From: Gallionella sp.
GTDB lineage: Bacteria; Pseudomonadota; Gammaproteobacteria; Burkholderiales; Gallionellaceae
Assembly: GCA_028714075.1 (NCBI GenBank)
Contig: JAQTMZ010000006.1
Location: forward strand, 124,001 to 188,000
DNA: 64,000 nt
Direction: 5' to 3'
The translations under genes were made by a program, and so were the position numbers. The stretch's first letter is position 1. Each line of letters opens with the position of its first letter. The notes beneath the pieces were generated by a model. That model ran no database searches and was not told the DNA's origin. It saw only the letters and a program-made list of their open reading frames with translations. Shown piece after piece: positions 1 to 64,000 of this stretch.

Positions 1-141
1 TTACCTCGTTACACCCCGCACGCTCACCCTGCCACTGTTCGACCCCCCTCCTCTCGCCCGCGCCTGACACGGGGCGAGCCGCTTCCATCGTTTTAGTCAC
101 GCCGGCTTCACCGGTAAAAAGCTCTCGTCCCAAATCGATAA

Positions 142-159
142 GCAGCCGTTTGCGGCTGC
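142..159 (+). terminator. Hairpin before the copper operon
   Basis: A perfect 7-bp stem (GCAGCCG/CGGCTGC) with a TTTG loop is followed by a weak T-rich run (CTGTTTGTC). It may end a transcript coming from upstream of the window. The first 140 bases show no gene I can support. Confidence 0.45.
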
Positions 160-189
160 CTGTTTGTCACTCTTTCGAGGATTCGGATC

Positions 190-696
190 ATGAATACGAA
201 CAATGCAAGCTTCGCTAACACACACTCACCGGCCCATGCCATCTTGCGCAGCCTGATGCTGTGCGCCGCACTGGCTGCGGCTTGGCCAGGTATGGCACAA
301 CCCCTTCAACCAGGTCCAGGGCAGACCCTGCCTGCCGTGGATGTTTATAAAAGCCCGGATTGCGGCTGTTGCAAAACCTGGGCAGAGCACCTTCAGAAAA
401 ACGGTTTTACGGTGATTTTGCACGATGTGGCCGATGTGCCCGCAACACGCAAAAAACTGGGGATGCCCAACCGGTTCGGAGCATGCCACACCGCCAAGGC
501 CGGGGAGTATCTGGTCGAAGGGCATGTGCCTGCGGCGGACATAAAAAAGTTGCTCAAAAAGCATCCCAAAGCCATTGGCCTAGCCGTACCTTCGATGCCA
601 CCCGGATCACCCGGCATGGAAGGCGAGCGCAGCGTTCCCTATGACACCTTGCTGGTTAAGGAAAATGGCCATGTCAAAATTTTTGCGCATCATTAA
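190..696 (+). CDS. DUF411 periplasmic metal-binding protein
   Basis: A 168-aa protein with an N-terminal signal peptide (about residues 1-36, ending in a GMAQ-type cleavage region) and a DUF411 domain. The visible family signature is a CGCC cluster shortly after a VDVYKSPDCG motif, then a FGACHTA motif with a second cysteine-histidine pair. DUF411 proteins are small periplasmic proteins that accompany copper/silver resistance genes. Its location 68 bp upstream of the TolC-CusB-CusA genes supports a metal-handling role in the same operon. The start follows a purine-rich GAGGATTCGG stretch. The exact metal is inferred from context. Confidence 0.85.
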   Translation: MNTNNASFANTHSPAHAILRSLMLCAALAAAWPGMAQPLQPGPGQTLPAVDVYKSPDCGCCKTWAEHLQKNGFTVILHDVADVPATRKKLGMPNRFGACHTAKAGEYLVEGHVPAADIKKLLKKHPKAIGLAVPSMPPGSPGMEGERSVPYDTLLVKENGHVKIFAHH

Positions 697-763
697 ATTG
701 GTGCAACAGTCTGGATAAGTGAATTTCAGATAGTTGTTTGCAACTGGTTCCGAGGAGTGGATC

Positions 764-2038
764 ATGAAAATACGACTTCTTGTTAGATTGACAGCTTGCG
801 GGTTAATGGGAGCATGGCTGCTGCCTGCCTATGCAATTGATGATCTGGGCTCCAATCTCGCCGGGCTGCTGGAATATGCGCGCGAGCACAATCCGGAACT
901 GGCAGCAATGCGTTACGAAGCGGACGCAGCGGCACAACGCGTTCAGCCTGCCGCAGCCTTGCCCGATCCGGTGTTGCGCACCGAGTTGATGGACATCACC
1001 AATCAGGGCATGAATAAATCCGCGAGTTTGCTGCCGTCACAAGTGGGCAGCACGCGCTACACGTTGATGCAAAGCGTGCCGTGGTTCGGCAAGCGTGATT
1101 TGAAACGGGAGTCGGCCGAGGCCAGCGCAGGCCAGGCACAGGGGCGAACCACCGCAACCTGGGCGGAATTATCGGCACAAATCAAGTCCGCTTACGCGCA
1201 GTATTACTACGTTGCGGGTAGCCAGAAAATCACCCGTGACCTGCTCGATCTGGTGGTGCAGATGGAAAAAGTTGCGCAGGTTCGTTATGCCAACGGCCTT
1301 GCCGCGCAGCAGGATGCGGTGCGCGCGCAGGTTGAACAAACGGCCATGAAAACCGGGCTGGTCATGCTGGACAATACCAGGCGGCAAATTGAGGCACGGC
1401 TGAATGCCTTGTTGTCGCGCCCGGCAACCATGCCGCTGACCGCTCCGCAACACTTGCGCAGCATTCCCGCAGCAGTCAGCCTGGAAAAATACACGGCACT
1501 GGAAAACCGCATTCGCGAACACAACCCGGATTTGTTTGTGGACGAAGCGGGTATCAACGCGGCTGAAAAAAACCGCAATCTTGCTTACAAGAACCGTTAT
1601 CCGGATTTTGTGCTGGGCATTTCTCCGACCCAGTCCGGCGCTGCGGTGCGCGAGTGGGGTGTGATGTTCGAACTCAATATCCCGTTGCAGCAGGAGACAC
1701 GCCGTTCGCAGGAGCATGAATCCGAGGCGATGCTCGCGGCAGCAAAAGCGCGCAAGGAAGCAACCGCCAACCGCATCCTGTCCGTGCTGGCCGAAAACCT
1801 GTCCGGGCTTGACGCGGCGCAGCGCACCGAGTCGCTGAGTTCCAGCGGCCTGTTGCCGCAAGCAAAAATCACTTTTGAATCTGCGCTGGCCGGCTATCAG
1901 ACCGGCAAGGTGGATTTTGCGACGCTGCTGGATGCGGCACGACAAATCCTGAACGCCAAGCTGGAAGTGCTGAAAGCCCAGACGGATGCACAGATGCGTT
2001 TGGCTGAGGTCGAAAAACTGTTGGGAGAAGATTTATGA
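764..2038 (+). CDS. TolC-family outer membrane efflux protein (CusC/CzcC-like)
   Basis: Outer membrane channel partner of the RND pump encoded downstream. I chose the ATG at 764, preceded by GAGGAG, over an upstream in-frame TTG, because it places a clean signal peptide (MKIRLLVRL...LPAYA) at the N-terminus. The mature protein has the two long helical repeats typical of OEP/TolC proteins, rich in alanine, glutamine and glutamate, with an LLDAARQIL-type repeat near the end. Its stop overlaps the start of the adaptor gene by 4 nt, indicating translational coupling. No N-terminal lipobox cysteine is evident, unlike E. coli CusC. Confidence 0.88.
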   Translation: MKIRLLVRLTACGLMGAWLLPAYAIDDLGSNLAGLLEYAREHNPELAAMRYEADAAAQRVQPAAALPDPVLRTELMDITNQGMNKSASLLPSQVGSTRYTLMQSVPWFGKRDLKRESAEASAGQAQGRTTATWAELSAQIKSAYAQYYYVAGSQKITRDLLDLVVQMEKVAQVRYANGLAAQQDAVRAQVEQTAMKTGLVMLDNTRRQIEARLNALLSRPATMPLTAPQHLRSIPAAVSLEKYTALENRIREHNPDLFVDEAGINAAEKNRNLAYKNRYPDFVLGISPTQSGAAVREWGVMFELNIPLQQETRRSQEHESEAMLAAAKARKEATANRILSVLAENLSGLDAAQRTESLSSSGLLPQAKITFESALAGYQTGKVDFATLLDAARQILNAKLEVLKAQTDAQMRLAEVEKLLGEDL

Positions 2039-3654
2039 AACCGATCAGCATAATAATCATTGGAGCTCTGGCGTTGCTGGGCGTGGGCGCAAGCGGATAT
2101 TGGCTCGGCACGCGCACGGCTACCCAAACACCGGCTGCACCAGTTCCCATTGCGAGCACCAAGACTGAGCGAAAGATTCTGCATTACCGCAACCCGATGG
2201 GCTTGCAAGACACCTCGCCGACACCAAAGAAAGACGCGATGGGCATGGACTACGTTGCGGTGTATGAAGGAGAAGAGAAACCTGGCAGCGGTAAAACTGA
2301 TTCACCCTTCGCTACCTCAGGAGGCTCAGGACAGGTAAGCATCAGCGTCGAAAAGATACAAAAGCTGGGAGTGAAAACTGAGCATGCCGGGAAGCGCGCG
2401 CTGGATAAAACGATACGCGTCGTGGGCAAGGTGGAAGTCAACGAGCGAAACATCCACAACATCGCTCCCAAGTTCGAGGGCTGGATAGAAAAGCTGCATG
2501 TGAAGACCACCGGAGAGCCGGTCAAAAAGGGACAGGCCCTGTTCGATGCGTACAGCCCGGAACTGGTGTCGGCACAGCGCGAGTACGCGATCGCCATGCA
2601 AGGCGTTGCGGCATTGAAGGATGCGGACGGCGATACCCGCCAGAGCATGCAAAAGCTCGCCGAAGCCAGTTTGCAGCGCCTCAAGAACTGGGATATTTCC
2701 GAGCAACAGGTGAAAGAGCTGACCGAATCCGGGACAGCCAAACGCAGCCTGACCTTCAATGCCTTTCATACGCCGGTGAACGGCATCGTGCTGGAGAAGA
2801 AAGCCTTCGAGGGGATGCGTTTCATGCCCGGTGAAATGCTGTATCAGATCGCCGATCTTTCCACGGTGTGGGTGATGGCTGACGTCTTTGAACAGGATAT
2901 CGCCCTGGTAAGGACTGGCGCCAAGGCAAAGGTAAAGATCAATGCTTACCCCGACAAGGAATTTGAAGGCACGATCACTTACATCTACCCGACCTTGAAG
3001 CCCGAAACGCGCACAGTCACGGTGAGGCTGGAGATCGTCAACCCGCATGGCTTGCTCAAGCCCGCCATGTTTGCACAGGTGGAAATTTCGGTGACAAGCA
3101 AAGGCAAGGTACTGACCGTACCGACTTCCGCGGTGATAGACAGCGGCACGCGCCAGATTGTGCTGGTGCAACTGGCTGAAGGACGTTTTGAGCCGCGCGA
3201 AATCAGCCTAGGCAGCCGCAGCGATAGTTATGTGGAAGTGCTGGACGGAGTTGCCGAAGGAGAGCGTGTAGTAGTGGCGGCCAACTTCCTGATCGACGCG
3301 GAGAGCAACCTCAAAGCGGCGCTCGGCGGGCTCGGGCATGCGCACGGCGGTGGAGTGCCGGATGCAAAAGGCGCAAATGAACAACCGAAGCCAGCCGCAG
3401 TGGGTTACCAGACAGAAGGCACGCTGAATGCGCTCAACTCGGATGGCACGGTCAACGTCACACACAGCCAGATCAAGATGCTGGGCTGGCCGGGGATGAC
3501 CATGGATCTCGCGCTGGCTAATTCATCGCTGGTGACAGGCATTCAACCCGGCGCTGCCATCACCTTTGAAATCGTCGAGCGCAAGCCCGGCGAATGGGTG
3601 ATTACCAAGCTGCAAGCCAAGGCAGCTGCGCCTTCCGGCCACGCGGGACACTGA
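2035..3654 (+). CDS. cusB: RND efflux periplasmic adaptor with HMBD and CusF-like domain
   Basis: Membrane fusion protein of a heavy-metal RND pump. After a single N-terminal membrane anchor (about residues 5-22) comes a heavy-metal-binding domain (HMBD, YRNPMG...KKDAMGMDY, about residues 50-80). Barrel-sandwich, alpha-hairpin and beta-barrel regions follow (about 120-430). The last ~70 residues form a CusF-like domain with the characteristic W...M.M copper/silver ligand pattern (GWPGMTMDL). A CusF domain fused to CusB means the chaperone is delivered with the pump instead of as a separate protein. It overlaps the TolC gene by 4 nt. The ligand set favours Cu(I)/Ag(I) over zinc or cobalt. Confidence 0.9.
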   Translation: MKPISIIIIGALALLGVGASGYWLGTRTATQTPAAPVPIASTKTERKILHYRNPMGLQDTSPTPKKDAMGMDYVAVYEGEEKPGSGKTDSPFATSGGSGQVSISVEKIQKLGVKTEHAGKRALDKTIRVVGKVEVNERNIHNIAPKFEGWIEKLHVKTTGEPVKKGQALFDAYSPELVSAQREYAIAMQGVAALKDADGDTRQSMQKLAEASLQRLKNWDISEQQVKELTESGTAKRSLTFNAFHTPVNGIVLEKKAFEGMRFMPGEMLYQIADLSTVWVMADVFEQDIALVRTGAKAKVKINAYPDKEFEGTITYIYPTLKPETRTVTVRLEIVNPHGLLKPAMFAQVEISVTSKGKVLTVPTSAVIDSGTRQIVLVQLAEGRFEPREISLGSRSDSYVEVLDGVAEGERVVVAANFLIDAESNLKAALGGLGHAHGGGVPDAKGANEQPKPAAVGYQTEGTLNALNSDGTVNVTHSQIKMLGWPGMTMDLALANSSLVTGIQPGAAITFEIVERKPGEWVITKLQAKAAAPSGHAGH

Positions 3655-3668
3655 CATGCTCTTTATAA

Positions 3669-3817
3669 CCCATCCCCACCGAACCCACCCCCATCCTAAC
3701 CTTCCCCCTGAAGGGGAAGGAACGGTCGCTCCTCACCTTTCAAGGGGGTATGGTCGGACTATTCTTTCTTCGCTCGTTCCCTCCCCTTCAAGGGGAGGGT
3801 TAGGGTGGGGATGGGGT
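3669..3817. repeat. Composite palindromic repeat, copy 1 (family A)
   Basis: Two inverted arms: ACCCACCCCCATCC...CCCCTGAAGGGGAAGG (about 3683-3722) and CCCTCCCCTTCAAGGGG...GGGTGGGGATGGGG (about 3779-3817). Each arm contains its own CCCCTTnAAGGGG-type palindrome. The unit lies between cusB and the DUF559 gene, and a second composite lies on the other side of that gene. Confidence 0.8.
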
Positions 3818-3848
3818 AACGCAGCAAAATAAAAATGGGAGGCAAACA

Positions 3849-4235
3849 GTGAAAGGCCAAACAAACTTTTTTGTACTGAAAAATAAATTGCAAAGATTGC
3901 TTCGCCGTAACATGACAGATGCGGAACAGGCATTGCGGGGGCGGCTACGCAGCTGTCAGATCAATGGCTGCAAATTCAGACGCCAACACCCATTTGCCGA
4001 TTTCATTCTGGATTTTGTTTGTCTTGAGTACAAGCTTGTTATTGAGATTGATGGCGGACAACACAACGGATCAGAGCAGGATCGGATTCGCGATCAAGTG
4101 CTGGAAGGCGCAGGCTTCAGAGTTATGCGGTTTTGGAATAATCAGGTGTTGAATGAGCTGGATGCAGTTACTGAAGCAATCTGGCTGGAAATTGAAAGGC
4201 TCAACCCATCCCCATCAAACCCACCCCCATCCTAA
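3849..4235 (+). CDS. DUF559 endonuclease-like protein between palindromic repeats
   Basis: A 128-aa protein of the DUF559 family (Vsr/restriction-endonuclease-like fold). The conserved features are the N-terminal LRRNMTDAEQALRGRLR helix, FRRQHPFADFILDFVCLEYKLVIEIDGGQH carrying the acidic catalytic residues, and RVMRFWNNQV. It starts with GTG at 3849, eight bases after a strong GGGAGG Shine-Dalgarno. Its last ten codons (NPSPSNPPPS) lie inside the second repeat copy, so the stop is repeat-borne. It interrupts the cusB-cusA operon, in the same orientation. Biochemical function is not established for the family. The repeat-gene-repeat arrangement suggests a mobile unit. Confidence 0.82.
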   Translation: MKGQTNFFVLKNKLQRLLRRNMTDAEQALRGRLRSCQINGCKFRRQHPFADFILDFVCLEYKLVIEIDGGQHNGSEQDRIRDQVLEGAGFRVMRFWNNQVLNELDAVTEAIWLEIERLNPSPSNPPPS

Positions 4236-4345
4236 CCTTCCCCCTGAAGGGGAAGGGACGGTCGCTCCTCGCCTTTCAAGGGAAGGAATTATGGTTCCCT
4301 CCCCTTCAAGGGGAGGGCTAGGGTGGGGATGGGGGTGAGGGTGAG
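4201..4345. repeat. Composite palindromic repeat, copy 2 (family A)
   Basis: Same composite structure as copy 1: left arm ACCCACCCCCATCCTAACC...GGGGAAGG, a middle segment GGTCGCTCCTCGCCTTTCAAG almost identical to that of copy 1, and a right arm CCCTCCCCTTCAAGGGG...GGGTGGGGATGGGG. It overlaps the 3' end of the DUF559 gene and ends 27 bp before cusA. Confidence 0.8.
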
Positions 4346-4371
4346 ATAAAAGTAATGAACGGAGATTTGAC

Positions 4372-7300
4372 ATGCTAAACACCATCATCGGCTGGTCGGC
4401 GCGCAACCGTTTTCTGGTGCTTCTCGCCACGCTGTTCATCACGCTGGCGGGCATTTACGCGGTGGTCAAAACGCCGCTGGACGCGCTGCCGGATTTATCG
4501 GATGTGCAGGTGATCGTGTTCACCGAATATCCCGGCCAGGCGCCGCAGGTGGTGGAAGATCAGGTCACCTACCCGTTGACTACCTCGATGATATCGGTGC
4601 CGAAATCCAGGGTGGTGCGCGGCTTTTCGGTGTTCGGCGCATCGTTCGTGTATGTCATTTTCGAGGATGGCACCGACCTCTATTGGGCGCGCTCGCGGGT
4701 GCTGGAGTACCTCAACTTCGCTTCCGGCAAATTGCCCAGAGGCGTGACACCGCAGATCGGCCCGGATGCGACCGGGGTCGGCTGGGTGTACCAGTACGCG
4801 GTGATCGGCGTGAACAAGACACTGGCGGAATTACGCGCCGTCCAGGATTGGTATCTGCGCTACCAGCTCACCAAGGCGCACGGAGTAGCGGAAGTCGCTT
4901 CCGTCGGCGGCTTCGTGCAGCAGTACCAAGTCACGGTAGATCCGGTGAAGCTGCGCGCTTACGGCATCCCCCTGATGAAGGTGTCGCAGGTGATCCGCGA
5001 GTCCAATCGCGATGTCGGCGGGCGCGTGGTGGAAATGGCCGAGACCGAGTACATGGTGCGCGGCAAGGGCTACCTGCGCGGCGCGGGCGATATCGAGAAT
5101 CTGGTGGTGAAATCGGAACGCGGTACGCCGGTGCTGATACGCGACATCGCGCGTGTCGAGCTCGGCCCGGATGAGCGGCGCGGCCTCACCGAACTGAACG
5201 GTGAAGGCGAAGTGGTGTCCGGTATCGTCATGGCGCGCTATGGCCAAAACGCGCTGGAGGTGATCGAGAATATCAAAAACAAAATTGCCGAGGTGTCCTC
5301 CGGCCTGCCGGAAGGCGTGACCATTCAATCAGTGTATGACCGTTCCGACCTGATCAATCGCGCCATCGCAACCCTGAAGCGCACGCTGCTCGAAGAAGGC
5401 CTGATCGTCGCGCTGGTGTGCATCGTGTTCCTGATGCACGCGCGCAGCGCGCTGGTGGCCATCGTGATGCTGCCCATCGGCGTGCTGATCGCCTTCATCG
5501 CCATGCGCGCGCTGGGCATGAACTCCAACATCATGAGCCTGGGCGGCATCGCAATCGCCATCGGCGCGATGGTGGATGCCGCGATCGTGATGATCGAGAA
5601 TGCGCACAAACATCTGGAGCGGCTTGAAAGCAACCCCTCCCCAGCCCTCCCCTTGTCAGGTGAGGGAGCCAGCACTCCTCCCCTGACAAGGGGAGGCCGG
5701 GAGGGGTTAGATTTTGATGAGCGCGCCGCCGCCATCCTCGCCGCCTGCAAGGAAGTCGGCCCTGCCCTATTCTTCTCGCTATTGATTATCACCGTATCGT
5801 TCCTGCCGGTGTTCACGCTGGAGGCGCAGGAAGGCCGCCTGTTCTCGCCGCTGGCCTTTACCAAAACCTTCTCGATGGCGGGAGCAGCATTGCTGTCCAT
5901 CACGCTGGTGCCGGTGCTGATGATGCTGTTCATTCGCGGCAAGATCATGCCGGAGACGAAGAACCCGCTGAACCGTTTTCTGATCTGGGTTTATCGCCCG
6001 GTCATTGCGGCGGTAATGCGCTGGAAGAAAACGGCCATCGTCGCCGCGCTGGTGGTGCTGGGTGTTTCCATCTATCCGGCAACACGACTGGGCAGCGAAT
6101 TCATGCCGACACTCAACGAGGGCACGCTGCTCTATATGCCCGCCTCGCTGCCTGCCATGTCCATCACCAAGGCGGCGGAACTGTTGCAGACGCAGGACAA
6201 GATCATCAAGAGTTTCCCCGAAGTTGCCTCGGTATATGGCAAGGCAGGGCGCGCACAGACGGCCACCGATCCGGCCCCTCCGGAGATGTTCGAGACGGTG
6301 ATCAATCTCAAGCCGGAGAAAGAATGGCGACCCGGTATGAACATCGACAAGCTGATCGCGGAAATGGACAAGGCATTGCAATTTCCGGGCATGGCCAACT
6401 CGTGGACCATGCCGATCAAGGCGCGTCTGGACATGCTCGCTACCGGCATCCGTACCCCGATCGGCATCAAGGTGTATGGCAAGGATTTGCATGGAATAGA
6501 GCGCGTGGCCAAAGACATCGAAGCCGTGGTCAAGAATGTTCCAGGCACCACCAGCGCCTTTGCCGAGCGTATTACCGGCGGATATTACCTGGATATCGAG
6601 CCGGATCGCGCAGCGCTGGCGCGCTACGGAATGGCAATAGGCGATTTGCAGGATGTCGTCTCCACTGCACTCGGCGGCGAGATGGTGACCACCACGGTGG
6701 AGGGGCGTGAACGCTTCGGCGTCATCGTGCGCTACCCGCGCGAGTTGCGCGGCAACCCCGAGCAGATTGCGCGCGAAGTGCTGGTGCCGATCCCGATGTC
6801 GGGCAATGGGGACGGGGCGATGATCCCGCTCGGGCAGCTCGCCAAGATTGGCATCAGCAAGGGCGCGCCCGCGATACGCACCGAGAACGCGCTGCTGTCG
6901 GCCTACATCTTCGTGGACATCCGCGACCGCGACATCGGCTCGTATGTGGCGGATGCCCGCCATGCGGTGACGGAAAAAGTGAAATTCCCGCCCGGCTATT
7001 ACGCGACCTGGAGTGGGCAGTTCGAATACATGGAGCGCGCCATTGCCAAGATGAAGATCGTGATACCGATCACTTTGCTGATCATCTTCCTGTTGCTCTA
7101 CCTCAACTTCAGGCGCGTCACGGAATCACTGATCGTGATGCTCTCCGTGCCGTTCGCGCTGGTCGGCGGCGTATGGCTGCTGTGGCTGCTCGGCTACAAC
7201 CTTTCCATCGCCGTTGCGGTGGGTTTCATCGCGCTGGCCGGAGTCGCGGCGGAAACCGGCGTGGTGATGCTGATCTATCTGGAACATGCCTGGGAACGGA

Positions 7301-7602
7301 TCAAAACGAAACGCAAAACTGATGGGCAAGAGCCTACGCCTGGCGACCTCTACGCGGCGGTCATGGAGGGTGCCGTCGAGCGGGTACGCCCGAAGATGAT
7401 GACGGTAGTCGCGATCATGGCCGGGCTGCTGCCGATCATGTGGGGAAGCGGCACCGGCTCCGAAGTCATGCGCCGCATCGCCGCACCGATGGTGGGCGGC
7501 ATGATTTCCTCGACGATATTGACGCTGGTGGTGATCCCCGCGCTGTATGCCTTGTTCAAGGCGCGCGAGATTAAGCTTTTTAATAGAGAGAAAAAGCAAT
7601 GA
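4372..7602 (+). CDS. cusA: Heavy-metal RND efflux pump, inner membrane subunit
   Basis: A 1076-aa proton-driven RND transporter of the HME subfamily (CusA/CzcA). Visible hallmarks: the first transmembrane helix directly after MLNTIIGWSARNRFLV, the LDALPDLSDVQVIV motif, the central TM bundle with GGIAIAIGAMVDAAIVMIENAHK (the HME proton-relay helix), and a second bundle ending in LVVIPALYALFK. With the TolC and CusB proteins it would move monovalent copper/silver out of the periplasm and cytoplasm. Residues about 421-446 (NPSPALPLSGEG...TRGGREG) are encoded by a palindromic repeat inserted in frame in a cytoplasmic loop. The downstream DUF2231 gene overlaps its stop by 4 nt. Confidence 0.93.
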   Translation: MLNTIIGWSARNRFLVLLATLFITLAGIYAVVKTPLDALPDLSDVQVIVFTEYPGQAPQVVEDQVTYPLTTSMISVPKSRVVRGFSVFGASFVYVIFEDGTDLYWARSRVLEYLNFASGKLPRGVTPQIGPDATGVGWVYQYAVIGVNKTLAELRAVQDWYLRYQLTKAHGVAEVASVGGFVQQYQVTVDPVKLRAYGIPLMKVSQVIRESNRDVGGRVVEMAETEYMVRGKGYLRGAGDIENLVVKSERGTPVLIRDIARVELGPDERRGLTELNGEGEVVSGIVMARYGQNALEVIENIKNKIAEVSSGLPEGVTIQSVYDRSDLINRAIATLKRTLLEEGLIVALVCIVFLMHARSALVAIVMLPIGVLIAFIAMRALGMNSNIMSLGGIAIAIGAMVDAAIVMIENAHKHLERLESNPSPALPLSGEGASTPPLTRGGREGLDFDERAAAILAACKEVGPALFFSLLIITVSFLPVFTLEAQEGRLFSPLAFTKTFSMAGAALLSITLVPVLMMLFIRGKIMPETKNPLNRFLIWVYRPVIAAVMRWKKTAIVAALVVLGVSIYPATRLGSEFMPTLNEGTLLYMPASLPAMSITKAAELLQTQDKIIKSFPEVASVYGKAGRAQTATDPAPPEMFETVINLKPEKEWRPGMNIDKLIAEMDKALQFPGMANSWTMPIKARLDMLATGIRTPIGIKVYGKDLHGIERVAKDIEAVVKNVPGTTSAFAERITGGYYLDIEPDRAALARYGMAIGDLQDVVSTALGGEMVTTTVEGRERFGVIVRYPRELRGNPEQIAREVLVPIPMSGNGDGAMIPLGQLAKIGISKGAPAIRTENALLSAYIFVDIRDRDIGSYVADARHAVTEKVKFPPGYYATWSGQFEYMERAIAKMKIVIPITLLIIFLLLYLNFRRVTESLIVMLSVPFALVGGVWLLWLLGYNLSIAVAVGFIALAGVAAETGVVMLIYLEHAWERIKTKRKTDGQEPTPGDLYAAVMEGAVERVRPKMMTVVAIMAGLLPIMWGSGTGSEVMRRIAAPMVGGMISSTILTLVVIPALYALFKAREIKLFNREKKQ
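5634..5708. repeat. Palindromic repeat inserted in frame inside cusA
   Basis: Imperfect inverted repeat: CCCTCCCCTTGTCAGG near 5651 pairs with CCTGACAAGGGGAGG near 5691, with outer arms CCCCTCCC/GGGAGGGG. It is related in style to family A but with a TTGTCAGG core. It adds about 25 codons without shifting the frame. Confidence 0.8.
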
Positions 7603-8114
7603 TCGAAATTATTCCAAACTTGCATCCGGCATTCGTGCATTTTCCCATTGCATTTGCCACGGCTGCCGTCGCCTTCATCGCTGTCGGCACGCTATTCAAA
7701 AGCTGGTCTTATGCGACGCAGTGCCTGGTGACAGGGCGCTGGATGTTATGGGGTACGGCGTTGTTTGCGCTCATCGCCGCCGTGTTCGGCTGGTTTGCCT
7801 TCAACAGCGTTACACATGATGAAGCGAGCCATACCGCCATGATCCTGCACCGCAACTGGGCGCTAGGCACATTGACCGCATTGCTTGCGCTCGCGGCTTG
7901 GGATGTGTGGCGCTGGCATTTCGGCAGGATGCCATCGCCAGGTTTTCTCGGGTTGCTGGTTGCGGCATGGCTGCTGGTGATGAGTACGGCATGGCACGGT
8001 GCGGAGCTGGTATATCGTCACGGGCTTGGCGTAATGGCTTTGCCCGATGTTCACGATGAGCAGAACACGCTACCACACGATAATGGCGAACACGGGCATG
8101 TTCACGCTCACTGA
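7599..8114 (+). CDS. DUF2231-type membrane protein
   Basis: A 171-aa protein with four predicted hydrophobic helices, opening with MIEIIPNLHPAFVHFPIAFA, the HPxxVHFPIA motif typical of DUF2231. The C-terminus is histidine-rich (DVHDEQ...HDNGEHGHVHAH), which suits metal binding. It overlaps cusA by 4 nt and is presumably the last gene of the operon. Function of the family is unknown; a role in metal homeostasis is inferred from position and the His tail. Confidence 0.8.
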   Translation: MIEIIPNLHPAFVHFPIAFATAAVAFIAVGTLFKSWSYATQCLVTGRWMLWGTALFALIAAVFGWFAFNSVTHDEASHTAMILHRNWALGTLTALLALAAWDVWRWHFGRMPSPGFLGLLVAAWLLVMSTAWHGAELVYRHGLGVMALPDVHDEQNTLPHDNGEHGHVHAH

Positions 8115-8462
8115 TGAAACTACTAGCCATTCCACTAATTGGCCAAGTTAACAAGAGCTATTTGCAGGCGGTGCTAAAAACGACAACCAGCAAGCACTTT
8201 TGGACGCTACGGCATTTGCAAGGAACGCTATGGAAAGCCCACACGGAGACAAATGCAGCTGCCAGATATTGAGCATGGCCGTGACGGGAACACCAAATGC
8301 CTGCCGCTATGCCTATTGCAGGAATGTCGTGCAACGTCGCTGGGATATGCACTGCAACCACGGGCAGTTATCTTCGTTGGAAGAACCGCCTATTTACGAT
8401 CAAGTAGTGATGCATGAAGACAACACGTTGGCCTTGCTAAAGAAGGTGTTGAAGTAGTGTCC
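8115..8462. other. Non-coding or decayed segment after the copper operon
   Basis: This 350-bp stretch has one 85-codon open frame (8200-8457, +), but it lacks a convincing ribosome site and I recognise no family. It sits directly before a decayed cusA tail, so it is more likely part of the same relic than a live gene. Confidence 0.4.
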
Positions 8463-8568
8463 ATGCTATGCGCCGCATCACCGCACCAATGGTAGGCGGC
8501 ATGATCTACTGGCACTGCTGGTGATCCCCGCGCTGTATACCCTGTTCAAGGCGCGCGCGATCGAATAG
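8463..8568 (+). pseudogene. Relic of a second cusA 3' end
   Basis: About 105 bp match the last codons of the intact cusA (7467-7570): ATGCGCCGCATC.CCGCACC.ATGGT.GGCGGCATGAT, then CTGGTGATCCCCGCGCTGTAT, then TTCAAGGCGCGCG. A deletion of roughly 13 nt after GGCGGCATGAT breaks the frame. It ends in a stop (TAG) soon after GCGCGCG, as the real gene does. This is the residue of a former second RND pump gene or of a tandem duplication. Confidence 0.8.
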
Positions 8569-8631
8569 CCGGATTACATGGAAGGGGTAAAATGCGACAG
8601 CACTTTGCCATCCTGAAAAAAGGAGACGATC

Positions 8632-10332
8632 ATGCTCGATGAATTTATTCACGAACCGCGTATCGCGTATTTCTCGATGGAGATCGCGCTGCGCAATGAA
8701 GTCCCGACCTACGCCGGAGGATTGGGTGTACTCGCCGGCGATACCATGCGCTCGGCCACCGACCTTGATCTGCCGATGGTGGCGGTCAGCCTGGCAAGTC
8801 ACGCCGGCTATTTCCGCCAGGAAATCGACGCGCAGGGCCGGCAGTTGGAACATGCGGCGACGTGGGACATCAGGCATTGGGCGCAGTCCCTCGACGCCAA
8901 GATTGCCGTGCAGATCGATGGGCGCACGGTGTGGATCGGCGCCTGGCTGTATGTGCTCGAAGGCCACATGGGAGGCCGCCAGCCGGTGTTGCTGCTCGAC
9001 ACCGACCTGAACGAAAACAGCAGTGACGACCGCGAAATCACCCACTATCTCTATGGCGGCGACAACGTCTACCGGCTCAAGCAGGAAATCGTGCTCGGGC
9101 TGGGCGGCGTGCGCCTGCTGCATGCAATCGGCTTCACCATCAAGCATTACCACATGAACGAGGGACATTCCGCCCTGCTCGGGCTGGAACTGATGCGGCG
9201 CTATACTTATTCCGCCGAACACCTGCGGCCCGGCGAATCGCGCTATGACATTCCGCGCGTGCGCGACCTGTGCAGCTTTACCACCCACACTCCGGTCGAG
9301 GCCGGACATGACCGTTTTTCCTATGATCTGGTGCAGCGTGTTCTCGACAACGGTTTCAATGCCGAGACTCTCAAAAGCCTTGCCGGGGAGGATAGCCTCA
9401 ACATGACACGGCTGGCGCTGAACCTGAGCGAATACGTGAACGGCGTCGCCAGGAAACACGCCGAAATTTCCAACGCAATGTTCCCCGGCTACAAGGTGCA
9501 CGCGATCACCAACGGCGTGCATCCGTATACCTGGGCTGGCGAAAGCTTCCGCCAGCTTTACGACCATTACACCCCCGGCTGGTGCCACGAGCCGCAGTTG
9601 CTGATGCGCGCCGACTGCTGCATTCCGGAAGCTGCGATCTGGCAAGCGCATGTCCAGGCAAAACAGCATCTCATCGATAAAGTGCAGGCGCTCACCGGCG
9701 TAGTGCTCAAACCCGATGTCCCGATATTCGGCTTCGCGCGGCGCATGACGGCGTACAAGCGCCCCGACCTTTTGTTTTCCGACCTGGAACGGTTACGTGC
9801 AATCGCGCGCAAATACCCGCTCCAGATTGTGCTTGCAGGCAAGGCGCATCCGCAAGATGAAAACGGCAAGCATCTAATCGAACAGTTGTATGCGCATGCG
9901 CGTACCCTTGCCGACACGATACCGGTGGTCTATCTGCCCGATTATGATCTGGCGCTTGCACAGGCGCTGACTGCAGGGGCGGATGTGTGGCTCAACACGC
10001 CGCTGCCGCCGCTCGAGGCGTCGGGCACCAGCGGCATGAAAGCAGCATTCAACGGAGTACCCAACCTCTCGGTACTCGACGGCTGGTGGATCGAAGGCTG
10101 CATCGAAGGCGTAACCGGCTGGGCAATCGGCGATGCGGCGGGAATGGCTGACAGCAATGCAAATGCGCTTTACGACAAACTCGAACAAGTAGTGCTGCCG
10201 CTGTATTACAGCCACAGCAGCAATCCCGGCGGGTGGCTCAGGGTGATGAAGGGCGCGATCAGCAAGAACGCCTCGTACTTCAACAGCCACCGCATGATGC
10301 GCCGCTATGCGACGGAAGCATATGCGCGGTAA
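8632..10332 (+). CDS. glgP: Alpha-glucan (glycogen/maltodextrin) phosphorylase
   Basis: A 566-aa GT35-family phosphorylase of the short bacterial type, releasing glucose 1-phosphate from alpha-1,4-glucans. The N-terminus (PRIAYFSMEIALRNEVPTYAGGLGVLAGD) is the family signature. The catalytic pyridoxal-phosphate lysine is in EASGTSGMKAAFNG, Lys470 by my count. HMNEGHSA and FGFARRMTAYKRPDLL motifs are also present. It starts at an ATG after AAAAAGGAGACG, a strong ribosome site. No other glycogen genes are adjacent, so it appears to stand alone downstream of the copper operon. Confidence 0.93.
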   Translation: MLDEFIHEPRIAYFSMEIALRNEVPTYAGGLGVLAGDTMRSATDLDLPMVAVSLASHAGYFRQEIDAQGRQLEHAATWDIRHWAQSLDAKIAVQIDGRTVWIGAWLYVLEGHMGGRQPVLLLDTDLNENSSDDREITHYLYGGDNVYRLKQEIVLGLGGVRLLHAIGFTIKHYHMNEGHSALLGLELMRRYTYSAEHLRPGESRYDIPRVRDLCSFTTHTPVEAGHDRFSYDLVQRVLDNGFNAETLKSLAGEDSLNMTRLALNLSEYVNGVARKHAEISNAMFPGYKVHAITNGVHPYTWAGESFRQLYDHYTPGWCHEPQLLMRADCCIPEAAIWQAHVQAKQHLIDKVQALTGVVLKPDVPIFGFARRMTAYKRPDLLFSDLERLRAIARKYPLQIVLAGKAHPQDENGKHLIEQLYAHARTLADTIPVVYLPDYDLALAQALTAGADVWLNTPLPPLEASGTSGMKAAFNGVPNLSVLDGWWIEGCIEGVTGWAIGDAAGMADSNANALYDKLEQVVLPLYYSHSSNPGGWLRVMKGAISKNASYFNSHRMMRRYATEAYAR

Positions 10333-10726
10333 TTCTCGATCTTCTTATAGCAATGCATCAAGGATGCCTCTAAAAAACTTAGGGGTCGCCCAAGTGCAAC
10401 CCTTCTCTACTACCCTCTTTCCGGCAGGCAATTCGGCAACACGAAACCCGGCTGAGTGCCACAAGGAGACGTTTAAGCTCGGCAACGCGACTGTCTCATC
10501 CTCGGCCAAAGCAGAAATTCAGAATAGAGGTGAGCTACTTCCGCTCTGCGCTAATTGCCGCCAGTCGAACATGCGCCGCAAAGCCGACGTTCATTCTATT
10601 AGTCGGATGGTCACTGACCACGCTACTGGAGCCTGCTGCTGCCCTTCCTATGCAGCGAAATGAGCAGAGGAATAAAATTTATGCGATAGTTTCAGCCTCT
10701 ATATCCTTGTCTGATCAGTCTTAGAA
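10333..10726. other. Intergenic region upstream of the WYL regulator
   Basis: I see no gene here that I can support. The open frames have no ribosome sites and no recognisable products. The last 60 bases are AT-rich and probably hold the WYL gene promoter, but no clear -35/-10 pair stands out, and the TGTGCGAC-type operator found three times downstream is absent here. Confidence 0.5.
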
Positions 10727-11737
10727 ATGGCTCAATTACCCCCAGATACCCTGTTGCGCCAATGGCAAATGTTGCGCATGATTCCGCGCTACCCGCTGAA
10801 AATCACAGCCAGAGAACTTCATGCGCGCCTGCAATCGGAGCAGTTCGAGGTTACCAAGCGCACTGTGGAGCGCGATCTCCTGTCCTTGTCAGAATTGTTT
10901 CCGCTGGTATCAGATGAACGAGATAAGCCCTACGGCTGGAGTTGGGCAAAAGACGCGCCGACATTCAGCTTGCCCGGCTTGAGCCATAACGAGGCATTGA
11001 CTCTGGCAATGGTGGAGCAACACCTGAATACCTTGCTGCCAGCTTCAACGCTAGACCAACTCATTCCATACTTCAAAGCAGCACGACAACATTTGAGCAG
11101 CATTCCTCAAGCAGAGCGCACACGCTCCTGGTTGAACAAAGTGCGCACCGTACCGCCAACACAGCCATTGCTGACGCCCACAATTAAACCTGCCGTCCAG
11201 CAGGTCGTCCATGAAGCATTGCTTGCCGACCGTCAATTGGTGATTAAATATCTCAAACGGGGCGAGAGTGAATCTGTTGAATATCGGATTCACCCGCTGG
11301 CCATCATTCAGCGTGGTCAGATCGTTTATTTGTATTGCCGCTTTTTCGACTATGAAGATGGTCGGCTGCTTGCGCTGCATCGCATACAGACCGCGATGAT
11401 GCAGGAAGAAAAAAGCAAGGCCCCGGTCAATTTCTCAATCGATGAGGTCATTGCCAGCGGTGTGCTGGGTTTTGGCGAGGGCAACGTTATCAAACTGGAA
11501 GCATTGTTCAGTCGCGAGGTGGGCGAGCACCTGCAAGAGACACCGCTGAGTGTCGATCAAACCGAAAAACTGCAAGATGACGGCAGGATGCGCATTGTCG
11601 CCACAGTGACAGATACCCCGCAGCTTCTATGGTGGCTGCTTAGTCTGGGTGATGGGGTGGAGGTATTGAAGCCCAATACGCTCCGTCAGTCCGTATCGGA
11701 AATCATCAACCGGATGCAAGCCAACTACCAAGGCTGA
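10727..11737 (+). CDS. WYL-domain transcriptional regulator
   Basis: A 336-aa regulator with an N-terminal winged helix-turn-helix (about residues 5-75, including KRTVERDLLSLSELFPL), a WYL ligand-sensing domain (about 150-225, with RIHPLAIIQRGQIVYLYCRF and LLALHRIQ), and a C-terminal WCX extension (about 245-330). WYL proteins bind inverted repeats and often control phage-defence loci (BrxR of BREX and CapW of CBASS are repressors). Three copies of a palindrome lie just downstream, each overlapping the promoter of a separate unit, so I propose those as its operators. It is upstream of, and co-directional with, the first unit. Confidence 0.88.
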   Translation: MAQLPPDTLLRQWQMLRMIPRYPLKITARELHARLQSEQFEVTKRTVERDLLSLSELFPLVSDERDKPYGWSWAKDAPTFSLPGLSHNEALTLAMVEQHLNTLLPASTLDQLIPYFKAARQHLSSIPQAERTRSWLNKVRTVPPTQPLLTPTIKPAVQQVVHEALLADRQLVIKYLKRGESESVEYRIHPLAIIQRGQIVYLYCRFFDYEDGRLLALHRIQTAMMQEEKSKAPVNFSIDEVIASGVLGFGEGNVIKLEALFSREVGEHLQETPLSVDQTEKLQDDGRMRIVATVTDTPQLLWWLLSLGDGVEVLKPNTLRQSVSEIINRMQANYQG

Positions 11738-11762
11738 ACCACCCAAGTCGCCACGATGTATT

Positions 11763-11785
11763 TGTGCGACTCAAAGTGTCGCAGC
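11763..11785. promoter_or_regulatory. Operator O1 with extended -10 promoter
   Basis: Palindrome TGTGCGAC-N7-GTCGCAGC (N7 = TCAAAGT). Nine bases after its GTCGCA half lies TG-G-CATGAT at 11790-11798, an extended -10. The palindrome therefore covers the -35 position, as expected for a repressor site. O2 and O3 have the same N7 spacing and the same 9-bp distance to a TGn-type -10. Confidence 0.7.
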
Positions 11786-11813
11786 AGCATGGCATGATAT
11801 ATCCATACAATTA

Positions 11814-12089
11814 TTGGATAGCAACATGAATGCATTTCTGCTCTTTGCCAGTTCGTTCACCATCGTTTTCGCCTTCTCATTCCAGCAGCACAACATCCAC
11901 TACCGCCGTTATCGGCTTGCGGTGGTCAATGCGTTGTTGATCGACTTGATGCATCTCGTGCTTCTCAAGTTGGGTTCTGGCGCAACTTCATCTGAGATGG
12001 TGGCTTTTCTGATAGGTGGGCCGCTGGGAACAATGACGGCAATGTGGCTGAACGATAGGTTGTTCGCCACTGCTGAAGCCGAGGCGTGA
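11814..12089 (+). CDS. Small three-helix membrane protein (paralogue 1)
   Basis: About 87-91 aa with three hydrophobic helices: MNAFLLFASSFTIVFAFSF, LAVVNALLIDLMHLVLL, and MVAFLIGGPLGTMTAMWL followed by NDRLF. It is a close paralogue of the protein at 18048, sharing QQHN.HYRRYRLAV and FLIGGPLGT..AMWLNDR. The start is uncertain: the ATG at 11826, or the TTG at 11814, which gives MDSNMNAF and parallels MDESMNAF in the paralogue. Neither has a clear Shine-Dalgarno. In general architecture it recalls small membrane proteins of phages and defence loci, but I do not assign a family. It is the first gene after O1, 6 bp before the zinc-ribbon protein gene. Confidence 0.7.
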   Translation: MDSNMNAFLLFASSFTIVFAFSFQQHNIHYRRYRLAVVNALLIDLMHLVLLKLGSGATSSEMVAFLIGGPLGTMTAMWLNDRLFATAEAEA

Positions 12090-12095
12090 TCAAAT

Positions 12096-13415
12096 ATGTT
12101 CAAAAAAGTCGAGACAACGAGCAGGCGTAAATTCCTTAAATCCACGATTTATGCAGCGTTGCTCGCTTCATTTCGAGCCTATGGAGTCCCGCAGGTATTG
12201 ATGCCGGATGTATCCGGCGCAAAAGGCACCCCAGCAGCAACTGATGTCCAGTATATCGAGGCATTAATGGCGCAATATTTTGCGGCGAAGTTGGCATGCA
12301 AATATGAAATCGGTGAAATTGCCGCATCAGATATTGAGAGCCGGTTCACGTCGGATTTTATTTTGGCATTTCGGAAGCGAGATCAGAAGTATTGGTCTTA
12401 TCAACAGGCGCATCCTCCAGTTGTTTTGGAAATTCACCAAGAAGGAGATGCAGCTAAGGTAGTTACAGCAGAGCCTTCGGAGGTATATGTCTATACCTTG
12501 CAGAAAACACACGTGGGCTGGCTGATCAATCAGATAGCCTGGAAATGCAGCACTTGTGATGGAACTGGGAGCGAGGAAGGCTACAAATGCATTGACTGCC
12601 ACGGAGAGGGGTGGAATTACGGAGATTTTGCTTGTCAGGCAGGCCAAGAAAACTTGGATGCTCAGGTGAAGGTAGTTCCTGAAAATCTGGTTGCATCAGG
12701 TTTATTGTTAAAAGATGTAAAAAATGAGGCGGCGCCAAAAATCGATATTAGGGAGCTGGTCGATATGCACAGTGCTCAGTTCTACCATTCCAGGTTGAGT
12801 GCGGGGCAGAGAATAGACATTCTGTTGGCCGCTGATGAGGGGGGGTTGGCCAAGGCGCTTGACAGTTTTCAAGACGAAATCTCTCCGGATGCATTTAATC
12901 AACTAGCTCAAACAGCCGCCCATCTGTTCCGGTTAAGGGATGAACCAGAGGTAAGGCAACAGGCTTTGTTAGATAGCGCGGCACAGGTCGATATCGAGGT
13001 CAAGGCTATCGAAGTCTTAATGCATAGGCACTTCGCAAAGTTTGATCAAATAACGCTTGGAGAGTCATTAGGCAGGAGTACTTTTCTTTCTAGGTACTTT
13101 ACGCCGATATACTGGAAAAGAGCAGAAACTGATTTTCTCGATCAACGCCGAGATTACATGTCTTTCCCTCCCGATGTTGTATTGTCGGTTGATCGTAATG
13201 GAGACAATGCGACTGTGGTCACATCTAAAGCTTTAAGTGATAAATCCGGTATTCACAGGGGGATTTATCATCTGAAGAGATTAGGCGCTGAATGGAGGAT
13301 AGATAAATTAGGTTGGGAGTGCGTCCTTTGTATGGGAACCGGGCTCACTTATGAAGAAGTTTGCATACGTTGCAAGGGCGAGAAATGGACTTATAGCGGG
13401 GCATCAGCCCGGTGA
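12096..13415 (+). CDS. Tat-targeted protein with two NTF2-like/zinc-ribbon modules
   Basis: A 439-aa protein starting with a textbook twin-arginine signal (TSRRKFLKS, residues 8-16), so probably exported folded. It holds two copies of one module: a ~100-residue alpha/beta domain of NTF2-like appearance (AHPPVVLEIHQEGD; FPPDVVLSVDRNGD) followed by a DnaJ-style zinc ribbon. The ribbon cysteines are C151/C154 with C165/C168, and C409/C412 with C423/C426, in CxxCxGxG-type motifs ending W.Y. A helical linker joins the modules. The single-module protein at 18369 is homologous. Function is unknown. The pairing with a membrane protein under O1 suggests an envelope-associated role. The NTF2-like call is by pattern only. 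Confidence 0.65.
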   Translation: MFKKVETTSRRKFLKSTIYAALLASFRAYGVPQVLMPDVSGAKGTPAATDVQYIEALMAQYFAAKLACKYEIGEIAASDIESRFTSDFILAFRKRDQKYWSYQQAHPPVVLEIHQEGDAAKVVTAEPSEVYVYTLQKTHVGWLINQIAWKCSTCDGTGSEEGYKCIDCHGEGWNYGDFACQAGQENLDAQVKVVPENLVASGLLLKDVKNEAAPKIDIRELVDMHSAQFYHSRLSAGQRIDILLAADEGGLAKALDSFQDEISPDAFNQLAQTAAHLFRLRDEPEVRQQALLDSAAQVDIEVKAIEVLMHRHFAKFDQITLGESLGRSTFLSRYFTPIYWKRAETDFLDQRRDYMSFPPDVVLSVDRNGDNATVVTSKALSDKSGIHRGIYHLKRLGAEWRIDKLGWECVLCMGTGLTYEEVCIRCKGEKWTYSGASAR

Positions 13416-13574
13416 TACCGAATAGAAGTTTTTCCACAACGCAAAAAACTGTCTCTAATGCACTCCAATAAGCAGGGGCGACATTCAGATGAACGACAAG
13501 GTTTTCAATCGCTCCCAGGCTGAAGTAGTTTAGACTGCACGGTTAATTCAAAATATTATTTACAGGAGATGTAA

Positions 13575-16337
13575 ATGAAAGGTTTGTCCAAGTCGCGCAT
13601 CATCGCGTGGAAGCAGTGCCCAAAGCAGTTGTGGTTGCAAGTTCACAAACCATCGCTGATCGTGCAGTCTGAAGCGACCAAGCGGAATTTTCAGGTCGGC
13701 AATGCGGTGGGTGAAGCGGCGCGTAAAGTTTACCCAGCCGGAGAATTGATTGAGCATGTCTATGATCTCAAGGCGGCTCTAGCAGCTACGCAGGCCGCAC
13801 TATCCAAGAAATCCAACGTTCCCTTGTTTGAAGCGGCCTTCCAACATGAGGGCGTACTGATTCGTGCGGACGTGCTGTTGCCGGAGAAAAACGGCTACCG
13901 CATGGTTGAAGTTAAATCCAGCACCGGCCTCAAGGATTATCACTTAAATGATTGCGCGGCTCAAACCTGGGTGGTCAAGCAAAATGGCGTCTTGTTGACC
14001 TCTGTGGAGTTGGCGCACATTGACACATCATTTATTTACCAAGGTGATGATGACTATCGTGGCTTGTTCCGGCATGTCGTCCTGGATGAACAAATTGAGC
14101 CGCTTCTGGAGCAGGTGCCAAAATGGGTAGAGGGTGCGCGCACAACTTTGTGCGGCGATGAGCCAGCCATCGAACCGGGTGAGCAATGTACCGCGCCATT
14201 TGAATGCCAGTTCTATGCTTATTGCACGCGAAACATGGCACAGGCAACCGCACCGGAGTTTCCTCTGGAAGTTTTCTATCGGATGCAAACTGGCAAGAAG
14301 GAAGAGTTGCGCGCTCAAGGCTATGAAGATGCATTGACTGTGCCCGAAACACAGCTCAACGAAACCCAACGCTGGATACAGCGCGTCAGCCGTGCGGGCA
14401 AGGCGGAATTGAAGCCTGCGGCACAACAGGAGTTGGCGGCCTTGCCGTACCCGCGCTACTACCTCGACTTTGAAACCATTGCGCTGGCTGTGCCACGCTG
14501 GGAGGGAACGCGCCCCTATAGTACGCAGGTGCCATTTCAGTGGTCATGCCACATTGAGGACGAACCGGGGAAATTGCGCCATGCCATGTTTCTGGATACC
14601 TCCGGTGGCGACCCGCGCCGTGCCTTTGCAGAGAGCATGGTCAAAATACTTGGTCAAGATGGGCCGGTCATTGTCTATAACCAGTCGTTCGAGAAATCAC
14701 GCATTAAAGAACTGGCCGAGTACTGCGTTGATCTCGCTGATGACCTGCTCGCCATCAATGAGCGCGTCGTCGATTTGTTGCCGATTGCACAGGCCAACTA
14801 TTACCACCCTGATATGAAGGGTTCATGGTCTATCAAGGCTGTACTCCCCACTATTGCGCCTGATTTAACCTACGACAATCTTGAGGTCGGCAATGGAGAA
14901 GATGCGCAGGTCGCTTATGCCGAGTTGCTGGACTCGAATACCTCCAACGAGCAGCGGAAGAAATTAATTGAAGGTTTGCTGGCCTATTGTGAGCGTGACA
15001 CCTTGGCAATGGTGAGAATTGCTTGGTTTTTCCAGCGTGGTGGCAATATGGATGGGGTGCAGTTTCCCGAGCCTGAGGAAAAATACCTGATGACGCGCAG
15101 CCGGGCCACAATTGAGGTGGTGGGTGATGTGGTGACGCAGGAGGATATGGGCCGAGCGGATCAGGCTGCATTGGACGCATCCGCTAATAATGACGGAATT
15201 GTCATAGAAAAAAAGCGGCTATGTTTTTATCTGGATAAAGAAAGGCAATCGCATGCCCCGCTTGGAAAACACTCAAAAGAACTGACGAGTGTTTGGGAGA
15301 TAGAAAGATTGACTCCATCAAGAAGGCCGACAGCATTTTCATCAGAGGTTATTAATAGTCTGGTAAATAAAATAAAGGATAAAGGGTGGGATAAAGACCT
15401 GCCCACTCTGTATAAATGGTCGCTTCGAGATCAATTAATAAACTTAAAAAAGGTGTGCGAAGAGATGCCGAAGCTACACACAAAATGGCTAGATGATCTA
15501 TGCGACACTCCTGCAGATTCAGAGAACAATGAGCCGACGTTTGCTATGACCTTAGAATTGCGAGAGCAAATACCGGCCATGCTAAAAGCCAGCAATGCAG
15601 ATGAGATGGGTGAGATAGATGCAGTGAAAAATATAAAGATATGGATTGTTAAAGACTGGGGCGGCATTCAGTTAAGACATGAGCAGAGTGAAGATAGACT
15701 TTCAGACTGTATCAAACAGGCTGTTATTCAAGATGCTTCTGTGGTTAAGCAGCATGCGAGAAATAAAAGTGGTAAGAAGGAATTCTCTCTTGAACGAATT
15801 GCAAGTTGGTCTAAATATTTGGCTTTTAAGTTTCCACAGCGCTGTGCTATTTACGATGCGAGGGTAATATTTTCGCTTAACTGGTTGCTATTAGAAATAA
15901 AGAATGCTGCTTCAGAACAAAAAAAATCTAAAATTGGAGATGAGGGAGAATTCAAGTTTTTCCCGTTTCTCGAAGGCCAAAACTCAGTAATGGGATTGCT
16001 TAATTACGACATTCATTTGTTGTTATCTCATTATCACGAGGACGTTTTGCTTAAAGCATTGGATGATGACATTAAGAATCGAAATAAGAAGGGTGGTAAA
16101 TCCAGGCTACGAAGCAGCCTTGAAAAAGGTTTGTTTATACGCGATCAAGAAGCCTATTCAGAATATTGCGATCTGCTTAATGTGCTTGCAGAGACTATTT
16201 ACCCCGATAAAGACGGTGTTGCCGATACTCATCGCCTCACGAAAATCGAAATGATTCTTTTTTCAATTGCGGATAAGGCAATTGCAACAGAAGTCATGAA
16301 TTCCTTTACTGGAAAGATATCAGCATCTCACAGTTAA
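13575..16337 (+). CDS. DUF2779 Fe-S nuclease with novel C-terminal extension
   Basis: A 920-aa protein. Residues 1-220 are a Cas4/AddB-like PD-(D/E)XK nuclease: D99, E112-V-K114, and an Fe-S cysteine set of C15 with C205, C211 and C217. Residues about 290-500 are the second DUF2779 part, RNase H/DEDD-like (YYLDFETIA, D298 and E300; VIVYNQSFEKSRI; YCERDTLAM). DUF2779 proteins normally end near here at about 500 aa. This one continues for ~400 residues of markedly AT-richer, lysine-rich sequence that I cannot assign; IASWSKYLAFKFPQRCAIYDARV near 760-785 looks like a conserved core. It starts after ACAGGAGATGTAA. No operator-type palindrome precedes it. A role in phage defence is inferred from the island. 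Confidence 0.8.
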   Translation: MKGLSKSRIIAWKQCPKQLWLQVHKPSLIVQSEATKRNFQVGNAVGEAARKVYPAGELIEHVYDLKAALAATQAALSKKSNVPLFEAAFQHEGVLIRADVLLPEKNGYRMVEVKSSTGLKDYHLNDCAAQTWVVKQNGVLLTSVELAHIDTSFIYQGDDDYRGLFRHVVLDEQIEPLLEQVPKWVEGARTTLCGDEPAIEPGEQCTAPFECQFYAYCTRNMAQATAPEFPLEVFYRMQTGKKEELRAQGYEDALTVPETQLNETQRWIQRVSRAGKAELKPAAQQELAALPYPRYYLDFETIALAVPRWEGTRPYSTQVPFQWSCHIEDEPGKLRHAMFLDTSGGDPRRAFAESMVKILGQDGPVIVYNQSFEKSRIKELAEYCVDLADDLLAINERVVDLLPIAQANYYHPDMKGSWSIKAVLPTIAPDLTYDNLEVGNGEDAQVAYAELLDSNTSNEQRKKLIEGLLAYCERDTLAMVRIAWFFQRGGNMDGVQFPEPEEKYLMTRSRATIEVVGDVVTQEDMGRADQAALDASANNDGIVIEKKRLCFYLDKERQSHAPLGKHSKELTSVWEIERLTPSRRPTAFSSEVINSLVNKIKDKGWDKDLPTLYKWSLRDQLINLKKVCEEMPKLHTKWLDDLCDTPADSENNEPTFAMTLELREQIPAMLKASNADEMGEIDAVKNIKIWIVKDWGGIQLRHEQSEDRLSDCIKQAVIQDASVVKQHARNKSGKKEFSLERIASWSKYLAFKFPQRCAIYDARVIFSLNWLLLEIKNAASEQKKSKIGDEGEFKFFPFLEGQNSVMGLLNYDIHLLLSHYHEDVLLKALDDDIKNRNKKGGKSRLRSSLEKGLFIRDQEAYSEYCDLLNVLAETIYPDKDGVADTHRLTKIEMILFSIADKAIATEVMNSFTGKISASHS

Positions 16338-16356
16338 AAATCTAGGTTTTTGCTTA

Positions 16357-16379
16357 TGTGCGACACAACATGTCGCACC
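16357..16379. promoter_or_regulatory. Operator O2 with extended -10 promoter
   Basis: TGTGCGAC-N7-GTCGCACC (N7 = ACAACAT), the same architecture as O1 and O3. Nine bases beyond the GTCGCA half is TG-T-TACTCT, an extended -10. It lies 20 bp after the DUF2779 stop and about 140 bp before the first gene of the second unit, leaving a long leader. Confidence 0.68.
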
Positions 16380-16519
16380 ACCCTGTTACTCTTTGTTTGC
16401 ACCAAAATTGATTCGCTGATTTAAAGATTGGCAATTGGATTGTCGGATGCGATGCCCTTTCATCTTTGCGCGAGGGGCATTCCTTAACAGAGCAAGCAAA
16501 AACAACCAGGAGATTTGAA

Positions 16520-16726
16520 ATGGCAATCGCTAGTGCAGTGGAGAAAAACGGGAATGTCTATATCTATAACGAAAAAGGTGGCGTTATAGCTGCGGTGCAT
16601 GCTGGCACTGGACCGAACGATGGGTTAAAGGGGTATACCTCTTCAACGGTCAGCATCCGGCGAGGCTTTTATGTGTACATCTATAACGATAAGGGTGGAA
16701 TTGTAAACACAATTGCTACCAGCTAA
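16520..16726 (+). CDS. 68-aa beta-hairpin repeat protein
   Basis: I chose the ATG at 16520, 6-8 bases after CCAGGAGATTTG, over an upstream in-frame start. The protein has two near-identical strands-and-turn units, NVYIYNEKGGVIAAV and YVYIYNDKGGIVNTI, separated by GLKGYTSSTVSIRRG. Small proteins of this pattern (VYxYxEKG...GYTSxTVS) are familiar to me as uncharacterised genes in accessory regions. I know no function. It is the first gene after O2. Confidence 0.7.
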   Translation: MAIASAVEKNGNVYIYNEKGGVIAAVHAGTGPNDGLKGYTSSTVSIRRGFYVYIYNDKGGIVNTIATS

Positions 16727-16757
16727 CCTCGATACGGGAGCGCAGCTTGTTAGGCAG

Positions 16758-17147
16758 ATGTCGAGTGAAAAAGTCTTCGGAGAAGATGTTGTGAAAAATA
16801 ATTTGCCTCCTTTGAATGAAGTACTTCTTAACCAGATTTTTGATGGTGTCTATGGTGGCGCTGGGCAGCAGCCAAATGAGCTGATAGGTCATGAACCATT
16901 GCAGGCATTGATTGATACGCTCTATGCCATGCAACGGTTCAATCACCGCTTTAGGCCGGACGACACAGGCCGCTTGTTTGACTTGTTCGATGCGCAGTTT
17001 AATTTCGAACGCAACTCAGAAGGCACTACGCTTTGGCTGGCGCTAATCCTTGCCGTTCAGGAGCTTTATGGTTTGAGCGATAGCAGGCTGATGGAGGCAC
17101 TTGGAGAAATGATCGTTAGCCAGTCGTTAACCCACATCAATGGTTAG
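16758..17147 (+). CDS. Hypothetical helical protein of the O2 unit
   Basis: A 129-aa acidic, mostly helical protein starting MSSEKVFGEDVVKNN. An upstream in-frame TTG at 16713 would extend it by 15 codons, but that overlaps the preceding gene. The ribosome site is weak for either start; GGGAG lies 17 bases before the ATG. No motif I recognise: there are no cysteines and a hydrophobic helix LWLALILAVQELYGL near the C-terminus. Its stop is 2 bp before the start of the DnaB-like gene, so the two are very likely co-translated. Confidence 0.6.
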   Translation: MSSEKVFGEDVVKNNLPPLNEVLLNQIFDGVYGGAGQQPNELIGHEPLQALIDTLYAMQRFNHRFRPDDTGRLFDLFDAQFNFERNSEGTTLWLALILAVQELYGLSDSRLMEALGEMIVSQSLTHING

Positions 17148-17149
17148 TC

Positions 17150-17986
17150 ATGGCGGATATTTATAACTTTGAGCGTCATAAGGTTTTGTCGCATGTATCG
17201 TCGGCTATTCTTGAAGTTGTGGAAGAGTTGGAGGCCGCCTACAACGCTGAGCCCTGTGCTCGTCCAGAAGATCGAGATATGTACGATTACTTTGGGGATG
17301 TATTTGCTCCAGGTGATCTGGTCGTGCTTTCTGGAAATAACGCAGTGCGGAATGTTTTCTTCCTTAGTGCAATGATCAACCAGTCAAAAATTTATGATTC
17401 ATGCTGCGTTCTTAGCCATGATTCAAAGCTGTTTGCCAGAATTTTGCTTATGCAGGAGTGCGGAGTCAGTTATAACAAAATGTGTGGTTTGGAGTGGTTT
17501 GATGAAAAGGATTGGGATCGCTTTACCGATGCAATAGAGCTGCTGAATTCTTCCAAGTTGTTTTTGGGCGATATTCCATTAAATGTGAATGAGTTGGATG
17601 CCCTTATTAAGTGGGAGATCATTAGAGGCAGGATAAGTAGCGATGAAGTGCGCTACCAACTGTTTGTCGACAACTTGGCCCCGTTGCTTGATGCCGCCCA
17701 TCTTGAAGGCAGAAGTCCATCATTAGCGCTTTCATCCGTACTGTCGGAGCTGAAGCAAGTGGCCGTGGCAAGGCGGTTGCAGGTGTGCGTTGCTCATCAT
17801 GCGCATGAAGCCAATTGGGTCGAAGAACAATCAGTTATTGCACGCCATGCGGATGCAGTTCTCACGCTGGAATCACGCCCAGATCGATGGGAATTCGGAC
17901 AGGAGGCAAACTGCACGTTTTCCATGAGCGTCAATGGGCAGGTTACTGTCGAGCCAACTTCGCTAAGAATCGACGTACCTATGTAA
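17150..17986 (+). CDS. DnaB-like RecA-fold protein with destroyed Walker A
   Basis: A 278-aa protein aligning by eye along the C-terminal ATPase domain of DnaB helicases. FAPGDLVVLSGNNAVRNVFFLS (52-73) sits where DnaB has its P-loop. DEKDWDRFTDAIELLNSSKLFLGD (118-141) matches the DnaB segment before its Walker B. LFVDNLAPLL (171-180) is in the Walker B position, then LSSVLSELKQVAVARRLQVCVAHHAHE (194-220) and QSVIARHADAVLTLE (227-241). The GKT/S of Walker A is replaced (AVRN), so ATP hydrolysis is unlikely. It may be a scaffold, sensor or decoy of the replicative helicase. It lies 2 bp after the previous gene and ends 7 bp before O3. Confidence 0.6.
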   Translation: MADIYNFERHKVLSHVSSAILEVVEELEAAYNAEPCARPEDRDMYDYFGDVFAPGDLVVLSGNNAVRNVFFLSAMINQSKIYDSCCVLSHDSKLFARILLMQECGVSYNKMCGLEWFDEKDWDRFTDAIELLNSSKLFLGDIPLNVNELDALIKWEIIRGRISSDEVRYQLFVDNLAPLLDAAHLEGRSPSLALSSVLSELKQVAVARRLQVCVAHHAHEANWVEEQSVIARHADAVLTLESRPDRWEFGQEANCTFSMSVNGQVTVEPTSLRIDVPM

Positions 17987-17993
17987 TTTCTCT

Positions 17994-18016
17994 TGTGCGC
18001 CGCAAAGTGTCGCACA
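17994..18016. promoter_or_regulatory. Operator O3 with extended -10 promoter
   Basis: TGTGCGCC-N7-GTCGCACA (N7 = GCAAAGT). TG-C-CATGAT at 18021-18029 follows the GTCGCA half by nine bases, identical in spacing and -10 hexamer to O1. It starts 7 bp after the stop of the DnaB-like gene. Confidence 0.7.
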
Positions 18017-18047
18017 AGGGTGCCATGATCCATCCATTCAAGTTGAG

Positions 18048-18356
18048 ATGGATGAAAGTATGAATGCGTTCCTGTTGTTTCTGAGTTCCTTTATGATCGT
18101 TTTTGCCTTCGCATTCCAGCAGCACAATGTCCACTATCGACGTTACCGCCTCGCGGTGGCAAATGCCTTGCTGATCGATGCGCTGCATTTGGTGCTGCTC
18201 AAGCTGGGAACTGCCGCGACGATTCCTGAAATGGCCGCATTCCTGATCGGTGGGCCATTGGGAACACTGGCGGCAATGTGGCTGAACGATAGAATATTTG
18301 CAGATACCGGAGCGATGCTTTTGGACAAGTCTGCCTCCAGTATTTCCCGACTATAA
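18048..18356 (+). CDS. Small three-helix membrane protein (paralogue 2)
   Basis: 98-102 aa, a paralogue of the protein at 11814. It shares MNAFLLF.SSF, AFQQHN.HYRRYRLAVANALLID, LKLG and FLIGGPLGT.AAMWLNDR, with a longer hydrophilic tail (ADTGAMLLDKSASSISRL). The start is the ATG at 18048 or at 18060. The conserved distance from the O3 -10 suggests both genes have a very short leader. It is the first gene of the third WYL-operator unit, 12 bp before the single-module zinc-ribbon gene. Same unknown function as its paralogue. Confidence 0.7.
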   Translation: MDESMNAFLLFLSSFMIVFAFAFQQHNVHYRRYRLAVANALLIDALHLVLLKLGTAATIPEMAAFLIGGPLGTLAAMWLNDRIFADTGAMLLDKSASSISRL

Positions 18357-18368
18357 GCTTTCATATAT

Positions 18369-18779
18369 ATGAAAACTATTGAAGAATTCATGCAGAGCTA
18401 TTTTGCCGAATGGACAGAATTGAACTATATTCAAGAAGCCAATAGCGAGGCTTTTCTCGAGAGATTCGTTAGCATCACATATTTACATAAAACGCGTGAG
18501 GAACGTAATAAAGACACTCTGTATCGGCAAATGCACCCTGCGGTTATTTTGAGTGTTGAGAACAAGGGGGAAACGACAGAAGCTATTGTGTCACAGCCGT
18601 TAGGGTGCGAGCATGAACTCCGCCTCTATCACTTACGGCTGACAAAATACGGTTGGAAAATTGAGCGCAAAGGATGGCAGTGCTATTTTTGCAAAGGGTC
18701 TGGGCGGCGAGACGAAGATCGTTGCTCGTCTTGCGATGGTGTGGGTTGGCGCTATTATGGAGCATCAGATAGAAAATGA
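18369..18779 (+). CDS. Single-module NTF2-like/zinc-ribbon protein
   Basis: A 136-aa protein equal to one module of the Tat-targeted protein at 12096: a ~100-residue domain (MHPAVILSVENKGE, LRLYHLRLTKYGWKIERKGW) followed by a DnaJ-like zinc ribbon (C105/C108 and C119/C122) and the shared ending W.Y.GAS. Unlike its relative it has no signal peptide, so it should stay in the cytoplasm. Its stop overlaps the start of the 5'-nucleotidase gene (ATGA), suggesting translational coupling. Function unknown. Confidence 0.65.
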   Translation: MKTIEEFMQSYFAEWTELNYIQEANSEAFLERFVSITYLHKTREERNKDTLYRQMHPAVILSVENKGETTEAIVSQPLGCEHELRLYHLRLTKYGWKIERKGWQCYFCKGSGRRDEDRCSSCDGVGWRYYGASDRK

Positions 18780-19693
18780 GCAGTACACAAAGCATCCAAG
18801 AAAAACTAGTCGTCGCCATCTCTTCCCGTGCCCTGTTCAACTTGGACGAGAGCCATGCCGTTTTTGAAACCGAGGGCGTAGAGGCGTATTGCCGCTATCA
18901 GGTGGAGCGTGAAGAAATTCCGCTGGAGCCGGGTGTGGCGTTCAGTCTGGTGAAGAAGCTGCTGGCGCTGAATGGGCGGGAACCCGCCAACCCGCGTGTC
19001 GAGGTGATCCTGCTATCGCGCAACAATGCAGATACCGGGTTGCGTATCTTCAACTCGATCAAACATCACGGCTTGAATATCAGCCAGGCGGCATTTACAC
19101 GCGGCGCAAGTACGCATCCCTACATTTCAGCATTTGGTGCGCAACTGTTTCTATCCGCAGAGCCAGATGATGTGCGCAAGGCGTTGGAAGCTGGTTTCGC
19201 TGCCGCGACCATCCTATCATCTGCGGCTGTGCCGGTGGCTGATGCCAACCCAGCACAGTTGCGCATCGCGTTCGATGGTGATGCGGTGTTGTTTTCGGAT
19301 GAGTCGGAACGTATCTACAAACGAGATGGGCTGGATGCGTTTCAGAGCAATGAAACGCTGACGGCCAAGCAGCCACTACCCGGTGGGCCGTTCAAGAACT
19401 TCCTCGCCATGCTGCACCGGATTCAACTGGACTATCCGGCAGATACTTCTCCCATCCGCACCGCACTCATCACCGCACGCGGCGCACCCGCTCACGAGCG
19501 CGTCATCCGCACCCTGCGCGCATGGAACATCCGCATTGATGAAGCGCTATTCCTCGGTGGTAAAGATAAAGGAGAATTCCTGAAAGCATTCGGCGCAGAT
19601 ATTTTCTTTGACGACCAACAGAAACATTGCGAATCGGCACGCCAGCACGTTGCCACCGGCCATGTGCCGCATGGGGTGGCGAACGAAGGCTAA
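18776..19693 (+). CDS. Cytosolic 5'-nucleotidase (PF06189 type)
   Basis: A 305-aa protein of the bacterial 5'-nucleotidase family: KLVVAISSRALFNLDESH at the N-terminus, VEVILLSRNNADTGLRIFNSIKHHGLNI, AFDGDAVLFSDESE (the HAD-like aspartate motif) and FFDDQQKHCESA at the end. Members dephosphorylate nucleoside monophosphates. It overlaps the zinc-ribbon gene by 4 nt and so would be expressed from O3. Whether it belongs functionally to the WYL unit or is a core gene (rmuC follows) is open. Nucleotide-degrading enzymes do occur as defence effectors, which makes the coupling noteworthy. Confidence 0.82.
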   Translation: MSSTQSIQEKLVVAISSRALFNLDESHAVFETEGVEAYCRYQVEREEIPLEPGVAFSLVKKLLALNGREPANPRVEVILLSRNNADTGLRIFNSIKHHGLNISQAAFTRGASTHPYISAFGAQLFLSAEPDDVRKALEAGFAAATILSSAAVPVADANPAQLRIAFDGDAVLFSDESERIYKRDGLDAFQSNETLTAKQPLPGGPFKNFLAMLHRIQLDYPADTSPIRTALITARGAPAHERVIRTLRAWNIRIDEALFLGGKDKGEFLKAFGADIFFDDQQKHCESARQHVATGHVPHGVANEG

Positions 19694-19811
19694 TTCGCCT
19701 GTTATATGCCAGCAGGCAACAATCTGCGGCATAATCCAACGGGCTGGGCACAGGCTTCGCTCGGTGGGTCTGTTGAATATACTCGTATCCAGTTCAAGGT
19801 AAGCAATACTC

Positions 19812-21320
19812 ATGGAACAGCTAATCTATATTTTCGTTTCTCTTCTTGCCGGTCTGCTGCTAGGCGTAGCTGTCGCATGGTTGATTTTGCGTGAACGTAT
19901 TGCATCTGCCGGGTTGCAGGCAAAAGGTGAAAGTCAGATCGAGGTAGCACGTTTCAATGAGCGTTTAAGCGCAGCGCAGGAAGATGCCAGACGCTTAACG
20001 GCTGAGCACGCTGATGCGGAAACTGCCATCCAAAAACTCAAGCAAGAATTGGGAGATTTACGCGAGAAATTGGGTGCGGCAGAATCGACTGTCGTTAATC
20101 AGGCCGAGCATCTGTCCAGACTTCAGCGCGAAAAAGAAAATCTCGCCGCGCTGCGCGATCAGCTCACCGCCGAGCAGCAACGCTTGAGCAATCAAGTAAC
20201 TGAACTGACTACCAGCTTGAATGCGGAGCGCAAGCTTGCCGAAGAAAATCTCGCGGTACTGAATAGCGCCAAGGAAGAACTGAGCAACCAGTTCAAGGTG
20301 CTGGCAAACGAGATTCTGGAAGATAAATCCAAACGTTTTACCGAACAGAACCAGACCAACATCAACCAGTTGCTCGAGCCGCTCAAAGTCAAGATCACCG
20401 AGTTTCAGGGCAAGGTGCAGGAGGTATATTTTCAGGAAGGCAAAGACCGTTCGGCGCTGGTCGAGCAGGTCAAGCAACTGATGGCGCTCAACAACCAGCT
20501 ATCGAAGGACGCGCACAATCTCACCAGCGCCCTGAAAGGCCAGGCTAAGGCGCAGGGCAATTGGGGCGAGCTGATTTTGGAACGGGTGCTGGAGGCTTCC
20601 GGCTTGCGCAAGGGGCATGAATATGACGTGCAGGAAAGCCATACCCGCGCAGACGGTACGCGTGCCCAGCCGGATGTAGTCGTGCATCTGCCAGAAGGTC
20701 GGCACCTGATCATCGATGCCAAAGTATCGCTGACGGCATATGAGGAACACGTCAACGCGGAAACCGATCATCAGCGCGATGCCGCCTTGAGGCGACACCT
20801 GGATTCGGTGCGCGCCCACATCAAGGAGTTGTCCGAAAAGAACTACCAGCAGCTTTACGGTTTGCAATCGCTCGATTTCGTGTTGATGTTCATCCCGGTT
20901 GAACCAGCCTTCATGTTGGCTATCTCGCATGACAGCGAGTTGTGGCAAGACGCATGGAAGAAGAACGTGCTGCTGGTAAGCCCCAGCACCTTGCTGTTTG
21001 TGGTTCGCACCGTGGCGCATCTGTGGCGACAGGAGCAGCAGAACCGTAATGCACAGGACATTGCCAATAGAGGTGCCGAACTCTATGACAAACTGGTCGG
21101 CTTCGTGGAAGATCTGGACGTTTTAGGCACCAAGCTGAAACAGGCGCAAGCGGCCTATGAGGGAGCATACAGCAAGTTTGCCGGTGGCCGAGGTAATGTC
21201 ATCCGCCAAGCAGAAATGCTGAAGGAGCTGGGGGTGAAGCCAACCAAGCAACTGCCGCAAAAGCTGATTGATGCTATGTTGGATGAACCATCCGCCTTGC
21301 CATCTCGTGGCACCTTGTAA
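19812..21320 (+). CDS. rmuC: DNA recombination protein RmuC
   Basis: A 502-aa RmuC. An N-terminal membrane helix (about residues 3-24) is followed by a long coiled coil (about 30-180), then the predicted nuclease-fold domain with GNWGELILERVLEASGLRKGHEYDVQ, PDVVVHLPEGRHLIIDAKVSLTAYE and SPSTLLFVVRTVAHLWRQEQQNRNA, all conserved in the family. RmuC limits inversions at short inverted repeats in E. coli. It lies 118 bp after the 5'-nucleotidase, same strand. Confidence 0.92.
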   Translation: MEQLIYIFVSLLAGLLLGVAVAWLILRERIASAGLQAKGESQIEVARFNERLSAAQEDARRLTAEHADAETAIQKLKQELGDLREKLGAAESTVVNQAEHLSRLQREKENLAALRDQLTAEQQRLSNQVTELTTSLNAERKLAEENLAVLNSAKEELSNQFKVLANEILEDKSKRFTEQNQTNINQLLEPLKVKITEFQGKVQEVYFQEGKDRSALVEQVKQLMALNNQLSKDAHNLTSALKGQAKAQGNWGELILERVLEASGLRKGHEYDVQESHTRADGTRAQPDVVVHLPEGRHLIIDAKVSLTAYEEHVNAETDHQRDAALRRHLDSVRAHIKELSEKNYQQLYGLQSLDFVLMFIPVEPAFMLAISHDSELWQDAWKKNVLLVSPSTLLFVVRTVAHLWRQEQQNRNAQDIANRGAELYDKLVGFVEDLDVLGTKLKQAQAAYEGAYSKFAGGRGNVIRQAEMLKELGVKPTKQLPQKLIDAMLDEPSALPSRGTL

Positions 21321-21588
21321 CCAGTAGCACAGTGGGGCTGCTGGAGATGCCGCATGGGGTGGCGAACAACTAGTAGCGTAGCAATGAATGTCTGCTTCGG
21401 AGAAACTTTAAGTTCTGCTTTGTGTCGGTAACAGCCACACTAGGACGGTGCTTCAACTGTCCGCTTCGGCCGAGAAGCGGAAGTTCCAGCGATTGGCAGC
21501 GATTGGGGTCAGCATCACAATTATTTTCAAGCTGGTAAAGGGCGCCCCCTAACCAGCACCACATAGATGGTCAATATGCCGAAAGCAA

Positions 21589-21617
21589 TTGACTATCTGT
21601 ATCCTATACAATACACT
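21589..21617 (+). promoter_or_regulatory. Promoter of the HigB-like toxin gene
   Basis: TTGACT (21589-21594), a 17-bp spacer, then TACACT (21612-21617). A dyad TGTAT-N8-ATACA (21598-21615) covers the -10 region and could be the antitoxin operator. The toxin ATG at 21625 is only 8 bp downstream of the -10, so the transcript would be essentially leaderless. Confidence 0.6.
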
Positions 21618-21624
21618 TAATCGC

Positions 21625-21915
21625 ATGAACTCTATCCAAACAACGGAGGCATTTGACGACTGGCTTGCCGGGCTGAAGGATAGGCAGGCAGTGCGGCGCG
21701 TACAGGTAAGAATCGACCGCGCTGAGGATGGCAACTTTGGCGATTGCGAACCAGTTGGCGAAGGTGTTTCTGAAATGCGAATTCATTACGGGCCAGGTTA
21801 TCGTGTGTATTTCGTGCAACGTGGAATCGAGATAGTGATATTGCTGGCTGGAGGCAATAAATCTACTCAGTCAAAGGATATTAAAACAGCGCTTGAACTA
21901 GCGCGAAAAATTTAG
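21625..21915 (+). CDS. HigB/RelE-like toxin (Gp49-like, HI1419 type)
   Basis: A 96-aa protein starting MNSIQTTEAFDDWLAGLKD. It shows the RelE-superfamily core RVQVRIDRAEDGNFGD, SEMRIHYGPGYRVYFV and IVILLAGGNKSTQSKDIKTALELA, typical of the addiction-module killer proteins of the HI1419 family. These are predicted ribosome-dependent mRNA interferases. The antitoxin gene follows 9 bp downstream. An in-frame upstream TTG at 21589 is the -35 box, so I reject it as a start. Confidence 0.88.
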   Translation: MNSIQTTEAFDDWLAGLKDRQAVRRVQVRIDRAEDGNFGDCEPVGEGVSEMRIHYGPGYRVYFVQRGIEIVILLAGGNKSTQSKDIKTALELARKI

Positions 21916-21924
21916 GAGATTGAA

Positions 21925-22218
21925 ATGGGAAAGATCAAACTACGCAAATGGGATAGTGCCGAGCACCTCAAAACCGATGAGGATATGGTGCTCTATCTGG
22001 AAGCCTGTCTCGAAGAAGCTGGAGATGATGCTGCCTTTATTGCTAAAGCACTCGGTACCATTGCCCGCGCCAAGGGCATGACGCAACTAGCGAAGGAAAC
22101 CGGCTTGGGTCGCGAAAGTTTATACAAAGCTTTATCCGGCGAAGGCAATCCAAGTTTTGCAACTATTCTCAAAGTCACCACGGCGCTAGGTATCAAGTTA
22201 CACGCACAGCCAGCGTAG
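21925..22218 (+). CDS. HigA-like antitoxin (HI1420 type)
   Basis: A 97-aa addiction-module antidote protein with a C-terminal Xre-like helix-turn-helix (MTQLAKETGLGRESLYKALSGEGNPSFATILKVTTALGIKL), the signature of the HI1420 subgroup. N-terminal residues (RKWDSAEHLKTDEDMVLYLEACLEEA) form the toxin-contacting part in this family. It starts after TTAGGAGATTGAA. Toxin-first order is usual for this type. It likely autoregulates through the dyad at the toxin promoter. Confidence 0.9.
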   Translation: MGKIKLRKWDSAEHLKTDEDMVLYLEACLEEAGDDAAFIAKALGTIARAKGMTQLAKETGLGRESLYKALSGEGNPSFATILKVTTALGIKLHAQPA

Positions 22219-22270
22219 TGCTGGAATAAATGTAGCTGGTGTACTCAGATCAAGCCTGAGCCACTACACC

Positions 22271-24883
22271 CTAATACACGCCCTTGTCATTGAGAAACGC
22301 ACCGTATTTGCGATCCTCGTCAAGAACATGGCGCACCAGCCAGTGCTCCATGAAACTCTGGAAGCCGGCTATATCAGGCACATCGCCACCAAGCACCCGA
22401 TCCTTGTATTCGAGAACCTGGCTAATCAGCTCGTCATGCTTTTCCCTGTGTTCATCGATGCCCGGATAACTGTAAAGCACCATCAGCTTCTCCTCGGCGG
22501 CGAAGTGATAGCGCGTGTAATCCACCAGCGCATCAAAAGCGCTGGAAACCGCTTCACGCCCGGCGTTGTTGTGCAAATGCTCCATAATCGTATTGGCGAT
22601 CCCGAATAGCCGCTTGTGATGGCCGTCCATTTGGGACACATGGAGTGAGAAGGTATCATTCCAGACAAATGCTTCCGTCTCTCCATCGCCATGCACGACG
22701 CGTACCGCCCGCTGCTGGTGGTTTTCAAAAATTTTCCAGCGCAGGATCGGCACATCTTCCAAAAGCTCGCCGGGTATCTGCACAACTACCGTCTCTTCCA
22801 GCACACGCAGGTGAAACAGGCTGGGAACCTTGAGGACTGCGCCCTCCTCGCCGAAGAAATCGCGCTGCTTCAACACTTCCAGCACTTTGCTGCCTATCGC
22901 GCGCTCGACAAGGCCGGAGCGGATAATGTTGACGACCTGGATATCCTTGCCGCCGATAATTTCGCCAGGCTGAAAACGCCGTTCGGTCGCACCGTCGATG
23001 ATGCGCCCGAAAACCGCAACCGGGAGGCCTTCGCTGAACAGGCTTGTCGCATTCAGGAAAGTGCGCATACCGGCAACGCGGCGCACGCGATCCAGCAACC
23101 CGTTGCGCCGGATGACCTCGGTATAAAGGCCGACCGGCAGGCGCAACACCCGCACGAAAGAGGATGCACGATAAGTATGCCGGGACGGGCGATTGTCCAG
23201 CGTGGCTTCGTCGCCGATCAGCGACCCGGCCGACAGGCTGCCGAACAGGTTGTCGCGGGTGCGTATTTTTTCCACCCGCCCGCTTAACAGCAGCAACATC
23301 TCCTGGGGTGTCTCGCCTTCCTTGAGAAAGATAGCGCCGGGATTAATCTCGGTAATGGGGTGATTGACCAGCATCCGCAGGTCATGCAGCGATACTCCGG
23401 GAAGATTGGCTTGCAGATAGGTAAAGGCGTGGCGGCGCAGGCTCTCCGACTGCCCTTCTATCAATACGTCAACGGTGCCGAAGGCGGCGCTGGAGCCGAT
23501 CTCCTTCTCCTCCGGCGTCAAGTCGGTGGCGCGGTGGGCCAGCAGGATGCGGGTGGAAGCGTCCTCCCGGAAATCGTTTGCGTCGCCGTGGATCAAGCCG
23601 CCCCCGATGTCGATTTTTTTCAGGTCGAACGGAACCAGATAGGCCGCACGGACGCGCTCGAAGGCTTGTTGATCGAGGCCGGGTGCATCATGCCGGGCGG
23701 TAACCATGCCCTTGAGAACATTCAGCGACACGATATCCGCAAAATGGGCGTAGGTGCGATAGCCGTCGCCCCACAGGGTGCGAAACGCGAAAATGTTGGT
23801 TTCCACGGGATGCGGCGATAAAACCGGCATCACCTCGAGGCCATCGACATCGTTCCATATATCGAAAACGAGGTCATGGACATCAAAGAAATCGGTGAAG
23901 CGCTCCTCTTCCGCTCCCAGCAATGCGGCCAGTTTTTTCTCCACCGAGGCACGCACCAGCGGCGTCGCAAAGTAACGGATGCGCCTTCCGGCGCGCATCA
24001 GCGCGGTAAGCCCGGCAAAATGGTCGTCGTGCGCGTGGGTGTGGAAAATACCGTCCACCTGGTCGATGCCGATACCCAATGCCGCCATGGTGTTGACAAG
24101 ATGCGGGCCGGCATCGATCAGGTAGAGGTTCCCCTGATAGGTAATGATGCTCGACATGCAGGGGCGATTGACATCCCACCCATCGCCCTCGCCCGAGTGG
24201 ATGACGGCGAAATATTCCGGCTCAAACCTGCGGAAACCCAGCGGATAAGCGCATTCGTAGGTGGTGCCGGCAGGCAGGTTGAGATCGACCGTCGCCGTCT
24301 CGCCCCTGTAGGAAAATTCAAAAACATTAGGCCGCAGCCGCCGCAGGCTTACGCCGTCCGCGATCTCCACCGTGCCGTCGCCGACGACGCGGGCGTCGAT
24401 AAAATCGCTGGTCGGGTGAATACGCCCGAAAGCAAACTTCAGCTTCAGGCGCATCATGTCGGCGGCCTGCTCGTCGGTAATACCCGTCTGAATGATTTCC
24501 TCGCGCGACACCAACCCGTAATTTCCCCGGTAGATATAGCGCATCTGCGACTCGACCTGGTCGGCCGAACCGATCAGGACGGGTTTATGCCCGGTGTTGT
24601 TCGGGTGCCCGGGCAGGATCAGCCCCTGCCGGTAAAGCATCTGTAACACCGGAAACTCGGCAAGATTGGCGAACTCCCCGTTCTGTATCAGAACATCGGA
24701 AAGCAGGATGGCGTTTGGCCCGGTCTCGCAGGTAACGCCCTTGACCTCATGGGGCAGTATCAGCCCGCGCTTGATCAGATGCTTGACCGCATCCGCCGGG
24801 CATCCGCACAGCACGCGCAGGTTGGCTTCGGGAACCTCTACCCACTGAATCCCGCGCGTAACATCAATCTTGTGAATTCCCAT
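22271..24883 (-). CDS. MBL-fold / twin cNMP / bacteriohemerythrin fusion protein
   Basis: An 870-aa soluble multidomain protein. Residues ~1-170 are unassigned. About 225-440 is a metallo-beta-lactamase-fold domain with the metal motif HTHAHDDHFAG (near 280) and further histidines (SPHPVETN, YAHFADI). Two cyclic-nucleotide-binding-like domains follow (about 500-595, with GEEMLLLLSGRVEKI-like and GSLIGDEATLDNRPS motifs, and 615-715, with RDFFGEEGAVLK). About 735-865 is a bacteriohemerythrin with all di-iron ligand motifs (H.SQMDGHH, H..AEE, HREKHDEL, H...ED). The combination suggests oxygen or nitric oxide sensing coupled to an MBL-type oxidoreductase or hydrolase. It is co-directional with the small gene upstream at 24937-25299. 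Confidence 0.85.
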   Translation of the reverse strand: MGIHKIDVTRGIQWVEVPEANLRVLCGCPADAVKHLIKRGLILPHEVKGVTCETGPNAILLSDVLIQNGEFANLAEFPVLQMLYRQGLILPGHPNNTGHKPVLIGSADQVESQMRYIYRGNYGLVSREEIIQTGITDEQAADMMRLKLKFAFGRIHPTSDFIDARVVGDGTVEIADGVSLRRLRPNVFEFSYRGETATVDLNLPAGTTYECAYPLGFRRFEPEYFAVIHSGEGDGWDVNRPCMSSIITYQGNLYLIDAGPHLVNTMAALGIGIDQVDGIFHTHAHDDHFAGLTALMRAGRRIRYFATPLVRASVEKKLAALLGAEEERFTDFFDVHDLVFDIWNDVDGLEVMPVLSPHPVETNIFAFRTLWGDGYRTYAHFADIVSLNVLKGMVTARHDAPGLDQQAFERVRAAYLVPFDLKKIDIGGGLIHGDANDFREDASTRILLAHRATDLTPEEKEIGSSAAFGTVDVLIEGQSESLRRHAFTYLQANLPGVSLHDLRMLVNHPITEINPGAIFLKEGETPQEMLLLLSGRVEKIRTRDNLFGSLSAGSLIGDEATLDNRPSRHTYRASSFVRVLRLPVGLYTEVIRRNGLLDRVRRVAGMRTFLNATSLFSEGLPVAVFGRIIDGATERRFQPGEIIGGKDIQVVNIIRSGLVERAIGSKVLEVLKQRDFFGEEGAVLKVPSLFHLRVLEETVVVQIPGELLEDVPILRWKIFENHQQRAVRVVHGDGETEAFVWNDTFSLHVSQMDGHHKRLFGIANTIMEHLHNNAGREAVSSAFDALVDYTRYHFAAEEKLMVLYSYPGIDEHREKHDELISQVLEYKDRVLGGDVPDIAGFQSFMEHWLVRHVLDEDRKYGAFLNDKGVY

Positions 24884-24936
24884 GTATCGTCTCTTGCACT
24901 GAAGCTTAATTATTTAGCCGGGGCATGAAAGCCGCA

Positions 24937-25299
24937 TCAAGGGCCGCTGCCTTCGTTATCCCGATCCTTGAATGAGCAGGTGTTGTCCTGTATGTGCCCT
25001 TTGTAATGTTCCTCGAACGAGCGGCATAAATCCGGCTTGAAAAGCCACTGGCGATCCGGCGTCGCAAACAACATCGCGTCTATCGGAAATTCCTGCTTCT
25101 GGTAAACCTCGATAATCTGCACTTCATCGGGTGTTATGCCATGCCGGTGCAGGTATTCCACCAGGCCGCAAATCGTGTCCGCAAAGTAGGAGTTGTATTC
25201 CCCGCTCCCCTCAAACAGACGGACTCTGGCTTCATAGGTATAAGGCAGGCTCTTGTCGTATTTTGACTTCGGACCGAGTATTTTTTCAAACAAACTCAT
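24937..25299 (-). CDS. Conserved hypothetical protein upstream of the hemerythrin fusion
   Basis: A 120-aa soluble protein starting MSLFEKILGPKSKYDKSLPY after a good ribosome site (AAGGAGAACGG on the minus strand). It has a mixed alpha/beta look (YEARVRLFEG, EVQIIEVYQKQEFPIDAML) and two cysteines near the C-terminus. I do not recognise a family. The gene lies 53 bp upstream of the MBL/cNMP/hemerythrin gene, same strand, so the two probably form an operon. Confidence 0.7.
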   Translation of the reverse strand: MSLFEKILGPKSKYDKSLPYTYEARVRLFEGSGEYNSYFADTICGLVEYLHRHGITPDEVQIIEVYQKQEFPIDAMLFATPDRQWLFKPDLCRSFEEHYKGHIQDNTCSFKDRDNEGSGP

Positions 25300-25566
25300 A
25301 GCCGTTCTCCTTGGTAATGCCGATTAGTCCGCCGCCCGGTCACGCGGGTGCTTGTAGCGCCCCTTATATGCCGGTCAGCATACCAATGGCGACTCCTTTA
25401 ATCAATGCTGGTTGCGCAACAATAATCCCGCAGAGTACCTTTATGCGCCCCGCGTCTTTCACTTTATGATCGCGGAATGAAATAACGCTGCGCCATGGAG
25501 CTATAATCCGCCTGTCAAATCGGGGCGGAAGCAGCCAGAACTTGAACTATCGCGAGGAAGAAAATT

Positions 25567-26223
25567 ATGGCAAATGGATTATTCAGCAGATTGATTGCCT
25601 CGGTGTCGCCGCGTAGCGACAATTATTTTGCCCTGTTTAATGAATTGACGGCCTGCACGGTGCGCGGCGCCAAAATTCTCGCCAAGATGAGCTCGGTGCA
25701 TGAACCGGCAGCCTTCGATCAGCTTTTTATCGAAATGACCAAGACAGAAGGCGAGGCCGACGAAGTCACGAAAATCATCCTTTTGTCGTTGCACAAAACC
25801 TTCATTGCTCCCTTTGACCGGTCAGAGATCAAGGATCTGGCCATGGCGCTGGACGACATGATCGACTACATGGAGGACATTCCCCAGCGCGCCAAGCTCT
25901 ACGGCCCCGGCGAATTCACTACGGAAATGGCGGCACTCGGCCAGATTGCACTGCGCGCCACGGAAAAGGTTCAGGAAGCCGTCGCGCTATTGTCGGACAT
26001 GAGAAACGCCGAACGCATCATAAAAATATGCCAGGAAGTCGGCGAAATTGAAAGCGAAGCCGACCACGTCATGCGGGCCGGAATGACGCGGCTTTTCACC
26101 GAGGTCTCCGATGCCCGCGCGCTGATTCGCGCCAAAGAACTCTATGAACTTTTTGAGGAAGCGGTCGACCGCTGCGAGGATGCGGCCGATGTGATTCACG
26201 GTGTAGTGCTGGAACGTATATGA
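25567..26223 (+). CDS. DUF47 (PhoU-like) accessory protein of Pit
   Basis: A 218-aa all-helical protein of the DUF47/TIGR00153 family. NGLFSRLIASVSPRSDNYFALFNE at the N-terminus, TKTEGEADEVTKIILLSLHKTFIAPFDRSEIKDLAMALDDMIDYMED in the middle and YELFEEAVDRCEDAADVIHGVVLERI at the end are diagnostic. These proteins regulate or support Pit phosphate transporters. The stop overlaps the pit start by 4 nt, matching the usual DUF47-pit operon. Confidence 0.92.
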   Translation: MANGLFSRLIASVSPRSDNYFALFNELTACTVRGAKILAKMSSVHEPAAFDQLFIEMTKTEGEADEVTKIILLSLHKTFIAPFDRSEIKDLAMALDDMIDYMEDIPQRAKLYGPGEFTTEMAALGQIALRATEKVQEAVALLSDMRNAERIIKICQEVGEIESEADHVMRAGMTRLFTEVSDARALIRAKELYELFEEAVDRCEDAADVIHGVVLERI

Positions 26224-27224
26224 TCGAACAAACGTTTCTGATCATGGCGATACTGGTCGCTGTGGCACTGGTGTTCGATTTCTTGAATGGTTTCCACGAC
26301 TCCGCGAACTCGATCGCGCTGATGGTTTCGACCCGGCTGCTGACGCCGCAAGCAGCAGTTGTCTGGGCCGCATTTTTCAACTTCGTCGCCTTCCTGTTTT
26401 TCGGGCTGCATGTGGCGACAACCGTCGGCTCCGGCATCGTATCCCCCGCGATCATCGACAATGCGGTGATCTTCGGCGCGCTGTGCGGCGCCATCGCATG
26501 GAATGTCATTACCTGGTGGTTCGGCATTCCCTCGTCCTCGTCGCACGGACTGGTCGGCGGGCTGGTCGGGGCGGCACTGGCCAAAGCCGGCTGGAGTGCC
26601 ATCATCGCGCAAGGGCTGATCAAGACTTCGGCGGCGATCATTCTCTCGCCACTCCTCGGGCTTTTACTGGCGCTCTCCATGTCCATCGCACTGCTGTGGA
26701 TTCTGGAGAAGGCTTCACCGCATCCGACCGAACGAAAATTCAACAAGCTGCAGTTCATCTCCTCTTCGCTCTACAGCCTCGGCCACGGCGGAAACGATGC
26801 GCAGAAAACCATGGGCATCATCGCGGTCCTGCTGTATGCCAACGGCTACTTGCAGGGCGAGTTCCATATCCCGTTCTGGGTCGTGCTGGCCTGCCAGATC
26901 GCCATGGCGCTTGGAACCCTGTTCGGCGGCTGGCGCATCGTAAAAACAATGGGCATGGGCATCACCCGGATCAGGCCCACGGGTGCATTCTGTGCACAGA
27001 CCTCGGGGGCCGTGACGCTGTTTATCGCGACCGGGATGGGCATCCCCGTCTCGACGACGCACACCATCACCGGCGCCATCGTCGGTGTCGGCATATCTCG
27101 TCGTGTTTCTGCGGTACGCTGGAGAGTCGCTTCGCGCATCGTGTGGGCGTGGGTGCTGACCATTCCCGCGTCCGGCCTGGTTGCGGCTCTCTTCTGGTAT
27201 CTGGGGCGCGACTTTATGGGGTAG
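26220..27224 (+). CDS. pit: Low-affinity inorganic phosphate transporter
   Basis: A 334-aa integral membrane protein of the Pit family (proton-coupled metal-phosphate uptake). Both copies of the PHO4 signature are visible: DFLNGFHDSANSIALMVSTR near the N-terminus and GHGGNDAQKTMGIIA in the middle, plus GIPSSSSHGLVGGLVGA and GIPVSTTHTITGAIVGVG. It is translationally coupled to the DUF47 gene. Confidence 0.94.
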   Translation: MIEQTFLIMAILVAVALVFDFLNGFHDSANSIALMVSTRLLTPQAAVVWAAFFNFVAFLFFGLHVATTVGSGIVSPAIIDNAVIFGALCGAIAWNVITWWFGIPSSSSHGLVGGLVGAALAKAGWSAIIAQGLIKTSAAIILSPLLGLLLALSMSIALLWILEKASPHPTERKFNKLQFISSSLYSLGHGGNDAQKTMGIIAVLLYANGYLQGEFHIPFWVVLACQIAMALGTLFGGWRIVKTMGMGITRIRPTGAFCAQTSGAVTLFIATGMGIPVSTTHTITGAIVGVGISRRVSAVRWRVASRIVWAWVLTIPASGLVAALFWYLGRDFMG

Positions 27225-27382
27225 CTCCGGTTCTATTAAAAGGTGAAATAAATCAGTAGGGGCGAGATTCATCGCGCCCTTCTTCTGGTGCATGATGCGC
27301 ATATATGTTTCGCCATCCGTAGTACGATACGCCGATTGATAAAGCTGCCGAGCAGACAAAAATATTTTAACTAGACACCCGA

Positions 27383-30325
27383 ATGACTCCTCAACAGTTC
27401 ATCCAGAAGTGGCAAGACAACCCGCTCAAAGAGCGCGCCAGTTACCAGCTTCACTTCATAGACTTGTGCGCGTTAGTCGGCGTCCCTCACCCTTCCCCAT
27501 CCAGCCACGAGACCTATTGCTTCGAGCGCGGCGCGACCCGCACCGGCGCCGGACAAGGTTGGGCGGACGTGTGGAAGCAAGGCTTTTTCGGGTTTGAATA
27601 TAAAGCGGCGCGGCGCAACCTCGGCGAAGCCCTGAAACAATTGATGACCTACGCGCTGGCGTTGGACAACCCGCCGCTGCTGGTGGTGTGCGATACCAAC
27701 ATCATCGAAATTCACACCCACTTCACCAACGCGCCCTCCGAAATTCATACCATCGCGCTGGAAGACATCGGGCAACAAGCCAACCTCGATAAACTGCGCT
27801 GGCTGTTCACCGACCCGGACAAATTTCATCCCAAGCGCACCATCGCGCAAATCACCGAAGAAGCGGCGGGCAAGTTCGCCGCCCTTGCACAGTCGTTGAA
27901 TGCCAGAGGACACGCCCCGCAGACCGTGGCGCACTTCCTCAATCAATGCCTGTTTTGTTTGTTCGCCGAAGATGCCGAACTGCTGCCGGGCAAGCTGTTC
28001 GAGCGTTTGCTGGACAAGAGCCAGACCGACCCCGCCAAACTTTCCATGCGCCTGGAAGAATTGTTCGGCGCGATGCGCAAGGGCGGAGACTTCGCGTTGG
28101 AGGATATTCACTGGTTCAACGGCGGATTATTCGAGAAAATTGAAGCCCTGCCGCTCGACACCGTCGAAATCAAAATCCTGCACGAAGCCGCCAAGCTCGA
28201 TTGGAGCGGCATTGAACCGTCGATATTCGGCACGCTGTTCGAACGCGGCCTCGACCCGAAGAAACGCTCCCAACTCGGCGCAAACTACACCGATGCGGCA
28301 ACCATCATGCGCATCATCAACCCCGTGATCGTCGAACCGCTGGCAAAGGAATGGGGAACGGCGCGCGCCGAGATTGCCGCGAAAATCGCCAAACGCAAAA
28401 AGAGCGGCGACAAGGCCGAGCGTGACGCGCAAGCCGTGTTCACCACCTACCTCGAAAAACTCAAAGTATTTCGCGTGCTCGACCCCGCCTGCGGCAGCGG
28501 AAATTTTTTGTTTCTGGCTCTGCGCGCGTTGAAAGACCTCGAACATCGCGCCAACATTGAAGCCGAAGCCTTGGGGCTGCATCGGCAAATCACCATCGAA
28601 TGCTCGCCCGCCAACGTGCTGGGCATCGAACTCAACCTCTACGCCGCCGAACTGGCGCGCGTCACCGTGTGGATCGGCGAAATCCAGTGGATGCTCAAGA
28701 ACGGCTACCCGATCCGCAAGAACCCCATCCTGCAACCGCTCGACCATATCGAGAACCGCGATGCACTGCTTTCACTCCCGCCCCTTCAAGGGGAGGGTTG
28801 GGGTGGGGATGGGGCAAGTAATACCCACCCCCATCCTAACCTTCCCCCTGAAAGGGAAGGGACAAACGTGAAAAGCAATTTGTTTGACGAAGCCCAATGG
28901 CCGACTGTCGATGCCATCATCGGCAACCCGCCGTTCTTGGGCGGCAGCAAGATGCGCGGCGAATTGGGCGACGACTACGCCGAAGCCTTGCGCAAATGCT
29001 ACGCAGACCGCGTACCGGGCGGCGCGGACTTGGTCACCTACTGGTTCGAGAAAGCGCGTGCGCAAATCGAAGCGGGCAAGTGCCAGCGCGCCGGATTGGT
29101 CGCAACCAACTCGATACGCGGCGGAGCCAATCAGCAAGTGCTGGCGCGTATCTGCGACACCAGCAGAATCTTTAATGCGTGGAGCGATGAGGAATGGATC
29201 AACGAAGGCGCGGCGGTACGCGTGTCGCTGGTGTGCTTTGGTAAGAATGAAGGTGCAGTATTGGATGAGCAATCTGTTGAGGTTATCCATGCCGACTTGA
29301 CCTCGGGCGAAGGGCTGAATCTGACGCAGGCCAAGCGATTGAAAGAGAATGCCGGGGTATCATTTCAAGGCCCAGTGTTGGTTGGCCCCTTCGAGGTGGA
29401 CGGCGATATTGCGCGTGATTGGCTGAGGCAGCCTAATCCAAATGGCAGGCCGAACAGCGATGTACTACGACCGCTCACCAATGGCAAGGATATTACGAAC
29501 CGCTCACGTGGTCTTTGGGTTGTCGATTTTGGTGCAATGAGCGAACAGGTCGCGAGTCTTTACGAACGTCCATTTGAGTATGTATATGAGCATGTCAAAC
29601 CATTGCGTGAAAAAAACCGCGACGTTTCGCGGCGTCAGCGTTGGTGGCTACACGGGCGCTTGGGAACTGACTGGCGCGCCGCGATTTCAGGATTAACGCG
29701 ATATATGGCAACAACGCGTGTTGCGAAGCATCGTATGTTTGTCTGGGCTCCAACGGTATGCTGGCCTTCAGATGCAGTCGTTGGAATTGCTTGTTCCGAT
29801 GATGCCACCTTTGGCATTCTCCACTCTCGTTTTCATGAGCTATGGTCATTGCGTATGTGCACGAGTTTGGAAGACCGACCGCGTTACACACCAACCACCA
29901 CCTTCGAGACCTTCCCTTTTCCCGAAGGGCTTGCGCCGACGAATACAGGAACGCGGGCGTCCCGCCCGCATGCGGACGAGACGTCCGCGCTCCCAGTAAT
30001 GATTGCCAGCGCAGCGCAACAACTTAACCAACTGCGCGAAAGCTGGCTCAACCCACCCGAATGGACGGATTGGGTGCGCACCCCCGAGGAAGAGAAAGCA
30101 GGCTATCCCGCTCACCCGGTGGCCAAGCCCGGTTTCGAAAACGACCTGAAGAAGCGCACCCTGACCAACCTATACAACCTTCGTCCCGCTTGGCTGGACA
30201 ACGCGCACAAGGCGCTGGATGCCGCCGTCGCCAAGGCTTACGGCTGGAACGACTACACGCCGGAGATGCCGGACGAGGAAATCCTGCGCCGCTTGCTGGT
30301 AATGAATCTGTCACGAGCGCAATGA
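27383..30325 (+). CDS. Type IIL/MmeI-like restriction-modification enzyme
   Basis: A 980-aa single-chain DNA methyltransferase with an apparent N-terminal endonuclease. D62...E72-Y-K74 (GWADVW...GFEYKA) fits a PD-(D/E)XK site as in MmeI. SAM motif I is VLDPACGSGNFLF (near residue 368) and the N6-adenine motif is IIGNPPFLGG (near 513). The C-terminal half should be the target-recognition region. Enzymes of this kind cut and methylate with one specificity. Two palindromic repeats are inserted in frame: residues ~466-493 (LPPLQGEGWGGDG...NLPPEREGT) between methylase motifs, and ~855-870 (GTRASRPHADETSALP). Both sites are probably loops, but activity is uncertain. It overlaps the convergent gene at 30311 by 15 bp. 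Confidence 0.85.
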   Translation: MTPQQFIQKWQDNPLKERASYQLHFIDLCALVGVPHPSPSSHETYCFERGATRTGAGQGWADVWKQGFFGFEYKAARRNLGEALKQLMTYALALDNPPLLVVCDTNIIEIHTHFTNAPSEIHTIALEDIGQQANLDKLRWLFTDPDKFHPKRTIAQITEEAAGKFAALAQSLNARGHAPQTVAHFLNQCLFCLFAEDAELLPGKLFERLLDKSQTDPAKLSMRLEELFGAMRKGGDFALEDIHWFNGGLFEKIEALPLDTVEIKILHEAAKLDWSGIEPSIFGTLFERGLDPKKRSQLGANYTDAATIMRIINPVIVEPLAKEWGTARAEIAAKIAKRKKSGDKAERDAQAVFTTYLEKLKVFRVLDPACGSGNFLFLALRALKDLEHRANIEAEALGLHRQITIECSPANVLGIELNLYAAELARVTVWIGEIQWMLKNGYPIRKNPILQPLDHIENRDALLSLPPLQGEGWGGDGASNTHPHPNLPPEREGTNVKSNLFDEAQWPTVDAIIGNPPFLGGSKMRGELGDDYAEALRKCYADRVPGGADLVTYWFEKARAQIEAGKCQRAGLVATNSIRGGANQQVLARICDTSRIFNAWSDEEWINEGAAVRVSLVCFGKNEGAVLDEQSVEVIHADLTSGEGLNLTQAKRLKENAGVSFQGPVLVGPFEVDGDIARDWLRQPNPNGRPNSDVLRPLTNGKDITNRSRGLWVVDFGAMSEQVASLYERPFEYVYEHVKPLREKNRDVSRRQRWWLHGRLGTDWRAAISGLTRYMATTRVAKHRMFVWAPTVCWPSDAVVGIACSDDATFGILHSRFHELWSLRMCTSLEDRPRYTPTTTFETFPFPEGLAPTNTGTRASRPHADETSALPVMIASAAQQLNQLRESWLNPPEWTDWVRTPEEEKAGYPAHPVAKPGFENDLKKRTLTNLYNLRPAWLDNAHKALDAAVAKAYGWNDYTPEMPDEEILRRLLVMNLSRAQ
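28778..28862. repeat. Family A palindromic repeat inside the methyltransferase gene
   Basis: GCCCCTTCAAGGGGAGGG...GGTGGGGATGGGG is followed by ACCCACCCCCATCCTAACC...CCCCTGAAAGGGAAGGG. The two arms are the same as in the copies around DUF559 but in reversed order. Length and phase keep the reading frame open. Confidence 0.85.
29945..29996. repeat. Second palindromic repeat (family B) inside the methyltransferase gene
   Basis: GGAACGCGGGCGTCCCGCCC-GC is followed by ATGCGGACGAGACGTCCGCGCTCCC, an imperfect inverted repeat with GGGCG/CGTCC arms. It encodes RASRPHADETSALP in frame. No other copy of this family was found in the window. Confidence 0.7.
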
Positions 30326-31873
30326 AGCAAGATGTGGAAATGCTGCTTTCCACAGCACCAGCCATGCCATAACCGGCTTGCCTTCTTCAAGGCGCACTTG
30401 CGTATAAACCTGATTGAGAGATTCAAAGCCGTTGCCGGAGGCAAGTTTTTCCAGGTAGGTTGAAGAATGGGTATAGCGCCCCGATTGGCTCAGTTTGTAC
30501 CCGGCATGGTTTTCAGCGCCGTTTATTTTTACAGACAGGGCTTCAAGCGCCTCGACCGAGAACATGAGGTAACCATCCGCACGGAGCAGGCGCCTGGCTT
30601 CAGAAATGATCCCGTCAAGCATGCCCAGATACACGAATACGTCTGCGGCAACAATCACGTCGTAGCTCGACGCCTCTTCACCGCGCATCATGGGTAGCAG
30701 GTCTGAATGTACCAGCCGGTGATAAACATTTCTTGCCTGCGCTTTCGCCAGCATTTTGGTGGAAAGATCGACACCCACCAGTTGCCGGGCGTGGGGCAGA
30801 ATTTCCAAACCAGCCAGCCCGGTGCCGCACCCCAGATCCAGCACATCCCACTCTCCGCCTGGCGGCTCTATGGCTTGCTTGATGAGTCCGAGCAATTCTG
30901 CGGGCGTCTTGTATTCGAGGTTGTTGACCAGATGCGTATCGAACTTGTCCGCATAACCATCAAATAATTTTTCGACATACTGGCTCGGTGCGCGCTCGGT
31001 GGTTCCGGACGTCAAGGATGCAATCAAATGCTGCGCGCTTTCATTACCGGGGTCCAGCTCAAGTGCCCTGCGATAGCAGGCTGTCGCCTCGTCCAGCTTG
31101 CCTTGCAGTTGGAGCGCATTTCCAAGGTTGCAGTGCGCATCGGCCCAGTCCGGCTCATACAGGATCGCCTTCCGGTAGCCGGCTACCGCCGCATCGATTT
31201 TGCCCTGTTCCTTGAGCATGATTCCCAGGTTGTAATATGCCTCGGCATAATCCGGCTGGTATGCGGTTGCGCTGCGATAACTGGCGACGGCATCGTCCGG
31301 CTTGCCCAGCTCCTGTAGCACGTTCCCCAGGTTGCAGTGCGCTTTCGCATACTCCGGCTTGCAGGTAATGGCCTTGCGATAACAGGCCGCCGCCATATCC
31401 AGCCGGCCTTGCTCCTGAAGCACATTCCCCAGATTGTAGTGCGCCTCGGCATAATCCGGCCTGATCGAAAGCGCCTTGCGATAGTTCTCGGCTGCCGCAT
31501 CGAGATTGCCTTGCGCCTTGAGCGCAAGACCCAGGTTGTAGTGCATCAGACTGGACGGATTGGCACGGATTGCCTTGCCGATCAACTCGACGGCAATCTC
31601 GTTGCTTCCCTCCTGATTGGCAATCACGCCGAGAAAATGCAACGCGTCCGGATGGTTCGGCTCCATCTGGAGTATTTGCTGGTAGATGGCTTTTGCCTGC
31701 GGCAAATGCCCGGCCTGATGGTGTTCCTGCGCGGCCTGAAAATTCATGGCAACCGAAGCCGCTTCAGGATTCCTGCCTGGCACAGATGTTGCGCCGCTTT
31801 GCAGGCAACACTGCTTATATTTTTTGCCGCTGCCACACATGCATGGGTCGTTGCGGCCAGTCTTTTTCATCAT
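30311..31873 (-). CDS. SEC-C / TPR / SAM methyltransferase protein
   Basis: A 520-aa three-part protein. The N-terminal SEC-C zinc motif is KTGRNDPCMCGSGKKYKQCC (residues 3-22). About eight TPR repeats (~45-300) include several nearly identical units (YAEAHYNLGNVLQEQG, YRKAI). The C-terminal class I methyltransferase (~330-510) carries VLDLGCGTGLAGLEI and VGVDLSTKMLAKA. TPR-methyltransferases of this type are common in proteobacteria, but substrates are generally unknown. Its end overlaps the convergent restriction enzyme gene by 15 bp. Confidence 0.85.
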   Translation of the reverse strand: MMKKTGRNDPCMCGSGKKYKQCCLQSGATSVPGRNPEAASVAMNFQAAQEHHQAGHLPQAKAIYQQILQMEPNHPDALHFLGVIANQEGSNEIAVELIGKAIRANPSSLMHYNLGLALKAQGNLDAAAENYRKALSIRPDYAEAHYNLGNVLQEQGRLDMAAACYRKAITCKPEYAKAHCNLGNVLQELGKPDDAVASYRSATAYQPDYAEAYYNLGIMLKEQGKIDAAVAGYRKAILYEPDWADAHCNLGNALQLQGKLDEATACYRRALELDPGNESAQHLIASLTSGTTERAPSQYVEKLFDGYADKFDTHLVNNLEYKTPAELLGLIKQAIEPPGGEWDVLDLGCGTGLAGLEILPHARQLVGVDLSTKMLAKAQARNVYHRLVHSDLLPMMRGEEASSYDVIVAADVFVYLGMLDGIISEARRLLRADGYLMFSVEALEALSVKINGAENHAGYKLSQSGRYTHSSTYLEKLASGNGFESLNQVYTQVRLEEGKPVMAWLVLWKAAFPHLASLRS

Positions 31874-32152
31874 GAAGCAAGCAATATCATCAAGTTAGCA
31901 ATAACGGTTTCAGTGTATATCTTAACAAGAGGCTAGTCAGCACCAATCTCTAGCAGCAGGCTGCCAGCTCCCGAATCTGGACTTGTTCCAGAGTTTTATC
32001 CGCTGGCAAAATATGGTTTTTGCTGATAAATTAATGCCCCATGTACCCGCAACTCCCATACTTGCCAGTACAAGGATGGCCTCAATCTGGAAATCAGAAA
32101 ACGCAACGCCCTGTATGGCTAATCAAACGTATTACAATATCTATTCAAGCGA
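31874..32152. other. Intergenic region
   Basis: About 280 bp with no gene I can support. It separates divergent genes (the minus-strand TPR-methyltransferase and a plus-strand Sel1 pseudogene) and so should hold their promoters, but none is obvious. Confidence 0.5.
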
Positions 32153-32755
32153 GTGCAGATGAACGACAACAGCCAAGATGAGCATTATCGGCAAGCCAGA
32201 GAGGTGTTTGACCAATTGGATACCATACCAATCTGGAATGACGGCAATCAAACCATTTCTTCTATTTTCAGTGTCTTCCAGCAATTGTCTGACGACTATT
32301 ACGGCAAAGCGTTTTACCCATTGTCCAAACTCTACTGCAACAGGCAGGATGTGGTGGAAAGCGGAGACCAACCCAACTGTCTTGCACAACTGGCTTTCGA
32401 ATGGTGTTTCTTTAACCAATCGATTCAAGATGTGGAAATATGGCGTGACTTGGGCAGAATGTACAACGAGGGTTATGGTGCAGAGCAAAATGATGAGCAA
32501 GCCGTGTACTGGTTTAGCAAAGCTGCCGAACAAGGCGATTCTGCGGGGCAATGTGAGCTTGGAGCGATGCACGCCGAAGGAAGAGGCATTCCTCAGATAA
32601 TGAAGACGCAGTGAAGGTTGAGGTCGGCATTTGAATAGGGTTACGCTAAAGCACAACGTGACCTTGAATTGCAAAAAAATTTCTACCAACTTGAAGTGAC
32701 GAGCAACCGTTATGCGGATTGCCTGTTTAATTTAATTCGCTCATGCAGATTTTAG
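32153..32755 (+). pseudogene. Broken Sel1-repeat protein
   Basis: The frame from 32153 gives 153 aa ending in one complete Sel1 repeat (WRDLGRMYNEGYGAEQNDEQAVYWFSKAAEQGD) and the start of another (AGQCELGAMHAEGRGIPQ), then stops. The next repeat continues in other frames: DNEDAVK, then LRSAFE, a TAG where a glutamine is expected, and GYAKAQRDLELQKNFYQLEV to a stop at 32755. At least one frameshift and one nonsense change are needed. The 5' 153-codon part could still be translated. Confidence 0.7.
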
Positions 32756-32826
32756 TGTGTTGCATCGACCGGTTGAATCCACAGTTGTCAGCGGGTATTT
32801 GCCATTAGCCATCATGGAAGGCACTC

Positions 32827-34035
32827 ATGGATTTACAGCCGGTACAGTCTCTGCCCTCACCAGCGATTTATATTAAATCTGGGGGGCGGCGTCTGTTGAG
32901 AATTGCAGGTGCCATGCTCTTGGGCACAATTGTCGCCCTTGCGAGCGCACCGGTTTCGGCAGACTACCCAAAGGGTGCGCAGTTCTACTTAAAAAAAGAA
33001 TACAAAGATGCCTATGGCGAACTGCTGCCCGCAGCAGAAGCCGGCCATGCACTTGCTCAATTCATGATCGCCGTGATGTATGACGCGGGCCATTATGTGA
33101 AAAAAGATGGCAAGGTTGCAGCGGAATGGTATCGGAAAGCCTCCGAGCAGGGACATCCCGATGCCCAGCTTCGTTTGGCCGGTATGCTCTACGAAGGGGT
33201 TGATATCCCGCTTGATCGCGAAGCCGCCTATCGATGGGCCTCCTTGGCGGCTGACCGACTGCATGGATCAAAACAGGAAAAAGTCGCCGCCTTTGCCAAG
33301 TCAGTTGCTGCTCTTCTCAGTAAAACTCAACTTGAGCGGGCGAAAGCGGCCGTAGCAACATGGCATCCGCGCATTGCGAGGATGAATGGCAGGCTTGCTG
33401 GCCCACAGCACCTCCTGCAGACCGGAACAGGTTTCTTTCTGAACGCCTCGGGGACATTGCTGACCAACCAACACGTCGTTTACGCGTGCCAGCGAATTAT
33501 CGTTTCCTACGGTGATAGGGCGGTTAATGGCGCCCTGCTCGATGTCGATTTTGGTGCCGATCTCGCGACCGTACAAACGGATCTCAAGCCGTCAAGTTTC
33601 GCGCGCTTTGCCAGTGAAACAAGACCAAAGCCCGGCATCCCCGTAACCGTGATCGGTTATGCGGTCAAACGAACCCAATCTCGCGACGCTTTAGCCTCAT
33701 CCGGCACTGTTCTAAACGCCAGCGTTGCGCTCGACAATGCCGCCTGGCTCCAAACCACGGCGCCGATCTACCGTGGTCAAAGCGGAAGCCCTGCGTTTGC
33801 TCCAACAGGGCTGGTGATCGGGGCTGCACGCGGGGTGTTCCAGGATCAGCCGGATGGCACGCTGCAAGAAACCGCCGATGGACAGGCAATAGTTGTCGGG
33901 GTGGATAGTATTTCCCGTTTTTTGGACAGGGCGAAGACACCGTTTGAAAAGGCTTCCCCGGATCACGCTGCACCGAACAGCGGAGCGGCACCTTCAGCAG
34001 ACTTTATTGTGTTACTGGAGTGCTGGGGCAACTAA
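32827..34035 (+). CDS. Secreted Sel1-repeat / trypsin-like serine protease
   Basis: A 402-aa protein. A long N-region and hydrophobic segment (about residues 26-46, ending ASAPVSA) form a signal peptide. Two to three Sel1 repeats follow (~50-150: ALAQFMIAVMYDAGHYV, AAEWYRKASEQGHPDAQLRLAGMLYEG). A trypsin-fold protease domain covers ~195-375, with His in LLTNQHVVYAC, Asp in DVDFGADLATVQ and Ser in YRGQSGSPAF, so the triad looks intact. It probably acts in the periplasm. It lies 70 bp after the Sel1 pseudogene. Partner proteins are unknown. Confidence 0.82.
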   Translation: MDLQPVQSLPSPAIYIKSGGRRLLRIAGAMLLGTIVALASAPVSADYPKGAQFYLKKEYKDAYGELLPAAEAGHALAQFMIAVMYDAGHYVKKDGKVAAEWYRKASEQGHPDAQLRLAGMLYEGVDIPLDREAAYRWASLAADRLHGSKQEKVAAFAKSVAALLSKTQLERAKAAVATWHPRIARMNGRLAGPQHLLQTGTGFFLNASGTLLTNQHVVYACQRIIVSYGDRAVNGALLDVDFGADLATVQTDLKPSSFARFASETRPKPGIPVTVIGYAVKRTQSRDALASSGTVLNASVALDNAAWLQTTAPIYRGQSGSPAFAPTGLVIGAARGVFQDQPDGTLQETADGQAIVVGVDSISRFLDRAKTPFEKASPDHAAPNSGAAPSADFIVLLECWGN

Positions 34036-34267
34036 AGCCATCATCCTGCGATGGCTGAGATAGTGGCGTGGCGAAAAACCAATCGAGAAGCATCCGGTTA
34101 TGGAGATGCAAGAATTCTTGTGTGAACCGTTTTATTGGACAACGGTTCGACCGGCTGAAACGCGCCAATAGCCGGCATCATATCTCCTAAAATCCGGAAC
34201 AAACAGAGCGACTAATTATCCGGAAAAACGTGGCAAAATGCGCTCATCAGCAAAACAAGGGGGGTAT

Positions 34268-34684
34268 ATGGAGGCACATTGGATTTGGTGGTTTATGGCG
34301 GTGGCGCTGGTGATAGCCGAAATGTCCAGCGGTACGTTCTATCTGATCGCTGTCGCATTCGGGCTGGCAGTTGCCGGGTTGGTTGCGTATCTGGGCATGG
34401 CATGGAGCGTACAGGCCATCGTTGCGGCAGTGCTGTGTTCGGCGAGCGTGGCGGCTATCTACCGCTGGAATAAACAGCATGCCCGCCCCCATAAAAACAT
34501 CAATTTCGCCAACGATATCGGCCAGACTGTACGCGCCGTGAGTTGGTCGGACGAACGCCATGCCCGTGTCAGTTATCGCGGCGCAGAATGGGATGCCGAA
34601 CTGGCGCGCGAAGCAGCGGCGGATGCAACCCGACAAGCTTGGCGCATCAAGGAAATCGTTGGATCACGTTTAATCATCGAGTAG
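34268..34684 (+). CDS. NfeD-family membrane protein
   Basis: I chose the ATG at 34268 (MEAHWIWWFM), right after GGGGGGTAT, over an upstream start at 34238. The 138-aa protein has two or three N-terminal membrane helices (LVIAEMSSGTFYLIAVAFGLAVAGLVAYLG, IVAAVLCSASVAAIY) and a C-terminal OB-fold (IGQTVRAVSWSDERHARVSYRGAEWDAEL). Short NfeD proteins pair with stomatin-like proteins, and one is encoded 52 bp downstream. Confidence 0.86.
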   Translation: MEAHWIWWFMAVALVIAEMSSGTFYLIAVAFGLAVAGLVAYLGMAWSVQAIVAAVLCSASVAAIYRWNKQHARPHKNINFANDIGQTVRAVSWSDERHARVSYRGAEWDAELAREAAADATRQAWRIKEIVGSRLIIE

Positions 34685-34736
34685 CACCCGTCAGTGCAAA
34701 TTTCTGCACAATCGTCTTAGCGCAAGGGAGAACAGC

Positions 34737-35642
34737 ATGGATATGTTCGTCATCGGATTAGGAATATTCGCGGTAATTCTGGCTTTTCAGTCGATCAAGA
34801 TCGTGCCTCACCAATCGGCATGGGTAATCGAACGGTTCGGCAAATACAACCGGACGCTGGAACCCGGCCTGAACATCGTCATCCCGTTCATGGATCGCGT
34901 CGCTTACCGCCACCGCCTCACCGAGTTCCCCATCGACATCGCCCCGCAGGTCTGCATCACGCGCGACAACACCCAGGTGCAGGTGGACGGCGTGCTGTAT
35001 TACCAGGTCACCGACGCCGCGCGCGCCAGCTACGGCACCTCGAATTATCTCGCCGCGATCACCATGCTCGCGCAAACCGCGTTGCGTTCGGAATGCGGCA
35101 AGCGCGACCTGGATAAATTGCTGGAAGACCGCGATGCGATCAACCGCACGGTGGTGTTCGCGCTCGACGAGGCAAGCCCGAACTGGGGCGTGAAAGTGCT
35201 GCGCTACGAGATCAAGGACATCACCCCACCGCAACAAGTGCTCGCCGCGATGCAAAAGCAGATTACCGCCGAGCGCGAGAAGCGCGCGCTGATCGCCCAG
35301 TCGGAAGGCAAGAAGCAGGAAGAAATCAACCTCGCCGAAGGCAAGATGACCGCCTCGATCCGCGAGTCGGAAGGCACCCGGCAGGCTGCCATCAACAATG
35401 CGCAAGGCGAAGCCGAAGCCCTGCTGCTGGTCGCCAACGCCACCGCCGAATCGATCAAGGTGGTCGCCAACGCGACACAAAACGAAGGCGGCCTCGTCGC
35501 CGTCAACCTCAAGGTGGCGGAGAAATTTGTCGAGGCCTTCGGCAACATCGCCAAGCAGGGCAACACCATGATCCTGCCCGGCAACGCCGCCGACATCGCC
35601 GCAATGGTCGCCACCGCGATGCAGGTAGTGAAAAAAAGCTGA
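34737..35642 (+). CDS. Stomatin/prohibitin-like (SPFH) membrane protein, QmcA type
   Basis: A 301-aa SPFH protein. It has one N-terminal membrane helix (MFVIGLGIFAVILAFQSI), the SPFH domain (VPHQSAWVIERFGKYNRTLEPGLNIVIPF, VQVDGVLYYQVTD, LDKLLEDRDAINRTV), then an alanine/glutamate-rich coiled coil (AEREKRALIAQSEGKKQEEINLAEGK). It forms an operon with NfeD. Such pairs organise membrane microdomains and quality control. Confidence 0.9.
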   Translation: MDMFVIGLGIFAVILAFQSIKIVPHQSAWVIERFGKYNRTLEPGLNIVIPFMDRVAYRHRLTEFPIDIAPQVCITRDNTQVQVDGVLYYQVTDAARASYGTSNYLAAITMLAQTALRSECGKRDLDKLLEDRDAINRTVVFALDEASPNWGVKVLRYEIKDITPPQQVLAAMQKQITAEREKRALIAQSEGKKQEEINLAEGKMTASIRESEGTRQAAINNAQGEAEALLLVANATAESIKVVANATQNEGGLVAVNLKVAEKFVEAFGNIAKQGNTMILPGNAADIAAMVATAMQVVKKS

Positions 35643-35750
35643 TAGCTTTAATTGCGAAGCCCGGCAAAGCTCAAGCTATTTGCTGGGTAATGGATGTTCA
35701 CCGATTCCGCAACCCATGCGCTCACTTCGCATCACCCAAAATATCTCACA

Positions 35751-37940
35751 TCAGGATTCCAGTACCCGCAATTCCGCATTCGTATAACGCAGCCGGCTCG
35801 CAAGCACGCTGGCGAGGCCCTCCATGAGGCCGAGGGCAAGCTTCTTGTGCTCTTCGGCCACTGCGTCAAAAGTCTTGCGCGAAAGCACATAAAGCTCGGT
35901 ATCGGAAAATGCCACCGCATCGGCGGAACGCGCATCGCCATCGAGAAAAGCCATTTCGCCAAAGAAAGACCCTTGCCCAAATGTGCCGAGATGGTGGCTC
36001 TGTTTTTCCGAGATCGGCAGCATGATGCGCACAGCTCCCTTGCGGATCAAGAAAAGCTCGTCACCGGTATCGCCACGCTTGAAGATTTTGTCGCCCGCCT
36101 TGCTGGAACGCTTTTCCATGCTTTGCTCCAGCGCGGCAAGCGTTTCCGCTTTGCGGCCCTTGAACAGCTCTATCTCGCTGAGAGCAAGCGCTTCTTGCTC
36201 GCCAAGTTCGCAGATTGAGTCCTTGAGAATGCGACCCTCAACCCACTCCAGCGCCTCGTCAAGTTCATCGAATACACGTGCCGCGCTCTTGTGGGGTGCC
36301 AGTCCGATCTGGTCAAAATACTGCTTCATATCTTGGCCCGACGGCAGGTTCGTCGGCAGATGGCTATAGATCAGGAAGCCGTTCTTGTCGGCCATCATGT
36401 CGCGAACCTGTTCGAGTAGATGTGCGGCGGTAACGTCGACGGATTGCACCCGGCGCATGTCGAGGATGACATAGTCCCGTGTCTTCAATTCCGGCTCCAG
36501 CGCAGTATAAAGCTGGTTGGTGGTGCCGAAGAACAGGCTGCCCTGAAGTTCGATGACAACGCCGCACCCGCCGCGCGCAACGAGAATTTCCATTTCCTCA
36601 TGGGTGCGCACCCGTTTCGAAAAAGTCTCGTTGCAACCAACCTTGTGGCGCACGACGGCGCCGCCGATTTGTTCGCGTACGAAGAGAAATATTGCCAGCA
36701 CAATGCCGACACCTGATGCCGCGATCAGGCTGACCGTCAGCGCCGTGGTGACAACGGCGGCGATGACAGCAAAGTCGAGTATCGTGGAGCGTTGCTTGAG
36801 AAACTGAAAGCTGTGGCGGTCGATCATGCGCACACCAATAACCATCAGGATTGCGGCAAGCGCCGCTACCGGCACCCAGGAGATCATTGCACCAAGCACC
36901 AGAAACGCGACCAACGCCAGTACGCCCTCAAAGACCCCCGAATAGCGGCTCACCGCGCCGCTGGAAATATTGACCAGCGTCGCGCCCATCGTTCCGGCGC
37001 CGGGGATGCCACCAATCACGGCGGAAGCTACATTCCCAATGCCTTGGCCGATCAGCTCGCGGTTTGATTTGTGGCGCGAGCGCGTCAATGCATCAAGCAC
37101 CACACAAGTCTTCAGCGTGTCGATGGAAAGCAGCACGGCCAGCGTCAGCGCGGGGACTGCAACAAGCTTGATCTGCTCGAGGCCGATTCCGCCCATGGCG
37201 TACCAGCGCCCCGCCATGGCATCGGTAAAACTGCCGCCACCGCCGAGCGACCCGACAACGAACTTATTACCTTCCAGCGTGAGCAGTGCCGGGTCCGCCA
37301 ACCCCAAGCCAAAATAGGCGAGCACGCCCGCCAATAACCCGAGAATCGCCGCCGGCACCAGCTTGGTGATGCGCGGCGCGCCCAGCATCACGGCGATAGT
37401 CACCGCACCGACGACCATGCCCTGCCATTGCCACGCCGCAGGTGAAGCGAGCGACTCCCAGAAGTGCATCTCCTTGGGGGCACCGAGGAATTTGGGTACC
37501 TGCCCGGCGATGATGTAAAGGCCGACGCCCGACAGGTAGCCGCTGACCACCGGATAAGGCATGTATTCGATCAGCCGCCCGAGTCGCACCGTGCCGAAAA
37601 ATATCTGCAACAGCCCCGCCATCAGCCCCAGCACCGAGAGCATCAGAATCACCGTCGGCAGGTCGCCGCCATTGTGCATGGACTCGAGCGCAAACGCCGC
37701 CAGCACCGCCGCTGCAGGGGCGCACGGGGCAGTGATGAGCCGGTTAGTGCCGCCCAGCACCGGGGCAATAAGGCCGAGCGCGGTCACACCGAGGATGCCG
37801 GCCAATGCGCCCTGCGCCGCATAGGAAGCGCCCAGCGGGGAATAGATGGTGACGCCGAAGGCAATGGCCGAGGGGAGAGCCACAAGCATCGCGGCAAGAC
37901 CACCCCAAAAATCTCCCGCTTCAGGTTTAGGCAGCTTCAT
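35751..37940 (-). CDS. SulP anion transporter with STAS and cNMP-binding domains
   Basis: A 729-aa protein. Residues ~1-410 are a SulP transporter with 10 or more helices (AGDFWGGLAAMLVALPSAIAFG, YPVVSGYLSGVGLYIIAG, ELIGQGIGNVASAVIGGIPGAGTMGATLVN). About 445-560 is a STAS domain (VVIELQGSLFFGTTNQLY, VILDMRRVQSVDVTAAHLL). About 600-720 is a cyclic-nucleotide-binding-like domain (GDTGDELFLIRKGAVRIML, GSFFGEMAFLDGDARSA). It probably takes up sulfate or bicarbonate under intracellular signal control; the substrate is not determinable here. It converges with the stomatin gene. Confidence 0.9.
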   Translation of the reverse strand: MKLPKPEAGDFWGGLAAMLVALPSAIAFGVTIYSPLGASYAAQGALAGILGVTALGLIAPVLGGTNRLITAPCAPAAAVLAAFALESMHNGGDLPTVILMLSVLGLMAGLLQIFFGTVRLGRLIEYMPYPVVSGYLSGVGLYIIAGQVPKFLGAPKEMHFWESLASPAAWQWQGMVVGAVTIAVMLGAPRITKLVPAAILGLLAGVLAYFGLGLADPALLTLEGNKFVVGSLGGGGSFTDAMAGRWYAMGGIGLEQIKLVAVPALTLAVLLSIDTLKTCVVLDALTRSRHKSNRELIGQGIGNVASAVIGGIPGAGTMGATLVNISSGAVSRYSGVFEGVLALVAFLVLGAMISWVPVAALAAILMVIGVRMIDRHSFQFLKQRSTILDFAVIAAVVTTALTVSLIAASGVGIVLAIFLFVREQIGGAVVRHKVGCNETFSKRVRTHEEMEILVARGGCGVVIELQGSLFFGTTNQLYTALEPELKTRDYVILDMRRVQSVDVTAAHLLEQVRDMMADKNGFLIYSHLPTNLPSGQDMKQYFDQIGLAPHKSAARVFDELDEALEWVEGRILKDSICELGEQEALALSEIELFKGRKAETLAALEQSMEKRSSKAGDKIFKRGDTGDELFLIRKGAVRIMLPISEKQSHHLGTFGQGSFFGEMAFLDGDARSADAVAFSDTELYVLSRKTFDAVAEEHKKLALGLMEGLASVLASRLRYTNAELRVLES

Positions 37941-38379
37941 GGTTCGCGCTCCCGATTTATAAATTTATCCTGATTCGCAATAGAAACAGGAATAACTCAC
38001 ATTCTCTTTCGAAGAATACCTCAAACGTGATTCCATATCCCAATATTATTTGGCGTTGGGAACCCGGTTAATCTACCACCAACTGCACTCGAATGGCCAG
38101 ATCGGAGAGCCCTCATTTAAAACTGCCACGGCTCGGCCGTTCAAGTGTGTTGAAGGTTATCTCTTTGAACCAGCGTTACCGACTATCTGAAAAATCAACC
38201 GTTCGTCCTGCCGGCTTGCCAGTCATCCAGAAGCCTGTCCACCTGTCTCATAGTAATTGCCCCCATCGGGGTCACTCAATAAACTGCACTCACTTGGCAA
38301 GCTTATCGAAAGATAAGAACGCAAAGTCACCGGCCCAAGGAAACTCGGGCAGTGTTTGAAATACGGAAGGAGCGCAATC
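37941..38379. other. Intergenic region
   Basis: About 440 bp between divergent genes. I see no gene; the open frames are short and lack ribosome sites. It should contain the promoter of the SulP gene on the minus strand and that of the small exported protein on the plus strand. Confidence 0.5.
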
Positions 38380-38832
38380 ATGTCTAACTTCATTTCTGGT
38401 TCTGGTTTTATTCAAGCGGCCATGCTTCGCATATGCGTCGGGTTGATATTCGTTGGGCTGGCTGTTGCGGCGCATACGGCACAGTCCGAGGAAAGCCCTT
38501 TTGCGCCGGGTTTGGATATATTAACGATTCAGCCGGTGCGCGCTAGCGCTGACCGGTTGCTCCCGTACCACCTCAATGCGAGTATCACGCTTACCCGCTC
38601 CGCAGAAGCCGCACCAGCAGGTTCAGGATTCGGTAACACGCCACAGTTCCACATCGTCGCCGAGCCGAAAAAAGAAGCCGTCTGGTCAACAAACGCACGT
38701 TGGCAAATCGCTCCCGACAGCGACCGCATTTCATTGTCGCCTGTCCTGCGTTTCGAATCGAAAGAAGGGCGGTTCGAGATCAAACCGCGGCGTCATTCGG
38801 TTTGGTTCGGGTGGCGCAAAACGTTCCCTTGA
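38380..38832 (+). CDS. Exported hypothetical protein
   Basis: 150 aa starting at the ATG at 38380, preceded by GGAAGGAGCG. Residues ~15-36 form a signal peptide (MLRICVGLIFVGLAVAAHTAQS). The mature part has beta-type sequence (FHIVAEPKKEAVW, DRISLSPVLRFESKEGRFEIKPRR) and ends basic and aromatic (SVWFGWRKTFP). I do not recognise a family. A strong shared terminator follows. Confidence 0.6.
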   Translation: MSNFISGSGFIQAAMLRICVGLIFVGLAVAAHTAQSEESPFAPGLDILTIQPVRASADRLLPYHLNASITLTRSAEAAPAGSGFGNTPQFHIVAEPKKEAVWSTNARWQIAPDSDRISLSPVLRFESKEGRFEIKPRRHSVWFGWRKTFP

Positions 38833-38865
38833 TTGTCGCGCGCCAAAGTTTGGCCAAGATTTATC

Positions 38866-38892
38866 GGGAGCCTCTAAAAATTCGAGGCTCCC
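38866..38892. terminator. Strong bidirectional terminator
   Basis: Perfect 9-bp stem GGGAGCCTC/GAGGCTCCC with a TAAAAATTC loop, T-rich on the plus-strand side (TTAATTT). It abuts the stop of the convergent minus-strand gene at 38893, so it serves both genes. Confidence 0.8.
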
Positions 38893-39690
38893 TTAATTTC
38901 GTCCGCATTTCATGGTGACCGCTGCTACGCGGTGGAAGCGGCCGATTCCAGACGCGATTTCACCTGGCGGCGCAATGTCCCAACGCCATTGCGCCAAAGC
39001 CTGATGTTCAAAATCGAGTATCGCCGCAAAATCGGCATGCTCAATAACCTCGCCGTTCTGTTCATAAGTCGTTTGCTCCATGTCAGCCAGCAGACAGGCG
39101 GGCGCAGCGAAGGCAGCAAGATAGTCCAGGTGTTGCCGCATCAGTTGCGTGCTCCATTCTTCCAGCAGCACCTCGTCAATTCCGGGAAAACGCTTTCGCA
39201 GCCAGTCCAGCGGCAACAGGGGCAACTGGGAAAGCAGATTGACCGAGGCCACCCAATCGACGGCTGGATTGTCGAGAAAGCTTGCCGGCGGCGGCAAATT
39301 CAGGTTGTTTGGCGACAAGGCTTCCATCTGTTCCAGAAACCCGGTGATATCGCAAGAAAGGCAGCGCACGTTGGCATAACGGCGAGCCGCGCGCCGCACT
39401 TCGGGCAAATGGATGAGATCGACCAGCCACACGTTTTCAAAGCGAGTTGCCAGTTCTGACAGCGGTATATCCAGCAGCAAGCCGGAGCCGAATACCAGTG
39501 CAGTACGGAAGTCGCTGCATGCGTGCAACGATTCGAGCAATGCCGCCTGACTGCTTTCCAGATGCGGTTGCCACGCTGTCTTGCAGCGCCGATAACGCGA
39601 GCGGATAGCGATGCTTTCGCGGAGATAGCCGAGCTTGCGGACAAGCGGCGGGCAAGCGGTAGTCAGGTGGGTGAACCACTCGGTCAACAT
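38893..39690 (-). CDS. Hypothetical protein, methyltransferase-like fold
   Basis: A 265-aa protein. The central ALVFGSGLLLDIPLSELATRFENVWLVDLIHL followed by RYANVRCLSCDITGF resembles the SAM-binding strands of class I methyltransferases (a GxG glycine loop, then an acidic end of beta-2). VDWVASVNLLSQLPLLPL fits strand 4. There is no clear substrate motif. Annotation as a methyltransferase is inference. The gene stands alone on the minus strand, followed by the shared terminator. Confidence 0.65.
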   Translation of the reverse strand: MLTEWFTHLTTACPPLVRKLGYLRESIAIRSRYRRCKTAWQPHLESSQAALLESLHACSDFRTALVFGSGLLLDIPLSELATRFENVWLVDLIHLPEVRRAARRYANVRCLSCDITGFLEQMEALSPNNLNLPPPASFLDNPAVDWVASVNLLSQLPLLPLDWLRKRFPGIDEVLLEEWSTQLMRQHLDYLAAFAAPACLLADMEQTTYEQNGEVIEHADFAAILDFEHQALAQWRWDIAPPGEIASGIGRFHRVAAVTMKCGRN

Positions 39691-39760
39691 GGCGTGTTCG
39701 TCATCATGGGCGGCATATTTGTCATGCCTGTTAGTTCAGGAACGCCTTTTCCCGGCAAAG

Positions 39761-40114
39761 CTAGCCAAACAGCATCCGCTGTATCGGTTCTTTCCCGTTT
39801 CTCAGCAACCTGTCGAGGGCAGCTTGCGCCTTGTCTGTGATGCCTTTTCGTTTGCCCATTTCGATTAGTTTGTCCAACGCGCGCTCATACTGATAATCGG
39901 CTTCCCGCCAGTCTGCTGCGATATCCCTGGTCGCATGCTTGGTCAACTTCAGCATTCCTGACTTCACTTGTACCAAATACGCGCATGTCCTACCTTTTTT
40001 TGCCACGATAGCAATGTGACGGTGGCGATCCATCAATACCTGACCGCAGGTTATATTTATGAATGCGGATGAAAGAAAATCCATGGTATGAAAATCAACT
40101 GGGTCTTTGGCCAT
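39761..40114 (-). CDS. Hypothetical protein
   Basis: 117 aa from the ATG at 40114 (MAKDPVDFHTMDFLSS); a later ATG at 40084 is also possible, and neither has a clear ribosome site. The middle is beta-like (RHIAIVAKKGRTCAYLVQVKSG). The C-terminal half is helical and charged (ADYQYERALDKLIEMGKRKGITDKAQAALDRLLRNG). I do not recognise it. It lies 71 bp upstream of the methyltransferase-like gene on the same strand. Confidence 0.55.
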   Translation of the reverse strand: MAKDPVDFHTMDFLSSAFINITCGQVLMDRHRHIAIVAKKGRTCAYLVQVKSGMLKLTKHATRDIAADWREADYQYERALDKLIEMGKRKGITDKAQAALDRLLRNGKEPIQRMLFG

Positions 40115-40416
40115 CGCAATTATTGTGTGAATGCGCAATGGTGTTTGTTATCGGCATATTTTTCACAAAATTGATACTGACTTGGCTGTTACGGATAAAG
40201 AATTACCGGCGGTTGGCACTATTTTCCCTCATGCCAACCGCTGGATTGCAACTCGCCTTTTGAATGAACTAATATTTCAATAAATCGTCTAATTTTTTAC
40301 AAAATTACGTGCGCTACTCAATGTATAGACTAATCAAAGCAGTTGGAGTATCTTGATAAGCGGATAACCGACCAACTCTTTGAAAGCAATATGTAAATTC
40401 AAAAGGAGAGGCCGAA

Positions 40417-40788
40417 ATGCCCATCCAGAATTTGAGTGTTGTGGCACAAACCAGTGAGATCGCCGGTAACAGTGCGCTCGGGATCGTCACTAGCGCAAAG
40501 TCCGTGTCTACTGGCTCTGTGTCGGCCAAATTGCCGCCAGCTGCCGCAAAACAGCCGCCATCTATTGTCCAGTTGCAAAGGTTGATCGAGAGCATGAACA
40601 AGACCATGCAGCAAAACAACAGCAGCTTGGAATTCAGCGTGGACGGCAACTCTGAAAGAGTTCTGGTCCAGCTGATCGATACGTCAACGGGCGAGGTGAT
40701 CCGCCAGATACCTTCGAAAGAAATACTGGCGATCGCACAATCGATAGAGCAAATGCAGCAGGGGTTGCTGTTGAATAAACAAGCTTAG
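40417..40788 (+). CDS. flaG: FlaG-family flagellar protein
   Basis: A 123-aa FlaG protein. The variable N-terminus is followed by the conserved C-terminal domain NNSSLEFSVDGNSERVLVQLIDTSTGEVIRQIPSKEILAIAQSIEQMQQGLLLN. FlaG affects filament length in polar flagellates. It starts after AAAGGAGAGG. A GCGGATAA element at 40360 resembles a sigma-28 -10 but has no matching -35 at the right distance. It lies upstream of flagellin, the reverse of the more common fliC-flaG order. Confidence 0.88.
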   Translation: MPIQNLSVVAQTSEIAGNSALGIVTSAKSVSTGSVSAKLPPAAAKQPPSIVQLQRLIESMNKTMQQNNSSLEFSVDGNSERVLVQLIDTSTGEVIRQIPSKEILAIAQSIEQMQQGLLLNKQA

Positions 40789-40872
40789 AACTATCCTGAT
40801 TTAATGGTATCTAATGTAAATGTTATTAGAACCGCAAAAATTTTCATTTAAATATTACTGGAGGATGTTTCC

Positions 40873-41667
40873 ATGGTTAACCAACTCTCTCTCAACAATC
40901 TGAACAACGCGCAAAACGCGCAGTTCACGACATTGCAGCGTTTGGGTTCGGGGTCGCGTATCAATTCGGCGAAAGATGACGCTGCCGGGTTGGCTATCGC
41001 CGTTACCATGGCATCGCAGTTAAGCGGCAATAACCAAGCCATGAGAAACGTTAACGATGGGCTGTCTCTTACCGATACGGCAGGCGGCGCTTTGAGCCAG
41101 ATATCCGATTCCCTGCAACGTATGCGTGAACTCACCGTTCAGGCAGCCAATGGGACAAACAGCGCCAGCGATGTGCAGGCAATCCAGGGTGAAATAAGCC
41201 AACTTGCGCAGGGTATTGACCAGATCGCCGGCAGCACACAATTCAACGGGCAAAATCTTCTCAACGGCACTTTCAGCGGACAAGTTCAGACAGGCGCAAA
41301 TCCGGGAGATACCCAGACACTGAGCTTGGGTAATGCTTCCAGCCAGGGTTTGGGCATTTCCAATATCGACGTCACCAACCAGGCGAGTGCGACCAATGCG
41401 CTCAACCTGCTGGATAACGCCATAAACAGCATAGGCACGCAGCAGTCCACTATCGGAGCATCCCAGGCAGCACTAAATTCCACATTAGCCAACTTGAGCA
41501 ACACCTATGAAAATATTGCTGCCGCCAAGAGCCGCATCAGCGATACCAACTACGCTCAAGAATCGTCCAACCTGGCACAAAACAACGTGCAGACGCAAGC
41601 ATCGCTAAAAGCCCTGTCAATCTACAATTCAATGCAGAAAAACATATTAGATTTGATAAAACTGTAG
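40873..41667 (+). CDS. fliC: Flagellin
   Basis: 264 aa, a compact flagellin with conserved D0/D1 ends and almost no variable centre. N-terminal LNNLNNAQNAQFTTLQRLGSGSRINSAKDDAAGLAIAVTMASQ and C-terminal YENIAAAKSRISDTNYAQESSNLAQNNVQTQASLKALSIYNSMQKNILDLI are diagnostic. The start follows ACTGGAGGATG. It lies 84 bp after flaG. No chaperone, cap or other flagellar genes are next to it. Confidence 0.92.
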   Translation: MVNQLSLNNLNNAQNAQFTTLQRLGSGSRINSAKDDAAGLAIAVTMASQLSGNNQAMRNVNDGLSLTDTAGGALSQISDSLQRMRELTVQAANGTNSASDVQAIQGEISQLAQGIDQIAGSTQFNGQNLLNGTFSGQVQTGANPGDTQTLSLGNASSQGLGISNIDVTNQASATNALNLLDNAINSIGTQQSTIGASQAALNSTLANLSNTYENIAAAKSRISDTNYAQESSNLAQNNVQTQASLKALSIYNSMQKNILDLIKL

Positions 41668-41824
41668 GCGCATCCGTTTCATAGCCAATTTCTCGGCAGG
41701 CAAGATGCCGCTCTGCCTACCACACTGCTCTGCCGCATATCAAAGCCACTTTGCAAACTCGATGTATTATCGTCTCGACTGAGAGTGCACTATAATATTT
41801 TCTCCACGGTTAAAAGGTTCCGTT

Positions 41825-42760
41825 ATGTGCAAGATGGGCGTATACATTAAACGGATATGTGCCGCACTGATACTTGCCCTGTGGCCGATGCTGGGCCATG
41901 CGGAAGAGGATGATTTTTCTGATCTGGCTGCCGATCCGCCCCAGGTGCGTGCACTGCTAGCAAAAGCCGTGACACTGGAGCTTGCTGTGCGCAACTCACA
42001 GGAAATGTGGAATGCGGCCGTGCTGTACTGCGAGGCTTCGCGGCACGGCAGCATTGAAGCCCAGTACCGGCTGGGAATGCTCTATGCCTTTGGCAGGGGC
42101 GTGCCGGAAAACCGCGCATTTGCAGCCGCCCTGTTTTCGCAGGCGGCTCATCAGGGACATGCCCAGGCACGGGATATGCTGGAAACCGTTCAGCTTCACA
42201 CTTCGGAATTACCGGCCTGCATGAATGACCCATCGGCGTTGCCCGAGCGTCCCAAAGCCGAAATAATTCCGGAATACGCCAATGCCGATATAGATCAGTG
42301 CATCGCGTCGCTGCCAAAAAGCAAAAGGTGGCTGGTGGATCTCGTTGGCACGCTGGCGCGCTGGTACTCGATTGACCCCAGGCTGGTATTGTCCATTATC
42401 AGCACCGAGTCCAATTTCAATGTCGGGGCAAAGTCAAACAAAGAAGCGCAGGGCCTGATGCAGCTGATTCCCGCTACCGCCGAGCGGTTTAATGTGCGCA
42501 ATGCTTATGATGCCACCCAGAACATCAAAGGCGGGCTGAAATATATACGCTGGCTGCTTTCCTACTATCGCGGTGATGTGGTGTTGGCGGTGGCGGCCTA
42601 CAATGCCGGAGAAAAAAATGTAAACCGCCATAAGGGCGTGCCGCCATTTAAAGAAACGCGTAATTATGTCCGCAAGGTAATGGGGTTGTACAAGCACACC
42701 ACCCACACCTATGACGAGCTCTTGACCCAGGCTTCGCCGCTGATTGTCCGGCAGAACTAA
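41825..42760 (+). CDS. Sel1-repeat lytic transglycosylase
   Basis: A 311-aa exported protein. The signal peptide ends near GHA|EED. One or two Sel1 repeats (~75-120: IEAQYRLGMLYAFGRGVPENRAFAAALFSQAAHQGHAQA) precede an SLT domain (~175-290), with the catalytic glutamate in SIISTESNFNVGAKSNKEAQGLMQLIPATA and the conserved VAAYNAGEKNV. It cleaves peptidoglycan glycan strands. A Sel1-SLT fusion may give partner binding. It lies after flagellin and may help flagellar assembly through the wall (inference). Confidence 0.88.
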   Translation: MCKMGVYIKRICAALILALWPMLGHAEEDDFSDLAADPPQVRALLAKAVTLELAVRNSQEMWNAAVLYCEASRHGSIEAQYRLGMLYAFGRGVPENRAFAAALFSQAAHQGHAQARDMLETVQLHTSELPACMNDPSALPERPKAEIIPEYANADIDQCIASLPKSKRWLVDLVGTLARWYSIDPRLVLSIISTESNFNVGAKSNKEAQGLMQLIPATAERFNVRNAYDATQNIKGGLKYIRWLLSYYRGDVVLAVAAYNAGEKNVNRHKGVPPFKETRNYVRKVMGLYKHTTHTYDELLTQASPLIVRQN

Positions 42761-42852
42761 AACAGCAGCCGTCATTTTTCATTTGCTCAGTGACCGCCCT
42801 CTGACTGCCGGGTATAAATTAAACCTTGACGCCAGACAGGATTCGAAAAATC

Positions 42853-43938
42853 ATGGATGTGAAAGAACCGATATTGCTGCACGAGCATCTGGTTGATCAG
42901 GAATGGTTCAATGCGCTGCTGGATTCTTCGCTCGACTGCATCATCGCTATCGACCATGACGGCATCGTCGTCGAATACAACCACGCCGCCGAAACTGTAT
43001 TCGGCTACCCGGCAGCGGAAGCCATCGGCCAACGCCTGGATGAACTGATTATTCCCGAACGCTACCGCAACCGGCATCGCGAGGCACTGGCACACTACCT
43101 GAAAACCGGTAAAGGCAATGTCATCGGTCGGCGGGTTGAAGTGCATGGGCAAACCAAAGGTGGCCAAGAAATCCCCATCGAACTTACCGTGCTGCCGATT
43201 CATCCCGGCCGCAGCCCTTATTTTACCGCCTACCTGCGCGACATCTCGGAGCGAAAAGCGGCCGAGGGAAAAATCCGCGAATATTCCATCAAGCTGAAAG
43301 CGAGCCTGATCGAGACCATCAACTCGGTATCCGCAACCATTGAATTGCGCGACCCCTACACCGCCGGACATCAGCGGCGCGTGGCCGCCCTCGCTTATGC
43401 CATCGGCCGCGAACTGGGGCTTGATGAACAACGCCTTGAAGGTCTCTATTTCGGCGGCATGGTGCATGACATCGGAAAAATCGTGGTATCGACGGAAACA
43501 CTGACGAATAGCGGTCACCTCGGCACCGATGCATGGACAACCATTCGCCTGCATCCGGCTGCGGGCTACAAGATTGTAAAGTCCGTGCATTTCCCCTGGC
43601 CGATTGCAACCATGATTCTGCAGCACCATGAGAAGCTTGATGGCTCAGGGTATCCGAACGGCCTCATGGACGACGACATCATTCTCGAAGCGCGCATCAT
43701 CACCGTCGCGGATGTCGTAGAAGCCATCCGGTCGGCTCGCCCCTACCGCGACGCCAAGGGCATCACGGCAGCTATTGATGAAATCAACCAGTGGTCCGGC
43801 ATCAAATATGATGCGGACGTGGTCGCCGCGTGCCGCCGCCTCATCGTCGAACAAAACTTCGACATTGACGACAACGAATACACCAGCACGGATTTCGCCG
43901 AACTGTCCTTCATGAAAGTGGAAAAAGCGCTGGGCTGA
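42853..43938 (+). CDS. PAS - HD-GYP cyclic-di-GMP phosphodiesterase
   Basis: 361 aa from the ATG at 42853. Residues ~15-140 are a PAS domain (SLDCIIAIDHDGIVVEYNHAAETVFGYP, then YLRDISERKAAEGK). About 155-330 is an HD-GYP domain with both signature motifs intact: GGMVHDIGKIVV and HHEKLDGSGYPNGL, plus DPYTAGHQRRVAALAYAIG at the start. It should hydrolyse c-di-GMP, with activity tuned by the PAS ligand. It has no membrane segment. A start at the upstream TTG (42826) is unlikely. Confidence 0.9.
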   Translation: MDVKEPILLHEHLVDQEWFNALLDSSLDCIIAIDHDGIVVEYNHAAETVFGYPAAEAIGQRLDELIIPERYRNRHREALAHYLKTGKGNVIGRRVEVHGQTKGGQEIPIELTVLPIHPGRSPYFTAYLRDISERKAAEGKIREYSIKLKASLIETINSVSATIELRDPYTAGHQRRVAALAYAIGRELGLDEQRLEGLYFGGMVHDIGKIVVSTETLTNSGHLGTDAWTTIRLHPAAGYKIVKSVHFPWPIATMILQHHEKLDGSGYPNGLMDDDIILEARIITVADVVEAIRSARPYRDAKGITAAIDEINQWSGIKYDADVVAACRRLIVEQNFDIDDNEYTSTDFAELSFMKVEKALG

Positions 43939-44094
43939 AATATAGCTAAAGAATCTGTGGTTCGAGCTCTGAATGTCGGCTTACGGGCGATGATTTCAGT
44001 TGTTTGAAGGGCGCATAGGTGCTGCCAGAAGGAGACATTCTTTTTTGCCCGTACTATCATGCATACGCGGACAGATAAATTCTGAGGGGAGTTA

Positions 44095-44166
44095 ATGAAT
44101 CAATTAGCTAATGAAAATATGTGTGCTCAATTATTGTTAATAATACTGACCGGTGTATCCGTCTAA
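44095..44166 (+). CDS. Possible 23-aa leader or small peptide
   Basis: A short open frame with an unusually good ribosome site (GAGGGGA five bases before the ATG) encodes MNQLANENMCAQLLLIILTGVSV, hydrophobic in its second half. It ends 22 bp before the glycosylase gene. It could be a real small protein, a translational leader, or chance. Confidence 0.3.
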   Translation: MNQLANENMCAQLLLIILTGVSV

Positions 44167-44188
44167 TTATAGTTGGGCGTCATAGGAC

Positions 44189-44617
44189 ATGCGTCTCTGG
44201 TCATTACATTCCAAGTACCTCGATCCCCAAGGTCTTGTCGCGCTGTGGCGGGAAGCTCTTTTGGCGCAAGCCGTTTTGCGCGGCAAAACGTGTGGTTACC
44301 GCAATCACCCACAGCTGGATCGCTTTAAAAGCCACTCAGCGCCACTTGCAGCCATCTCGCTTTATCTAAAGGCTATTCATGCAGAGGCTGAGCTGCGCGG
44401 ATACTCTTTCGATAAAAGCAAAATCAAACCAACACGGAGGGCGATAACACTGACTGTTACGTCTGACCAGATGGCGTATGAATGGGCGCACCTCCTAGCC
44501 AAACTGAAGGAACGTAGCCCGGCGCTTTACCGGAAGTGGTTAGCTACTGAAGTGCCAGAAGCACATCCCGTGTTTACAGTGCGAACAGGTGAAGTTGAAC
44601 CTTGGGAGCGCCAATGA
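44189..44617 (+). CDS. Pyrimidine dimer DNA glycosylase / endonuclease V-like
   Basis: A 142-aa protein of the Pyr_excise family. MRLWSLHSKYLDPQGLVALWREALLAQAVL gives the N-terminal signature; YRNHPQLDRFKSHSAP and ALYRKWLATEVPEAHPVFTVRTGEVEPWE are also typical. T4 endonuclease V removes UV dimers with its N-terminal amine. Here, however, the residue after the initiator Met is Arg rather than Thr. The ribosome site is weak. Confidence 0.85.
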   Translation: MRLWSLHSKYLDPQGLVALWREALLAQAVLRGKTCGYRNHPQLDRFKSHSAPLAAISLYLKAIHAEAELRGYSFDKSKIKPTRRAITLTVTSDQMAYEWAHLLAKLKERSPALYRKWLATEVPEAHPVFTVRTGEVEPWERQ

Positions 44618-44695
44618 ACATGGTGTTCGTGCCGGTTCTCAAGCAGATCGATCCAGAAGTGACACGACCCTTAGCTCAACATTAGGCCACATGTG

Positions 44696-45199
44696 ATGCA
44701 TCAGTTTCCTATTTCACAGACTCGCCAAGTATTTGGCCTGCTAGGCTGGCTGCTACTAGCGTTTGCCGCAGCTGCTATCGGAGGGGGCGCGTCAGTAAGC
44801 GCGGGGGCATTCTATGGAGAGCTTATTCGTCCTTCATGGGCACCGCCGGGCTGGCTGTTTGGTCCGGTGTGGTCCGCTCTGTACTTGCTCATGGGCATTG
44901 CTGCATGGTTAGTTTGGCGAGTATGCGGCTTCGCAGGCGCTAAGAGTGCACTACTTGTCTTTATCTTCCAGTTGGCCGCGAACGCCTTATGGACTTGGCT
45001 ATTTTTTGTCTGGCGCAAGGGTAGCCTAGCTTTCGTCGAGATACTTCTGCTTTGGGTTCTTATCGCTATAACTATTGGTCTGTTCTGGCGGGTCAGTAGG
45101 TTGTCGGCAGCGTTGCTCTTTCCGTATCTGGCGTGGGTATCTTTTGCATCAGCACTCACCTTGTCTATATGGCAACTTAACCCCGTACTTCTCGGATGA
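44696..45199 (+). CDS. tspO: TspO/MBR-family membrane protein
   Basis: A 167-aa protein with five hydrophobic helices and the conserved TspO features: YGELIRPSWAPPGWLFGPVWSALYLLMGIAAWLVWR, LAANALWTWLFFVWRKGSLAFVEIL and PYLAWVSFASALTLSIWQLN. TspO proteins bind porphyrins and are linked to tetrapyrrole and stress physiology. The start is the ATG at 44696 or an adjacent GTG at 44693. Confidence 0.9.
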   Translation: MHQFPISQTRQVFGLLGWLLLAFAAAAIGGGASVSAGAFYGELIRPSWAPPGWLFGPVWSALYLLMGIAAWLVWRVCGFAGAKSALLVFIFQLAANALWTWLFFVWRKGSLAFVEILLLWVLIAITIGLFWRVSRLSAALLFPYLAWVSFASALTLSIWQLNPVLLG

Positions 45200-45355
45200 T
45201 CTCCAACAAAATTCAGTAAATCGAACCGACCGCAAGCAGTAGTCCGGCTACCTCAAACGTTGAACGACTGTTTTCGGAAGGTGCGATGGTTTGCAACGTG
45301 TCGATTGCGACACTTCGCCAATGACTGCTTTGAAGCAGTCCAACGCAACAAAAAG

Positions 45356-45372
45356 GCCAGCCTCGCGCTGGC
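45356..45372 (-). terminator. Displaced terminator of tRNA-Val
   Basis: Perfect 6-bp stem GCCAGC/GCTGGC with a 5-nt loop. Read on the minus strand it is followed by CTTTTTGTT. It lies about 30 bp beyond the 45-bp att copy, exactly where the tRNA-Val gene would have ended before insertion. The element has separated it from the tRNA by about 6.7 kb. Confidence 0.65.
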
Positions 45373-45402
45373 ATTTTTATTTAGTGGCTTGATGTTAAAA
45401 CT

Positions 45403-45447
45403 TGGTGGGCGATACTGGGTTCGAACCAGTGACCCCTGCCGTGTGAA
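45403..45447. repeat. Left attachment site (45-bp direct repeat)
   Basis: Identical over 45 bp to 52151-52195: it begins TGGTGGGCGATACTGG and ends CCCCTGCCGTGTGAA. It covers the acceptor stem, T arm, variable region and part of the anticodon arm of tRNA-Val. Identity stops on both sides. Confidence 0.92.
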
Positions 45448-45535
45448 TTTGCCAAGTGGCAGATTAATTTTAATTTAATCAACCAAGTACGCTAGCGACC
45501 CCATGCGCTAATGTGCCCAAAAATGCCAGTTTTGA

Positions 45536-45557
45536 CCAACTCTTAACTAGGAGTTGG
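45536..45557. promoter_or_regulatory. Hairpin just upstream of rep
   Basis: Perfect 7-bp dyad CCAACTC/GAGTTGG with an 8-nt loop TTAACTAG, ending 7 bp before the rep ATG. It could be the double-strand origin that Rep nicks, or an operator or attenuator for rep. There is no experimental basis for choosing. Confidence 0.45.
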
Positions 45558-45564
45558 CACAAAA

Positions 45565-46419
45565 ATGGACTTATCACTTCAAAGCAGCGACATTCTTGCC
45601 GCTGGCTCAATATTCCTCAAAAACAAAGAAGAAGCGTTAAACAAAGACGGCCATCAAAACTGGCATCGTCTGGTTCTGCATGATTTCAACAATGGTGAAC
45701 AATTCGAAGGGTTGATCCACAAGTATGAATCGTGGTCTGAACCGTCCGATGAACCGGAGTTTAATTTTCGTGGTGTGCGTGGTGAAGGCGACACCGAAAA
45801 AAATCGTGAGCGTGCGGCGCGCAGGGCTAAGAAAAAGATTCGCCATGCCTGCAAGTCGGCGCGGTTTGATCGGATGCTTACGCTAACAACTGGCGACGCA
45901 ATTTTTGATCGGGATAAATTCCAAAAGATGATCGAAGTATTTATCCGCCTAGTGCGCAAAGCTACAGGCGATGCCCTGCCCTATGTGTTAGCCGTTGAAA
46001 AGCACAACAGCCAGAAAACCAGTGAAGCAAAACGCGGTTCGCTTCATGCGCATGTGGCGGTGCGGGGTCGTCAGGATTACAAGCTGCTTCAATCTGTTTG
46101 GAATTATCGCATTTGCGCTGGTCGCGGCTTCGTGCGGGTAAGCAATGGCACTAAAAAAATGAGTTCAGGCAACATCGCAAGCTATATTTCAAAATACATC
46201 AGCAAATCTATTTCGGATGTTGCGGCCAACAAAAAGAGCTACTGGATCTCCCACAACATAGCTGCACCTGTGCGCACCGTGATGCTGTTTAAAACCTTTG
46301 ATGAGGCTTTATTATGGCTAACGAAATTCTATAACTCGAAGGGTGCATCGTGGGGCTTTGGTAGAGGGCGCTGCTGGCAAGACTTCTCCCTTGGCGTGTT
46401 CTGGCTCCCTGCCGGATAG
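45565..46419 (+). CDS. rep: HUH-type rolling-circle replication initiator
   Basis: A 284-aa Rep protein. The motifs appear in order: FDRMLTLTTGD (motif I), GSLHAHVAVRG (motif II, the HUH metal site as HxH) and NIASYISKYISKS (motif III, a Y-x3-Y pair plus lysine as in phiX174 GpA and related phage Reps). It would nick the element's origin and stay covalently attached. Similar Reps occur in filamentous-phage-like and satellite elements. It lies just inside the left att site, opposite the integrase end. Confidence 0.82.
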   Translation: MDLSLQSSDILAAGSIFLKNKEEALNKDGHQNWHRLVLHDFNNGEQFEGLIHKYESWSEPSDEPEFNFRGVRGEGDTEKNRERAARRAKKKIRHACKSARFDRMLTLTTGDAIFDRDKFQKMIEVFIRLVRKATGDALPYVLAVEKHNSQKTSEAKRGSLHAHVAVRGRQDYKLLQSVWNYRICAGRGFVRVSNGTKKMSSGNIASYISKYISKSISDVAANKKSYWISHNIAAPVRTVMLFKTFDEALLWLTKFYNSKGASWGFGRGRCWQDFSLGVFWLPAG

Positions 46420-46624
46420 CGCAGTTCGCCTACCCCTCTCAAAAGGGTTCTATGGGCGTGTTATCAACGAAGTGCAGCAGTATCACGCCGCCCGCGAGCT
46501 GAAAGTGGCAACAAGGCTGATCCCACTCACTGGCAAGCGGTTTTGAAGTAGTTGCGCAAAATCATCTCTGGTATTTTTACAATGAAAGGTTGCATTGTGT
46601 ATATATACGCTTTACACTACTATT

Positions 46625-46903
46625 ATGATTAAATCCTTCGCTCACAAGGGACTTGAAAAGTTTTTCAAGACAGGAAGCAAGTCTGGTATTCAGGCTGCAC
46701 ATGAGAGCCGCCTTAGTGCGCAGCTTGCCAAGCTGGATTCTGCCAAATCGCCGCAAGACATGAGCTTGCCAGCGTGGCAGTTGCATCCCCTCAAAGGCAC
46801 GCTGAAAGGCTATTGGGCGGTATCTGTATCGGGCAACTGGCGCTTAACCTTCCGGTTCGTTGGGCAAGATGCTGAAGTGGTGGATTATCAGGATTATCAC
46901 TAG
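46625..46903 (+). CDS. higB: HigB-type toxin
   Basis: A 92-aa RelE/HigB-family mRNA interferase: MIKSFAHKGLEKFFKTGSKSGIQ at the N-terminus, PAWQLHPLKGTLKGYWAVSVSGNWRLTFRFVGQDAEVVDYQDYH at the end, a close match to the classical HigB pattern. The start is the ATG at 46625. A dyad GTGTA-N11-TACAC just upstream (about 46596-46616) is a plausible HigA operator. HigA follows 10 bp later. Confidence 0.92.
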   Translation: MIKSFAHKGLEKFFKTGSKSGIQAAHESRLSAQLAKLDSAKSPQDMSLPAWQLHPLKGTLKGYWAVSVSGNWRLTFRFVGQDAEVVDYQDYH

Positions 46904-46913
46904 GAGAAAAATT

Positions 46914-47201
46914 ATGAGCCGCATGTTTAACCCCCCGCACCCAGGGGAAGTACTAAAAGATGGGGTAATGGTAGAATGTGTAACCGTGACCGGCTTGGCC
47001 AAGCAACTTGGCGTAACTCGCGTGGCTCTTTCTCGCGTACTCAATGCACATGCCGGAATTTCTGCCGATATGGCTCTCAAGCTCGCTCGTGTTTTCGGTG
47101 GATCGGCAGAGTCTTGGCTCTACATGCAGGCCAACTATGATTTATGGCAAGCTGAACGCCGTGCTGTGCAACATAGCAAACGCGCCCATGTTGCAGCGTA
47201 A
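46914..47201 (+). CDS. higA: HigA-type antitoxin
   Basis: A 95-aa HigA-family Xre regulator: FNPPHPGEVLKDGVM, then a helix-turn-helix (GLAKQLGVTRVALSRVLNAHAGISADMALKLARVFGGSAESWLYMQANYDLW). It starts after TAGGAGAAAAATT. It neutralises HigB and autoregulates. The pair probably stabilises the integrative element. Confidence 0.93.
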   Translation: MSRMFNPPHPGEVLKDGVMVECVTVTGLAKQLGVTRVALSRVLNAHAGISADMALKLARVFGGSAESWLYMQANYDLWQAERRAVQHSKRAHVAA

Positions 47202-47240
47202 AAACGCTCAACAGTAGCGGAAGCGTTGAGCAAACCCGCT

Positions 47241-47975
47241 ATGGAAGAAAATAAAAGACCTCAATACAAGGATAAGTCCCAACTATTGAACAAATGTGAA
47301 CAGCAGCTTTTCTCAAAGCTGCGCGAAGCCGCGCCTAAGCTCGTTATCCTCTCTCAAGTCAGCATGTCGCAGCTATTCGATATCACGGGAGCAAAAGGAT
47401 TTTTACAAGTTGGTGAGATTGGCAGAAAAAGCGTTGATTTCCTGATTTGTCGAGAAGATACCAGCATCATGTTGGCAATAGAACTCAATGGGCCAATGCA
47501 CGATAAAGCCAGTCAAAAAATTGGCGATAAAAAGAAAAAAGATGCGCTAGAAGAAGCCGGAATACCGCTAATCATCATTAAGCCTGACGCTATTCCTGAT
47601 GTAGGTAGTTTGAGAAAAATTCTTGCAGAACACATCGTAGCAAGAACAAAGCATGAAGCCACAAAAAATGGAACAACTCCATTGAAGCCAAATGCCCACG
47701 CAACAAAACCATTGAAAGCTGAAGAGCCATTGCAGAAATATGGAGTTGTCATAGGCAACACATCCAATTCCTGTAAACACTGCGGTGGCAATAATCTGGA
47801 AGTCAACTTTGCCAGAAGCTACTATTTTCGCTGTCTTGAATGCAATAAAAATACCGCGATCAAAGTGCTTTGCCCAACATGCAACCGGTCTGAAAAAACA
47901 AGAAAACAGAAAAACAATTTTTTCACCGAATGCGCACACTGCAACACATCAAAACTATTTCATAGCAATGCATGA
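47241..47975 (+). CDS. DUF2726 nuclease-like protein with zinc ribbon
   Basis: 244 aa from the ATG at 47241. Residues ~10-125 are a DUF2726 domain (LLNKCEQQLFSKLREAAPKLVILSQVSMSQLFDI, RKSVDFLICREDTSIMLAIELNGPMHD, GIPLIIIKPDAIPD) with the acidic residues of a PD-(D/E)XK-like core. A linker (~130-175) leads to a C-terminal set of four CxxC pairs (CKHC, CLEC, CPTC, CAHC), i.e. two zinc ribbons. It is cargo of the tRNA-Val element. A nuclease activity is plausible but unproven. Confidence 0.8.
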   Translation: MEENKRPQYKDKSQLLNKCEQQLFSKLREAAPKLVILSQVSMSQLFDITGAKGFLQVGEIGRKSVDFLICREDTSIMLAIELNGPMHDKASQKIGDKKKKDALEEAGIPLIIIKPDAIPDVGSLRKILAEHIVARTKHEATKNGTTPLKPNAHATKPLKAEEPLQKYGVVIGNTSNSCKHCGGNNLEVNFARSYYFRCLECNKNTAIKVLCPTCNRSEKTRKQKNNFFTECAHCNTSKLFHSNA

Positions 47976-48282
47976 GCTGAGTTCAAGGTAGAGGGCGGGA
48001 TGAGTCCGTTTACAGCGACAGCACGCGCAGCGTGCGGCGGTGGAAGCGGGCGCAGCCCGCTATACTTGTATAAGGGACACATTCCCTATTCAAGTTAATG
48101 ACTAGTTGCAAAAAGGGTTTGTTACTAAAACTGGGTTCTTGCTTGGTTACTAGATGGCGCGCCAAAAGAGATAAAACTGGGCACTGGGAATTGAATGTTC
48201 CACTCATTTAAGCAATCTATATACATCATAGCCATTGGAATCCAATAATCCCTAGGCTAGTAATAGTTTATGTACACCTCGT
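47976..48282. other. Intergenic region in the tRNA-Val element
   Basis: About 300 bp between convergent genes with no gene I can support and no convincing terminator. It includes a short GC-rich block (CGCGCAGCGTGCGGCGGTGG) typical of shared intergenic debris. Confidence 0.4.
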
Positions 48283-50160
48283 TCAAGATAAAACTTTTGG
48301 CCTTACCTCTGCCCAAACTCCTTCCAATAAGCTGCGAAATTCGGTATCAAGAGATACGGTGTGAATATTTAGATCATCCAGTGTTGCCTTGTACAACCAT
48401 TCACCTCCTTGCTGCAAAGCCTGTTTCAACAAAATGCGAGCATCACCTTCCTGACCAAGTAGATAAAAGGTGTACGCTTGATTGCCCCACACTACATACT
48501 TTTCGCTGACCTCTTTTTCTGCCTGAGTAAACAATGTGGCGGCAGCCTGCAAATCAGCCAAGCGTGCAGCCTCTTTAGGCCAGTTTTCCTTGGCACGGCA
48601 TAACAGCGCATACCCTTTACTGTTGCGTGCTTTCGCCACCAGCTCACGAAATTTCGCTTCCGGTGCGCTGCCATAGCGCGACTCTACTTCGTCGCACGCG
48701 GCTATAGCCTCAACTTCGCGTTTCAACTTGCCAAGGGTAATGCCCTTGTTGACCAGTGCTTGCGCCACCTGTATACGCAACTCTACTTCTGGTGCGCTGC
48801 CATAGCGCGACTCTACTTCGTCGCATACGGCTATAGCCTCAACTTCGCGTTTCAACTGGCCAAGGGTAACGCCCTTGTTGAGCAGTGCTTTCGCCACCAG
48901 CTCACGAAATTTCGCTTCCGGTGCGCTGCCATAGCGCGACTCTACTTCGTCGTATACGGCTATAGCCTCAACTTCGCGTTTCAACTGGCCAAGGGTAACG
49001 CCCTTGTTGACCAGTGCTTGCGCCACCTGTATACGCAACTCTACTTCTGGTGCGCTGCCATAGCGCGACTCTACTTCGTCGCATACGGCTATAGCCTCAA
49101 CTTCGCGTTTCAACTGGCCAAGGGTAACGCCCTTGTTGAGCAGTGCTTTCGCCACCAGCTCACGAAATTTCGCTTCCGGTGCGCTGCCATAGCGCGACTC
49201 TACTTCGTCGTATACGGCTATAGCCTCAACTTCGCGTTTCAACTGGCCAAGGGTAACGCCCTTGTTGACCAGTGCTTGCGCCACCTGTATACGCAACTCT
49301 ACTTCTGGTGCGCTGCCATAGCGCGACTCTACTTCGTCGAACATGACTATAGCCTCAATTTTTCGGTTCAACTGACTAAGGACGACGCCTGCGTTGAACA
49401 GTGATTGTGCCAACATCGCGCCGTTGGCTTTGCCGCCTCGCGCTGCCTGTAACCAGTGCTCTGCAGCCAACGCCAAATTCCCCTTTTTGTACGCATCGTG
49501 CGCGCGAGCATTCCAATCGTCAAATCCGTACTCTGCCTCAGGTTTGTGTTTTAGGGCTTCGACCAATTGGCTGATGGGATCATCATTAGTTGATGATATT
49601 TGTATCTGAACTGAGTCATCTATGATCTTCTGCGGTGTAACAATCTGGTTCTGTTGTTCAGCAATTTGTGCTGCAGCTTCTATTTTCAGCCTATCGATGC
49701 TACCGTCAAACTCTTGACGCTTTGTCGTGGCCGCATTTATCTGAGCGGCAATATGAGAATCCAGTTCCTTAAGCTTCGTATCAATAGCTTTTTGCCCTTC
49801 TTTCTTTATCCATTCTTCTGCCGCAATGCGTGCTTCTTTCTGTGCGCGGCTGGCAACCGTGAAATAGCCGAGCAGGCCTGCCATTAAACCAAACACTGTC
49901 AAGACAATTGACAGGTCGCTGATTCGTGCAGAGAAGCTATCTAGTAATTTATTTTGCTGCTCGATCCGTTTATCCTGCATCTCAATACGCACCGTTTGGG
50001 CTTGTATATCTTTTTGCAAGGACTCCTTGAGTGCGTCAGTACGAGCTTGGCTGAGTTCTTTGTAAGCTAACAAGTCGGTTTCGGTTACAGGATGACCTGC
50101 TGCCAGAACACAAAGTGGTAAAAGGAGCGATAAACAAGCGAGGAATATTTTTCTGTTCAT
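48283..50160 (-). CDS. Membrane-anchored TPR-repeat protein with near-identical 43-aa units
   Basis: 625 aa. A signal peptide (MNRKIFLACLSLLLPLCVLAAG) precedes a coiled coil (~25-75), a hydrophobic segment (SIVLTVFGLMAGLLGYFTVA, ~85-104), a second coiled coil (~110-175), then a repeat region with six 43-residue units: V.AIAVYDEVESRYGSAPE..., each ending (NKGVTLGQLKRE). Two unit types alternate (EAKFRELVAKALL and EVELRIQVAQALV). A C-terminal TPR-like part follows. The repeat number suggests ongoing expansion or contraction. It is transcribed against the flanking element genes and is probably cargo. Function unknown; a scaffold at the envelope is likely. Confidence 0.82.
   Translation of the reverse strand: MNRKIFLACLSLLLPLCVLAAGHPVTETDLLAYKELSQARTDALKESLQKDIQAQTVRIEMQDKRIEQQNKLLDSFSARISDLSIVLTVFGLMAGLLGYFTVASRAQKEARIAAEEWIKKEGQKAIDTKLKELDSHIAAQINAATTKRQEFDGSIDRLKIEAAAQIAEQQNQIVTPQKIIDDSVQIQISSTNDDPISQLVEALKHKPEAEYGFDDWNARAHDAYKKGNLALAAEHWLQAARGGKANGAMLAQSLFNAGVVLSQLNRKIEAIVMFDEVESRYGSAPEVELRIQVAQALVNKGVTLGQLKREVEAIAVYDEVESRYGSAPEAKFRELVAKALLNKGVTLGQLKREVEAIAVCDEVESRYGSAPEVELRIQVAQALVNKGVTLGQLKREVEAIAVYDEVESRYGSAPEAKFRELVAKALLNKGVTLGQLKREVEAIAVCDEVESRYGSAPEVELRIQVAQALVNKGITLGKLKREVEAIAACDEVESRYGSAPEAKFRELVAKARNSKGYALLCRAKENWPKEAARLADLQAAATLFTQAEKEVSEKYVVWGNQAYTFYLLGQEGDARILLKQALQQGGEWLYKATLDDLNIHTVSLDTEFRSLLEGVWAEVRPKVLS
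48662..49435. repeat. Six tandem 129-bp coding repeats, alternating in two types
   Basis: The anchor sequence GGTGCGCTGCCATAGCGCGA begins at 48662, 48791, 48920, 49049, 49178 and 49307, exactly 129 bp apart. Alternate units are nearly identical (A-B-A-B-A-B), i.e. a 258-bp higher-order repeat. All units are in frame in the TPR protein. Confidence 0.92.
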
Positions 50161-50331
50161 GGTTTACCTTGGTACATTTGCGTGTTGGCCAGAATAACCC
50201 TCCGCTCAAGTAACACGGGGGCTCCAAATACATAACCCGCAACATAACAGCAAATACCTTTCATTGATATATGTCGAAATATATAGGCCGCTAGCGCAGC
50301 TGTGGGTGTTTGAAGCCCTTGAAAATTAAAC

Positions 50332-50360
50332 TTGACACACAAAGTTCGCGTAACTACACT
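50332..50360 (+). promoter_or_regulatory. Promoter of the RHH-like/excisionase/integrase genes
   Basis: TTGACA (50332-50337), 17-bp spacer, TACACT (50355-50360), 35 bp before the RHH-like gene. It is a strong housekeeping-type promoter in the region divergent from the TPR gene. Confidence 0.65.
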
Positions 50361-50395
50361 CCGCAACATTCACTTAACTGTCACGGAGAATGTTA

Positions 50396-50791
50396 ATGTC
50401 AAAAGCCGCCGAACTTCATAGTTTTTGGTCGCTGCCGGATAACTCACGCCTTACCAGCAAACAGTATTCCTTCCGCCTGCCCGTGCATGTGGCCGCCAAG
50501 ATTGCCGCCTTGTGCGACTTGTATCCGCAAAAAACTCGCACCGAAATCGTGGGCGACCTTCTTTCTACGGCCATAGAAGATTTGATTAAAGGAATGCCGT
50601 ATGTTGAAGGAAGGCTTGTCGGTCATGATCCAGAATCCGGCGAGGAGTATCACGAAGACATCGGGCCAAGCTCGCGGTTTTGGGAATTGGCAGATAAACA
50701 CTACAAGTCCATAGAGCGCGAAATGGGCAACAAGAACCCGCCTAGCCTCCAAGAAGCCATGCGAAAACCCAAAACCGAGGCAGAGGGTTAA
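50396..50791 (+). CDS. Ribbon-helix-helix-like regulatory protein
   Basis: 131 aa from the ATG at 50396, six bases after GGAGA; an ATG at 50390 is too close to that site. QYSFRLPVHVAAKIAALCDLYPQKTRTEIVGDLLSTAIEDL (about residues 22-62) has the strand-helix-helix pattern of CopG/Arc proteins. The acidic C-terminal half is of unknown role. It probably regulates element genes, since it precedes the excisionase and integrase. Confidence 0.65.
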   Translation: MSKAAELHSFWSLPDNSRLTSKQYSFRLPVHVAAKIAALCDLYPQKTRTEIVGDLLSTAIEDLIKGMPYVEGRLVGHDPESGEEYHEDIGPSSRFWELADKHYKSIEREMGNKNPPSLQEAMRKPKTEAEG

Positions 50792-50845
50792 GCGTGTATT
50801 TCTTTTGTCATATCTCCCCTCCTCTACTTTTAGCTCGGATAGCTC

Positions 50846-51178
50846 ATGCTGCTCTGGTCGCTCAATGAGACGGCTTTGCAATTGGGCAAGGTTTCAGTCC
50901 GCACGGTTCGCCGCTTGGCCGATGAAAGGAAGATTATTCCTGTCAAGGTTAGAGGCTCTCTTAAAATTCTGCCGGCGTCGGTACATTCGTTTGTGGCAAG
51001 TCAGACACAACAGGTGCATAATTTCGAGCGCGTGGGGTCGGTAGCGTGGAAAGGAGATGATCCATGCTATACAAACGCGAAGGCTCACCGTACTGGTGGG
51101 TCAGATATACCAACGCAACCGGCAAAAGAACTAGACGCACTACTGGCACAACTGACAAAAAGGAAGCAGAAGCATTAG
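50846..51178 (+). CDS. Excisionase-like helix-turn-helix protein
   Basis: 110 aa. The first ~50 residues form a MerR/Xis-type winged helix (WSLNETALQLGKVSVRTVRRLADERKIIPVKVRGSLKILPASVHSFVA). The remaining residues overlap the integrase gene start in another frame (115 bp of overlap), which may couple the two. It likely directs excision of the element. Confidence 0.7.
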   Translation: MLLWSLNETALQLGKVSVRTVRRLADERKIIPVKVRGSLKILPASVHSFVASQTQQVHNFERVGSVAWKGDDPCYTNAKAHRTGGSDIPTQPAKELDALLAQLTKRKQKH

Positions 51179-52194
51179 AGGCAAAGTGGAAAGTCGAAGC
51201 TCACCAGAAAAAATACTGGGACGTAGAGCCGACACGAACCTTTGACGAGTTGATGCTGAAATATCTCAAGTCAGTTTCAGGAGAGAAGAAGGCCGAAGAG
51301 CGTGATGGCTATGTCGTTAAGCAGTTAAAGCCGCATTTCACAGGGCGCGAATTGGGAACGCTAAAACGTTGCGATACTCGCGCCTATATTGATAAGCGGA
51401 AGACTGATGGCGTAGCAGCTGCAACGATCAATCGTGAAATTGGATTGCTTTCTGCGGCAATCAACTATGCGCGCAAGGAATGGGATTGGAACATTCCAAA
51501 TAACGTACAGGGGATGCTGCAAAAAACACCCGAAGGCAGAGTGCGAAGTTTGACCTTTGCTGAGGGGCGACAATTGATTGAAGTAGCAGAAAATCACACA
51601 CGTTCTCCGCTCTTGGTGCATTTCGTCCGGCTGGCATTAAATACAGGATGCCGAAAGAACGAATTGATGAAGCTGGAATGGCGTCGTGTGGATTTAAAGA
51701 ACAACCTCATTTTATTAGAGGGTAGCAACACGAAAAGCGGGCGGCGTCGCTCAATTCCGCTCAACGAGGAAGCTAGGTTGGCGTTGTTGGGATTAGCTCG
51801 TTATCGTGCAGAAAAATGTCCGGATTCACCTTGGGTGTTTGTTCGTCCCAATGGGGAGCGGTTGCAGGAATTGGACACAGCCTTTAAGTGGCTGCTCAAG
51901 CAGGTAGGGATCGAGGATTTTAGAATTCACGATCTGCGCCACACTTGCGCGTCATGGCTGGTAAGTCGAGGAGTGCAACTGTATGCGGTGAAGGAATTGC
52001 TTGGTCATTCAACCATCAAGATGACGGAGCGATATGCACATCTTTCACCAGATAATGTTCGGGCTGCTGTGAGTGTACTGGATAGTGGGCACAATTATGG
52101 GCACACTGACTTAAAAACCGAGATGGTCAAAACTAAAGCATTGATTTATATGGTGGGCGATACTGGGTTCGAACCAGTGACCCCTGCCGTGTGA
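51064..52194 (+). CDS. int: Tyrosine recombinase (integrase)
   Basis: A 376-aa phage-type integrase. An N-terminal arm/SAM-like domain is followed by a catalytic domain with RKNELMKLEW (first Arg), HDLRHTCASWL (HxxR), LLGHSTIKMTERYAHLS (H and Tyr nucleophile). It starts after GGAGATGATCC. The last ~15 codons (VGDTGFEPVTPAV) are read through the att site into tRNA-Val antisense, so its C-terminus depends on the integrated state. It should integrate at and excise from tRNA-Val(CAC). Confidence 0.93.
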   Translation: MLYKREGSPYWWVRYTNATGKRTRRTTGTTDKKEAEALEAKWKVEAHQKKYWDVEPTRTFDELMLKYLKSVSGEKKAEERDGYVVKQLKPHFTGRELGTLKRCDTRAYIDKRKTDGVAAATINREIGLLSAAINYARKEWDWNIPNNVQGMLQKTPEGRVRSLTFAEGRQLIEVAENHTRSPLLVHFVRLALNTGCRKNELMKLEWRRVDLKNNLILLEGSNTKSGRRRSIPLNEEARLALLGLARYRAEKCPDSPWVFVRPNGERLQELDTAFKWLLKQVGIEDFRIHDLRHTCASWLVSRGVQLYAVKELLGHSTIKMTERYAHLSPDNVRAAVSVLDSGHNYGHTDLKTEMVKTKALIYMVGDTGFEPVTPAV

Positions 52195-52195
52195 A
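52151..52195. repeat. Right attachment site (45-bp direct repeat)
   Basis: Second copy of the att core, which is the 3' portion of the intact tRNA-Val gene and also the 3' end of the integrase gene. Confidence 0.92.
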
Positions 52196-52225
52196 GGCAG
52201 TGCTCTACCGCTGAGCTAACCGCCC
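52151..52225 (-). tRNA. tRNA-Val(CAC)
   Basis: On the minus strand, 75 nt including encoded CCA. Acceptor GGGCGGT/ATCGCCC, D arm TTAGCTCAGCGGTAGAGC, anticodon stem CTGCC/GGCAG with loop TTCACAC (anticodon CAC, codon GUG), T arm with GGTTCGAACC. Its 3' 45 nt are the att core, so the mobile element rebuilt the gene on insertion. Confidence 0.95.
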
Positions 52226-52239
52226 CGAAGAGGGCGCGA

Positions 52240-52269
52240 ATTAGAGCATAACGCTACGATCCCAGTCAA
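52240..52269 (-). promoter_or_regulatory. Promoter of tRNA-Val
   Basis: On the minus strand: TTGACT (52269-52264), 18-bp spacer, TCTAAT (52245-52240), then a GC-rich discriminator (CGCGCCC) before the tRNA, as usual for stable RNA promoters. Confidence 0.6.
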
Positions 52270-52348
52270 TGACCCACACCATTTCTTTGTGCGCATTTGC
52301 CAAGCTGGCGTAAAATGCGCGCCTTATTTTGCTTTGCCTGTTTAAGCC

Positions 52349-53740
52349 ATGACCATACGCACTCGCTTCGCTCCCAGCCCCACCGGTTACCTGCATATCG
52401 GCGGCGCGCGCACTGCCTTATTCTCTTGGGCGTACGCGCGCAAGCTGGGCGGCACGTTTATCCTGCGCATCGAAGATACCGATCTGGAACGCTCCACCCA
52501 AGAGTCGGTGCAGGCGATCCTGGATGGGATGTCATGGCTGAATCTGGATTACGACGAGGGGCCGTTTTACCAGATGCAGCGCATGGAGCGCTACAAGGCG
52601 GTGATCCGGCAGATGCTCGACGAGGGCACGGCCTATTACTGCTATACCGCACCGGAAGAATTGGATGCACTACGTGAAGCGCAACGCGCGCGTGGCGAGA
52701 AACCGCGTTATGACGGGCGCTGGCGGCCTGAGCAAGGCAAGGTTCTGCCCACCCCGCCGGAGAGCATCAAACCGGTGGTGCGTTTCAAGAATCCACTGCA
52801 TGGCGTGGCCGCGTGGGACGACTTGGTTAAAGGCAAGATTGTGTTCGAGAACAGCGAGCTGGATGATCTGATTATCGCCCGCGCCGACGGCACGCCGACT
52901 TACAATTTCTGCGTGGTGGTGGACGATCTGGATATGGGCATCACGCAGGTCATCCGCGGCGACGACCATGTCAACAACACACCGCGCCAGATCAACATTC
53001 TCAAGGCATTGGGCGCGACGCTGCCGCAATATGCGCATGTGCCGATGATCCTCGGCAGCGACGGAGAACGGCTGTCCAAGCGGCATGGCGCGGTGAGCGT
53101 GATGCAATATGCCGAGGACGGTTTCCTGCCGGAGGCGCTGGTCAATTATCTGGCGCGCCTGGGCTGGTCGCACGGCGACGAGGAAATATTTTCCGTGCAG
53201 CAGCTTGTCGAATGGTTCGACTTGCGCCACATCAGCAAATCGGCGGCGCAGTTCGATCCGGACAAGCTGCGCTGGCTGAACCAGCACTACATCAAGCTGG
53301 CCGACAACACACGTTTAGCCAAGCTGGTGCACAAACATCTGGCCGAGCGGTGCGTGCAGGCAAGCAACGCACCGCAACTGGAAGCGGTGATCGCATTGTA
53401 TAAAGAGCGCACCGCGACGCTGCTCGAATTGGCGGACGAAGCGGAAGTCTTTTATGTTGAAATACACCCGGCGCAGGAGCTGCTCGACACGCATCTTGCG
53501 CCTGAAGTGCTACCCGCGTTACGCGAGCTCGCCGGCCGCTTTGCCAATGTCGCCTGGGAAGCCCCCGCGCTGGGGGCACTGATAAAGGAGTTGCTGGCCA
53601 AACACAACCTGAAGATGCCAAAGCTGGCGATGCCGCTACGCGTGATGCTGGTCGGCCAGACGCATACGCCGTCGGTCGATGCCGTACTGGCATTGTTTCC
53701 GCGCGAAACCGTGCTGGCACGCATGAGCAGATACCTGTAA
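52349..53740 (+). CDS. gltX: Glutamyl-tRNA synthetase
   Basis: A 463-aa class I synthetase. [22 protein letters not shown] contains the HIGH-type motif, and [13 protein letters not shown] is the KMSKS-type motif. Typical length for bacterial GltX. It has discriminating-type features but no zinc motif is obvious in the acceptor-binding part. It lies between two tRNA genes that both have mobile elements beside them. Confidence 0.95.
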
Positions 53741-53757
53741 TTTATTGGAAAGTCAGC

Positions 53758-53786
53758 TTTACAAGCATAGGTCGCATCACTATAAT
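53758..53786 (+). promoter_or_regulatory. Promoter of tRNA-Ala
   Basis: TTTACA (53758-53763), 17-bp spacer, TATAAT (53781-53786) followed by a GC-rich discriminator GCGCGC, directly upstream of the tRNA. Confidence 0.75.
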
Positions 53787-53807
53787 GCGCGCTCTTTTCG
53801 GGGTACC

Positions 53808-53883
<76 letters not shown>

Positions 53884-53916
53884 AGTACATATCTAAAGAG
53901 ATCCAAGCAAGTCCAC

Positions 53917-53951
53917 AAAACCCGCACAGTTACTAGCTTTGCGGGTTTTTT
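53917..53951 (+). terminator. Terminator after tRNA-Ala
   Basis: AAAACCCGCA pairs with TGCGGGTTTT, with a loop of about 13 nt, and ends in a run of T residues (GGGTTTTTTGTTG). Confidence 0.75.
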
Positions 53952-53997
53952 GTTGTCTTAAACAATCCTATTCTGTCTATTGACATCCAACTATAAG

Positions 53998-54049
53998 TTG
54001 GGGCAACATTTGGGGCAACACACCTCAAGTCAAAGCGAGTTGCCCCAAA
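53998..54049. repeat. Arm-type repeats at the int start
   Basis: TTGGGGCAACA occurs twice in direct orientation (53998-54008 and 54010-54020, 12-bp period), and its inverse GTTGCCCCAAA at 54039-54049 reaches the first base of the int ATG. They could be integrase arm-binding sites and/or an operator over the int translation start. Confidence 0.6.
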
Positions 54050-55263
54050 TGCCCCTGACCGATACTGCAATAAAAAACGCAAAGCCTAGTGACAAGGCCT
54101 TCCGCTTACATGATGAAAGAGGCCTATATCTGGAAATATCCCCTGCTGGCGGCAAGTGGTGGCGATTCAAATACCGCTATGATAGTAAGGAAAAGCGCCT
54201 TTCCCTCGGGGTTTATCCTGACGTAAGCCTGAAAGATGCCCGCCAGCGCCGCGATGGTGCGCGCAAGCTACTGGCGGACGGCGTAGACCCTGGCGAAAAC
54301 CGCAAGGCCGTGAAAGCCACCAAGACAGAACGGGGGGCGAACAGCTTCGAGGTGATAGCGCGTGAGTGGTTCACAAAATTCAAACCCAGATGGGCGGAGA
54401 GCCATTCCGACAAAATCATCAAGCGATTTGAAAATGACGTGTTTCCTTGGCTTGGAAGCAGACCGATTGCCGAGATTACCGCGCAGGAACTGCTGCAATG
54501 CCTGCGTCGTATTGAAAATCGCGGGGCACTTGATACAGCTCACCGGGCACACCAGAATTGCGGACAGGTATTCCGCTACGCTGTGCAGACGGGGCGAGCC
54601 ACACGCGATCCTACCGGTGATCTACGCGGCGCGCTACCACCTGCCAAGCAAGAACATTATGCCTCTATCACTGACCCCAAGGCCGTGGCGGAATTGTTGA
54701 GAGCCATTGATGGCTTTCGCGGCACGTTCATTGTGCAATGTGCATTGAAACTTGCACCACTGCTCTTTGTTCGTCCAGGCGAACTGCGTAAAGCTGATTG
54801 GGCAGAAATTGATCTGGACAAGGCGGAATGGAGCATACCTGCCGAGCGGATGAAGATGCGCGTACCTCATCTTGTCCCGCTGTCCACTCAAGCAGTGACG
54901 TTCCTACGGGAGCTTCACGCACTGACCGGCACCGGAAATTTTGTTTTTCCGGGAGCTCGTACCAATGGCAGGCCTATGAGTGGTGCAGCGGTAAATGCCG
55001 CACTTCGGCGCTTGGGTTATGACACGAAAACAGAGATTACAGGACATGGTTTCAGGGCAATGGCGCGAACCATACTGCATCAGGAAATCGGCATTGTACC
55101 GGAAGTGATAGAGCATCAACTGGCGCACCGAGTTCCTGATGCATTGGGTACAGCTTACAACCGGACAAAGTTCCTACCGGAACGGCGACATATGATGCAG
55201 CAGTGGGCAGACTATCTGGATAAGCTCAAAGCTGGGGCGGAAGTAATACCGTTGCGTGCATAG
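54049..55263 (+). CDS. int: P4-type tyrosine integrase
   Basis: 404 aa from the ATG at 54049 (MPLTDTAIKNAKPSDKAFRL). This is the canonical start of P4/CP4-57-like integrases; an upstream TTG frame at 53980 reads through the repeats and is rejected. DUF4102 N-domain (LYLEISPAGGKWWRFKYRYDSKEKRLSLGVYPDVSLKDAR), SAM-like core-binding domain, catalytic domain with RPGELRKADW, HGFRAMARTIL and LAHRV...YNRTKFLPER. It reads away from tRNA-Ala, the usual arrangement. Confidence 0.92.
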   Translation: MPLTDTAIKNAKPSDKAFRLHDERGLYLEISPAGGKWWRFKYRYDSKEKRLSLGVYPDVSLKDARQRRDGARKLLADGVDPGENRKAVKATKTERGANSFEVIAREWFTKFKPRWAESHSDKIIKRFENDVFPWLGSRPIAEITAQELLQCLRRIENRGALDTAHRAHQNCGQVFRYAVQTGRATRDPTGDLRGALPPAKQEHYASITDPKAVAELLRAIDGFRGTFIVQCALKLAPLLFVRPGELRKADWAEIDLDKAEWSIPAERMKMRVPHLVPLSTQAVTFLRELHALTGTGNFVFPGARTNGRPMSGAAVNAALRRLGYDTKTEITGHGFRAMARTILHQEIGIVPEVIEHQLAHRVPDALGTAYNRTKFLPERRHMMQQWADYLDKLKAGAEVIPLRA

Positions 55264-55289
55264 CTAATACTGGGCATATAAAAAGAGGC

Positions 55290-56198
55290 ATGATGAAAAA
55301 AACTCCAACTTTGGATGGCGCAGACTATATTTCGGCATGTTCGGAGTATTTTCGAATAAGCAAAGCTGCTGAGTTACTTAAATGCACTCCTGAAGATTTA
55401 TTGCACTTGGGCGTTAATTGTAAAGTACAAATTTTGGCTCCGGTATTATCAGAAGGAATATATGAATGGGCGATTGAACCTGAGGATGCAGGGTTTCCTG
55501 AAATCATTGGATCAGTAAAACAATATTTTGATGCCGCAGAACGCGTTCTCTTGTCATGGACGGACCTTGCGAAAATTGAGGCCATTGGGTGGGCAATCCC
55601 AATATTTTTCTATGCACCTTCCAAAGCACAGGAAATTGATGAAATGTTACAGAATTGCTTGCCAGAATCATTGGATGGATATGAACCAAACAATGCAATA
55701 ACCATCAGCAGAAATGAGGGGGGTAAGCTGATTTCATCAGTTACATATTCACCAATGAAGTTATTAAAACCGGATAGTGAATTATTTCCAAGAAGAAAAC
55801 AGCATTACTTTAGAGCATGGTATCCCGAAATGACATCGGTAGAAGATATTGAAAAAACAACAATAAGTAATTTATTTATTTCAAAAAAAGAGCTTGAACG
55901 ACTTAAAATCGCGCAACCAAATGATGCTGCCAATAAGCTAGAGAGAGGACAAATACTCAAAGTGCCGCATGGAAATACTGAACGCTTTGCTTCACAACGT
56001 GAAACCGTCTTGGTAGCTGCAATCTATTGCAAAAATGAATGGCCAGATATTTGTAATAAAGCTCCAGAATGGGCAAACAAAATAGAGTTGGAAGCAAAAC
56101 GCTTTTGGCCCGACAGTCAAGTACCCCCGTTGGAGCGTGAAAGTGTTGTGAAGTTGCTAAACGCAGCAATCAAAGGAAACGTACTCAGTAATAATTAG
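55290..56198 (+). CDS. Hypothetical protein downstream of integrase
   Basis: A 302-aa AT-rich gene encoding a soluble protein. The N-terminal ~25-50 (ISKAAELLKCTPEDLLHLGVN) looks like a small helix-turn-helix or MerR-like segment. The C-terminal part (RETVLVAAIYCKNEWPDICNKAPEWANKIELEAKRFWPD...PLERESVVKLLNAAIKG) resembles the end of proteins found beside integrases in IMEs. No catalytic motif. It starts 26 bp after int, so co-expression is likely. Confidence 0.65.
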   Translation: MMKKTPTLDGADYISACSEYFRISKAAELLKCTPEDLLHLGVNCKVQILAPVLSEGIYEWAIEPEDAGFPEIIGSVKQYFDAAERVLLSWTDLAKIEAIGWAIPIFFYAPSKAQEIDEMLQNCLPESLDGYEPNNAITISRNEGGKLISSVTYSPMKLLKPDSELFPRRKQHYFRAWYPEMTSVEDIEKTTISNLFISKKELERLKIAQPNDAANKLERGQILKVPHGNTERFASQRETVLVAAIYCKNEWPDICNKAPEWANKIELEAKRFWPDSQVPPLERESVVKLLNAAIKGNVLSNN

Positions 56199-56323
56199 CT
56201 GTAGCTCTTGTGAGTAAATTTTACTTTCTGTCGAATAAATTTACTCACCAGATTTCCTCCGCACTCCGTTTTATTGTCTTAGCCATGCTGGTATTTTCCA
56301 GTGAAATCCTAAGGATTCGAATC

Positions 56324-56590
56324 ATGGCTGAACAACACGTTACTCTTACAATCTTGCGTCGTAAGCAGGTAGAGGCTCGTACAGGGCTTTCACGCTCAAC
56401 AATCTACGACAAGATTAACCCTATGTCGCCCAGGCACGACCCTACCTTCCCAAAACAAGTAAAACTAGGAGCTGATGCTGTAGGATGGCTGGAGGGCGAA
56501 GTAAACGCTTGGCTGCAAAGCCGTGTTATTGCAAGTCGCTCGCAATCACAGCAATGCAATCTACATACCAAATTAGAGAGCGTAGCATGA
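56324..56590 (+). CDS. AlpA-family regulator
   Basis: 88 aa from the ATG at 56324, eight bases after AAGGA; the longer frame from 56210 has an unlikely N-terminus. TILRRKQVEARTGLSRSTIYDKIN...FPKQVKLGADAVGWLEGEVNAWLQSRV is the full AlpA signature (winged HTH). AlpA-type proteins activate integrase or control excision in P4-like elements. Its stop overlaps the next small ORF by 4 nt. Confidence 0.88.
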   Translation: MAEQHVTLTILRRKQVEARTGLSRSTIYDKINPMSPRHDPTFPKQVKLGADAVGWLEGEVNAWLQSRVIASRSQSQQCNLHTKLESVA

Positions 56591-56790
56591 TGCCCTATTC
56601 TAGCGATTGCAAACAACAAAGCGAAAAAGAAACATCGACGGAAGCAAAACTGATCACATGGCTTTTGCAGAGTTGGCTTCCAACGAAGAAACTGTCACTA
56701 CTCGTAGAGCATCCAACCGCAGGCAAGAGCACGCCTGCCTGTGCCATTGCTGCCAAGATTTCAAACGGCTGCACTCAACAGAAAGGATAA
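56587..56790 (+). CDS. 67-aa protein resembling the P-loop segment of RepA
   Basis: ATGA overlap with alpA. SWLPTKKLSLLVEHPTAGKST (about residues 29-49) parallels DWLPERKLTLLIGPPGAGKTT of the downstream ATPase, including AGKS/T, and the following ACAIAAKIS matches LALGAAIS. It then stops at residue 67, without Walker B. Either a truncated duplicate of repA kept in the operon or a small regulatory decoy. It ends 5 bp before repA. Confidence 0.55.
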   Translation: MMPYSSDCKQQSEKETSTEAKLITWLLQSWLPTKKLSLLVEHPTAGKSTPACAIAAKISNGCTQQKG

Positions 56791-56795
56791 ACGCC

Positions 56796-58136
56796 ATGAG
56801 TAAGAAAAATGGAGTGCCCTTTCCCCTTGTGCCGGTTGACCCTGCGTCGCCCGAGCAGGTCGCAAGGGATAAACGAGCTACAGAAGCTTTAGAACGTATG
56901 GCACGAGATCGCGAAGAAGTAAATGCAAGGGCAGAACAATATTACAGCATCAATCCACACTCCATTGCTAACAGCCAAGGCTCAGGTTCAGGGAACATGC
57001 CGTTCCAAGGTCGCGAATATAATTCTTGTCCTATTAGGACTAATGTCATAAGTGGGGCAGATTCAACTCCAATGAAAGCCAAGACGTTTGCAATCCCAGA
57101 CTGGCTACCAGAACGTAAACTGACGCTGCTGATTGGTCCTCCAGGCGCAGGCAAGACAACGCTTGCACTGGCACTTGGGGCTGCGATTTCCCAGGGTCGC
57201 ACCCTTCAATTGTGGCAAGGTACCACAGCAAACGGTTACGGAAACGTGATAATTAGTTCGACGGAAGACGATTACGCAGATACCTTGAAGCCAAGGTTTA
57301 TCGCGGCTGGTGGAAATATACTTCGATTGAAAGAATTGAGTGGCATTCCCGCCCCACACCCTTCAATTGCATATTACACGCGTCCCTGCAACTTTTCTGA
57401 CACAGACAACGCTATTTGGCTTAACGAAGCAAAAAAGCTTGGCAACGTGGGTTTGATTATTTTCGATCCCGCAACTCAGATAATCAAAGGCGATGCCCGC
57501 AACAGCTCAAAAGCGCGCGGAGGTTACGAAAATTATGGTCAGTTTGCGGAAGTGCTCGAATGTGCAATTCTCGGTATAGGCCACACGCCCAAAAACACTA
57601 AGGGGAAGGGTATCTACGCTCGCATTGATGGATCTGGGGAGGCAGCTAAAGTTGCTCGCGCCATAATGATGGTGGCCGAAATCAAGGGGGGGCCTTTAGC
57701 TGATGGCGCTAAGTACATTTTGGTGTTGGCTAAACCGTTCGGTGCACCGGTTAATTACGGAGTTACGTATAGTATTATTGGATGCAAAGTGACCGACGAG
57801 GATGGAACGGAGCACGACAGCTCCAAGGTGGTTTGGCATGACCTGATCCCAGGCACGCCGGAAGAATTACTCTTGCTGGCTGAGAGTGGTGAAATGGCTG
57901 GGGCTGGCAAGGTTGATCCGTTGGATTTTGCGATTAGTTTTTTGAGTAAATTGGTGCGCAACGGGCCTGTTCTTGTCGGCGAAATTAAACGCTTGGCAAA
58001 GGCAGCTGGCATCACGGTTAACGACCTGAAAGAGGCCAAAAAGGCGTTGGGCGTTGTCCACTTCAAGGGCGAGGATGAAGGCCAAGACAGCCCTTGGTAC
58101 TGGTGCTACCCATCGGACAAACCCAGCAAAGCTTGA
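56796..58136 (+). CDS. RepA-like AAA/RecA-fold ATPase
   Basis: 446 aa from the ATG at 56796, preceded by AAAGGATAAACGCC. The middle (~105-330) is a RepA/hexameric-helicase-like RecA domain: DWLPERKLTLLIGPPGAGKTTLALALGAAIS (Walker A), NVIISSTEDD, NVGLIIFDPATQII (Walker B). The C-terminus (~390-440) looks like a small winged-helix region. Such ATPases act in replication of IMEs and IncQ-like plasmids. A frame open upstream to 56607 is not the gene start. Confidence 0.85.
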   Translation: MSKKNGVPFPLVPVDPASPEQVARDKRATEALERMARDREEVNARAEQYYSINPHSIANSQGSGSGNMPFQGREYNSCPIRTNVISGADSTPMKAKTFAIPDWLPERKLTLLIGPPGAGKTTLALALGAAISQGRTLQLWQGTTANGYGNVIISSTEDDYADTLKPRFIAAGGNILRLKELSGIPAPHPSIAYYTRPCNFSDTDNAIWLNEAKKLGNVGLIIFDPATQIIKGDARNSSKARGGYENYGQFAEVLECAILGIGHTPKNTKGKGIYARIDGSGEAAKVARAIMMVAEIKGGPLADGAKYILVLAKPFGAPVNYGVTYSIIGCKVTDEDGTEHDSSKVVWHDLIPGTPEELLLLAESGEMAGAGKVDPLDFAISFLSKLVRNGPVLVGEIKRLAKAAGITVNDLKEAKKALGVVHFKGEDEGQDSPWYWCYPSDKPSKA

Positions 58137-58997
58137 TGACCTATAGCCTCGCTCTCTGTTTGTGTCACCGCATTAAATCGCAACCCTTCGGCGCCAATCT
58201 CACAATTGACGCCGATTTTTATTTGTGCGCCCATCACGACCATCGATCTGCGCCCCCCAGTGGCGTTCACCAAGCCACCTTCCGCGTGCCAACATGGTAG
58301 TCATCAGGCTGTCGTTTCATGCGCCTGCGAGCAGTGACTGAGGCTGAAATGCAGTTCCTGGTGGTTGGCAAACTGGGTGGTCAGTCGTGTTTCCGAGCCA
58401 AAACACAGCCTGACAACTGCAACAACATTAACGAAGACAACTGAGTTGTCTTAAACATGGTAAACGAGTTGTCTCGGTGACAAAAGTTCTGTTATTACAA
58501 TAAGTTACAAAGCAATTTACAATCAACTCAAACGACATAATTTTCCCATTTTCAGGGTTAAAGCGCCAGAAAATGGGCGATTTACGGAAAAAAATTTGAA
58601 TGAGTTGCTTGTTGATATCCTCCCACTTGTCCTTAAATGCCATCATCGCCAAGTGTGAACATCCCCCCCCTCAAAATGCCACGCGTAGCGTTTTAAACCA
58701 TCCATCCGTTTCAATCAATTTTGCTACATCTGCGTGGCCGGTGAATTCAATATACGGTCACGCTTTGTGCGGTGCTTGCTCACCTCCAGAATGCCCCTTT
58801 AAGCTAATACCTTCAGGCGGCATCCCTAGTAACTTCATGATCTTTCTGCATTTATCTAATGTTTCCTGTTCCTGCACAATGGCTAATGCTGTCAAGCTGA
58901 AGTTGCTCACGCAGCTGTACAATGGTTTTCATGTTATTTTCTTCCTGAGTAGTAGGTTTCGAATGAAGCGCACCGCCGGTGTTATCGATTGTTTGTT
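58137..58997. other. Low-coding region with degenerate minus-strand ORF
   Basis: About 860 bp. On the minus strand, just after the gene at 58998, an ATG near 58930 with a ribosome site (CAGGAAG) opens MKTIVQLREQLQLDS and stops after 26 codons. An overlapping frame starting with GTG encodes LTALAIVQEQETLDKCRKIMKLLGMPPEGISLKGHSGGEQ to a stop near 58761. This looks like one small gene broken by a frameshift. The rest (58140-58670) shows nothing beyond a small dyad GACAAC-TGA-GTTGTC at 58436. Confidence 0.4.
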
Positions 58998-59783
58998 TTA
59001 TGTAAATTTGAGTGCCATGAAATCAAGATCCTCAATCGCGCAGTAAAGTTTGCCATCCAGCGAATCTTTGAGTGTTCCAAACACAAGAATGTATGCACCG
59101 GCGAGATCCTCTTCGTCTCTGACACGATACCGCTTGGTAAACTCAGTTAGAAATTTTGTGTTCAGGCAGAAACTAATTGTATCCAGTCCGCCGCTGTTAA
59201 ACCAAAGGGTACTTTTGTCTTCTGAAAATCCCACACCAGAAAGCAGTCCCCAAAAGCCGCGAAACTGTCCAAGGTGTTGGTCTGTTACTGACAATAGTGG
59301 AACGAAAAAATCCTTAACAGGGATTCCACTTTTTCCATGAACGTCAATTAGCGAATCTGAATTTCTAAACACTGGTGATCCAATCAGCAAACGTAGCAAT
59401 GTGCTTGGCCGTCGATGTTCCTGAAAATCGTGTCGGTACCCATCATCAGAAAATCGGCTGGCACGCCCTGCGCCGTCAACAAATTCTGGTCTGGCTGGCG
59501 ATCCATAACCGAAGTCCACAATAATCATGCTGCTAGGAATGCGTAGTTCGTCCTGATCTTCACCGGCACAGTCCAAAGCTGCCAGCTGGCAGCCCTGAGC
59601 ATGCGGTCGTGCGCCGAAACATGCAGCACGGCCAATGGGTGAAGCGTGTCTAAAAAAGGCTGGCCCGCCACACTCGGGGCATTGAAGTAACCGACGCTTC
59701 TGTTCCAAATCGCTAGAAAGTAAACGAGAAAAATCGACAGCGGTATAAATCAAACCGTCGTCAGTACACCTTGCATTGTTCAT
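58998..59783 (-). CDS. Hypothetical protein with N-terminal zinc-binding motif
   Basis: 261 aa. Near the N-terminus (~33-70) are CPECGGPAFFRHAS, then ACFGARPHAQGC, a likely Cys/His zinc site reminiscent of CoiA-like or recombination-associated proteins. The rest is beta-rich with no motif I recognise (STLWFNSGGLDTISFCLN). Its leader (CAAGGATAAAAATT) resembles those of repA and mob, supporting membership of the element. Confidence 0.65.
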   Translation of the reverse strand: MNNARCTDDGLIYTAVDFSRLLSSDLEQKRRLLQCPECGGPAFFRHASPIGRAACFGARPHAQGCQLAALDCAGEDQDELRIPSSMIIVDFGYGSPARPEFVDGAGRASRFSDDGYRHDFQEHRRPSTLLRLLIGSPVFRNSDSLIDVHGKSGIPVKDFFVPLLSVTDQHLGQFRGFWGLLSGVGFSEDKSTLWFNSGGLDTISFCLNTKFLTEFTKRYRVRDEEDLAGAYILVFGTLKDSLDGKLYCAIEDLDFMALKFT

Positions 59784-59834
59784 GATAATTTTTATCCTTG
59801 TATGAATTGATGGAGCAGCAGTTGCCTTATTCGT

Positions 59835-60566
59835 TTAGGCGCTCTGCGGCTGCGCCTTCTGCCGCCTGTCTTTGATTTGTGCCTTTTCCTCTTCATTCAA
59901 TTTCTTGATGGCGGCGGCACCGAGATGTTTCTCTACATCCTTCACGATGCCTCTGTCGCGGTAGCTGCGGTGATCCACCCTTGCCTGATGACCGTATTGC
60001 TCGAGGGTTTTATTTTGAAGATCAGCACAGTTTGCTCGACGAGTTTTAATGTCTTCCTTCATTAAGGCTGGAGCCTTGCCTCCGCTATCTTTCTTGCACC
60101 CGCCCAATTCAGGCTTCCCAGAGTTATAACGATTGAAGAATTGCTCAGGAGGACGTTCTATTCCATCGTTCATGCGATCCGACCACATCGCGTGCATGTG
60201 GACTTGCGGGACATCTCCCAATGCGGCCATCGGGCAATGAATTGCAAAGAAATATGGCTTCTCACCGATCTGTTGTTTGACAAGTTCGCATGCCAATTCA
60301 TACTGCTGTTCTTCTGTTAACTCGTACGGCAATGCAATTTCTAGTTCACGGTATGCCGCGCCATTGGCACGCTCTCCTGCATCAGACATTTTAAAAAAAT
60401 ATAATGGATCACCATTTGCCCATGCGGGTAGATTTCCATGCGCAAATGCGATCAAGTCTGGCGGATCCTCATGCTTGCTCAATATTTCTTGACGAGCAAT
60501 GTATGCAGCATGTTTTGCAGCTGTCCCTTTTTTTCCGTTCTTAATGGTGAGGTGGTATGAGGCCAT
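59835..60566 (-). CDS. MobA/MobL-family relaxase
   Basis: 243 aa from the ATG at 60566 (MASYHLTIKNGKKGTAAKHAAYIAR), preceded by AAGGATAAACATC. The relaxase core has YRELEIALPYELT, the metal-binding histidines in VPQVHMHAMWSDR and the C-terminal DLQNKTLEQYGHQARVDHRSYRDRGI, all typical of MobA/L (MOBQ-like). There is no helicase or primase domain, so it is a short relaxase. It would nick at oriT and lead transfer using a helper conjugation system. Confidence 0.87.
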   Translation of the reverse strand: MASYHLTIKNGKKGTAAKHAAYIARQEILSKHEDPPDLIAFAHGNLPAWANGDPLYFFKMSDAGERANGAAYRELEIALPYELTEEQQYELACELVKQQIGEKPYFFAIHCPMAALGDVPQVHMHAMWSDRMNDGIERPPEQFFNRYNSGKPELGGCKKDSGGKAPALMKEDIKTRRANCADLQNKTLEQYGHQARVDHRSYRDRGIVKDVEKHLGAAAIKKLNEEEKAQIKDRRQKAQPQSA

Positions 60567-61539
60567 GATGTTTATCCTTGTCAGAATATTTGAGATTCCT
60601 GCGTTGGTAGGCAGGTATGATTGGTAAAGCATGGAGAAGAGACAGCTTTGAGAGTGTCTATCAATGTGAAACTAATGAGTAAAAGTGAGATAGGTAAAGT
60701 GCGCGTACCTTTATATCTACTATGGATAGATCACTGGATGATGATGACTAACCTGCTACTCATACAATGTGTAAATGAGTAAGAAAATACTTTAGTGATT
60801 ATTTGCTGACAGGTAATCATTGCTAACCAATTGCTAGTAATGTAACTACCAATTCACCACCATTACTCAACAGGAGATTGATAAGGCGATGAACAGATTG
60901 AACAACCGACCCAGAAAAAGGCTTGAATACAAAACACCCAGTCAGGTATTCTTCAAGTCAGGCGTTGCACTTCAAACTTGAACTCGCGTTATCTGAATGA
61001 TCACTGGATTGTTATTTATGTATTGGAGATTGGAATATGCATAGTTTGAAATCATCATTAGCAATGCCATGTACTTAAGAAGGCAAGAGATACATAAAGA
61101 AAATTCCTATTGCTCTAAACTTGTTGAACAGGAAATTATTGGAGATTTTTATTAGCACATAACAGCGTGTGAATTGGCTGTGATGATGGCATTGCAGATA
61201 TGGTGAATGATGCGCTGCATCGTTACTAAAATAGGTGTATTAACTGAAGCAGTTATTCAAGACGATGTGGAATGGAGATTGCATGGTGAAGAGTAGTCAT
61301 CGTCATGCCATCAGGCAGATGTTTGGCAGGATGATAAACATACCAGAGCAAGCTGTTATGAAGCTCCGTATTGAGTTTTAAGAGCGAGTAGAGGGGGCTC
61401 ATCATGTTCACCTGTATATGGAGTTTGCTGTATGACAAAAACAAAAGACCAAAAAGCACTTTACTGGTGCGGCTTTAACAGGGCTGCATAGCATTTGCCA
61501 TTACTGCGTTCCTCGCGTTGGCTTCCCGATTAAGTGATA
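60567..61539. other. Long region without genes, right part of the element
   Basis: About 970 bp of AT-rich sequence with no gene I can support. It holds the candidate oriT, two copies of an ATCACTGGAT motif (about 60731 and 60999) and probably the right end of the element. No copy of the tRNA-Ala 3' end was found. Confidence 0.5.
60692..60710. promoter_or_regulatory. Candidate oriT nick region
   Basis: AGGTA-N9-TACCT inverted repeat with AAAGTGCGCG in the centre. Its complement CGCGCACTTTACC resembles the GCGCACTTAC nick core of IncQ/RSF1010-type oriTs. It lies 126 bp upstream of the relaxase start, the normal place. No flanking long hairpin was found. Confidence 0.4.
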
Positions 61540-62271
61540 ATGTCAAACATGGATTCCATCAAAATCAAGTATATTTTCCGGTGGCCGGATGCGGGAGAAG
61601 ATTCCTATGAACTGGTGCTGGATGGCGCTACCCTGGATATCATCAGTCCCCGTCCCGGTGAAATTCCGCAATGGGCCATGCTTGATTTCAACAAGTGTCC
61701 CAGTTGTCCGCTGGATGCCAGAAGTTCCCCGTATTGCCCTCTCGCGCTCGCTCTAGTTAGCTTGAATTCCAGTTTTGCCCATTTGAACTCTTACGAAAAA
61801 GTGCATGTTGCCGTGGTAACGGTCGAACGCACCACCACGAAGGATACGACAGCTCAGCAGGCAGTCAGCTCTTTAATGGGGCTGATTAGCACATGCAGCG
61901 GATGTCCGCATACGCGTTTCTTTAAGCCGATGGCGCGTTTCCATCAGCCCTTTGCCACCGGACAGGAAACCATTTACCGCGCAGCGAGCATGTATATGCT
62001 CGCGCAATATTTTCTAAAAACTGAAGGCAAGGAAGCAGATTACGGGCTCGCTGGGCTGAACGACATTTATCGGAGTCTGCACGAAGTCAATACCCATTGT
62101 GCGATGCGGCTCAGGCATGGCGCTTCGAACGATTCGACGGTCAATGCGGTGGTGCTGCTCGATATGTTTGCCAAATCCATGCCGTATGCCATTGAAGAAT
62201 CTCTGGAGGAGTTGGGGCATTTATTCCACCCGTTTTTGCACGAACCAAACCGTTCAGCCGGGGATTTATAA
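61540..62271 (+). CDS. Conserved hypothetical protein (DUF6901-like)
   Basis: About 240 aa; start at the ATG at 61540 or 61549, both with poor ribosome sites. The N-terminus IKYIFRWPDAGEDSYELVLDGATLDI and LDFNKCPSCPLD...SSPYCPLALAL (a CxxCPL cluster), later LISTCSGCPHTRFFKPMARFHQPFA, form a recognisable pattern of an uncharacterised family that I recall as DUF6901. Cysteine pairs suggest metal binding. Function unknown. It probably marks the resumption of chromosomal DNA. Confidence 0.7.
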   Translation: MSNMDSIKIKYIFRWPDAGEDSYELVLDGATLDIISPRPGEIPQWAMLDFNKCPSCPLDARSSPYCPLALALVSLNSSFAHLNSYEKVHVAVVTVERTTTKDTTAQQAVSSLMGLISTCSGCPHTRFFKPMARFHQPFATGQETIYRAASMYMLAQYFLKTEGKEADYGLAGLNDIYRSLHEVNTHCAMRLRHGASNDSTVNAVVLLDMFAKSMPYAIEESLEELGHLFHPFLHEPNRSAGDL

Positions 62272-62295
62272 TGATACGCCTGACGCTGTTTTTGC

Positions 62296-62395
62296 ATCGT
62301 TCCCACGGTCTCCGTGGGAACGTATCTGTGGACGCTCTGAGTCCCGTGCCGCAGGAGCGGCACAACTGCATTCCCACGCCGGAGCGTGGGAACGA
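62296..62395. repeat. Palindromic intergenic repeat (family C, about 100 bp)
   Basis: Outer inverted ends ATCGTTCCCACG/CGTGGGAACGAT. Each end is itself palindromic (CGTTCCCACGG-TCT-CCGTGGGAACG; ATTCCCACGCCGGAGCGTGGGAA), with an inner stem GTGCCGCAGGAGCGGCAC. It resembles widely dispersed proteobacterial repeats. It sits between the DUF6901-like gene and the PAS sensor. Confidence 0.85.
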
Positions 62396-62441
62396 TAGCC
62401 CATAATAGCCACCGTCACGCCCTTTTCTATTTCGAACGCAA

Positions 62442-64000
62442 ATGAACAATAGCCAGACACTGCATACATTGAAATTTCGATGGATCGGCATTTTTTTGCT
62501 ATGCATGTTTTTTGTCGCATCGGTCGGATATGCTTTTTTTGAATATATCGAAACCAGCGAAAAAATCAATACCAACAAGACACTGGCCAGTGTCGGCCAG
62601 CTCAAATCTGGTCAGATACAGGCGTATCTCGCGGAACGCAAAGGCGATGCGGCTGTCGTTTCAAGTTTTTTGAATGCTCCATTGGCACAACATTGGCTGA
62701 CGCGGCAATACGTCAACGCACCGGATACACTGAACCAATTGGCTGAGTCTGTCATAACTGCGTTCCAATATAGAGAATTGTTGTTGCTTGATGCCAGCGC
62801 AAATACCCGCTTGGGTGTCGGCCACGGCGGAATGTTGTCCCAAGCCGGGAAAGCCATCGCATTGCGCGCGATGCGCGAGCGTACCCCGGTTTCTTTTCAA
62901 ATATATTTCGGCGATCCATCCGCACCGGATGTGCCGGTACTTGATACTTTTGTGCCCGTCATGAATGCGGACGGGTCGAGAGCCGTGGGCATGGTTGTGC
63001 TGCGCAACGAACTGAATATCCTGTTTTCATTGCTCCAGACCTGGCCGGTAGAAAGCGCGACAGCCGAATCGCTGCTGGTCACAAAAGATGGCAGCGATGT
63101 GCTGTTTCTCAATGAACTTCGCCACAAGAAAGGCACTGCACTCAAACTTCGCGTACCGCTGAGTTCTGATACCAACTCGCCTGCATGGCCGGCCATATCA
63201 GCCGTAACCGGGCGCTTCGGTTTGTTTGAGGCCAATGACTACCGTGGCATGCACATTCTCGCCTATACCCTTGCCGTGCCGGATACACCGTGGGGCATGG
63301 TGGTCAAGATGGATGTGGCAGAGGCCACAGAACGCAGCCGCACCCTGCAAAAAATTACCGCAATGGTCATCATGGCCATTGTCGCCCTGGTTGGGATCAT
63401 CTCCTGGATAGGGTGGCGCAAGGTCAAGGCGGAGCAGTTGGCGAAGAAGTCATTGGTGGAATCGCAGCATCGGCTTGTGCAATCGGAGAGAATGCTCAAT
63501 GAGGCTCAGCAGTTGGCGCATCTGGGCAGTTGGGAGCGGGATTTGGCGACGGGTTCCCTTACCTGCTCGGAGGAGATTTTCAGCATATTTGAAATCGATC
63601 CCGCGCACACGGATATTTCTTATGAGGAATTCATGTTGGCCGTGCATCCAGAGGACCGGGAAATGGTCGATCAGGCATACCTGACATGTATCTGGACACG
63701 GGAACCATTCGACATTGTGCATCGCTTGCTGTTTGCCGATGGGCGGGTGAAATGGGTAAATGAACACGGCACTTTCTTTTACAATGCCAATGGCGTGCCG
63801 CTGCGTTCGATAGGCGCTATTCAGGACATCACCGAGCGCAAACGTGCAGACGATATGTTGCGGGTTGCCGCCACCACTTTCGAAACGCATGAAGGCATTG
63901 TGATTACCGATGCCCATGCCAATATTATCCGCATCAACCAGGCATTCCAGGATATCACCGGCTATAGCCAGGAAGAGGTGTTGGGTAAAAGCACACGCAT
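62442..64000 (+). CDS. Membrane PAS-domain sensor protein (truncated by window end)
   Basis: Open from the ATG at 62442 to the window edge (519 codons seen). A membrane helix at ~13-33 (IGIFLLCMFFVASVGYAFF) is followed by a ~250-residue periplasmic sensor domain, a second helix at ~305-325 (MVIMAIVALVGIISWIGWR), a short coiled coil, then PAS/PAC (~345-470: AQQLAHLGSWERDLATG, RSIGAIQDITERKRA) and the start of a second PAS (TFETHEGIVITDAHANIIRINQAFQDITGYSQEE). The ending resembles sensors that continue into GGDEF-EAL or histidine kinase modules; the output domain is outside the window. Confidence 0.82.
   Translation, partial: MNNSQTLHTLKFRWIGIFLLCMFFVASVGYAFFEYIETSEKINTNKTLASVGQLKSGQIQAYLAERKGDAAVVSSFLNAPLAQHWLTRQYVNAPDTLNQLAESVITAFQYRELLLLDASANTRLGVGHGGMLSQAGKAIALRAMRERTPVSFQIYFGDPSAPDVPVLDTFVPVMNADGSRAVGMVVLRNELNILFSLLQTWPVESATAESLLVTKDGSDVLFLNELRHKKGTALKLRVPLSSDTNSPAWPAISAVTGRFGLFEANDYRGMHILAYTLAVPDTPWGMVVKMDVAEATERSRTLQKITAMVIMAIVALVGIISWIGWRKVKAEQLAKKSLVESQHRLVQSERMLNEAQQLAHLGSWERDLATGSLTCSEEIFSIFEIDPAHTDISYEEFMLAVHPEDREMVDQAYLTCIWTREPFDIVHRLLFADGRVKWVNEHGTFFYNANGVPLRSIGAIQDITERKRADDMLRVAATTFETHEGIVITDAHANIIRINQAFQDITGYSQEEVLGKSTR

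Follow-up and report, generated by a model that had tools for sequence, protein, structure and literature searches.

A WYL-domain regulator encoded in a 64,000-nucleotide stretch of a Gallionella sp. genome (hereafter the window) appears to be homologous to DriD, which in Caulobacter is an activator switched on by single-stranded DNA, and would serve three promoters in cis that lead a local set of accessory genes, as part of a response to stress or infection. Taken whole and with its outcome, we regard this reading as probable. The boxes, their geometry, the link to the WYL family and the likeness to DriD rest on comparison; binding and activation by the window's own WYL protein, the trigger and the outcome we infer.

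Palindromic boxes ahead of three gene units

The boxes lie on the forward strand at 11763..11784 (box 1), 16357..16378 (box 2) and 17994..18015 (box 3), where the original prediction had placed them. A search of the window for the 22-base palindrome with up to three mismatches gave nine hits, six of which are boxes 1–3 read on both strands, compared to a mean of 2.2 and a maximum of 5 in 100 shuffles. The 19-bp core, TGCGAC-N7-GTCGCA (with at most one mismatch in its 12 core letters unless stated otherwise), occurs at 11765-11783, 16359-16377 and 17996-18014, the last with one mismatch, and at one further place, 39917; the shuffled window gave a mean of 0.29 and a maximum of 2. The 7-nt spacer is common to the three boxes, as foreseen, and each box is followed by a –10 hexamer: CATGAT at 11793-11798, TACTCT at 16387-16392 and CATGAT at 18024-18029. 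A TG stands one base upstream of each hexamer, in keeping with the extended –10 that had been proposed. The equal distance of 9 bp from box to –10 holds in being equal, but the figure of 9 is counted from the 19-bp core and becomes 8 from the 22-base palindrome. Boxes 1 and 3 go back to a single promoter, as seen from the 76% identity of a 302-nt stretch that starts at the box (11762) and extends into the first gene; since they were duplicated together with that gene, the three operators originally described stand as sites but represent two independent occurrences, not three.

The original prediction held that the palindrome was limited to the three unit starts and proposed a genome-wide scan. 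In the complete set of 27 contigs (2.83 Mb), the core was found at 11 places and a reversed control pattern at 13. Three of the 11 are boxes 1–3 and eight lie elsewhere, 39917 in the window among them. None of these eight is flanked, on one side or the other, by an xAxxxT hexamer at offset 9, so the box set is local; the eight look like chance matches. The stop-to-stop frames that contain them measure 128 to 690 aa and those around boxes 1–3 measure 67 to 139 aa, and frame size alone does not tell the two groups apart. A box near position 227325 of contig C1, inside a presumed polyphosphate-kinase gene, was set aside as chance. The WYL gene of the window carries no box of its own at one mismatch. 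These results support the view that boxes 1–3 form a local regulon.

The box among loci of WYL homologues

Exact TGCGAC-Nk-GTCGCA was counted at 133 WYL loci (not de-duplicated), where 54 instances have k=7 and all remaining values of k between 2 and 13, eleven in number, together account for a single one. In the de-duplicated set of 125 non-redundant loci there are 106 boxes with at most one mismatch, 48 of them exact, as against 3–13 and 0–1, respectively, in eight shuffles, and at least one box is present in 74 of the 125. Around these boxes, a –10-like hexamer (A at position 2, T at position 6 and four of the six letters of TATAAT, a test which box 2 of the window, with three of six, would fail) was looked for in 212 orientations. 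It begins at offset 9 in 54 of them, at offset 8 in 16 and at offset 10 in 2; all other offsets average 3.5, with a maximum of 9. Eighty named loci that were fetched after the motif and the offset were known contributed 56 new sites, with 31 such hexamers at offset 9.

With up to two mismatches, the box falls between –250 and +40 of the WYL start at 45 of 123 loci (shuffled mean 1.3; 2–11 for random places in the same loci) and in the same interval of the DUF2779 start at 10 of 29 (shuffled mean 0.15; random places 0–3). The exact 14-base box occurs in 12 class genomes, and a WYL homologue is encoded in 7 of these 12 compared to 25 of the 357 others, a Fisher comparison that is partly circular, taking in the window's genome and the genomes on which the box was tuned. 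Because the box is a trait of its family, over both the 133 and the 125 loci, the WYL protein of the window very probably acts at boxes 1–3, and the original proposal that it does so is supported.

A looser rule (three of six letters, offsets 8–10) yielded a list of 111 box–gene pairs, which includes chance pairs. At locus L131, the nucleotidase gene is preceded, at a distance of about 580 nt, by an exact box that stands ahead of a small ORF. The restriction-modification genes seemingly led by a box at L144 and L145 are neighbours only, the boxes being part of the WYL coding sequence, at its 3′ end, and an exact box after the WYL gene of L143 was not counted as a promoter, as it sits at the end of an opposite-strand gene.

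Gene content, spread and possible role of the three units

All genes of the set lie on the forward strand. Promoter 1 would serve memA1 and znA1, perhaps as far as the DUF2779 gene. memA1 (11826..12089; ORF listed from a TTG at 11814) encodes a holin-like small membrane protein of 87 aa from its ATG, which matches PHROG 7045 (holin) with E 2.4e-6; its similarity to the membrane protein of L071 is not above shuffles. znA1 (12096..13415) encodes a zinc-ribbon protein of 439 aa with two repeats, detected as an internal repeat and by a DnaJ CXXCXGXG match of 8.1e-7, below the Pfam cut-off. After a 160-nt gap comes the gene of a 920-aa DUF2779 protein (13575..16337; DUF2779 1.4e-45, RNase_H_2 5.6e-5, Cas4 1.2e-4), which perhaps belongs to unit 1. 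The protein has a weak Cas4-like N-terminus, a DUF2779/RNase H-like core and an extra C-terminal domain; at L129 the C-terminal part is in another frame, and at L131 it has an ORF apart, in which it is fused to a homologue of orf6.

Promoter 2 would drive orf5, orf6 and a DnaB-like gene. Neither orf5 (16520..16726, 68 aa) nor orf6 (16758..17147, 129 aa) matches a family above cut-off; orf5 has a homologue at L126 (50% over 64 aa, E 5.6e-18) and orf6 one in the fused ORF of L131 (48%, E 2.7e-26). The 278-aa product of 17150..17986 is a putative DnaB-like pseudo-ATPase (DnaB_C 7e-4, below cut-off). The canonical P-loop motif is GK[ST], and it was not found on reading the P-loop stretch of this protein by eye. 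Its match to a protein of L126 is weak (E 0.021, z 4.2); what the two share is the neighbouring orf5 and a one-mismatch box, in one genome, L126 and L190 being the same contig.

Promoter 3 would serve memA2, znA2 and a nucleotidase gene. memA2 (18060..18356; ORF listed from an ATG at 18048) encodes a second holin-like membrane protein, 79% identical to that of memA1 (PHROG 7045, E 1.6e-5), with one weak match to phages (E 0.1). The second zinc-ribbon protein, of znA2 (18369..18779, 136 aa), shares about 30% identity with either half of znA1; its predicted fold (pLDDT 49) was set aside. The PF06189 5′-nucleotidase (18776..19693, 305 aa; Pfam 1.8e-134) matches the PADLOC candidate PDC-S08 (7.1e-138), covering model positions 17–317 of 323; PDC-S08 is a predicted single-gene candidate, whereas the window gene is the third in a box-led unit. 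Among 369 class genomes, memA was found in the window's own and, as one 35% match, in G131, where the 6.6-kb contig has no box at two mismatches.

The gene set is accessory, with G+C lower than in the upstream flank and with genes that vary among relatives, and was probably acquired. From eight genus and family genomes no conserved empty site could be drawn. RmuC (E 1e-60 or better) is encoded in three of the eight (G480, G616 and G646), and a phosphorylase match occurs in three, at 84% in G519 and at 40–41% in G480, G555 and, as a second copy, G519, the 40–41% matches probably being paralogues. G480 lacks the island and has about 4 kb between RmuC and the 41% paralogue; in the four stretches inspected, the two flanks of the window were adjacent at high identity in no genome. 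Viral contigs contained no stretch matching the WYL peptide patterns, which detect close relatives only; 31 plasmid records had a WYL match, of which eight were examined.

A defence role for the set is plausible. Some WYL relatives adjoin BREX, McrC, restriction-modification or DdmD genes, and a DdmD gene stands behind a one-mismatch box at L180; in Vibrio cholerae, the WYL protein VC1772 likewise adjoins ddmDE, upstream of it, and the available part of PMC12409362 describes its role as still under study. Among the 133 loci (not de-duplicated), DUF2779 is encoded at 34 and the nucleotidase at 7. PADLOC, run on 20 proteins from the 111 pairs, returned strong matches for three IetA-like proteins, one DdmD and two restriction-modification proteins (with doubtful boxes), and two weak matches.

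A reading to which we give tentative weight keeps the DriD-like activator but assigns it a DNA-damage or cell-division programme instead of phage defence. DriD itself, in the portions of the literature available, drives didA, bapE, recJ and dnaG in the DNA-damage response; a box leads an FtsA-like gene at L177; a nuclease and a nucleotidase would suit DNA or nucleotide metabolism as well; 12 of the 20 box-led proteins had no PADLOC match; and in a 100-strain Pseudomonas panel PDC-S08 was split 50/50 between resistant and susceptible strains, without a link to resistance in the available part of that paper (PMC10855318). Against such a programme speak the accessory nature of the genes, their G+C below that of the upstream flank, their variability among relatives and the defence genes beside some of these relatives.

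Relatives of the WYL protein and the mode of control

The regulator (10727..11737, forward strand, 336 aa) has the Pfam WYL (4.3e-11) and WCX (2.8e-16) domains, which confirms that a WYL regulator is encoded just upstream of the boxes, and can be described as a DriD-like wHTH-WYL-WCX protein. Three further WYL genes occur in this genome. In profile comparison with the PDB, DriD (9e-20 to 4e-19) and Arthrobacter PafBC (5e-20) came ahead of mycobacterial PafB/PafC (~1e-12), CapW (4e-4) and BrxR (8e-3), and a second comparison of the WYL-WCX part left DriD/PafBC ahead of CapW/BrxR. The predicted model (pLDDT 88) gave Foldseek E-values of 2.7e-15 for DriD, 5e-9 for CapW and 2e-7 for BrxR. Thus, by profile and by Foldseek, the nearest solved relative is DriD (or PafBC).

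The likeness to DriD of Caulobacter crescentus (PDB 8tp8, 8tpk, 9pfq, 9pfv) extends from the domain order to the sites. In the available portions of PMC12340889, the DriD consensus is ATACGAC(X)7GTCGTAT, with the same GAC-N7-GTC spacing, lying over the –35 at a constant distance from the –10 in promoters that have one or two of six matches to the –35 consensus. Of the three DriD promoters printed there, two show the offset-9 spacing, with CAAGGT for didA and CAATCT for driD/CCNA_03891, on the side presumed to face CCNA_03891. The two systems differ in that the proteins share 17–18% identity by fold alignment, the arms are TACGAC in DriD and TGCGAC in the window boxes, the regulon of the window is a single local accessory cluster, and relatives of the window protein often carry the box at their own gene. 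The middle Arg of the pocket motif is also replaced, by Ala, in the window protein; in 51 aligned rows, position 216 is never Arg and is Ala 40 times, while R213 is kept in 40 and R219 in all 51. Of the mycobacterial WYL activators PafBC and SiwR, the available sources report that they act in the genotoxic-stress response from sites just upstream of the –10; PafBC, however, acts as a heterodimer and needs RNA polymerase in order to bind its site, and SiwR controls dinB-like genes.

The original prediction took the regulator for a repressor of the BrxR/CapW kind, which would sit on the promoters and be released when phage infection is sensed. We consider this unlikely. CapW and BrxR are also wHTH-WYL regulators that repress defence operons from palindromes, some relatives of the window protein adjoin such genes, the box overlaps the promoter core, and the TGn before each –10 could make the promoters self-sufficient; in addition, although VIA-align ranked DriD first for the model, its Z for CapW and BrxR equals that of some DriD chains. 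Reported repressor sites, however, vary in place, with CapW over the –10, Escherichia fergusonii BrxR just downstream of the promoter and Acinetobacter BrxR, whose printed operator shares no arm with the box when compared by eye, over the –35, whereas here the distance is constant across divergent genomes, as would fit an activator like DriD. This fixed geometry and the nearer relatives found by profile and Foldseek weaken the repressor reading, which is probably wrong; the genes are probably turned on by the WYL protein rather than held off. That some other regulator acts at the boxes, the adjacency being a coincidence, is very improbable, for while the genome has its other WYL genes and binding of the box by the WYL protein is a prediction, the box tracks the WYL family over the 125 loci far above shuffles, often at the WYL start, and in the partly circular comparison of class genomes as well.

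In the DriD-like reading that we prefer, a WYL dimer would bind TGCGACA-N5-TGTCGCA-type boxes that cover the –35 position, in promoters whose –35 is poor and whose –10 is weak. It would hold RNA polymerase there, the fixed 9-nt gap reflecting a requirement of the dimer–polymerase contact. The trigger may be single-stranded DNA or another nucleic acid arising from DNA damage or phage attack, and the likely outcome would be that an invader, or the infected cell itself, is limited by the nuclease-like protein, the nucleotidase and the holin-like protein.

DriD-type control of defence genes is not described in the available portions of PMC9122601, PMC12340889, PMC10693628 and PMC12409362, and the terms 'WYL domain' and 'DUF2779' were not found together in the literature searched, which was mostly that outside subscription. 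In the available literature, the defence operons controlled by a WYL protein have a repressor (BrxR, CapW), and the activators that sense single-stranded DNA, DriD and PafBC, serve DNA repair. We propose tentatively, as one joint claim, that a large proteobacterial family of DriD-like activators responds to single-stranded DNA, or to a nucleic acid related to it, by inducing mobile defence islands (DUF2779 protein, double-AAA ATPase, Sir2, ADP-ribosylglycohydrolase, DdmD, PDC-S08) through TGCGACA-N5-TGTCGCA-N9-TATAAT, and that the set in the window (holin-like, zinc-ribbon, DnaB-like pseudo-ATPase, nuclease-like and nucleotidase proteins) may belong to this regulon as a novel, inducible defence system. 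If this is true, a tie between DriD-like activators and mobile defence-like islands would bring the two WYL groups together and hint at how such islands are switched on upon DNA damage or invasion, and the rule of box, N9 and –10 would find regulated genes, including unknown ones such as those of the window.

Three promoters and the gene units behind them

The original prediction had a WYL regulator encoded beside three matched operators, and the 336-aa protein at 10727..11737 (+) carries both a WYL and a WCX domain. The three palindromes (boxes 1–3, core TGCGAC-N7-GTCGCA) lie at 11763, 16357 and 17994, more than expected by chance in the window, and share one geometry: a spacer of 7 nt, a –10 hexamer beginning 9 nt past the 19-bp core (offset 9), and TG one base 5' of the hexamer. 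The –35 position, set at 17 nt 5' of the –10, falls inside the box, where by eye the three promoters match 3, 1 and 2 of the six letters of TTGACA. While all three boxes are present, they represent two, not three, independent promoter copies, because boxes 1 and 3 sit in a duplicated stretch running from box into gene (76% identity over 302 nt). A whole-genome scan for the operator had also been proposed: allowing one mismatch, the core occurs at 11 places in the 2.83-Mb genome, against 13 for a reversed control pattern. Three of these are boxes 1–3, and xAxxxT at offset 9 is absent from all eight further near-matches, including that at 39917 in the window. The three-promoter regulon in the window is real and local.

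Unit 1, behind box 1, encodes memA1, a small membrane protein matching PHROG 7045 (annotated holin), and znA1, with two DnaJ-type zinc-ribbon repeats (memA and znA are labels coined here); a DUF2779 protein of 920 aa, weakly similar to Cas4 and containing an RNase H-like domain, is encoded 160 nt past znA1. Unit 2 comprises orf5 and orf6, two small proteins of unknown kind, and a DnaB-like protein whose P-loop lacks GK[ST]. Unit 3 holds second copies, memA2 and znA2, and a nucleotidase (PF06189; PADLOC candidate PDC-S08). G+C per kb is 0.43–0.54 at 11–20 kb, 0.55–0.61 at 5–11 kb and 0.51–0.60 at 20–25 kb, a profile that fits horizontal gain of the 11–20 kb region, with a downstream edge that is not sharp. 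Just past RmuC, at 21589–22218 (+), a probable toxin-antitoxin pair is encoded, one member being Gp49-like and the other an addiction-module antidote. Three more WYL-domain genes occur in the genome (C1:217073, C2:242375, C9:139599).

The box across the WYL family

Homologues of the WYL protein were found in 32 of 369 genomes of its class, its own counted. Around the class homologues (33 loci), there were 23 boxes with at most two mismatches in 14 letters, where shuffles gave about 3.4, and loci added later, 20 from the order and 80 named, gave the same pattern. Pooling all of these, 54 exact sites had spacer 7, against 1 in total over the other spacers from 2 to 13. The de-duplicated set (125 loci, 1.89 Mb) held 106 sites with at most one mismatch, spread over 74 loci; eight shuffles each gave 3 to 13. 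Of 123 loci, 45 had a box with at most two mismatches close to the WYL start (shuffles 1.3; random places in those loci 2–11), and 10 of 29 had one close to the DUF2779 start (shuffles 0.15; random places 0–3). At the level of sequence, the box is a family trait of the WYL protein and its homologues.

The exact 14-base box occurred in 12 of the 369 class genomes (control pattern, 5), and a WYL homologue in 7 of these 12 against 25 of the 357 others (Fisher P = 1e-5), a co-occurrence that supports the link without proving it, because the window's genome and other motif-tuning genomes are in the test. The distance between box and WYL gene was at most ~6 kb in five of the seven and ~75 kb in G236; in G038 the two lay on separate contigs. 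Eight close relatives (L146–L150 and L152–L154) have a variant box, mostly CGCGTCA-N5-xCGTCGCA, ~91–98 nt 5' of the WYL start, with TATATT at offset 9 in seven and TACTTT in L153; no variant box of this type was seen 5' of the window's WYL gene. Among the proteobacterial relatives, L160 stands out: its WYL gene (43% identical) is on a contig filed under Alistipes senegalensis, reflecting contamination or transfer.

Activation or repression

Per 212 orientations in the 125 loci, –10-like hexamers numbered 54 at offset 9 and 16 at offset 8, against a mean of 3.5 and a maximum of 9 at offsets outside 8 to 10. The 80 named loci, retrieved once motif and offset were known and with earlier-seen sites dropped by sequence, gave 31 hexamers at offset 9 for 56 new sites. 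The 54 offset-9 sites, selected for having a –10, give the consensus TGCGACA-N5-TGTCGCA-N9-TATaAT. By these counts, the box-to-(–10) distance is fixed across the family.

A polymerase-holding activator needs such a fixed distance and a repressor does not, so the window's regulon is best read as probably under an activator like DriD, the ssDNA-switched WYL activator of Caulobacter, in preference to the BrxR/CapW-type repressor originally predicted. The sites reported for CapW cover part of the –10, those for E. fergusonii BrxR fall just 3' of the promoter, and the Acinetobacter BrxR site overlaps the –35. Repression of the BrxR/CapW type, although unlikely given the fixed distance, gains slightly at the expense of activation from the fold comparison, in which some rows tie and one CapW chain aligned to the end. 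The DriD-like reading is also less than certain because one Arg common to the DriD and PafBC pocket motif is missing from that of the WYL protein. SiwR is reported to lose ssDNA binding when two pocket Arg are changed (PMC10693628); these may correspond to positions in the present family.

Gene surroundings and defence

Of 133 loci, a set with duplicates, 34 had DUF2779 and 7 had the nucleotidase near the WYL gene. A locus from the window's genus (L131, 4197–11995) has DUF2779 led by a 1-mismatch box, WYL, a DUF2779-C-terminal/orf6 fusion, an exact box (10515), a fragment resembling a zinc protein, and a nucleotidase 81% identical to the window's; these are the window's modules in different order and place. 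In L126 (6570–7679), a 1-mismatch box precedes a DnaB-like protein with degenerate P-loop, followed by an orf5 homologue; the two are probably counterparts of the pair in the window's unit 2. Two Nitrosomonadales records (L148, 5718–6524; L154, 11380–12186) encode a 269-aa protein, with near-identical starts, behind a box 3' of the WYL gene.

PADLOC scanning of 20 box-led proteins out of 111 listed returned three IetA-like double-AAA ATPases, one DdmD, two R-M proteins (boxes doubtful) and two weak matches, with no match for the other 12 of the 20. In Pseudomonas sp. A-1, 54 nt separate the DdmD gene from the 1-mismatch box in front of it. Further box-led proteins include Sir2, an ADP-ribosylglycohydrolase and an FtsA-like protein (L177, 7941–9218; TATGCT at offset 9); DriD is reported to have a division inhibitor among its targets.

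Among 31 plasmid records with a WYL match, eight were examined. Neighbours of the WYL gene included BREX-2 PglZ and BrxD (L240) and DUF1819 and DUF1788, which we take to be BrxA and BrxB (L234); L241 has an McrC-family protein together with a type I methylase there, and L235 and L236 have DUF2779. Proximity alone does not establish control. Boxes with at most one mismatch occurred in four of the eight and with two mismatches in two more, with none up to two mismatches in L237 and L241. In L240, a Sphaerotilus plasmid, the WYL gene and an ATPase-Sir2 unit flank an exact box at 9082; the BREX-2 genes are close by, and no xAxxxT stands at offset 9 of this box.

PDC-S08 had no link to resistance in one Pseudomonas strain panel (PMC10855318). 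The regulator's probable kind, a DriD-like WYL activator, is already known; in the parts of the literature searched, its tie to mobile defence-like islands is new, as is the window's gene set, of which, as originally supposed, no known example was found. That gene set is a defence candidate only, and for the islands of the WYL family a role in defence is plausible.
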